Assembly (NCBI GenBank): GCA_016778045.1 | Contig: JADHQG010000012.1 | Coordinates: forward strand, 1-37,579 | Source: Luminiphilus sp. | Lineage (GTDB): Bacteria > Pseudomonadota > Gammaproteobacteria > Pseudomonadales > Halieaceae | Reading direction: 5' to 3' | Length of the DNA stretch: 37,579 bases | Shown here: positions 1 to 37,579 of the stretch, piece after piece | How positions within the stretch are numbered: the first letter of the stretch is position 1 | Layout of the letters: each line of letters begins with the position of its first letter | Translations under genes and position numbers: made by a program | Notes under the pieces: generated by a model | Databases searched by the model: none | What the model was told of the DNA's origin: nothing | Seen by the model: the letters and a program-made list of their open reading frames with translations, nothing else

Positions 1-542
1 TACCAGGCCATTAGGTGATGTCCCAGCGTGACGGGCTGCGCGACTTGCAGATGAGTGAACCCTGGCATCACGGTCTCGGCGTGTTGCGCAGCCAGCGTGA
101 CAATGCCTAGCTGAAGCCGGGTCAATTCCGCTCTGCAGTGATCAAGTTCCGCTCGAAGATACAGTCGGAGATCGGTGGCGACCTGGTCATTCCTTGATCG
201 GCCCGTGTGCAATTTCTTGCCGACGTCGCCAATGAGCTCGGTCAAGCGCGCCTCGATGTTCATATGCACATCTTCGAGTGCTATGGACCAGATAAAGCGA
301 TCGGCTTCAATCTCGGCAAGGACGTCCTGCAGACCTTGCTGGATCGCGGCATTTTCATCTGCGGTGAGTACGCCAGTAGATGCCAGCATATCGGCATGAG
401 CACGAGAGCCAGCAATGTCATAAACAGCGAGCCGCCGGTCGAATGCTTGCGACGCGGTGAAACGTTGCACAAAAGCATCGGTCGGCTCGCTGAAGCGGCC
501 GCCCCACAACTCTTGACTGTTCTGTTTATCTCGATCGCTCAT
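1..542 (-). CDS. argH: Argininosuccinate lyase, N-terminal part (runs off the left edge of the window)
   Basis: Not in the ORF track because no stop codon lies inside the window. The reverse strand from ATG at 542 reads [53 protein letters not shown]...[40 protein letters not shown]...[19 protein letters not shown]. The [27 protein letters not shown] and PGFTHLQ.AQPV motifs are typical of ArgH. Confidence 0.95.
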
Positions 543-663
543 GACCCGCCATCGTCCCGATACTGTGCTTCGGATTCTACCGTGGACCCTGCGCGGTTGC
601 GCTGTCTGAGAGCGGTGAAATGTCGCCCCATGCTAAACTGAGGCCAAAAATAGGGGGATTATT

Positions 664-1575
664 GTGTCTGAAACGATCGTGATTGCTACACGAGAGAGCC
701 CGCTCGCACTGTGGCAGGCCGAGCACGTTAAGTCGCGTTTAGAGGCTGCCCATGAAGGGATTCAAGTGAGTCTGCTGGGCATGACTTCACGCGGCGATCA
801 GTTGCTGGACAAGCCGCTGTTCAAGGTGGGTGGCAAGGGCCTGTTCGTCAAAGAGTTGGAGACGGCACTGCTCGACGGTCGCGCGGATATCGCCGTGCAT
901 TCCATGAAAGATGTTCCCATGTTGATGCCGGACGGCCTGACGCTGGGGGTGATTTGCGAACGAGAGGATCCTCGCGACGCGTTGGTGGGCTGTCAGGATT
1001 TCAGCGACCTTGCTGAGGGAGCGCGACTTGGCACCTCAAGTCTGCGACGCAGCTGTCAGCTGGGTCGTCATCGACCCGATCTGGAAATCGGGTTTCTGCG
1101 CGGTAACGTCAACACTCGTCTGGCGAAACTGGATAGCGGCGAGTTTGATGCCATCATTTTGGCCTGCGCCGGTTTGATTCGGCTGGGTTTTGAAGATCGG
1201 ATTGGCGCTGCCATTGCCCCCGCGCTCTCTTTACCCGCTGCTGGCCAGGGTGCGGTGGGCATCGAGTTTCGCGAGACGGATGACCGTATCCGCGAGCTGC
1301 TGGCACCATTGCATCACGATGCCACTGCGACATGCGTTGTCGCTGAACGAGCTGTCGTGCGTCGCCTCGATGGGGGTTGCGATGTGCCGATTGCCGCCTT
1401 CGCGGAATGGGAAGGAGAGAGCTTATGGCTGCGCGCCAGAGTGGGCGCCGCCGACGGCACCCAGCTATTGGAAGCGGAGGCGCGCGGTAGCGATGCTGAA
1501 CAGCTGGGCGCGGGCGTGGCAGAAATGCTGCTGTCTCAGGGCGCAGAAGGCCTCATTCGCGCGGCAAGGGGATGA
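664..1575 (+). CDS. hemC: Hydroxymethylbilane synthase (porphobilinogen deaminase), GTG start
   Basis: [50 protein letters not shown] and [11 protein letters not shown] (cofactor Cys) motifs. Stop overlaps the hemD start (ATGA). Confidence 0.97.
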
Positions 1576-2315
1576 CAACGGTTGTCCTGACGCGGCCGCA
1601 ATCTGACAGCGAGCGTCTCGCTGTCGCGTTGAAGGCCGATGGAATCCACACCGTGATCCTGCCTGTCATGGCGATATCGGCGCTGTCCGATGGCGAGCTG
1701 GCAGCACCGCCCACGCTTGATCAGCACGCTGTCTGTGTATTCATCAGCGCCAATGCGGTTCGCTTTGGCTTATCGGCACTGCTCCCGCGACTGACGGAGG
1801 TCCCCGGTATTGTGACCATCGCAGTGGGCGCCAAAACTCGTCAATGTCTGGCAGAGCAAGGCATCGATGCGGTGATGCCCGATCGACCGGATTCAGAGGG
1901 TGTATTGGCCATGGCAGAGCTTGATGCCAGTCAGGTCCGAGAGGTCGTCATTGTTAAAGGAGAGGGTGGGCGAGAACTTCTCGCTAACGAGCTGCGGCAG
2001 CGAGGGGCTCAGGTGACCGAGTGGTCCTGTTATCGGCGCTGCTGGCCGGATGTTGATCTGACGCCCTTGGCAGATAGCAACACGCCTAGGGTATTTCAGG
2101 CCAGCAGTGGGGAGGTTCTGACGCGATTGTCGGAATTGTTGGCTGGTGAGCATTCTGGGGATCTGTTCCAATCGACGGTAATCGTCCCCTCCGAGCGGGT
2201 GGCTGCTATGGCCAGCAACTTAGGTTGGCAAAGAGTGATTTGTGCTCAGGATGCCAGTGATCACGGCTTTGCGGACGCACTTAGGCAGGTTTTTCGCGCA
2301 GGATTGACAGGATGA
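1572..2315 (+). CDS. hemD: Uroporphyrinogen-III synthase
   Basis: [29 protein letters not shown] start, [14 protein letters not shown]-like C-terminus; directly downstream of hemC with ATGA coupling. Confidence 0.92.
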
Positions 2316-3442
2316 CAGAACCCGTCTCGCAAAAGGAATTGCCCGCGGCGCCAGCGTCGACCCAACCCCAAGCAAAAAGTCGCTGGGGCCTCTGGTTATC
2401 GGCACTGTTGCTTTTGCTGGTAGCCGGGGGCGCGGCCGGCGCCTACTGGTTTGGTTGGCCATGGTTTCAGCAACAGTGGCAGCGGTTTGAAGTACTGGAA
2501 CGCGAGGTTGCCAAGGCCGCCGAGCCTGGGCCCGACGTCGTAGCCATCGCCAGTCAGGCTGCGGATCAGCGCATCCAAGAGCGCCTGTCCTCACTGGAAA
2601 GCACCTGGCAACGGGATTTATCTGCGCTGGGTGCCCGTCAGACCGCCGAGCGCGCCGAGTCAGCACGGCAGCTGACCAGTCGGGTCGGTCGGGTCGAGTC
2701 GCAAATGGACCGATTGTTGGCGGTTGATCGACGCGCGTGGCTGGGGCAGGAAGCGGTGTTTCTGGTTCGCCTGGCGGGGCAAAGGCTACTGGTCGCTCGC
2801 GATGTCGACGCCGCGCAGGCATTGTTGGAGCAGGCAGACATGCTGCTGCGTGACACCGGCGAACCCAAATTCGAGGGTGTCCGGCTGGCTATCGCGCGAG
2901 ACCGCGCGGCGCTGGCGGCGGTGCCGGTAGTCGATCAGGTAGGTCTGTACGCTCGCTTGTCGGGTTTGATTGATCAGGTGGATCAACTCCAGCTCGAGTT
3001 CGAATCGCACGCAACTGTTAATGAGGCGCCAACTCAAATTCAGGGCGGTTGGTGGGGTGACGTGGCGGCGGGCTGGTCTGCTGCGCTAAGAAAATTGTCT
3101 GGCCATCTGATTATTCGGCGCCGCAGTGATGAGATTGCGCAACTGATGACGCCCGAGTGGGCGGCACTGGCTCGGCAAAATATCCGCATGCTGGTGGAGC
3201 AAGCGCAAATTGCTATGTTGTCGGCCAACCAGGCCTTATTTGAGCAATCCCTGCAGCGCGCTGAACGGTTTGTGGCACTATTTGCTGAACAGGATGCCGA
3301 GCGGGTTGCAAGCATTCTGGAGTCCCTGAAGGCGTTGCAGGGCGAACAGGTGGCGCCTGAGCTCCCTGACTTGACCGACACAAGAAGTGCGCTTGAAGGT
3401 CAAATGGATCGTCTGGATGTTGATCAAGGAGACACACCCTGA
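2312..3442 (+). CDS. hemX: HemX-like membrane protein (uroporphyrinogen-III C-methyltransferase-like family)
   Basis: N-terminal TM helix (WGLWLSALLLLLVAGGAAGAYW) followed by coiled coil, with the HemX-type middle RAWLGQEAVFLVRLAGQRLLVARDVDAAQALLEQADMLL; hemCDXY order. Confidence 0.9.
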   Translation: MTEPVSQKELPAAPASTQPQAKSRWGLWLSALLLLLVAGGAAGAYWFGWPWFQQQWQRFEVLEREVAKAAEPGPDVVAIASQAADQRIQERLSSLESTWQRDLSALGARQTAERAESARQLTSRVGRVESQMDRLLAVDRRAWLGQEAVFLVRLAGQRLLVARDVDAAQALLEQADMLLRDTGEPKFEGVRLAIARDRAALAAVPVVDQVGLYARLSGLIDQVDQLQLEFESHATVNEAPTQIQGGWWGDVAAGWSAALRKLSGHLIIRRRSDEIAQLMTPEWAALARQNIRMLVEQAQIAMLSANQALFEQSLQRAERFVALFAEQDAERVASILESLKALQGEQVAPELPDLTDTRSALEGQMDRLDVDQGDTP

Positions 3443-3444
3443 TC

Positions 3445-4641
3445 ATGGCGCGTTTCAGCCTTTATCTGGTGGTTGGCCTGATCGGCGGTGCGCTATTGGT
3501 CAGTGCGATCGCCAGAGATCCCGGTTACATCTTGCTGACCTGGGGCGACTGGCAAGTCGAGACGTCGGTATGGTTCGCGCTGGCGGGGCTGGTCGCAGCA
3601 TCCATCGCGGTTGTTACGCTATGGCGGATCTTAAGGTCTACACTGCGGCTCCCCGGTGAACTCCGTCGCTGGCTGGGACTCCGTTCGGCCCGCGGTGCAC
3701 AGCGCAGAGCAGATAAAGGCTTCACCGCCTTTTTCGAGGGCCGCTGGGAGACTGCTGAAAAGACGCTTCGAAAAGCCTCAGCTGCAGAACACACGCTGCT
3801 CCACCCTCTCTATGCGGCCTTGGCGGCCCTGCATCGGGGTCAATATGAGCGCGCGCTTGCGTTGTTGGATGAGGCAGAGGCAAGTGCATCCGCGCCCAGC
3901 TCGATGATTGCAATGGTCAGGGCGGAGTGCCACGTGACCCACGGGGCCATTGAGCAGGCAGAGCAGGCGCTGGATACGTTGTCGGGCGCTGAACGTGCGG
4001 CGCCGCGAGTGGGCGCACTTCGCGCCAAGCTGGCTTATTTGCAGGGCGATTGGCCACGTTTGATCGAGTGTTTACCTGAGCTGCGGCGCGATCAGATGAT
4101 TCCTGAGGGTCAGCTTACCGGCTGGGAGCGCGAAGCCTGGCTGCACGTTGTATCAGGGCAGTGTGACGTGGCGAAGACGCGTGTTGCTGCGTGGAAACAG
4201 GTCCCCGAAGCCCTCAAATCTGACCAGCAACCGCATTGGCAGACGCTCGTTCAAAGGCTAATGGCCGAAGCGGACTGGGAATCATTAGCGAAGCTCCTCC
4301 CCGAGCGATTCGAGCGCTATTGTGAACCCGTTAGTCTGAGTGCGGTCGGTGCTTTACCGGAGCGCCAGCGTTTGAAAATGAAAAAGCCGCTTCAGAAGTG
4401 GAGAGACGAGGACAGCGACGGCCAGTGCCACGCGACTCTTGCACGCATCGCCGAGTCAGAGGGCGACACGCAAGCAACCGCCATTTTGTGGGAGAGAGCT
4501 TACGAGCTCAACCCAAGCTCCCACACAGCGCTATCGTGGTCGACGTGGTTACGCGGGCAAGGCGAGGAGCATCGTGCCGCAGAGCTTGAGGCGGGAGCAC
4601 TGGCACAGATCCGCCAAGGAAGCGACTCAAGCGCATCATGA
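3445..4641 (+). CDS. hemY: HemY-like protein with TPR-type repeats
   Basis: Two N-terminal TM segments and a HemY-type body (RRADKGFTAFFEGRWETAEKTLRKAS); last gene of a hemCDXY operon. Confidence 0.9.
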   Translation: MARFSLYLVVGLIGGALLVSAIARDPGYILLTWGDWQVETSVWFALAGLVAASIAVVTLWRILRSTLRLPGELRRWLGLRSARGAQRRADKGFTAFFEGRWETAEKTLRKASAAEHTLLHPLYAALAALHRGQYERALALLDEAEASASAPSSMIAMVRAECHVTHGAIEQAEQALDTLSGAERAAPRVGALRAKLAYLQGDWPRLIECLPELRRDQMIPEGQLTGWEREAWLHVVSGQCDVAKTRVAAWKQVPEALKSDQQPHWQTLVQRLMAEADWESLAKLLPERFERYCEPVSLSAVGALPERQRLKMKKPLQKWRDEDSDGQCHATLARIAESEGDTQATAILWERAYELNPSSHTALSWSTWLRGQGEEHRAAELEAGALAQIRQGSDSSAS

Positions 4642-4652
4642 CGCCCGGGCGT

Positions 4653-6149
4653 TTATCTGCCCGGCAATACGATTCCCAACGAGTCCCACAGCGCGTCAAC
4701 GCGCTCACGGGTAGACGAATCCATTTCGATCGTGCGACCCCACTCGCGGTGGGTTTCACCCTCCCACTTATGGGTGGCATCCATACCAATCTTTGACCCG
4801 AGCCCCGCCACGGGGGAGGCGAAGTCGAGGTAATCGATCGGAGTGTTTTCGACGATGGTGCAGTCTCTGGCGGGATCCATGCGGGTCGTCATGGCCCAGA
4901 TCACATCTTCCCATGAGCGTGCGTCGACGTCGTCATCGGTCACGATGATGAACTTGGTGTACATGAATTGGCGCAAAAATGACCACACGCCGAACATCAC
5001 GCGCTTTGCGTGACCCGGATACTCTTTACGCATCGTGACGACTGCCATGCGGTAGGAGCAGCCTTCAGGCGGCAAATAAAAGTCGCTGATTTCCGGAAAT
5101 TGTTTCTTCAGTAGCGGCACAAACACTTCGTTGAGCGCCAACCCGAGAATGGCCGGTTCATCAGGTGGTCTGCCGGTATAGGTGCTGTGATAAATCGGGT
5201 TGTCCCGCGTGGTCATGGTGTCGACCGTGAACACCGGGAAGCGCTCGACCTCGTTGTAATACCCGGTGTGATCCCCGTAGGGTCCCTCATCCGCCATCTC
5301 GTCGGGGTCGATGTAACCTTCGAGGATGATCTCGCTGTGCGCAGGCACCATGAGGTCGTTGTTGCGGCAGATATCGGTCACACACTGGGCCAGATCGGTT
5401 TTCTTACCGCGCAGTAGCCCCGCAAAGGCATACTCGGACAGCGAGTCGGGGACCGGCGTGACCGCGCCGAGGGTGGTGGCCGGGTCCGCTCCGAGTGCGA
5501 TGGCCACCGGATAGGGCTCACCCGGGCGTTTGAGCTGCCAGTCGCGAAAATCCAGCGCGCCACCGCGATGGGACAGCCAGCGCATGATCAATTTATTTGG
5601 CCCGAGCAGCTGCATGCGGTAGATGCCGAGATTCATGCGCTCTTTTTCCGGGCCGCGGGTAATCACCAAGGGCCAGGTTACCAGCGGCCCGATGTCGCCG
5701 GGCCAGCAGGTTTGGATCGGCAGTCGTGCGAGGTCGACATCTTCCCCACGGAGCACCTTCTGTTGGCAGGGCGCTTTTTTGACGACATTGGGCCCCATGG
5801 TGAGAATTTTCTTCAGCAGCGGCGCCTTGTCGACAAGATCCCGAAAGCCTTTCGGGGGATCGGGTTGGCGCAGATAGGCCAGCAGTTCACCGACGTCGCG
5901 CAGCGCCTCGACGCTGTCTTCGCCCATACCCAGCGCGACACGCCGCTCTGCGCCAAACAGGTTGGCGAGCACGGGAATATCAGAGCCTTTGGGGTTTTCG
6001 AATAACAGTGCCGGCCCGCCGCCGCGTAAAGTGCGGTCGGCGATTTCGGTCATCTCCAGATTGGGGTCGACCTCAGCCGTAATGCGAACCAGATCGCCGC
6101 GTTTCTCGAGCTCGCTAATGAACTCCCGAAGGTCGACAAAGCTGGGCAT
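4653..6149 (-). CDS. ubiD: 4-hydroxy-3-polyprenylbenzoate decarboxylase (UbiD family)
   Basis: [67 protein letters not shown] and [22 protein letters not shown] motifs. Confidence 0.96.
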
Positions 6150-6158
6150 GGCGGAGAA

Positions 6159-7697
6159 TTACTTCCGCTTCATTGACTTGAAGAATTCTTCGTTTGACTT
6201 GGTGTCCTTCAGCTTGTCGAGCTGGAACTCGATGGCAGGCAGGTCTTCCATGCCGTGGAGCAGCTTGCGCAGAATCCACATGCGCTGTAGTTCTTCATCA
6301 CCGGTTAGCAGTTCTTCTCGACGGGTGCCGGAGCGTCGGATATTGATAGCGGGGTAGACTCGCTTTTCTGCAATCTTGCGATCGAGGTGCAGTTCCAGGT
6401 TGCCCGTGCCCTTGAACTCCTCGTAGATGACTTCATCCATCTTTGAGCCGGTATCAATCAGCGCTGTGGCGATAATGGAAAGGCTGCCGCCTTCCTCGAT
6501 ATTTCTGGCCGCGCCGAAGAATCGCTTGGGCCGCTCTAAAGCGTGAGCGTCCACACCACCGGTCAGTACTTTGCCGGAGCTGGGTATGACCGTATTGTAA
6601 GCACGAGCCAGACGCGTGATCGAGTCGAGCAGGATGACCACATCGCGTTTGTGCTCGACCAGCCGCTTGGCCTTTTCGATCACCATGTCGGCGACCTGAA
6701 CGTGCCGCGAGGGCGGTTCATCAAAAGTTGAGGCGACGACTTCAGCGCCGCGCGCCCCCACCGAGCGCTGCATCTCGGTGACCTCTTCTGGCCGCTCGTC
6801 GATGAGCAGTACGATCACATAGCATTCTGGGTTATTGGAGATGATCGCCTGTGCAATGTTCTGCATCATGATCGTCTTACCGGCCTTGGGCGGTGCGACC
6901 AGCAGTCCACGCTGTCCCTTTCCAATTGGAGCCACCAGGTCGATCAATCGTCCCGTCAGGTCCTCAGTTGATCCGTTGCCTTTTTCGAGCGTGAGGCGCT
7001 CATTGGGAAAGAGTGGTGTGAGATTCTCAAAGAGAATTTTACTTTTGGCGCTCTCCGGGGACTCAAAGTTAACGTCCTTTACCTTTAGCAGCGCGAAATA
7101 ACGCTCGGAATCCTTGGGCGGTCGAATCATGCCCGTAACGGTGTCGCCGGTGCGCAGGTTAAAGCGTCGAATCTGGCTGGGGCTCACATAGATGTCGTCT
7201 GGGCCAGCCAAGAAGGAACTGTCTGCCGATCTCAGGAATCCGAAGCCGTCCTGCAGAATCTCCAGTACGCCGTCCCCCCAGATGTCCTCGCCACTTTTTG
7301 CGTGCCGCTTCAGCAGAGCAAAAATAATGTCCTGCTTGCGTGAACGGGCCATGTTCTCGATGCCCATTTCGCGGGCCATATCGATGAGTTCCTGAGTCGA
7401 CTTGTTCTTCAGGTCGGTCAGGCTCATCGGGTTTTCGCTGGGAGTATTGGGATCTCGGCGAGGACGTCGCTGTCGTCCCCGTCGCGGGCGGCCCTGAGGC
7501 GCTTCTTCACCGCCCGACTCTGACTCGGGGAGCACTTCAGCCGGGGCCTCAGCAGAAGCTTCTGGCTCAGAAGCTTTCAGTTTCAGGGTTCGCCCGTTCT
7601 TTTTGTTGGCTTCGGTATCTGCTTCTTCATTGGCCATGGCGGCTTCACCGCTGGTGGGCTCCAACTCTTCAGTATTGGCGTTGGTTTGATCTTCCAC
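6159..7697 (-). CDS. rho: Transcription termination factor Rho with ~90 aa N-terminal extension (GTG start as tracked)
   Basis: Core [45 protein letters not shown] (Walker A), [16 protein letters not shown] and [11 protein letters not shown]; full Rho architecture. The core begins at Met 7427. Confidence 0.97.
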
Positions 7698-7875
7698 GCG
7701 TCATTTCCCGCTTGATGTCATTCGTTAATAAAAGGAGAGAGTCTGTCCCGACGGTGCTTTTGCTTTTTTTGCTTTTGCGTCAGGCAGGGTCGATACCCGG
7801 GCGATCCCATCGTTTTACAGGTTTCCCCCAAGCGCAACCTTGGGATGAAAAGAGTGAAAAAGGGGGGACTGCTGG

Positions 7876-7907
7876 GTCATCCAAAGGCCTAGTGGGCCTT
7901 GGATGAC
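7876..7907 (-). promoter_or_regulatory. Strong hairpin in the trxA-rho intergenic region (putative rho leader element or attenuator)
   Basis: GTCATCCAAAGGCC / GGCCTTGGATGAC: 13 bp complementarity with one bulged A. In the rho direction it is followed by CCAGCAGTCCCCCCTTTTTC. Confidence 0.55.
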
Positions 7908-7975
7908 TGAAAGTTAGCACCGGTGAATGGGCGCGTCCAGCAAAAATTTATCGACTTTTGGCTTGCCCGGTAGCG

Positions 7976-8302
7976 TCAAACAACGGTGTCGATGAACTCA
8001 GCGAGCTGGCTTTTGGACAAGGCGCCGACTTTGGTGTCCACCGCGTTGCCACCCTTAAACATAATCAAGGTCGGTATGCCCCTGATATTGAATTTACCGG
8101 GCATGTCGGGATTAGCATCCACATCGACCTTACAGATTTTGACTTTCCCTGCGTATTCTGTGGCAATCTCTTCGAGGATCGGCGCAATCATCTTGCACGG
8201 ACCGCACCACTCAGCCCAGAAATCAACGAGGACTGGCACGTCACTGGAGAGCACCTCCGCGTCGAAGTTATCGTCAGTTACATGCTGGATATCAGCGCTC
8301 AT
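7976..8302 (-). CDS. trxA: Thioredoxin
   Basis: [24 protein letters not shown] with WCGPCK active site; GIPTLIMFK; located upstream of rho as in many gammaproteobacteria. Confidence 0.97.
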
Positions 8303-8428
8303 AGGGGCTCCAATGCTTGGTTAGAAGTTGCTGTGATTGGGAAAGTATCATTTGCCAATGGAAAAATATCCTACTGCCTGTCGACCATCAAGCGTCGCTC
8401 GCCATAAAGGCGCTCCGGGTGACCGCAA

Positions 8429-8713
8429 ATGACGCGCAGCGTTCAACGCTGGTGGGTCTATCTGGTGGAGTGTGCCGATCGCACGCTATATACCGGCGTC
8501 ACCACGGATCTCGCCAGGCGAGTCGATCAGCATAATGGCACGGTGTCCGGCGGCGCCCGCTACACCCGTGCAAGACGACCTGTCAGGCTCATTTGGTCAG
8601 AGGCTTGCGATTGCCGCTCCAGCGCCCAGCGACGTGAGGTTGTGGTTCGGAAACTGGGCCGGCGACAGAAATTGGCTTTGGCTAGGAGGGCGGATAATCA
8701 GGGTGACCTATGA
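8429..8713 (+). CDS. GIY-YIG nuclease family protein (UPF0213/YhbQ-like)
   Basis: WWVYLVECADRTLYTGVTTDLARRVDQHN...GARYTRARRPVRLIW: GIY-YIG core in the YhbQ style. Confidence 0.9.
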   Translation: MTRSVQRWWVYLVECADRTLYTGVTTDLARRVDQHNGTVSGGARYTRARRPVRLIWSEACDCRSSAQRREVVVRKLGRRQKLALARRADNQGDL

Positions 8714-9207
8714 CCGTTAACGCATTTTGGGATTGGTCGCTCAGCGCTTACGCCCATGATCCACTTAAGCAACATTTGCTTGAACTTCAGAGAGTCGGCG
8801 ACCTGGTGATTCTTGAAGCGCTCTTTGCCTGCTGGCTTGCAAATCGAGGTGTTCGCTTGACGACTGCTGCGGCTAACCACATGTCGGATGCGACGCGGTC
8901 ATGGATCGATGAGGTCGTGGTGCCGCTACGTGCGACCCGCGAACGATGGAAATCGGCTCCTGAGCTCCAGAGCCAGCGCGCTCACTTACTGCAAATTGAA
9001 GTTCAAGCAGAGCGTCATTTGGCCGAGCTGATGTGGACAAGCATCCCGGAGAAACTGGATTTGCACGAGCGCATCGCGCACAGCTCGGACTCTGACGGGG
9101 GAGAGGCGATCATGAATGAGAACCTGCTGAAGTTGTCGCTCTTTCGTAACGGTGAATATGCCCCTGAACGCTTACAACTGGTGGCACTGCTTCTTCAGGC
9201 AACGTAA
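8710..9207 (+). CDS. TIGR02444 (DUF2390) family protein
   Basis: NAFWDWSLSAYAHDPLKQHLLELQRVGDLVILEALFACWLANRGVRL matches the remembered family N-terminus; ATGA overlap with the upstream gene. Confidence 0.75.
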   Translation: MTVNAFWDWSLSAYAHDPLKQHLLELQRVGDLVILEALFACWLANRGVRLTTAAANHMSDATRSWIDEVVVPLRATRERWKSAPELQSQRAHLLQIEVQAERHLAELMWTSIPEKLDLHERIAHSSDSDGGEAIMNENLLKLSLFRNGEYAPERLQLVALLLQAT

Positions 9208-9247
9208 CATCGCGGCTTCACTGAAATGGGAAAGTGGGAGAACGTAA

Positions 9248-9991
9248 ATGATGAGTACCCCGATAAAGGTCACTTGCGGCATGGCAGCAGTGGCGCTGGC
9301 CAGTACGTTGGCGGGTTGTGGTGCGCCGACCGAAGAGCAAAAGCAAGAAGTTGTTTTGGAAACGACGGATGCGCGGCTCAGCTACGGTATTGGGCTGCGC
9401 ATGGGGCAGCGTATGTCTGCTGATGGTATGACCGTCGACATCGCGGCCTATTCAGCAGGTCTTGAGGATGCGATGACAGGCGCTGAGGCGCAGCTGACTG
9501 ACGATGAGATCAACACTGAAATGTCGGCGTTTCAGGAGCGGCGGCAGGCAGAGGCCGAAGCCGAGCGCGTAGCATTGGCGCAAACTAATCTGGAGGCTGG
9601 TCGAGCGTATATGGAAGAGATGAGTGCCCGTGAAGAAGTGCAGATAACCGAATCAGGTCTGCAATACATTGTGGTTGAACCCGGTGAGGGCGAAAACCCG
9701 GTGGCCGAGGATTCAGTTGAAGTTCATTACGAGGGTCGCTTGATCGATGACACCGTCTTTGACAGCAGTTTTGAGCGAGGACAGACCGTGACCTTTGGGC
9801 TGACTCAAGTGATTGCGGGTTGGACCGAGGGTCTCCAGTTAATGAAGCCGGGTGCCAAGTTCAAGTTTATCATCCCGCCCGAACTCGGTTACGGGGAAGG
9901 TGGTGCAGGCCAGATGATTGGCCCCAACGCCACCCTGTTGTTCGATGTCGAGCTGATTGCAGTGGTAAAAGCTGAGGCCGACGCAGAGTAA
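9248..9991 (+). CDS. FKBP-type peptidyl-prolyl isomerase, lipoprotein
   Basis: Lipobox STLAGC; FKBP_N-like helical domain (LSYGIGLRMGQRM); FKBP domain VEVHYEGRLIDDTVFDSSFERGQTVTFGLTQVIAGWTEGLQLMKPGAKFKFIIPPELGYGEGGAG. Confidence 0.95.
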   Translation: MMSTPIKVTCGMAAVALASTLAGCGAPTEEQKQEVVLETTDARLSYGIGLRMGQRMSADGMTVDIAAYSAGLEDAMTGAEAQLTDDEINTEMSAFQERRQAEAEAERVALAQTNLEAGRAYMEEMSAREEVQITESGLQYIVVEPGEGENPVAEDSVEVHYEGRLIDDTVFDSSFERGQTVTFGLTQVIAGWTEGLQLMKPGAKFKFIIPPELGYGEGGAGQMIGPNATLLFDVELIAVVKAEADAE

Positions 9992-10035
9992 TCTCGCGCA
10001 GGGGCTGCGGTTCAGCGAACCGCGCGCTCAGCAGC

Positions 10036-10062
10036 AAAGCGCCGCTAGCGGCGCTTTTTTTT
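10036..10062 (+). terminator. Rho-independent terminator downstream of the FKBP gene
   Basis: AAAGCGCCGCTAGCGGCGCTTTTTTTT: near-perfect hairpin followed by a T-run. Confidence 0.9.
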
Positions 10063-10141
10063 GCGCTCTAGTGTTGTCTGCGCGTTTTTACGGGAACTTT
10101 TAGAGGGCGGTGGCAAACAGCAGGTAGCCCAGTAAGTTCGG

Positions 10142-11746
10142 TCAGGCAGCATCGCCTCTGCCTACGCTCTCGTACTGTTGATAAAACTGCGCGAGGTAAG
10201 CTTCGAAGGGTGGGCTTTGCTGCGCTTCAATTTCTGTTTGCCGCTGTAGTGAGGTCGCTACGTCCTGTGTCATGGCGGCCCAGGTCGTATCCGACATGGG
10301 CTCTGCGAGATGCTGCTCGTGCCACTGACGGGAGTAGCGGAGTGCGAGCTGCCAGAAACTCTGTTGCGATGTCTCGATCTCGCTGAGCACTCGGGCTGAC
10401 AGCGTTAAATCGGGGTCTGCGAACTGCCGGCGGGCCTGCGACACGATCCGACGATAGTCTTCCCTTGTTGTGTGCTCGTCATACCAGCCGGCAATCTCCT
10501 CCATGCGCTCAAGTATCGGCTCTGCGAGCTCGGTCATGGGCGTCTCGGCACCATCTCGTGACAACAATGTCAGACCCGGCTCACGCCCTCGATTCACCAT
10601 ACGCTGCAAATTGATTTTGTGCTGCCGTTGTCCTGTGGCGTCGCACAGCGGGCTTTCATCTAACAGACAGGTCAGCAGGAACAGATCGATCGTCCGCATG
10701 GTGTCCGCGTCGATGCCCAGCGGCGTAAATGGATTAATGTCAACGCAACGCACTTCAACGTATTCGATGCCCTGGCGCGCCAGCGCCACAACCGGCGCCT
10801 CACCACTGCGCGTTACCCGCTTGGGCCTGATCGGGCTGTAGTATTCATTCTCGATTTGCAATAGCGAGGTGTTCAACTGCGCCTGCTCGCCGTTCTCCAT
10901 TATGTCGAACTGGGTGTAGGGGGGGTGCGGCGTGAGAATGGCATCGCTTAATACTGAAATATATTGCTGCAGATCGTTATAGCAAACGTCCATGCCTGCT
11001 TGCGCATTACTGGTGTAACCCAGGTCGCCCATGCGGAGCGTTGTCGCGTGGGGCAGGAAAAAACTGTGATGATCGCTACCCATGGGTTGAAGAGGGTGAT
11101 CCTTGTTTCCCTGAATAAAACTGGCACATACGGCTGGGGAAGCGCCAAGCAGGTAAATCAGGAACCACACGCGCGAGAAAAAGTTTCTGATCAGCGCGAG
11201 ATAGCCCTCGGTCTGAAAGGTCTGCGCATCCATACCGGTATCGCCCAGTTTGTTGGCGGCCGCCCAGAACGTTTCGGGCAGGGAAAAGTTGTAGTGAATG
11301 CCTGCAATGGCCTGCATTCTTCGCCCGTAGCGCACGCTCAGTCCGTTGCGATAAATCCGCTTCATTTGTCCGACATTGGAGGAACCGAATTCGGCGATGG
11401 GGATCCCGGCATCGCCATGAACAATGCAGGGCATGCTGGCGTTCCACACAATTTCCTTGTCGAGATGACGCGCAGTAAAGCGATGCAGATCGGCCAGAGC
11501 CTGCTCTGTCTCAGTGATTGACTGGTAAGCCGGTGTGATGAACTCCAGTAGCGCCTCAGAATAGTCAGTGGTAATGGCCGGGTGTGTCAGCGCCGACCCC
11601 AGCCCCTTTGGATGTGCGGTCTGAGCGAGTGTCGCATCGCCTGCAGTGACTCTGAGACCCTCTTTCTCGACGCCACGGCGAACCTGACTCAGCCATTCTG
11701 GCTGCGTTTCGAGAAGTGCTCGAAAGATTGAAGCATGCGTCGCCAC
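10142..11746 (-). CDS. gshA: Glutamate-cysteine ligase (GshA, gammaproteobacterial type)
   Basis: ALLETQPEWLSQVRRGVEKEGLRV, TDYSEALLEFITPAY, NYNFSLP-like HYNFSLPETFW and YVEVRCVDINPFTPLGID. GTG at 11746 chosen over the track start at 11899 because CAGGAG sits just upstream (CACACAGGAGCCACCGTGGCG). Confidence 0.95.
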   Translation of the reverse strand: MATHASIFRALLETQPEWLSQVRRGVEKEGLRVTAGDATLAQTAHPKGLGSALTHPAITTDYSEALLEFITPAYQSITETEQALADLHRFTARHLDKEIVWNASMPCIVHGDAGIPIAEFGSSNVGQMKRIYRNGLSVRYGRRMQAIAGIHYNFSLPETFWAAANKLGDTGMDAQTFQTEGYLALIRNFFSRVWFLIYLLGASPAVCASFIQGNKDHPLQPMGSDHHSFFLPHATTLRMGDLGYTSNAQAGMDVCYNDLQQYISVLSDAILTPHPPYTQFDIMENGEQAQLNTSLLQIENEYYSPIRPKRVTRSGEAPVVALARQGIEYVEVRCVDINPFTPLGIDADTMRTIDLFLLTCLLDESPLCDATGQRQHKINLQRMVNRGREPGLTLLSRDGAETPMTELAEPILERMEEIAGWYDEHTTREDYRRIVSQARRQFADPDLTLSARVLSEIETSQQSFWQLALRYSRQWHEQHLAEPMSDTTWAAMTQDVATSLQRQTEIEAQQSPPFEAYLAQFYQQYESVGRGDAA

Positions 11747-11907
11747 GGTGGCTCCTGTGTGAGGAATTGACGGCAAAGGTGCTGGGCATACCCCTGCAAC
11801 GGGGGTAAATTTGGGCGGAGTGTACGGCGCGAGGACCGCACCGTACAGAGGGGAAAACCAAGATTCCGCTTGCATTGCTCGCGATCGGAACATGAACACA
11901 AGGAGAT

Positions 11908-13029
11908 GTGTCAGCCATGCGGATACACCAGTGGTTAAAAGTGCTGGCAGAGCGCAAAGGGTCGGATCTGTATCTGGCTACGGGTGCACCGCCCTGCGCC
12001 AAGTTCGAGGGTGAATTAAAAACGATTTCATCTGATGCCCTCGCACCCGGCGAAATCGCGGAGATTGCCAATGAGTTGATGGATGAGACCCAGCGAGAGG
12101 ATTTCTCGCGGGATCTTGAGATGAACCTGGCTTTATCATTGCCCGGAGTCGGGCGCTTTCGCGTCAATATTTTCCGCCAGCGCAACGAAGTCAGTATCGT
12201 GGCGCGCTTCATCGTCATGGAGATACCCCAGTGGCAGGACCTGGGACTGCCTGCAATTCTCACAGAGCTGATCATGCGCAAGCGCGGCTTGATCCTGTTC
12301 GTGGGTGCCACGGGGTCCGGTAAATCGACCTCGCTGGCGGCCATGATTGATTACCGAAACGTCCATTCCAGTGGCCACATTGTGACGATCGAAGATCCGG
12401 TTGAGTTTGTACATCGCCACAAAAAATCGATCGTTAATCAGCGCGAGGTGGGTGTGGATACCCGCAATTGGCACAACGCACTCAAAAACACCCTGCGTCA
12501 GGCGCCAGATGTCATATTGATTGGTGAAATTCGTGACAGGGAAACGATGGAACACGCGATTTCTTTTGCCGAAACCGGGCATTTGTGTATTTCGACGCTC
12601 CATGCAAACAACGCCAACCAGGCGCTGGACCGGATTATCAACTTCTTCCCGGAGGAGAAACGGCAGCAGTTGTTGATGGACTTGTCGCTGAACCTTCAGG
12701 CTTTCGTATCGCAGCGCTTGATACCCAATACTGCAGGCGGGCGCAGTGCGGCGGTTGAAGTCATGCTCGGTTCACCCACTATCAAGGAATTGATCTTGCG
12801 CGGTGACATCGGCGGTTTGAAGGAGATCATGGAGAAGTCCAAGGATCGCGGCATGAAAACCTTCGATATGGCGCTCTTTGATCTATGTCAGGCTGGAGAG
12901 ATCTCTGAAGAGGAGGCGCTTCGCAATGCTGATTCAGAGAACAATCTGCGATTGCGCTTGAAGTTAGCGGGTGAGCAAGCGGGTGAGGGCGATAAGCCCG
13001 CGTTTAGCCTAGAGGATTCAGAGGTCTAG
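11908..13029 (+). CDS. pilU: Type IV pilus twitching motility ATPase, PilU-like
   Basis: RKGSDLYLATGAPPCAKFEG, FVGATGSGKSTSLAAMIDYRN (Walker A), HIVTIEDPVEFVH, LRQAPDVILIGEIRDRETMEHAISFAETGHLC.STLHANNANQALDRI; PilU-like C-terminus. Confidence 0.93.
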   Translation: MSAMRIHQWLKVLAERKGSDLYLATGAPPCAKFEGELKTISSDALAPGEIAEIANELMDETQREDFSRDLEMNLALSLPGVGRFRVNIFRQRNEVSIVARFIVMEIPQWQDLGLPAILTELIMRKRGLILFVGATGSGKSTSLAAMIDYRNVHSSGHIVTIEDPVEFVHRHKKSIVNQREVGVDTRNWHNALKNTLRQAPDVILIGEIRDRETMEHAISFAETGHLCISTLHANNANQALDRIINFFPEEKRQQLLMDLSLNLQAFVSQRLIPNTAGGRSAAVEVMLGSPTIKELILRGDIGGLKEIMEKSKDRGMKTFDMALFDLCQAGEISEEEALRNADSENNLRLRLKLAGEQAGEGDKPAFSLEDSEV

Positions 13030-14828
13030 GCGGGGAGTTGCTGGGATTGACCGAGGCTATTCTGGCCGTTGCTGGCGCTGAGCGTTTCTTTAAAGCTGGT
13101 TTTGTGCTCCAGAATATCGACCATATCCCGCTCAATTAGGGTCACCAATTGCGGCACGGTCAGCTCGCGTAGTTTGATGCCATCGCGGTTGGTGAAGATA
13201 TAGCTGTCTCTTTCCAAGTCTCTCACGGCAACGCGTGCCATGATGGGCGGCTCACGATCGTGAAAACCTAACCAGGTGCCGATCGGGATTTGCAGTTGCA
13301 GAACGGTTTTTCTGTCGAATGGTTGCTCTGCACTGACGGCGCGATCGGCTTCGCCACCATGCTCGGCGATCTGTGTTGCTGTTCCCTGCCCGAATACTCG
13401 CTGCTCTGCTTCCCGCAACTGCTGGCTCGCAGCATCTCGCGCTTGCGCCCGCTCGGCAGCTTCTAGGGACGCCGCTTGTGCCTGAAGCTTTTGCGCCTCT
13501 GCCTGCTTGTTCTCCTGCTCTGCTACCCGCGCTGTCTGCGTCTCGGCGGCTTGCACCATAGCGCGGGAGAAGGTTTGTCGGGTATCGAGTTGCGCGGCTT
13601 CTTTTGAGCGGAGCAGGTTGGCAAAATCTTCGATACCGAGTCGCAGTGCTCTGGCACCCGTAAAATCCATGAACACAAGATAACGGCCGTCACCCATCGT
13701 CCCGGCAAGCCGCAGTCGCCGCATTCCTTCGGGCTGCATGATCTGGAACCACTGGCCGGTTTCGATGTCTTGGTTGGCCAGCGATGTGGAAGCATTGCTC
13801 GCCCATTCCACTGCGGGTCGGCCGTCGAGCGTCACAGCTTCCCGAGCGCCATGGCTTGGATTGGACGCCTGTCTCAGTAATAGATACTCAAGGGTAGCGG
13901 CAGCGCTCTCAGCGCGATCGCCGGACATGCCAACCTGTTTCAGAATGTCCCGGACTGCACTAGGTAGCAAAGTCGCTGATTCAGCGGTGTGATCGTTAGA
14001 TGGTTTGGGAAGGCGGCTTCCCTGGGAGGCGCCCTCTGCGAATGCCGCGATCAGCTCATGCGTTGCCGCGTCGAACTGCTGCCAACCGTCACTCTGCATC
14101 CCCACATTTTTGACGAGATTGACACCCGCTTCGAACCAGTCAGCACTCATAAACTGGGACAGTTTGGTGGGGAATGTCGCGTCACCCAATTGCTTACCCA
14201 AATACTGGGCGACGGTCTGTCCCGCCAGCGTGCTGGCCACGGCCGTCGCTTCGCGCTCGATCAATCCAGCATCCAGGCGTTGCAATTGTCCTGCGTGACC
14301 CTGGATCTTCTGCTCCAGCAATTGCAGGGTGTGATCGACAGCGGGCTCACTGGGAAAATCCTGGAGACATCGCTGCATGACCTGATTGACCGCGTCCAGC
14401 GCAGGCAGCGCAGCCTTGCCCAAATCAGCAGACCATCCTGCAAAGCCTTCATGCAGGCTATCGAGAAGTCGATGCAGCGCATGCGCACCCGGGGTAAAAA
14501 ACCGGTTCTCCTGACAGGCAAACGCCGCGGCCAGCGGCCGGGCGGCCTGCACGGTGTGCTCAAACTCGCCGTCAAGTGGGTAATCGGATTGCCAAACGGC
14601 AAAAACGGCGTCGATCCAGTTCAGAACAGCTGTAGAGTCTGACGCGATCGCATCGTGGCCTTGATCGGTTAGCGCCTGCACAAGGGATTGGCCCTCGCTG
14701 ACGGTGATTTGAGAGAGCGCGTCCACCAAGGCGGCTCCGGACAAGCCCTCATTGATTGGAGGCGCCGCGAAGCCGGTGCGCACCTCGGTTTCCAGCGACC
14801 GGGTCAGCGGTAAGCGGTCCTCTTCCAT
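13026..14828 (-). CDS. DUF1631-family-like protein
   Basis: Long helical protein with C-terminal LQIPIGTWLGFHDREPPIMARVAVRDLERDSYIFTNRDGIKLRELTVPQLVTLIERDMVDILE, resembling the DUF1631 C-terminus. ATG at 14828 has an upstream GGAGGAG. Confidence 0.7.
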   Translation of the reverse strand: MEEDRLPLTRSLETEVRTGFAAPPINEGLSGAALVDALSQITVSEGQSLVQALTDQGHDAIASDSTAVLNWIDAVFAVWQSDYPLDGEFEHTVQAARPLAAAFACQENRFFTPGAHALHRLLDSLHEGFAGWSADLGKAALPALDAVNQVMQRCLQDFPSEPAVDHTLQLLEQKIQGHAGQLQRLDAGLIEREATAVASTLAGQTVAQYLGKQLGDATFPTKLSQFMSADWFEAGVNLVKNVGMQSDGWQQFDAATHELIAAFAEGASQGSRLPKPSNDHTAESATLLPSAVRDILKQVGMSGDRAESAAATLEYLLLRQASNPSHGAREAVTLDGRPAVEWASNASTSLANQDIETGQWFQIMQPEGMRRLRLAGTMGDGRYLVFMDFTGARALRLGIEDFANLLRSKEAAQLDTRQTFSRAMVQAAETQTARVAEQENKQAEAQKLQAQAASLEAAERAQARDAASQQLREAEQRVFGQGTATQIAEHGGEADRAVSAEQPFDRKTVLQLQIPIGTWLGFHDREPPIMARVAVRDLERDSYIFTNRDGIKLRELTVPQLVTLIERDMVDILEHKTSFKETLSASNGQNSLGQSQQLPA

Positions 14829-14924
14829 GGCTCGACTCCTCCACATATCCCTTGTCGCACCCTGACAGCCGACAGTGCCTACCGCAGGCTTATCGCAACC
14901 GGTGGTTGCTGACGGATATGAACT

Positions 14925-16355
14925 TCAGCGCTTATCCGACAGTAACTTGTCGATTATTCGCTCCAACTGCTTGAGATTATTACACTCTCTAACCAAGTGA
15001 CAGTGTCTTTTCACCAGTAACATTTCGGAATCGCCGGTGCCCCACAGCCGGGTCGATTCTGGGTTGAGCCAGATAACTTGCTTCGAGCGCGCCTTGATCT
15101 CTGCCAACAGGTCCACTCTGAGGTCTGCCTGATTGTTCCGGGCATCCCCCAAGATGATCACGGTTGTCGCACGGTTGATCTCGGCCAGCGCGAGCTCAGA
15201 AAAATCTTGCAGCGCCCGCCCATAGTCGGTGGCACCACCATACTTCAGGTTGACCCGCTCAATGGCTTCTTCTACCGGAAGGCTGGCAAATAAGTCGCTG
15301 ACCTCCCCAAGTGCAGCCGAGAACGCGAAACTCCGCGTTCTGGGTAGTACGTCCTGAAGTGCATACAGAAACATCAACAGGAACTTGGCATAGGCGGCTA
15401 CTGAACCACTGACGTCGCAGATCGCCATGATCTGAGGACGCTTTCGCTCGATTTTGCGCCAGCGGGGATGGAAAGGGATGCCGTCGGTGGAGATGGCGCG
15501 ACGCACGGTCTCACCGACATGCAGCTTGCCGCGACGATACTTGCGTCTCCGTCTCCCATGACGCGCAGCCAGCTTGCGCGCCATACGATCCATGAGGCGC
15601 TTCAGGCGCGCCATCTGGCTGTGATCGACATTTCCCAGCTTGAGCTTGGACAAAGACTCATCGAGCAGGTCCTCGGTCGCGGCACTGGCATGAATCAGGT
15701 AGGCCCGCTCCACTCGATCCCTGACCCGCTCTCGCAATTGTTCCCGCAGTGCTTGCACCGCCTCAAAGGCTGCTGGTTCACTCTGCTCAAATTCGATGGC
15801 CGCTTCCCGCAACGCTTCATCTCCCAGCGCATCGAGTATTTTGCGAACGTATTGCCCGCGCTGAGTGAACAAGGAGATCTCTTCGACCTTGGCCTCTGCC
15901 GCCGCCGTCTCAATCGCTACCGATAATGCGCTCTCGTCTCGAGACTCCAGTGCGTCAAACAGCGCATTACCACGAAGTCCCTCTAGCGGGTCGTCTTCTT
16001 GCGTCTGGTTGACAATGCCATCCGGTGGTGGCGCGGCGTCTGGCGCTGACGGGGTATTGGGTTGTTCTGAAGGGTTACTGCCTGATGGTCCAAATCGCTC
16101 AGTGGGGAGCTGAAAGTAGTCCTCGAATGCCGCTTCGAACAGGGTGAGCTCGTGTCGAGATTTCGCCAGTGCGGATGCCAGACCGTCTCTCAGGAGCACC
16201 TTGTCGTCATAGCCCACTAACTCGGCGACCCCGATAGCATCGAGCGTGTCCGCGGGGGAGACTGGAATTTTTTTGCCGCGCAGATACTGTATGAACGCCA
16301 GCAGCTGGTCGCTGCTGGTCGAGGAGAGGGTGCTGTCCACGCGCTCTGTCGCCAC
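14925..16355 (-). CDS. VWA domain-containing CoxE-like protein
   Basis: LLAFIQYLRGKKIPVSPADTLDA N-terminus, MIDAS DVSGSVAAYAKFLLMFLYALQD, GGATDYGRALQDF, VIILGDARNN..D; adjacent to a MoxR ATPase. Confidence 0.88.
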   Translation of the reverse strand: MATERVDSTLSSTSSDQLLAFIQYLRGKKIPVSPADTLDAIGVAELVGYDDKVLLRDGLASALAKSRHELTLFEAAFEDYFQLPTERFGPSGSNPSEQPNTPSAPDAAPPPDGIVNQTQEDDPLEGLRGNALFDALESRDESALSVAIETAAAEAKVEEISLFTQRGQYVRKILDALGDEALREAAIEFEQSEPAAFEAVQALREQLRERVRDRVERAYLIHASAATEDLLDESLSKLKLGNVDHSQMARLKRLMDRMARKLAARHGRRRRKYRRGKLHVGETVRRAISTDGIPFHPRWRKIERKRPQIMAICDVSGSVAAYAKFLLMFLYALQDVLPRTRSFAFSAALGEVSDLFASLPVEEAIERVNLKYGGATDYGRALQDFSELALAEINRATTVIILGDARNNQADLRVDLLAEIKARSKQVIWLNPESTRLWGTGDSEMLLVKRHCHLVRECNNLKQLERIIDKLLSDKR

Positions 16356-16360
16356 GGCCG

Positions 16361-17299
16361 TTAGCCTGCGACCGCCGCCATCAGCTTCGGCAGCTGTCCT
16401 TCTGCGGTCTGAATGTCCTCCTCGTACTTCAGCAACACGTTGAGCGTATCCTGAACCAACGCGCTGTCCAGGTCTCTGGCGTGCAACAGCACAAGGCTCT
16501 TGGCCCAGTCAACGGTCTCCGAAATGGCGGGGGCTTTCTTCAGATCGAGCGACCGGATGGCGTGCACAAAGCGCACCAGCTGGTCTGTCATGGACTGCGC
16601 TAAATCGGGGACCCGGCTTGCCACGATACGCGCTTCCAGCTCGACTGAAGGAAACGGAATATGCAAATGCAGGCAGCGTCTTTTCAGCGCATCAGACAAG
16701 TCTCGCGTGTCATTACTGGTGAGGAATACCAGCGGCTTGGAGCGCGCCTGAATGGTCCCCAGTTCCGGAATCGACACCTGAAAATCTGACAGCACCTCCA
16801 ATAGCAGGGATTCGAATTCGAAGTCGGCTTTGTCGATCTCGTCGATCAGGAGTACTCCGCCGTTATCTGCCTCCATGGCCTTGAGCAGCGGCCGTGATTC
16901 CAAGAAATCCTCTGAGTAAAAAACATCGCCAAACTGATGCAAGCGCTGCATGGATTCGGACAGGCCTTTCGCTCCGTCCAAGACCTCTCCCAACTGCTCC
17001 TTCAGCAATTGGGTGTAGAGCAATTGCTTGCCGTACTTCCACTCGTACAGTGCCTTACTCTCATCAAGCCCTTCGTAACATTGCAGGCGGACCAAGGGCC
17101 GATCGACCACCATGGCGCAGGTTTTGGCCAATTCTGTTTTGCCGACGCCCGGTGGGCCCTCGATCAAGACGGGTTTTTCGAGTGCTGCAGCTAAGCGCAC
17201 GACGGTAGCAATGCGAGTCGTGCAAATGTAGCCGGCAGATTCGAACGCGCGTTGAATGGCATCAACGTCGCTTAGGGCAGGGTAATGGGTGTCAGACAC
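16361..17299 (-). CDS. MoxR-type AAA+ ATPase (CoxD-like)
   Basis: KPVLIEGPPGVGKTELAKTCA (Walker A), GGVLLIDEIDKADFEFESLLLEVLSDFQVSIPELG (Walker B), FLTSNDTRDLSDALKRRCLHLHIPFP. Confidence 0.93.
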   Translation of the reverse strand: MSDTHYPALSDVDAIQRAFESAGYICTTRIATVVRLAAALEKPVLIEGPPGVGKTELAKTCAMVVDRPLVRLQCYEGLDESKALYEWKYGKQLLYTQLLKEQLGEVLDGAKGLSESMQRLHQFGDVFYSEDFLESRPLLKAMEADNGGVLLIDEIDKADFEFESLLLEVLSDFQVSIPELGTIQARSKPLVFLTSNDTRDLSDALKRRCLHLHIPFPSVELEARIVASRVPDLAQSMTDQLVRFVHAIRSLDLKKAPAISETVDWAKSLVLLHARDLDSALVQDTLNVLLKYEEDIQTAEGQLPKLMAAVAG

Positions 17300-17322
17300 A
17301 GAGATCTCTCGGGTTGGGTCAG

Positions 17323-18327
17323 TCAGCCGCCTGTGGCGTTCATGAAACGCACAATCTGCGGTTCGTCGGGGCGATCAAAAACATGGCGCTCTGGCTTGAT
17401 CGCTAGACTTTCAATAATAGTGCTTTTGATCTCGTCGTCACTGCGCCCCGAGCGCAGCAGGTCGCGCAGATCAATAGATTCCTCGTTGCCCAAACACATG
17501 AGCAGACGCCCCTCGGCGCTGACGCGGAGGCGATTGCACTCAGCGCAGAAGTTGTGGCTGTGAGGTGAGATGAAGCCGAGCTGGGTTTGCGACCCTGCGA
17601 TCAGGTAGTCTCGGGATGGCCCCGAGCTGTCTCGACTGACCAGCGGCTGAAGTTCAAAGTAGGTCGCAAGCTCGGACTTGATGGTGTCGGATGATACGTA
17701 TTCCAGCTGTTTACCCCCCAGGTTGACCTGACCCAGAGGCATTTCTTCGATGAAGGCAATGTGGATTTTCTTGCTCAGCGCGAAGTGCGTCAGCGCAACC
17801 ACCTCGTCGCGGTTCAAGCCATCTAGTATTACCGCATTGAGGCGTATTCGCTCAAAACCGCTTGCAATGGCGGCATCAATGCCCTCGAGCACCGTGTTGA
17901 GTTTGCCGATTCGGGTGATGGCCTCAAAGCGTGTTGGATTGAGGCTGTCCAGACTGATATTGACCGAGCGGACCCCTGCATCGCGCAGACCAGCCGCCTG
18001 CTCTGCGAGATGGCTGCCGTTGGTGGTAAGTGCCAGAGTGTCGAGGCCGGGCAGTTTGCCAAGGCCTGCAAACAGTTCCTCAACACCGCGACGAATCAGA
18101 GGTTCTCCGCCCGTCACACGAATTTTCTTCACCCCCAGTTCGGTGAACAGGCGTGCGGTTCTCAGCAGTTCCTCGATAGTGAGAACCTGCCCCCGAGGCA
18201 AAAATGTCATGCTTTCCGCCATGCAGTACTGGCAGCGGAAGTCGCATCGATCAGTCACAGAGAGCCGCAGATAGGAAATTCTGCGATCGAAGCCATCGAT
18301 CAGCTGCGTTGGGAATGTGGCTGCCAT
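17323..18327 (-). CDS. moaA: GTP 3',8-cyclase MoaA (radical SAM)
   Basis: LRLSVTDRCDFRCQYCMAE (CxxxCxxC), KIRVTGGEPLIRRG, ALTTNG, second cluster CAECNRLRVSAEGRLLMC, C-terminal GG. Confidence 0.97.
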   Translation of the reverse strand: MAATFPTQLIDGFDRRISYLRLSVTDRCDFRCQYCMAESMTFLPRGQVLTIEELLRTARLFTELGVKKIRVTGGEPLIRRGVEELFAGLGKLPGLDTLALTTNGSHLAEQAAGLRDAGVRSVNISLDSLNPTRFEAITRIGKLNTVLEGIDAAIASGFERIRLNAVILDGLNRDEVVALTHFALSKKIHIAFIEEMPLGQVNLGGKQLEYVSSDTIKSELATYFELQPLVSRDSSGPSRDYLIAGSQTQLGFISPHSHNFCAECNRLRVSAEGRLLMCLGNEESIDLRDLLRSGRSDDEIKSTIIESLAIKPERHVFDRPDEPQIVRFMNATGG

Positions 18328-18371
18328 GCGGGGAGTTTACACAAGGGCGAGGGTTGGAGAGCATACAGCAG

Positions 18372-19763
18372 ATGACAGTGATGACCTACCTCGATCCGAG
18401 GAAGACGATCTGGCCCGGGCTGCTCTCGGGCCTTTGTCTGGCCTTGGTGCTTGAAGCGACGCAGCAGGCTCAACCGATTATTGTGACCTCGGTCGTCGCA
18501 TGGTTATGCATGATCTGGTGGATTTTTGAGCCAATTCCCATTCCGGTGACCTCGCTTTTGCCGATCGCAGTGTTTCCGGTGACCGGTGTTTTGACCTCGG
18601 AGCAGGTGGGCGCGTCGGTAGGCTCACCGCTGATCATTCTGTTGCTGGGTGGGTTTTTACTCTCCAGAGGCATGGAGAGTTCTGGCGCACATCATCGTAT
18701 TGCGCTGACTGTGGTCAATCTGGTGGGCGGTCATCGGCCCAAGCAATTGGTGCTCGGCTTCATGCTCGCTGGGGCTTTATTGAGCATGTGGATTTCCAAT
18801 ACCGCGTCGGTGCTGATGTTAATGCCGGTCGCGTTGGCTGTGCTGGCCTCCTGCTCGGACCGCGCCGTGCTCGCACCGCCTTTGCTGCTAGGGCTCGCCT
18901 GGTCTTGCAGTATTGGCGGCCTGGGCACGCCCATTGGCACACCGCCCAATCTGATTCTGGTGCAGGTGCTTGAGGAGAATACCGGGCAGATCATCAGCTT
19001 CGGCCAATGGATGTCATGGGGTATACCGGTCGTGAGCATACTGCTGCCATTGGCTTGGTGGTGGGTGACCCGCGCAGTGCCCCGCCAGTTGGACGTGACC
19101 CTGCCTGAGGTGGGGCCGTGGCGTAGCGCAGAGCGTCGCGTGCTAGTGATCTTCGGACTGACGGCACTGGCCTGGATTACCCGAGCAGAACCCTTCGGAG
19201 GCTGGCAGTCGTGGCTGGATCTGCCCTCGGCAAATGATGCTTCTGTGGCGTTGTTGGCGGTGATCGCCCTGTTCGTGGTTCGGGATAACGAGGGAGATGC
19301 TCTAATCGACTGGCAGCAAGCCAGCCAAATTCCTTGGGGTGTTTTGCTGTTGTTCGGTGGTGGCATTTGTTTAGCGCGCGCATTTATTGCGTCGGGGCTG
19401 AGTACTCAAGTGGGTGATGCGCTGACACTGGTGACGGCATTACCTGTGTTCGCGATGATGCTGTTGTTGGCGTTGGCTGTGACGTTTCTTACCGAGGCCA
19501 CCTCTAACACTGCCACCACGGCTTTGCTTATGCCCGTCCTGGTGGCGGTCGCTTTGGCCGCTCAGATCGACCCGCTATGGTTGATGGTGCCTGCCGCGTT
19601 AAGCGCGAGTTGTGCCTTTATGCTACCTGTGGCGACGGCGCCTAATGCAGTGGCTTTCGGCAGCGGCGAGTTGCCGATACAGCGGATGGTGCGCGAGGGG
19701 TTTGTCCTGAATCTGATTGGCGCGGCAGTCATTGCCACCAGCGCCTGGCTGCTATTGACCTAG
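18372..19763 (+). CDS. SLC13/DASS-family anion (dicarboxylate or sodium/sulfate) transporter
   Basis: Polytopic protein; IPVTSLLPIAVFPVTGV, SNTASVLMLMPVALAV, GGLGTPIGTPPNLI, TEATSNTATTALLMPVLVAVA. ATG 18372 preferred over 18204, which would overlap divergent moaA. Confidence 0.9.
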   Translation: MTVMTYLDPRKTIWPGLLSGLCLALVLEATQQAQPIIVTSVVAWLCMIWWIFEPIPIPVTSLLPIAVFPVTGVLTSEQVGASVGSPLIILLLGGFLLSRGMESSGAHHRIALTVVNLVGGHRPKQLVLGFMLAGALLSMWISNTASVLMLMPVALAVLASCSDRAVLAPPLLLGLAWSCSIGGLGTPIGTPPNLILVQVLEENTGQIISFGQWMSWGIPVVSILLPLAWWWVTRAVPRQLDVTLPEVGPWRSAERRVLVIFGLTALAWITRAEPFGGWQSWLDLPSANDASVALLAVIALFVVRDNEGDALIDWQQASQIPWGVLLLFGGGICLARAFIASGLSTQVGDALTLVTALPVFAMMLLLALAVTFLTEATSNTATTALLMPVLVAVALAAQIDPLWLMVPAALSASCAFMLPVATAPNAVAFGSGELPIQRMVREGFVLNLIGAAVIATSAWLLLT

Positions 19764-19812
19764 CGCAGACTGCAGGGGTGGGGCGGACGAAAGGCAACTG
19801 GCGGTAAAGAAG

Positions 19813-19844
19813 ACTGTGCGCCCAGCTGTGGCGGGGCGCACAGT
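19813..19844 (-). terminator. Inverted repeat between convergent SLC13 and peroxiredoxin genes, probable terminator
   Basis: ACTGTGCGCCC-agctgtggcg-GGGCGCACAGT, 11 bp perfect stem; on the minus strand it is followed by a pyrimidine-rich TCTTCTTTACC. Confidence 0.55.
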
Positions 19845-19854
19845 GTGATCAGTG

Positions 19855-20334
19855 TTAGAGCAACGCCATCATGGTCTCAGCAGAGCTGACGTCGACGCCA
19901 GGCCCTTCTTCGATATTGAGATGGGTCACCTTGCCGTCTTCGACAATCATCGCAAAGCGCTGGCTACGGGTGCCCAGGCCGAAACCTGAGCCGTCGAGCT
20001 CAAGACCGAGTGCTGCGGTCAGTTCGCCGTTGCCGTCAGCGAGCATGACGATTTCATCTGCATTCTGTGCCTTGCCCCAGGCGCCCATTACAAACGCGTC
20101 GTTCACCGACATACAGACAATGCTGTCGACGCCCTTGCCTTTGATGGTGTCCGCATTGACCACATAGCCGGGCAGGTGAGTCATTGAACAGCCGGGGGTA
20201 AATGCGCCGGGTACGGCGAACAGCAAAACTTTCTTTCCGTTGAATAGATCTGAGGTCGAGACGGGCGCTGGGCCTTCGTCTCCCATCACCGACAATGTGC
20301 AGCTCGGGATGCAATCTCCTACCGCGATAGTCAT
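19855..20334 (-). CDS. Peroxiredoxin (Prx5-like / AhpC-TSA family)
   Basis: KKVLLFAVPGAFTPGCSMTHLPGYV active site; SVNDAFVMGAWGK; LGTRSQRFAMIVEDGKV. Confidence 0.95.
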   Translation of the reverse strand: MTIAVGDCIPSCTLSVMGDEGPAPVSTSDLFNGKKVLLFAVPGAFTPGCSMTHLPGYVVNADTIKGKGVDSIVCMSVNDAFVMGAWGKAQNADEIVMLADGNGELTAALGLELDGSGFGLGTRSQRFAMIVEDGKVTHLNIEEGPGVDVSSAETMMALL

Positions 20335-20394
20335 CTTAATACTCCCAATATGGTTTACGAATACCCACTTAAAACGTCAGCGGGCGGGTTCTGG

Positions 20395-20456
20395 GGCCAA
20401 TATACCTCATGCCCAAACTATTTTTCCCAATGCAGTTCATGCCCAATACGGTTCAT
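20395..20456. repeat. Degenerate 15-16 nt tandem repeat, about four units, plus a detached unit at 20343-20358
   Basis: GGCCAATATACCTCAT | GCCCAAACTATTTTT | CCCAATGCAGTTCAT | GCCCAATACGGTTCAT, and TCCCAATATGGTTTAC at 20343-20358. Confidence 0.7.
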
Positions 20457-21115
20457 TGAGAGTGGCTATCGAGCAGTCGCGCGTCGATAAGCTCACACTC
20501 ACGATAAAAATCGGCCTCTTTATCGCCAAGATAAGGTGCGCAGTGCGACAAGACTTGTAACACGGCGCGGTGAAGCGTCTGCTGGCGTGAGAGGGTGCTG
20601 GCTGATAGTTGCTCAAAGTTCAGCCAGTACATGAGTGTCAGCGCCATGCTGTCTGATACATGATGCAGGCGCTGAGGGTGTGCGCTGATGTCGACCGGGG
20701 CGAGCAGGGCGGTGGCGAGCTGACCTGCCGCCTGTCGCTTTAATGACATCAGCCTGCGCATGCCGCGATCAACGTCTGGGTATCGCTGCATCAAATCGCT
20801 TTGATTGAAGTACAGAAATCGCTTCTCGTACATGGCTTCTAGTAACACCGTTAAAAATAGCCAGCTGCGTTCAAGCAGATCCTCGTCGTCAAGAAAGGAC
20901 GATTCCAATATCGGTGTCGCGAGAATGCCAGCCAGTTCTCGATAGCAATCCTGAAACAGGGCGCCGAGAATCGCGTCTTTACCTTTGAAGTGGTAATACA
21001 AGTTGCCCGGACTGATATCGAGCTCAAGGGCGATGTCACTGGCGGTCACGTTGCGCTCACCCCGCTCATTGAACAGCTGGGTGGCGGTAACCAGAATGCG
21101 TTCGGATGTTTTCAT
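20453..21115 (-). CDS. TetR/AcrR family transcriptional regulator
   Basis: MKTSERILVTATQLFNERGERNVTASDIALELDISPGNLYYHFKGKDAILGALF is a canonical TetR HTH. Internal ATG at 21115 preferred; the tracked 80 aa N-terminal extension runs through repeat DNA. Confidence 0.93.
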   Translation of the reverse strand: MKTSERILVTATQLFNERGERNVTASDIALELDISPGNLYYHFKGKDAILGALFQDCYRELAGILATPILESSFLDDEDLLERSWLFLTVLLEAMYEKRFLYFNQSDLMQRYPDVDRGMRRLMSLKRQAAGQLATALLAPVDISAHPQRLHHVSDSMALTLMYWLNFEQLSASTLSRQQTLHRAVLQVLSHCAPYLGDKEADFYRECELIDARLLDSHSQ

Positions 21116-21270
21116 CTCTCCGAGTGTACCGCGCTGGCGTGAAGCGTTCTTGGCGTTCTGGAGAGCGTTTTGAATAATCTTGCGGGGTGGCGTCAAGTGC
21201 ACTCTTTTCTGACAACCGTCGTGCTTGTTAGTAGGCTTCCTTACGCCCGCTTTAGGGTTCAAAGCCTTAA

Positions 21271-21350
21271 AGAATGGCTCTAAAGAGTGGCCACACAGAG
21301 CGGCCATAACATATAGAGTGGCGATGAAGAGTGGCTGCAAAAAGAGCAGC
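21271..21350. repeat. Short tandem repeat, ~13 nt period, core AGAGTGGC (GCCACTCT on the minus strand)
   Basis: AGAATGGC 21271, AGAGTGGC 21284, AGAGCGGC 21297, AGAGTGGC 21315, AGAGTGGC 21328, AGAGCAGC 21343; spacings 13, 13, 18, 13, 15. Confidence 0.7.
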
Positions 21351-21377
21351 CACAAAAAAGGGGAGCAGCGCTCCCCC
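21331..21377 (-). terminator. Rho-independent terminator of the phasin-like gene, with a second downstream hairpin
   Basis: Minus strand: GGGGAGC-GCT-GCTCCCC followed by TTTTTT, then GTGGCTGC-TCTTTTT-GCAGCCAC. Confidence 0.85.
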
Positions 21378-21405
21378 GAAAAAAAACGGACTTCAAAAGG
21401 TGGGT

Positions 21406-21888
21406 TTAAGCAGCCTTACCGAACTTGGACTTCAGATCGTCGAAGCGCGACTTCGCCTTCTTCATCTGTGCTTCCAGCTTTGACCGGTCAGCCAGCGAAT
21501 CGATTTCCAAGTCAGCCAGCGCTTTCAGTGCTTCTTTCTCAACCGCCGTTCCGCGCTTGATCAGCGACTTATACAGATCCTCGGCCTGCTTGCGGCGCTC
21601 GGTCAGGCGGCTCTGCGCCTCGTCGACCTGCTCTTGCAAGCTGGAGAACTGCTCCAGTACCTGATCGTACGCTTTGCCGTAGACACCGAGACCCGCGAGC
21701 AGGGCATTGCGACCCGTATCGATCGCCTTGGGGCGCGCTCTCGTCTTGGCTTTAGTGGTCGCTTTTGCCTTGGTTTTGGCCGCCGGCTTCTTCTTTGCCG
21801 GCGCCTTCCTAGCTTTAGCGGGTGCTTTCTTCACCGCGGCCTTCTTGGTGGCAGCCTTCGGTGCTGCTTTGGTTTGGGCTTCTGCCAT
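21406..21888 (-). CDS. Phasin/PhaF-like polyhydroxyalkanoate granule-associated protein with N-terminal H1-like Lys/Ala/Pro domain
   Basis: MAEAQTKAAPKAATKKAAVKKAPAKARKAPAKKKPAAKTKAKATTKAKTRARPKAIDTGRNALLAGLGVYGKAYDQVLEQF... followed by coiled coil; LLAGLGVYGK resembles the PhaF/PhaI WLAGLGAYxK motif. ATG 21888 has upstream AGGAGA. Confidence 0.8.
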   Translation of the reverse strand: MAEAQTKAAPKAATKKAAVKKAPAKARKAPAKKKPAAKTKAKATTKAKTRARPKAIDTGRNALLAGLGVYGKAYDQVLEQFSSLQEQVDEAQSRLTERRKQAEDLYKSLIKRGTAVEKEALKALADLEIDSLADRSKLEAQMKKAKSRFDDLKSKFGKAA

Positions 21889-22043
21889 GATGTTTCTCCT
21901 CGTTGAAATATCGGACAACGGGGCAAAGTGTGGCGCCCAAATTTAGAATCCGCCCTCTAATAAACGAGGTGGCAGTGGCAATTTTCCACAACGCGCCATA
22001 ATATGACATAAGCAGTGCCAATTACTTGGCGGGAGGGGGGGGT

Positions 22044-23087
22044 GTGCCAGCCGTAAAAATCATCTCAACGTTAGTAGCCCTCATTGCCACACTCTTGCTG
22101 GCAGCTTTTTTTGTATTGGTGGGTGATGGCGAACGCATTACGCCTGATGGCGAAGGCGTCGTTGCTCTCGAGGTGGGCGATTTTGAGGCGTTCGCAATGC
22201 CTGATTATGCGAGCGCTGTCATCAGTGATGCTTACAAGAGTTATTTCATAGAAGTCGAGCCAGGGATAAAAATTCATGTGCTGGAAGTCGGTCAGGGGTA
22301 CCCGGTCTATCTTCAGCACGGCAATCCGACTACAGGCCTGCTTTATCGCAAGGTCGCTGCATCGCTACCTTTGGATCGCGTCAGGGTCATCATGCCGACC
22401 ATGGTAGGTCTTGGTTACTCCACTAAGATCCCTGCAAGCGAACACACCCTCGATAACCACATGCGCTGGATGAATCGCGCGCTAACGACCCTCGACCTGA
22501 CCGAAGCCGTATATGTGGGTCAGGATTGGGGCGGGCCCGTGGGTATGGGCGCCCTGTCCCTGTCACCGGGGATACTAAAAGGCGCCGTCGTGATGAATAC
22601 CGGATTCAGAGCGCCTCGGGCAGCTATGGACCTCAGTCGTGCGCACGCGCTGGTTAAAACGCCGCTGGTCGGGGAGTTTGTAGTGGAGGCAATGTCCTCG
22701 TTTTTCTTCAAGCGTTTGGCCGGTGTGCAGGGTGATCCGACGACAATGCCGCCGGAAGTAATGGATCTTTATCGTCGTCCCCTCGAAGACAGCGGCAATG
22801 GCAAGGCGACGCTAGCGCTCATGCGAATGGTCGCAGACGGACCTGAACATGCCAGCTCGCCTGCGCTGCGGGATATTGAGCACTACGTTGAGGGATTAGA
22901 TATTCCGGCAGAGCTGGTTTGGGGAATGAACGACCCCATTCTGGCTAGAGGCCTGCCCGTCATGCAGAGCATGTTCCCAGCCGCACCGGTGACCGAGACC
23001 GAGGCCGGACATTTTCTGCAGGAGGAGGTGCCCGACGTCATCGCAGCAGCCATCATGCGCATTGTGGATGCCGCGCAGAAAAAGTGA
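22044..23087 (+). CDS. Alpha/beta hydrolase, haloalkane dehalogenase-like, with N-terminal TM/signal anchor (GTG start)
   Basis: N-terminal TM VKIISTLVALIATLLLAAFFVLV; HGNPTTGLLYRKV, VGQDWGGPVGMG (nucleophile Asp-Trp), WGMNDPILA, EAGHFLQEEVPD. Confidence 0.85.
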   Translation: MPAVKIISTLVALIATLLLAAFFVLVGDGERITPDGEGVVALEVGDFEAFAMPDYASAVISDAYKSYFIEVEPGIKIHVLEVGQGYPVYLQHGNPTTGLLYRKVAASLPLDRVRVIMPTMVGLGYSTKIPASEHTLDNHMRWMNRALTTLDLTEAVYVGQDWGGPVGMGALSLSPGILKGAVVMNTGFRAPRAAMDLSRAHALVKTPLVGEFVVEAMSSFFFKRLAGVQGDPTTMPPEVMDLYRRPLEDSGNGKATLALMRMVADGPEHASSPALRDIEHYVEGLDIPAELVWGMNDPILARGLPVMQSMFPAAPVTETEAGHFLQEEVPDVIAAAIMRIVDAAQKK

Positions 23088-23327
23088 ACAAAGTCTTTGC
23101 AAGCGCCGTTCGGTGGCTTTGCAGATTGGCCTGATTACCCCTCGAGGACGTAAACCGCTACACTCCGCGGCCGCATTGCGGTCGGAGGAACGAGCGCGAT
23201 TGCCAAATGTCCCAGCGGTGCAGCACGGATAATCGGCGGAAGTTGACAGGGTGTAGGGCGCGAAAAGCGCTTGAAAAACGCCACTGTCGGCCCCACTTCA
23301 GAGACGACGCAGAAAACGGTTCGTTAA

Positions 23328-24518
23328 ATGACTGACGACAGCAAAACCAATCGGCTCACCCGCCGCCGGCTTATGGGTTCGGCGCTCTTCACTGCTGTGG
23401 GGTTGGTGGTCTGCTTTTTAGTCCTCGTGGGTAAGCCTGCAACGCAACCCACTCAATTTCCCGAGCCCCGGCGCCCACTAGTCGATGTCATCGTTGCAGC
23501 ACCCTCTGATCACAGCATATCGGTGCGAACTCAAGGTACTGTCGAACCGGTTCGGCGGGTCGGATTGGTGGCACAGGTCAGCGGCAAGGTCGAGTCGGTT
23601 AGCGACCGGTTTTTGGATGGTCGCTTCTTTTCAGCAGGGGATATTCTGCTGGAGCTCGAAAAAGCTGACTATGAATTCGCTATTGCCAGAGCCCGTGCGC
23701 AGGAGGCAGCCGCTGCACAGCGTGTCGCCGAAGAGCGGGGTCGCAACCTTCAGGCGCAGCGAGAATGGCGGGACCTGGGGACGACCGAGGCGAATGATTT
23801 GTTTCTGCGCAAACCTCAGCTGCGTGCGGCCGAGGCGTCATTAGCGGCGGCTCAGGCAGATGTTGCGGCGGCTGAGCTTGCATTGCAGCGCACTACAGTG
23901 CGTGCCCCCTTCGATGGTCGGCTCGAAAAGAAGTCGGTTGATTTGGGCCAGTTTGTTGCTCCCGGTACGGTGCTGGCACAGATCTACGCCACTGACCGTG
24001 TTGAGGTGCACCTACCGATTAGTGATTCGCAGTTGGCGCTTCTGGAATTACCTTTGTTTGAGACGGCGGTTGAAACGTATCCAGACGTGACGTTGAGTAC
24101 CCGTTTTGGCGGCAAGCGCTGGCAGTGGCAGGGCCAGATCGCTCGGGTTGAAGCCAGCATCGACCGTGACAGTCGCGTGACGTTCGCGATCGCCGAAGTA
24201 GCTAACCCCTTTAGTCATACGGGCTCTCAGAGACCGCCGTTGACGCCGGGCCTGTTTGTCGAGGCGAGCATTAGTGGTAAGCCTATTCAGCAGTCGGTTG
24301 AATTGCCGGCGACTGCCTTGCGGGGCGACAACACGGTGTTACTGGTCAACGAAAACAGTCGGCTGGAGCGTTTCCCCGTCGAGTTGCTCCGCCGTGAACA
24401 GGACCTCGTTTGGGTGCGAGGTATTGAAGCGGGCTCTAACGTCGTTGCTGAGCAGAGCAGCTTGCTGGCCGCGGGCGCAGCGATTGAGGTTGCTAGCGTG
24501 AGATCCAGTGATGGCTGA
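23328..24518 (+). CDS. RND efflux periplasmic adaptor (membrane fusion protein)
   Basis: TM anchor then VRTQGTVEPVRRVGLVAQVSGKVESVSDRFLDGRFFSAGDILLELEKADYE, hairpin, TTVRAPFDGRLEKKSVDLGQFVAPGTVLAQI. Confidence 0.94.
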   Translation: MTDDSKTNRLTRRRLMGSALFTAVGLVVCFLVLVGKPATQPTQFPEPRRPLVDVIVAAPSDHSISVRTQGTVEPVRRVGLVAQVSGKVESVSDRFLDGRFFSAGDILLELEKADYEFAIARARAQEAAAAQRVAEERGRNLQAQREWRDLGTTEANDLFLRKPQLRAAEASLAAAQADVAAAELALQRTTVRAPFDGRLEKKSVDLGQFVAPGTVLAQIYATDRVEVHLPISDSQLALLELPLFETAVETYPDVTLSTRFGGKRWQWQGQIARVEASIDRDSRVTFAIAEVANPFSHTGSQRPPLTPGLFVEASISGKPIQQSVELPATALRGDNTVLLVNENSRLERFPVELLRREQDLVWVRGIEAGSNVVAEQSSLLAAGAAIEVASVRSSDG

Positions 24519-27500
24519 CAAGCCCGGCTTGTTGGGCTGGTTTATCTCCAATCCTGTCGCTGCCAATCTTTTGATGGTGGTGTTGGTGATTGGCGGCCTT
24601 TACAACATTCCCGGGCTCGATAAGCAGTTTTTCCCCACCCCGGTTATCGACCGGGTCAGTATCTCGATGCCTTTCCCGGGAGCGAGTCCTCGAGAGGTCG
24701 AAGAGCAGATCTGCGTTCGCATCGAGGAGGCGATCCACGACCTCGACGGCATCAAGGAGATACGCTCGACGGCCTCGGAAGGCATGGGGCGGGTTGTCGT
24801 CGAGGCCCTGACTGGCTACCCCACGCAGCGTTTGACCAACGAGATCAAGACGCGCGTGGACGCCATCACTACCTTTCCCACGGATGCCGAGCGCCCAGTG
24901 GTCACCGAGCTGATCTATCGCCACTTGCTCGGTATTGTGCAGTTGGCGGGCGACCTCGACGAGTGGGAGCTTAAGGAGCTGGGAGAGACATTACGGGATG
25001 ACTTGGCACGCCAGCCTTGGATTTCTGTGGTTGATCTGGTTTCACCGCGCCGGTACGAGGTATCTATCAACGTCTCCGAGATTGACCTGCGGCGACACAA
25101 TCTTGCCTTCGATGACGTGGTTAGGGCGATTCAGTCCGCGTCTCTTAATCTGCCTGCTGGCGCGATTAAGGGCAGCGACGGTGACATTCGCGTGCAAACG
25201 CGAGGTCAGGCGTACTACCGAGAGGATTTTGAGCGCATCGTGTTGTTAACGGCGCGGGACGGGACACAGATTTATCTTGGCGAGGTCGCTACCGTTGAAG
25301 ATGGCTTTGAAGACGTCGACACGGTCAGTAGCTTTGATGGAATGCCAGGTCATGGGTTGTATGCCTACGTCACCACTAACCCCGACGTCGTGCAGTCCTC
25401 CCTCGTCATCAATGAGTGGGTGGCGGAGCAAACTCAAAATCTTCCCGAGGGCGCGACGCTGTCGTTTTGGCGAGACGCGGCCGTGCCGTTTAAGGGACGG
25501 GTCGAAACGCTGTTGAAAAATGGTATCGGTGGCTTGCTGCTGGTGTTTTTGGTGTTGGTGTTGTTCCTAAGGCCCGCAGTGGCTGTCTGGGTATCGATTG
25601 GTATTGCAGTGGCGTTTCTCGGCGGATTCTTCTTGCTGCCATACACCGGTGTCGGACTCAACATGATTTCGCTGTTCGCCTTTCTCTTAGTGCTGGGCAT
25701 TGTGGTGGACGATGCGATTATTGTCGGCGAGTCCATTCATACCTCCCAGTCTAAGGGAGTGGAGGGAGAAGACGCCGCTTTGTGGGGTGTGAGGGAGGTC
25801 TTCAAGCCGGTTCTCTTTGCTGTGATTAGCACCATGGTGTTTTTTGCGCCAATGATGTTCTTGCCCGGTGAGTGGGCGCATGCCGCCAAGGGGATACCCG
25901 TAGTTGTCCTGCTGGTGCTCATGTTTTCGTTGGTGGAATGCCTCTGGATTTTGCCCGCGCATCTCTCAAGATTGGGCCCCGAAAAGCCTGCAACGCAGCC
26001 GCTACTGAAGCGCCTTGAACAGTGGCGGCACCGCTGCGCTGACTGGCTGGTGACATTTGCGCGAGAGCGTTATCGCCCGTTCCTGCAATGGGCACTACAG
26101 CACCACCTTTTAGTCGCCGGATTCTTCCTGGTGATGCTGAGCCTGAGCTTGTCGCTCTATGGTGGCGGATGGTTACGCTCGGCGTTTTTCCCCCGCATTA
26201 ATTCTGACTTTGTCGAAGCAAAAATCACGATGCCGGAGGGCGGGTCGTTCTCGCAGTCAGAGCTGGTGATGCAGAGGGTGCTAGATGCCGCCGAGGCACT
26301 GAAGTCAGACTGGAACGAGCGGCCTGAGTACCAGGACAGTCCGGCAATTGGCAGCATTCTTGGACGGGCAGACGAAAACGCCGTGGAGGTGGTGGTCGCA
26401 ACGGTTTCTGAGGGAGTGGATACCGAGGCCTTCGCTTTGGAGCTACGCGCTGATTCCGGCGCGCTGAGTGAGGCCAAAGAGATCCGCATGGACTACACCA
26501 TTCGCGATCCCGGTAAGCCCATCAGACTGGTGCTGGCTTCCAGAAAAGTTGAAGAGCTGGAAGCCCTGGCGGCGGATGTTCGCGAAGCGTTGCTCTCTTA
26601 CCCAGGGGTGTTCGACGTGTCGGACAGTTTCGATAGCCCGCGAGACGAGCTGGTACTTGAGCTGAAGCCGGCGGCCGAAACGCTGGGCATTACGCTCACC
26701 GACGTGGCGCGCCAAGTACGACAAGCCTTTTACGGCGCCGAGGCCCAGCGAATCCCGCGCGGCCGCGAGGATGTGAAGGTCATGGTGCGGTATCCGGAGT
26801 CAGAGCGGCTGGCGATTGCCAACCTGAATGACATGTACATTCGTACGCCGGGCGGTGGTGAGGTGCCGTTCGAGGCGGTCGCAGCCTATCGAGTGGAGTC
26901 CGGTTATCAGAAATTGGAGCGCCTGGACCGGCTCCGCACGCTGGAAGTAGAGGCTGATGTTGAGGCAAATGGGCCAGCGCCGAGGGCGATTGTGCAGTCG
27001 ATCTTCCGCGACTATCTGCCGAAATGGCAGCAGCAGTATCCGGACTTATTCGTCAATTTAGATGGCGAGTTGCAGGAAGAGATCGAGTTTCGGGAGGCCA
27101 CTGTTCGGCTCATGACGCTGGCCATGATGGTGATCTATGCGTTGATGGCGGTGGCATTCAGATCCTATTGGCAGCCAGTGTTGATTTTGACTGCCGTGCC
27201 GTTTGGTTTGATGGGTGCCATCTTCGGCCACATGATTCTGGGCTGGCAGGTGAGCATGTTTTCAATCATGGGTGTCACGGCCTGTGCGGGCGTCGTGGTC
27301 AACGATAATCTGGTGCTGATAGACCGAATTAACCGGCTGCGTGAACAGGGTGAGGACGTGCTGAGCGCCTTATTGCAGGCCGGTGAGGATCGGTTCCGTC
27401 CTATTATCTTGACTTCTTTGACCACCTTTGTGGGCCTGCTGCCCATCATGTCCGAGACCAGCGTTCAGGCTCAGTTCCTGATCCCCATGGTGACGTCGCT

Positions 27501-27651
27501 GGCTTTTGGAGTGCTCTTTGCAACCGGTGTCACCCTGATCCTCGTCCCCGCCCTGTATTTAATTGCGGAGGACGCCCGGTCACTGCGCCTGAGGTGGTTC
27601 GGCGGATCCGATGACCCTACAGAGCTACCTACTTCTACCAGCTCGCCCTAG
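24511..27651 (+). CDS. RND-family efflux permease
   Basis: ~1046 aa; GLLGWFISNPVAANLLMVVLVIGG, FPGASPREVEEQI, TM4 LGIVVDDAIIVGESI, TM10 GVVVNDNLVLIDRINRLREQG; overlaps the adaptor stop codon. Confidence 0.96.
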   Translation: MADKPGLLGWFISNPVAANLLMVVLVIGGLYNIPGLDKQFFPTPVIDRVSISMPFPGASPREVEEQICVRIEEAIHDLDGIKEIRSTASEGMGRVVVEALTGYPTQRLTNEIKTRVDAITTFPTDAERPVVTELIYRHLLGIVQLAGDLDEWELKELGETLRDDLARQPWISVVDLVSPRRYEVSINVSEIDLRRHNLAFDDVVRAIQSASLNLPAGAIKGSDGDIRVQTRGQAYYREDFERIVLLTARDGTQIYLGEVATVEDGFEDVDTVSSFDGMPGHGLYAYVTTNPDVVQSSLVINEWVAEQTQNLPEGATLSFWRDAAVPFKGRVETLLKNGIGGLLLVFLVLVLFLRPAVAVWVSIGIAVAFLGGFFLLPYTGVGLNMISLFAFLLVLGIVVDDAIIVGESIHTSQSKGVEGEDAALWGVREVFKPVLFAVISTMVFFAPMMFLPGEWAHAAKGIPVVVLLVLMFSLVECLWILPAHLSRLGPEKPATQPLLKRLEQWRHRCADWLVTFARERYRPFLQWALQHHLLVAGFFLVMLSLSLSLYGGGWLRSAFFPRINSDFVEAKITMPEGGSFSQSELVMQRVLDAAEALKSDWNERPEYQDSPAIGSILGRADENAVEVVVATVSEGVDTEAFALELRADSGALSEAKEIRMDYTIRDPGKPIRLVLASRKVEELEALAADVREALLSYPGVFDVSDSFDSPRDELVLELKPAAETLGITLTDVARQVRQAFYGAEAQRIPRGREDVKVMVRYPESERLAIANLNDMYIRTPGGGEVPFEAVAAYRVESGYQKLERLDRLRTLEVEADVEANGPAPRAIVQSIFRDYLPKWQQQYPDLFVNLDGELQEEIEFREATVRLMTLAMMVIYALMAVAFRSYWQPVLILTAVPFGLMGAIFGHMILGWQVSMFSIMGVTACAGVVVNDNLVLIDRINRLREQGEDVLSALLQAGEDRFRPIILTSLTTFVGLLPIMSETSVQAQFLIPMVTSLAFGVLFATGVTLILVPALYLIAEDARSLRLRWFGGSDDPTELPTSTSSP

Positions 27652-27680
27652 TGCCCCAGCGCTGTTCCGATTGAAGCGGA

Positions 27681-29243
27681 TCAAGTTCGGCGGGGGCCCG
27701 CGGCGAGGATCGCATCGCTGACGTCAAAGTTGGCGATGTTCTCGAGAAACAGGTGCGCTAGTTCCCTCGCCTGTGTCTCATACGCCTCGTCATCGCCCCA
27801 GCCTGCTTTAGGGTCAGCGTACTGTGCGTCGACGCCTGGTATTGTGACGGGGCAATCAAGATTCAGGCTTTCAATGTGCCGAGTCTCAACACCCACCAGA
27901 GCACCTTCCTGAGCCGCTTTAACCACCGCACGCGTGACGGGGATCGGGAATCGTGAACCTGTGCCCCCGGGCGCGCCTGATCCTCCGGTCCAGCCAGTGT
28001 TAATTAAGTAAACCTGGCTGTCGAAATCTTCGATACGCTTCATAAGCAATTCGGCATAGTCACTTGCCGGCCGCGGCATAAACGGTGCGCCAAAGCAGGT
28101 GGAGAAAGTCGGGTTGATGCCCGCAGCGGCGCCCACCTCGGTTGATCCGACGCGCGCCGTGTAGCCAGATAGAAAATGAAATGCTGCGGCTTCCTTTGAC
28201 AGGATCGAGATCGGGGGCAGTACACCGAATACGTCGCAGGTGAGGAAAATCACGCATTTGGGTTCCCCACCGGCGTTACTGGCAGAGCGCTTCTCAACGT
28301 GCTCCAGTGGGTAGCAACACCGGCCGTTCTCAGTGAGCCGGGTGTCGCTGTAATCGGCGTGACCGTTGTCGTCCAGCACCACATTCTCGATGATCGCGCC
28401 ATTGCGGATGGCATCCCAAATAACGGGCTCGTTCTTGCGACTCAAATCTATGGTTTTAGCGTAGCAACCGCCTTCGATATTGAAGACAGAGCCCTTTGAC
28501 CAACCGTGCTCATCGTCACCGATAAGATAGCGCTCGGGATCTGCCGATAGGGTCGTTTTGCCGGTCCCGGACAAGCCGAAGAAAAGCGTCGTGTCACCAT
28601 CCTCACCAATGTTGGCAGAGCAGTGCATCGGCATCACGTCTTTCTCTGGCAGCAGGAAGTTCTGCACCGAGAACATGGCTTTTTTCATCTCTCCCGCGTA
28701 GCGCATGCCGGCAATCAGCACTTTACGCTGCCCAAAGTGAATGATGACAGTGGCGTCCGAGTGCGTGCCATCCCGCTCAGGGTCGCAGACAAAATCCGCC
28801 ACATTCAGAATTTTCCATTCCGGCTTATTGGCGGGGTTGTAGTTTTCCGGCCGGATAAACATATTGCGGCCAAACAGCGACTGCCATGCCGTCGCGGTGG
28901 TCACCTTCACGGGAAGGTAATGGTCGCTGTGCTCGCCCACATGCAGGTGTTGCACCCAGGTTTCCGATTGGCTGGCGTGGGACTTCACACGCTCCCACAG
29001 CGCGTCGAACCGCTCGGCATCAAAAGGCCGATTCACGCCGCCCCAGTCGATTGCGTCTTCACTCGATGGCTCTCTGACCACAAACCGATCCGCAGGGGAG
29101 CGCCCGGTTCGCGCCCCCGTCTCTACCCGCAACGCCCCGGTGTCTGACAACACTCCCTCGCCGCGTGATAGCGCCATATCAATAAGTTCTGAAGAAGATA
29201 AGCCGGTAAAAATATCCGGGGTCGAAAGGGCAGGTTCGCTCAT
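27681..29243 (-). CDS. pckA: Phosphoenolpyruvate carboxykinase (ATP)
   Basis: [84 protein letters not shown] start at 29243 preferred; the track allows 29315. Confidence 0.97.
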
Positions 29244-29324
29244 GTTGGTTTCCGTGCTGAGTACTGTATTGCTTGCTAACAAGCATTTTTTCTCATTGCG
29301 ATGCGTCTCTGGCATCTTCTTTAA

Positions 29325-30188
29325 TTAATGCAACGTTCTCGCTGCACTTTGCGGTGTTAACACTTCCCGGCCAAACCGGTAAGTCGTGCCACACAACTCA
29401 CATGTCGTCGTGATGTCGCCTTGTTCGGCGAGTATCTCCTCTCGCTCTGACTCGGGGAGCAGGGCGATCGCGTCGGCGCTTCGTTCACGACTACACCGAC
29501 ATTTAAACAAAATGGAGGCCGGTGGGTATACCGTTACGGTTTCGTCTCTATAGAGCTTGAATAACAGCTCTTCAGAGGTTAGTCCCAACAGTTCTTGAGA
29601 GCGCACTGTCTCGGTCAACAGGCAAAGTGTATTCCACTGCTCTTTGCGCGCCTCACCCTCTGCCATTTGCTCGGGCAACTGCTGCAACATCAGACCGGCA
29701 CTCTGTGTGCCATCAGATGCCAACCAAAAACGGGTTCCCAGCTGCTCGCTCTGAGCAAAATAGCGCTCCAGCGACTCCGCTAGCGAGGCCTGCTCCAGGG
29801 CGATAATGCCCTGATAGCGCTGCCCTGCCTCTCGCTCGACGGTGAGGACCAATTGTCCACCGGTCAACAGTGTGATGGGGTCAGCCGTTTCGGCTGCCAG
29901 GTCGCCCTGTGCAATGCCGCGAATGTGGCGATCGCTGGAGCACTCGACCATCACGAGCGATACGTCCCGATCACTGCGCGCTTGTAAGATGATGCGTCCC
30001 TCGTACTTGAGATTGTTGCTGATCAGCACCGCGGCCGCGGCAAACTCACCGAGCAGGGATTTGAGTGCGTGACTGTAGGTCTGATTGGCCAGCATATCGC
30101 CCAGCGCGCCTGTGATGTGAACCGCCTCCCCGCGCACATCCGCTTCGTCAAACAGGAAGCGTTGACTGCTGTCAGTGAGTGGGCTCAT
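29325..30188 (-). CDS. hslO: Hsp33 redox-regulated chaperone
   Basis: RFLFDEADVRGEAVHI, LLGEFAAAAVLISNNLKYEGRIILQ, C-terminal zinc motif FKCRCSRER...CELCGTTYRF; adjacent to pckA. Confidence 0.95.
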   Translation of the reverse strand: MSPLTDSSQRFLFDEADVRGEAVHITGALGDMLANQTYSHALKSLLGEFAAAAVLISNNLKYEGRIILQARSDRDVSLVMVECSSDRHIRGIAQGDLAAETADPITLLTGGQLVLTVEREAGQRYQGIIALEQASLAESLERYFAQSEQLGTRFWLASDGTQSAGLMLQQLPEQMAEGEARKEQWNTLCLLTETVRSQELLGLTSEELLFKLYRDETVTVYPPASILFKCRCSRERSADAIALLPESEREEILAEQGDITTTCELCGTTYRFGREVLTPQSAARTLH

Positions 30189-30260
30189 GGTGTGGCGATA
30201 TCAGAAGTTGCGGGCGTGTAGGATAGCGGGATTGCCTCGCCACCCCAATTGGATTCTTGA

Positions 30261-30560
30261 ATGTCTGCTATTCGTCTTGACCGGCCTCATCAGCTCGATA
30301 AGCCCAGCCGTCTCAGTGCCCTAGAGCAGCTTTGCTTACACTTGCGTGACACCTTGGGGGCAGAGGTTAGTCGCTCCGACTGCACGCTGAGCTTTGAAGG
30401 CAAGGGATTTTTCGGTGAGGTGACGATAGGTCCCAACAGCATCGAGGGGGAGGTGAGGCTGGGGCTACTGATGCGCCCTCTTAAAGGGGCGATCAAACGA
30501 GAGATCGAAGCAGGACTGGCACAATACCTGGACGGTGCCAGCCTGGGTGAAGATCTTTAG
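30261..30560 (+). CDS. Polyhydroxyalkanoic acid system family-like small protein (PHA_gran_rgn-like)
   Basis: 99 aa; [44 protein letters not shown] resembles the PHA_gran_rgn family (LGLLLxPFKGxIEQEI). Confidence 0.6.
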
Positions 30561-30823
30561 CTGGCGAGCGCCTTGACGCGCGCGTTGAGGCGGCTTTTAT
30601 GTCGCGCGGCCTTGTTCTTCTTGATGATGCCGCGGTTCGCCATACGATCGATGACCGGCACCGCCGAATCATAGGCCGCTCGGGCGCTGTCAGCGTTGCC
30701 AGTCTCAGCCGCCGCAATGACCTGCTTGATTTTGGTGCGAACCAAAGAGCGCAGACTCGCATTGTGCGCTCGACGCTTGTCGTTCTGGCGCGCGCGCTTT
30801 CGTGCTTGAGGTGAGTTAGCCAA
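30557..30823 (-). CDS. rpsT: 30S ribosomal protein S20
   Basis: [35 protein letters not shown]...[29 protein letters not shown]. Confidence 0.98.
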
Positions 30824-30955
30824 AGCTGTACTCCATACAATTTGAGATCAGAAAAAGGTCGCGAATCATCCGGGATACGTTGATTCATGTCAACCACGAC
30901 CCGGCAGTTACCGAGGCTTTTCGGGGGTTTTACCTGTTTCGGGGGTTGTGCCCCA

Positions 30956-31180
30956 TTAATAACCCAGCCAGATCAAAATCCAGCCCAACAAGGCGCAACC
31001 CAGAGAGGCCCCCGCTTTGTCGAGGCGAAATAACGCGTATCCATAGCCAACGGGCGGCAATAACAAAGCAAACATGCCCCAGGCATACTCCTCGCGCCAT
31101 GCGGTAATCAGCAGCAAGATCCAGCTAATCAGCAAAGAGGCTGCGCCGAGGGTAATTAAAAATGAACTTGAAGCTTCCAT
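30956..31180 (-). CDS. Small membrane protein of unknown function
   Basis: MEASSSFLITLGAASLLISWILLLITAWREEYAWGMFALLLPPVGYGYALFRLDKAGASLGCALLGWILIWLGY; two to three hydrophobic segments; internal ATG 31180 chosen. Confidence 0.5.
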   Translation of the reverse strand: MEASSSFLITLGAASLLISWILLLITAWREEYAWGMFALLLPPVGYGYALFRLDKAGASLGCALLGWILIWLGY

Positions 31181-31277
31181 TTGCGGTCTCTGAAAGGTAG
31201 GTTGCGCGGCGGTGGGCAGGGTACCAGAAACCCTATAGCAACGGCACAATGCAGGCGTGACCGAGTGCGGGAGCAAC

Positions 31278-32438
31278 ATGACAGATTCTCAATCGCCGGA
31301 ATCCGGTGATCCTTTCGCAGAAATACGGCCCTATTCCAATAGCGATGCACCGACGGTACTAGCCCGACTGGTGCGCGATGCCGAACTGGCCGACATCATT
31401 GCGCTGTGGCGATTGCCATGGCTCACCAATGCGTGGCCCGCCCTATCGAGACAGCTGGGCAAGTTGTGGCTTTTTTTAGCGGCGCGACGACTGCAGACGG
31501 TTGAGGATCTGCAAAACCTGATAGCGCCTAACCTATCGAAGATGATCAAAAAGACCTCTCAGTTTTCGGTCAGCGGTATCGAGCAACTGGACCTGAAGCA
31601 TGCAAGGCTCTACCTCAGTAATCACCGTGACATCGTCATGGATCCCGCTTACGCCAATTACGCGCTTCATCGCGCAGGCGCGAGAACACTCGCGATTGCG
31701 ATCGGCGATAACCTGCTTTCGAAACCCTGGGTCGCCGATCTAATGCGGCTGAACAAGAGCTTTATCGTGAAGAGGAATGTCAGCGGCCCCCGCGCTTTGC
31801 TGGCTGCGACCAAGATTTTGTCACAGTTTATAAGGGATTCGATCAGCCAGGATCGGGACCCGATCTGGATTGCGCACAGAGAGGGGCGAGCGAAGGACGG
31901 TCGCGATCTGACCGAACCTGCTGTTGTCAAAATGCTGACACTGTCACGGGAACGGGGCGAGCCACCCGATCAGGTCCTGTCAGGATTGCGTATTGTGCCG
32001 CTGACAATCGCTTACGAGCTTGATCCGTGTGACGCATTAAAGGCCGCGGAACTGGCCGCGGGTGGTGCCTATGTGAAGTCAGAGTTTGAAGATGTCGCCT
32101 CGATTGCCAGAGGCATTACCGGAGAAAAAGGCTGCGTGCATCTGCGATTCGGTGACCCCTTGTCACCCGGACTCGAGGTTGAGGCTGTGGTTGCCGAGCT
32201 CGATCGACAGATGGCCGCGCATTACCGTTTGTATCAGACCAATCGGTGGGCGTGGGAGTGGCTTCACGGACAATCGGCGCCAGAGACAGTTTCGTTTGAT
32301 CAGGGTTCGATCGAAGAGGCCGCTTTCCGCGCTCGTTACGAGTGTGTGCCGGCCGAGCATCGCAATTGGTTCCTAGCCATGTATGCCAACCCCGTAGATC
32401 GCCGTTTAGAACTCGACGCTGCGGGTCGCGGTGCATGA
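31278..32438 (+). CDS. PlsC-like / glycerol acyltransferase family protein
   Basis: ARLYLSNHRDIVMDPAYANYAL (acyltransferase motif I-like), AIGDNLLSKPWVADLMRLNKSFIVKR, WIAHREGRAKDG. ATG 31278 has upstream GGGAG. Confidence 0.8.
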   Translation: MTDSQSPESGDPFAEIRPYSNSDAPTVLARLVRDAELADIIALWRLPWLTNAWPALSRQLGKLWLFLAARRLQTVEDLQNLIAPNLSKMIKKTSQFSVSGIEQLDLKHARLYLSNHRDIVMDPAYANYALHRAGARTLAIAIGDNLLSKPWVADLMRLNKSFIVKRNVSGPRALLAATKILSQFIRDSISQDRDPIWIAHREGRAKDGRDLTEPAVVKMLTLSRERGEPPDQVLSGLRIVPLTIAYELDPCDALKAAELAAGGAYVKSEFEDVASIARGITGEKGCVHLRFGDPLSPGLEVEAVVAELDRQMAAHYRLYQTNRWAWEWLHGQSAPETVSFDQGSIEEAAFRARYECVPAEHRNWFLAMYANPVDRRLELDAAGRGA

Positions 32439-32439
32439 C

Positions 32440-34545
32440 ATGATTGACGCGGCGTTACAGGACGAGATCCGGACCGCCTACCAACAGCTTACTGATTCAC
32501 TGAACTTGGTCCCACGTTGGGGGCAGCGGCAAATGATTGCCGAGGTGGCGAACGCCCTCGCCGATGCCGAGGCGGAGACACCCATCGCGGTAGTGGAGGC
32601 AGGCACGGGCACGGGAAAAACCATCGCCTATCTGGTTGCTGCACTCCCGGTTGCGCGAGCGAGAGGAAAAAAATTGGTAGTGGCGTCGGCGACTGTGGCG
32701 CTGCAGGAGCAGTTACTCCTGCGGGATCTACCAGACGTATCGGCGAACAGCGGTTTGGCATTCAACGCTGTGCTGGCGAAAGGCCGCGGTCGCTATATTT
32801 GTTTGCTCAAACTGGACCATCAGCTGTCAGAGCAGGGGGCCGATCCCTTGATCCCGCTCTACCCGGATGAGTTTTCGGCTGCGGACGACGTGGTGGCGGC
32901 CCCCATCTTGGAAGACATGATTCAGGCTTTGGCTGACGGAGCATGGGATGGCGACTTGGATGCTTGGCCTGAGCAGTTGTCACCGGGCGTGCGACGCCTG
33001 ATCACGACTGACCAAAGTCAGTGCACGGGTCGACGTTGTCCCCATGTAGGCCAGTGCGCTTTTTTTCGCGCTCGTGAAGGTCTCGAAGAGGCGGACGTCA
33101 TTGTCACGAACCATGACCTGGTGCTGTCCGATTTAAGACTGGGCGGGGGTGTCATTCTACCCGCGCCCGAAGACAGCCTGTACGTTTTTGATGAAGGCCA
33201 TCAGCTTCCCGCCAAATGCCTCAATCATTTTGCACTGCGCTTTCACTCGGGCGGAACACTGCAGGGTTTGCGTGACAGCGAGCGTTGGCTCGCGGCGGCC
33301 GGGCCGGGTTGGGTGAATCGCGGTGTGGATGAGCGACTGGTACCGGCTGTGCTGTCGCTGTTGGCAGATCTGACGCAGCGCGTCGAGGACGTAACGGAAG
33401 TGCTCTGGCATCTGCTACCCGAGCCTGAATTCGAGCGAGTAGAGCATCGTTTTCCCCACGGGCGGATACCCCAAAACCTCTCTGAGCAAGCCACAGGTCT
33501 GGTCGCACAATGGGATCAGTTGTACCGCGATGCGACGCGCTTGGAAGCCACCCTGGAGAACAGTGGCTCATCTGCCGTTTCGACGGCAAATGGTTCAGTA
33601 GAGGCCGCGACAGATCCGGATCTGGATCTCGCCAATGCTCAGGGTTTGGTAGCCCGTGCTGAACAGCAACTGGCAGTTTGGCGCGCTTTTGCGGATGCGC
33701 CGGGAGAGAACGATCCTGGGGATGGGTGGGCGCGTTGGTGCCTGCATCGCGGTAACGAACAGTCTGTGGAATGTCAGGCCAGCCCAATCTTACCGGGGGA
33801 CCTGCTCCACGATGCGCTGTGGCAGCGTGCAGCCGGCGCGGTGATTACCTCCGCGACCTTATCAGCACTCGGCACCTTCGAGCGGTTTCGGGAACGATCT
33901 GGTGTGCCGGTGACTGCCCGATGGAAGCAGGTAGCCAGTCCATTCGACACCTCTCGCGCGACGTTTTGTGTGCCGGCGATGTCGTCGGATCCCGGAAATC
34001 AGGAAGCTCATACCCGAGAGCTGATTGAGAAACTGCCTGACTTGATCCGCGATGACTTGGGTGTACTGATCCTGTTCACCTCCCGGAGACAGATGGAGTC
34101 AGTGATCGAGGGGATAGACGGGGCGCTCGAGCATCACCTTTTGGTTCAGGATCGAATGAGTAAAAATGCGCTGATTACGGAGCACCGAGCTCACATCGAT
34201 CGCGGAGAGCCCTCGGCGATTTTTGGGCTGGCGAGCTTTTTCGAGGGTATCGATTTGCCCGGCGAGTACTGCCGGCACGTATTGATAGCCAAGTTGCCCT
34301 TTGCAGTGCCCGATGACCCAATTGCTGCCGCTCACTCTGAGCTGTTGGAGGCGCAGGGTCGCGATCCGTTTATGGAGATCAGTGTGCCGGATGCGGCACA
34401 GAAGCTGGTTCAGGCGAGTGGCCGTTTATTGCGCACTGAGGAGGATGAGGGTCGCATCACCTTGCTGGATACCCGATTGCTCAGCCGCCGATATGGACGA
34501 GCTATATTGGAGACGCTACCCGCCTTTACGTTGGAGCTGGGTTGA
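32440..34545 (+). CDS. dinG: ATP-dependent DNA helicase DinG (XPD-like, Fe-S)
   Basis: VVEAGTGTGKTIAYLVAALP (Walker A), YICLLKL...CTGRRCPHVGQC (Fe-S cysteines), VIVTNHDLVLSD, VFDEGHQL (DEGH box), FFEGIDLPGEYCRHVLIAKLPF. Track start 32431 (GTG); ATG 32440 preferred. Confidence 0.95.
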   Translation: MIDAALQDEIRTAYQQLTDSLNLVPRWGQRQMIAEVANALADAEAETPIAVVEAGTGTGKTIAYLVAALPVARARGKKLVVASATVALQEQLLLRDLPDVSANSGLAFNAVLAKGRGRYICLLKLDHQLSEQGADPLIPLYPDEFSAADDVVAAPILEDMIQALADGAWDGDLDAWPEQLSPGVRRLITTDQSQCTGRRCPHVGQCAFFRAREGLEEADVIVTNHDLVLSDLRLGGGVILPAPEDSLYVFDEGHQLPAKCLNHFALRFHSGGTLQGLRDSERWLAAAGPGWVNRGVDERLVPAVLSLLADLTQRVEDVTEVLWHLLPEPEFERVEHRFPHGRIPQNLSEQATGLVAQWDQLYRDATRLEATLENSGSSAVSTANGSVEAATDPDLDLANAQGLVARAEQQLAVWRAFADAPGENDPGDGWARWCLHRGNEQSVECQASPILPGDLLHDALWQRAAGAVITSATLSALGTFERFRERSGVPVTARWKQVASPFDTSRATFCVPAMSSDPGNQEAHTRELIEKLPDLIRDDLGVLILFTSRRQMESVIEGIDGALEHHLLVQDRMSKNALITEHRAHIDRGEPSAIFGLASFFEGIDLPGEYCRHVLIAKLPFAVPDDPIAAAHSELLEAQGRDPFMEISVPDAAQKLVQASGRLLRTEEDEGRITLLDTRLLSRRYGRAILETLPAFTLELG

Positions 34546-34634
34546 GCCAGCGCAAGGATGTCAGCGGGTAGTGCCTGAGAGTGTCAGCCGATCCGCATCG
34601 CAGACAGGGGAAGGAAGTTGTCGACGGAATTGAT

Positions 34635-34970
34635 ATGGAACTGACCGGAGCACGCAATGCCATCGCCGCTCAGCTGATTGATCTTGAAGCTGAGCTACGG
34701 CAACTGGACTTATGGTCTGATACGCCTCCCGCCGCTGAGGCGCTTGTCTCTGAGCAGCCTTTTGCATTGGATACTTTGGAAATCGAAGAGTGGCTACAGT
34801 TCATCTTCCTGCCCACGATCTACGATGTTCTGGAGGACAGTTCGGCCTTGCCCGCACAATGTGCCATCGCGCCGATGGCAGAGGAGGTCTTGGGTAGGCG
34901 CGCGCTGCCTATTGACGCCCTTGTGACTACCCTGAAGTCGCTCGATACACTCATCACTGAGACGGAGTAG
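34635..34970 (+). CDS. yqcC: YqcC family protein
   Basis: LEAELRQLDLWSDTPPAAEALVSEQPFALDTLEIEEWLQFIFLPTIYDVLEDSSALPAQCAIAPMAEE strongly resembles E. coli YqcC (QPFFMDTMEPLEWLQWVLIPRM). Confidence 0.85.
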   Translation: MELTGARNAIAAQLIDLEAELRQLDLWSDTPPAAEALVSEQPFALDTLEIEEWLQFIFLPTIYDVLEDSSALPAQCAIAPMAEEVLGRRALPIDALVTTLKSLDTLITETE

Positions 34971-34984
34971 TAGTCAGAAACAAA

Positions 34985-35006
34985 AACCCCGGCCGAAGCC
35001 GGGGTT
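34985..35006 (-). terminator. Rho-independent terminator for the SDR gene
   Basis: AACCCCGGC-CGAA-GCCGGGGTT; on the minus strand it is followed by TTT. Confidence 0.85.
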
Positions 35007-35033
35007 GAAGGAGCTCAGTGCGTCGCTAGCCGT

Positions 35034-35795
35034 TTAGAATTGGACTCGCTTCGTGAAGCCGCCGTCGACCACAACATTCGCGCCCGTTGTAAATGCGGAC
35101 CGCGGGCTGGCCAGGAAGGCCACCGTGTCAGCAATTTCGTAATTGTTGCCCATCCTGCCCATCGGAATGCTGGCGACCGTCGCGTCGTAAAAGTCGGTCA
35201 TGTGAGTCTTGATTTGCTCCCACGCGCCACCCTCGAAGAAGATGGGTCCGGGGCTGACGGCATTGACTCGAATGCCTGAAGCGGCCAGCGCTTGTGACAA
35301 GTTGCTGGAGTAGTTCAGCAGTCCTGCCTTGATCGCGCCATATGGGCTGGGTCCCGCGAAGGCCTCTACCGCTGCAGTGGTGGAGATAATCACAATAGCG
35401 CCCGAGCCTGACTTAGACAGGTGCGGTGTGGTCAGTTCGACGCCCCGCCAGGTTGCCAGCATGTCTGCCTCAAAGTTGGCCCGCCATCCAGCCTCGGAGC
35501 TGTCCGCACCGCCGGCAGAGACGTTGGGTACAAAAATATCAATGCCGCCCAGCGTGTCGGCGCATTGGTTTACCCAAGACTCCAGAGACGCGGCATCGGT
35601 CACGTCTACGACACTGCCGTAGGCTTTGACGCCTTTGGCTGTTAAAGCGGCTACGGTCTCTTCGACTTCACCCTCATTACGGGCGCAAACGCCAATATGA
35701 CATCCCTCATCTGCCAGCGTTTCGGCGATGGCACGTCCTATGCCCTTGGTTGAACCCGTTATCAGAGCCACTTTATCTTTAAGTTGTAGATCCAT
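35034..35795 (-). CDS. Short-chain dehydrogenase/reductase (SDR)
   Basis: KVALITGSTKGIGRAIAETLADEG (TGxxxGIG), YGAIKAG (YxxxK), GIRVNAVSPGPI, FTTGANVVVDGGF; AGGAG upstream of ATG 35795. Confidence 0.95.
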   Translation of the reverse strand: MDLQLKDKVALITGSTKGIGRAIAETLADEGCHIGVCARNEGEVEETVAALTAKGVKAYGSVVDVTDAASLESWVNQCADTLGGIDIFVPNVSAGGADSSEAGWRANFEADMLATWRGVELTTPHLSKSGSGAIVIISTTAAVEAFAGPSPYGAIKAGLLNYSSNLSQALAASGIRVNAVSPGPIFFEGGAWEQIKTHMTDFYDATVASIPMGRMGNNYEIADTVAFLASPRSAFTTGANVVVDGGFTKRVQF

Positions 35796-35862
35796 TATTT
35801 TTCTCCTTGGTTTGATGTCATTCGGTACTGATGCGTGGCGTGTCGCTATCTTACAGCGAGGG

Positions 35863-36966
35863 CTAGGACGGCGAGAGTGCCATGAATTCCTTCAGCGCTT
35901 CTCCTTTTGAGCAGACCCAACTTTCCAGTGCAGTGATGCGCTTGAAAAAGTGGCCGACGATATACTCATCTGTCGTCGCGATGCCGCCGTGCAGCTGAAT
36001 TGCTTCTTGGGAGACTTTTCTGCCGACCGTGGCTGCTTTGACTTTTGCGGCCCGGGCGAAGCGAGCAGCGTCGTCATGACCGCTATCAGAGGCATTGCAG
36101 GCGGCATAAATCAGTGACCGTGTGAGTTCGGTCTGGATCAGCATATTGGACATGCGGTGCTGTAGCGCCTGAAATGAAGCCAAAGGCTGTCCAAACTGCA
36201 CACGTTGCTTGGTGTAGTCCACGGTGGTGTCGAGTGCGGCCTGGGTTGCGCCTAGCGTCTCGGCACTGCTCAGTGTCATCGCCAGCGCCCGGTAGGCCTC
36301 CAGCGCGTCGGTGGCAGGCTGCCCTTGCAGCAGGATGTGGTCAGCGTCGAGCACGAGATCGAATCGGCAGTTCATGCCGCCACGTCCATCATGAGTGGGG
36401 AAGCTGTCACACTCAACGCCATCGGCTGTCGTTGGGACAAGCACCCAGGCCAGACCGTCTTCGCTCTGCGCGAGTACCGTCAAATGAGTGGCAGAGGCGC
36501 CGGCGCTGATCCAGTGCTTCGCGCCTGAGAGATGCCAACTGCCGTCGGTGTGGGTCAGTGTGGTAGTGGGTGTGAGTCGCGAGGCAGTCTCAGCCTCGTC
36601 AATGGCCGCAACCGGTATCAATTGCCCCTCGGCCACTCGCGGTAAAAGGCTTTCTTGCCGCCGGCTGACGCCGATAATGGCGTGCGTTGCAGCCAGTGCG
36701 TCGATCAGAGGTTCTGTAACAAGAAACTGACCACACAGTTCGGCCAGTATGGCCATCTCCCGGGTGCCCATTCCTAGCCCCCCAAACTCCTCCGCGACGG
36801 GCAGCGCCAGCCAGCCCATTTCCGCAAAAGCCTGCCACTGATTTGGATCGCTATAGATACCCTCGGCAATCCGCTCACGTCGCTGGTTGAAGTCATAGCT
36901 GTCTCGCAGATAGCGCTCTGCGGCGTCCTTCAGGAGCGTCTGATCTTCTGTCATCTGTGCTGACAC
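35863..36966 (-). CDS. Acyl-CoA dehydrogenase family protein (short, ~367 aa)
   Basis: FAEMGWLALPVAEEFGGLGMGTREMAILAELCGQFL, SGAKHWISAG, VDYTKQRVQFGQPLASFQALQHRMSNM, QEAIQLHGGIATTDEYIVGHFFKRI. Confidence 0.92.
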   Translation of the reverse strand: MSAQMTEDQTLLKDAAERYLRDSYDFNQRRERIAEGIYSDPNQWQAFAEMGWLALPVAEEFGGLGMGTREMAILAELCGQFLVTEPLIDALAATHAIIGVSRRQESLLPRVAEGQLIPVAAIDEAETASRLTPTTTLTHTDGSWHLSGAKHWISAGASATHLTVLAQSEDGLAWVLVPTTADGVECDSFPTHDGRGGMNCRFDLVLDADHILLQGQPATDALEAYRALAMTLSSAETLGATQAALDTTVDYTKQRVQFGQPLASFQALQHRMSNMLIQTELTRSLIYAACNASDSGHDDAARFARAAKVKAATVGRKVSQEAIQLHGGIATTDEYIVGHFFKRITALESWVCSKGEALKEFMALSPS

Positions 36967-36969
36967 GGT

Positions 36970-37579
36970 TCAGAGCCCCAGAACGTGTTTGGCGATGATG
37001 CCGCGTTGAATTTCGGCGGTGCCGCCGTAAATTGTGGTGGCGCGACTGTTGATGTATTCCGCCATGGTGGTCACGCATTCGGCAGGTGCGGCCGTATCGC
37101 CGGTGTAGTCTGGCGCAAGCACCTCACTCTGCCAGGGCATGGCGCTCTGGCCTGCGGCTTCTATCAAGAGTTCGGCGCAGCGCTGGCCCAGTTCCGTGCC
37201 CGAGACCTTGACCAGAGAAGATAAAGCGCCGGGGTTGTCCCCCGCAGACAGGCTGCCTTTGATGCGCAGTTCGGTCTGCTCCAATGCCATGACATCGATT
37301 TCGGTCTCTGCCACCCGGTAGACGTAAGTCGGATCGTCTGCTGCGCGGCTATTTGGATTCGCTATGGTACGGCGTAACTTGCCCAGCTGTTTTTTCAGCT
37401 CGATAGTGAAGTGCTGCCCGCCGCGCTCAAATTCCAGCAAATACTTGGCCACCGTCCAGCCTTGATTCTCCTCGCCCAGCAGGTTGGCAACGGGCACACG
37501 GACGTTTTCGAAAAACACCTGGCACTGCTCGACCTCGCCGTCCAGGCTTGGGAAAGGGGCCACCGTGATGCCCGGAGTG
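36970..37579 (-). CDS. Acyl-CoA dehydrogenase family protein, C-terminal part (gene continues past the right edge)
   Basis: TPGITVAPFPSLDGEVEQCQVFFENVRVPVANLLGEENQGWTVAKYLLEFERGG ... YINSRATTIYGGTAEIQRGIIAKHVLGL. Confidence 0.93.
   Translation of the reverse strand, partial: TPGITVAPFPSLDGEVEQCQVFFENVRVPVANLLGEENQGWTVAKYLLEFERGGQHFTIELKKQLGKLRRTIANPNSRAADDPTYVYRVAETEIDVMALEQTELRIKGSLSAGDNPGALSSLVKVSGTELGQRCAELLIEAAGQSAMPWQSEVLAPDYTGDTAAPAECVTTMAEYINSRATTIYGGTAEIQRGIIAKHVLGL

Follow-up and report, generated by a model that had tools for sequence, protein, structure and literature searches.

A haloalkane-dehalogenase-like hydrolase with a predicted inner-membrane anchor forms a separate clade in mostly marine bacteria

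The pentad described for subfamily HLD-III of the haloalkane dehalogenases (HLDs) combines Asp-His-Asp with Asn-Trp, and in DhmeA (8OOH) it consists of N63, D129, W130, D258, and H286 (PMC10503415). The same paper describes HLD-III members as low-activity 'HLD-like' enzymes and calls the natural role of HLDs unclear; the sections covered here mention no membrane anchor for them. It also describes OleB, which shares this pentad and is a putative member of HLD-III, as mainly a beta-lactone decarboxylase. By literature, HLD-III also takes in DmbC, DrbA, and XcOleB.

Herein, we analyzed a 37,579-nucleotide stretch of Luminiphilus sp. DNA (the window), located on contig C79 of a 1.87 Mb, 68%-complete genome. 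The plus strand encodes an HLD-like hydrolase of 347 aa at 22044–23087, with a GTG start at 22044 and a stop at 23087, and direct reading places a Shine-Dalgarno-like GGGAGG (22031–22036, plus strand) 7 bp 5' of the start. Orthologues from the same genus were 58–83% identical to the product from end to end, indicating a real open reading frame. An alpha/beta-hydrolase domain with a helical cap covers residues 64–345 (22233–23078, plus strand), as assessed from Pfam (Abhydrolase_1, E 1.5e-19), AlphaFold2, and Foldseek. Three haloalkane-dehalogenase models of NCBIfam matched the protein at 105–116 bits; since these scores are all far under the respective cut-offs of 241, 265, and 466, which serve as naming thresholds, the hydrolase is about equally far from each model. 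On the minus strand, the window also encodes a 158-aa protein (21406–21882) with a K/A/P-rich, histone-H1-like N-terminus and a coiled-coil-like C-terminal half.

The first-pass annotation had predicted a complete Asp-His-Asp plus Asn-Trp pentad from four motifs, and all four were found: HGNPT (residues 92–96), VGQDWGG (158–164), WGMNDPIL (293–300), and EAGHFLQEE (320–328). When the protein was aligned with DhmeA, DhaA, DccA, and DpcA, the pentad residues lay at equivalent positions, and each fell on a pentad residue of DhmeA, in agreement with the combination described for HLD-III (PMC10503415). The predicted halide-stabilizing N94 (22323–22325), within HGNPT (22317–22331), aligned to N63. 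The predicted nucleophile D161 (22524–22526) and halide-stabilizing W162 (22527–22529), both within QDWGG (22521–22535), aligned to D129 and W130. D297 (22932–22934), the predicted catalytic acid following a late strand, aligned to D258, and H323 (23010–23012), the predicted catalytic base, to H286; all of these features are on the plus strand. In an alignment of 66 family members (54–83% identity), D161, W162, D297, and H323 were invariant, as were N185, Y243, and R261, and N94 was kept in 65 of the 66. Conservation of the predicted pentad is thus far from chance. The single exception at the Asn, L109, carries Leu, and at another locus, L004, the active site of the hydrolase reads QDWEG instead of QDWGG.

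A further hallmark of the family is Thr119 (22398–22400, plus strand), a position at which 64 of the 66 members have Thr and 2 have Ser. It stands in place of the Asp of a PDxxGxGxS-type motif found in the aligned references DhmeA, DhaA, DccA, and DpcA.

The monomer model built by AlphaFold2 from the family alignment was confident (pLDDT 93.4, pTM 0.91) and contained an alpha/beta-hydrolase core with an HLD-type helical cap. When this model was searched against the PDB with Foldseek, all 50 matches listed were HLDs, and the single-domain entries among them gave TM values of 0.79–0.87 over the HLD (first match 1cqw, 0.82; DmmarA, 0.87; AncHLD5, up to 0.86; DhmeA, 0.81). In a PDB sequence search, the best 60 matches listed were HLDs, engineered HLDs, or HLD/luciferase ancestors. 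With this predicted fold and a complete pentad, the assignment to the HLD superfamily with an HLD-III-type pentad stands.

The protein shares features with each subfamily and differs from all three. With HLD-III (DhmeA, 8OOH/8CKP), it shares the fold and cap, the aligned pentad, an acid after a late strand, and WGMxD, whereas it is only about 23% identical to DhmeA in the structure alignment, has Thr119 for the motif Asp, and adds a transmembrane (TM) anchor and a folded juxtamembrane segment. HLD-I enzymes (DccA, 5ESR; DpcA, 6F9O; DmrA, 4MJ3) share QDWGG, NTG motifs, and an Asp acid after a late strand, but they have no anchor and mostly carry HGEP where the window protein has HGNP. HLD-II enzymes (DhaA/HaloTag, LinB), the subfamily of the top Foldseek match, share an HGNPTS-type motif and the Asn-Trp halide site; however, their acid is a Glu after strand 6, a position held by the invariant Asn185 in the window protein, whose Asp297 follows a later strand. 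Group profiles scored the window protein highest with HLD-I (122 bits), followed by IIIb and IIIa (98 bits each), II (95 bits), and epoxide-hydrolase-like groups (72–77 bits).

In maximum-likelihood trees, 26 family members formed one clade with support of 100/100 on a stem of 2.1–2.9 changes per column. Four other groups (HLD-I, HLD-II, DhmeA-like, and L015-like) were each recovered as a clade that excluded the anchored family, which was nested with neither DhmeA-like nor L015-like proteins. The deep branching order shifted with the choice of outgroup, and AU tests rejected no placement of the family (joined with HLD-III, p 0.29; HLD-I, 0.34; HLD-II, 0.35; non-HLD outgroups, 0.37). The trees thus neither favor nor reject membership of HLD-III; of the earlier link to that subfamily, the pentad type held. 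The protein belongs to a clade of its own in which the HLD-III-type pentad is retained. The long stem, at more than 2 changes per site, means that the chemistry may have drifted.

That a placement with non-HLD outgroups is not formally rejected leaves room for an epoxide hydrolase or a fluoroacetate-dehalogenase-type enzyme of the same superfamily mistaken for an HLD. We consider this very improbable, as neither of the epoxide-activating cap Tyr residues is there (Met260 occupies the position of the NWYR Tyr, and no Tyr is near His201), the first motif reads HGNP and not HGFP or HGWP, and the profile and fold matches favor HLDs. The first-pass view that the protein is not of the epoxide-hydrolase type was thus supported.

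The genome scan yielded 80 loci encoding proteins 54–87% identical to the window protein. The carriers were Halieaceae, SAR86, the PS1 and OCS116 clades, Rhodobiaceae, Hyphomonas, deltaproteobacteria/Myxococcota, and Sphingomonadales-type bacteria (Erythrobacter/Porphyrobacter/Sphingomonas/Sandarakinorhabdus). The gene occurred in 9 of 37 genomes of the genus, and in 2 of 274 and 3 of 399 genomes of the class and phylum samples, each of which takes in the window's own genome. The spread of the clade is wide but sparse, and mostly marine; one carrier, Halioglobus pacificus (L065), is in culture.

A putative N-terminal TM anchor spans residues 5–26 (22056–22121, plus strand), as judged from hydropathy, a model helix at residues 3–26, and flank charges. 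Using a hydrophobic 19-mer with a Kyte-Doolittle mean of at least 1.6 as the criterion, we detected the anchor in 89 of the 90 members; the remaining one, L085, is cut by a contig end. The start of the anchor lay at a fixed spacing of 83–91 residues N-terminal of HGNP, and a conserved TRDG..TP.G.G segment followed it. The mean net charge in the family was +1.6 before the helix and −0.7 after it, which favors an N-in/C-out orientation with the enzyme in the periplasm. A periplasm-facing hydrolase domain tethered by the helix is therefore the favored prediction.

Whether the helix could instead be a cleaved signal peptide that leaves the mature enzyme soluble in the periplasm was considered in the family alignment and hydropathy profiles. 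A short, basic N-terminus ahead of a hydrophobic stretch would suit a signal peptide, and 53 of 66 members have a loose small-x-small pattern near the helix end. But this pattern is a very permissive one, no AxA is conserved where the helix passes straight into the conserved TRDG..TP.G.G motif, and VLVGDGE, the sequence of the window protein, makes a poor site. Neither a lipobox nor a conserved signal-peptidase site was present among the 66–90 members compared. Cleavage is accordingly unlikely in our judgment, and the description of the segment as uncleaved-looking was upheld. Among known HLDs, LinB is reportedly located in the periplasm although it has no signal peptide. The stretch after the anchor (residues 27–63, 22122–22232, plus strand; consensus ITRDG..VTP.G.G.V.LD.G.FEAFPLPDYA) had been called a linker of ~40 aa. 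A segment does exist there, but it is not a loose linker, being conserved and confidently folded (strands at residues 39–42 and 45–49, and a helix at 54–57).

Downstream of the hydrolase, on the same strand, lies the RND efflux pair reported at first pass (23328–27651, plus strand; a membrane-fusion protein at 23328–24518, Pfam HlyD, and a pump at 24508–27651), starting 240 bp after the hydrolase gene. The shared strand, the short gap with no terminator-like site, and the gene order kept around the nearest orthologues could point to a joint detoxification/efflux unit. However, among the 80 loci this order recurred only around the closest orthologue loci (L033–L041), and even a same-genus orthologue (in genome G009) had other neighbors. 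A partnership was therefore rejected; we rate a joint unit as quite improbable and treat the pair as neighbors outside the system described here.

Away from the closest orthologue loci, the strongest recurrent neighbor was a sulfatase (Pfam Sulfatase, E 3e-50). A sulfatase of any kind was found at 21 of the 80 loci. The expectation was about 0.03 per locus, or 2.4 over 80 loci, given 89 sulfatases in about 42 Mb of 15 carrier genomes (2.1/Mb); the enrichment is given without a p-value, as related loci among the 80 are not independent. At 19 of the 80 loci, the sulfatase lay within about 8 kb and belonged to one TM-anchored orthologue group, whose CAPSR active-site motif is intact. This linkage occurred in several arrangements at SAR86, Sphingomonadales, deltaproteobacterial/unclassified, and gammaproteobacterial loci, and in one SAR86 genome (G333) the sole sulfatase detected adjoins the hydrolase gene. 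An MBL-fold hydrolase was close by at 9 loci. In G671, a genome left out of the defining set, genes for an MBL-fold hydrolase, the HLD-like enzyme, TetR, and the TM-sulfatase lay within about 4 kb. At four loci (L064, L068, L076, and L079), at most 10 bp separated the hydrolase gene from one for a GST-like protein, and DUF1330 and TetR genes lay in that stretch too. When 95 neighbor proteins, one per cluster, were put through a mixed Pfam scan, no further dominant partner family emerged.

In Luminiphilus-like genomes, a homologous module carries an HLD-I gene in place of the anchored one, along with genes for the TM-sulfatase, a DUF1330 protein (about 60% identical), a pair of GST-like proteins, and an acyl-CoA dehydrogenase. 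Relatives of its genes stand beside the anchored HLD-like gene at SAR86/Rhodobiaceae-type loci (GST-like, about 54%; DUF1330, about 60%), with homologues at L064, L068, L076, and L079. Two different HLD-type enzymes thus occur with related sulfatase-centered modules. The HLD-I gene, of the HGQPSW type, lies at the end of the module at L193 (9326–16305 on contig C1 of G006), L196, and L198. The window genome also carries a second HLD of the HLD-I type on the minus strand of contig C48 (9463–10542; L199, 9460–10542), which scored 371 bits in NCBIfam, above the cut-off; its first motif reads HGQP and not HGEP, a variant that recurs across the genus. Within the genus, co-occurrence with the TM-sulfatase was uninformative, as 7 of the 9 genomes that have the hydrolase and 15 of the 28 that lack it contained the TM-sulfatase.

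Because the TM-sulfatase and the MBL-fold hydrolase recur nearby outside the window's genus, the enzyme would most likely help, at the cell envelope, to break down metabolites that are sulfated and/or halogenated. The analysis shows the residue equivalences, the predicted fold, the conserved anchor, the separate clade, and the gene linkage, and from these we infer the reaction, topology, and substrate class. One uncleaved N-terminal helix would tether the enzyme to the inner membrane with its domain in the periplasm. By analogy with HLDs, Asp161 would attack the carbon bearing the leaving group (SN2) and form an alkyl-enzyme ester, Asn94 and Trp162 would stabilize the leaving halide or a similar anion, and water activated by His323-Asp297 would hydrolyze the ester. 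We give about an even chance to this overall reading of a periplasm-facing HLD-type hydrolase on an uncleaved inner-membrane helix, in a separate clade and a sulfatase-linked catabolic module. Against the HLD-type part stand the low NCBIfam scores, the long stem, Thr119 for the PDxxG Asp, the low activity of HLD-III enzymes together with the other chemistry of OleB (PMC10503415), and the trees, which do not reject a placement outside the HLD subfamilies (AU p 0.37); against the module stands the window genome itself, in which the TM-sulfatase and MBL genes adjoin each other on contig C36, the HLD-I gene is on C48, and the hydrolase is on C79.

An HLD-III-type pentad is no guarantee of dehalogenation, as the low-activity members and OleB illustrate (PMC10503415), so the main rival is an enzyme that reuses the Asp-His-Asp plus Asn-Trp site in an OleB-like manner, without dehalogenation in vivo. 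Its reaction would then be to decarboxylate or open a lactone, or some other chemistry of the ester type, with a substrate at the membrane that resembles a lipid, terpenoid, or steroid. The P450, BVMO, SDR, acyl-CoA dehydrogenase, CoA-transferase, and GST-like genes found near various loci fit the breakdown of such substrates, but the halide-stabilizing Asn94 and Trp162 are strictly kept with one Asn exception, and the loci of the family show no recurrent oleACD-type cluster (oleA, oleC, and oleD were not recurrent at the 80 loci and were absent from the window). We regard this rival as a serious possibility, though a somewhat doubtful one.

A membrane-tethered HLD that faces outward would, to our knowledge, add a new architecture to the HLD family. 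The open-access literature searched, which leaves out most subscription papers, yielded no paper on HLDs with a membrane anchor or on a module of an HLD and a sulfatase. A bolder proposal, which we put forward as improbable, is that the clade is a fourth HLD subfamily, anchored in the membrane, which acts together with the TM-sulfatase and the MBL-fold hydrolase in the periplasm, on a pathway for compounds both sulfated and halogenated (algal chlorosulfolipids, for example) in bacteria of the surface ocean (SAR86, Halieaceae, PS1/OCS116, and Sphingomonadales). With the natural role of HLDs described as unclear (PMC10503415), the recurrent context of sulfatase, MBL-fold hydrolase, GST-like, and TetR genes allows the substrate class to be guessed and tested. 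The clade also lies in a blind spot: a recent published use case of HLD mining filters out candidates for which transmembrane helices are predicted (PMC13355053), and such a filter would remove the anchored clade and may explain the gap in the literature.
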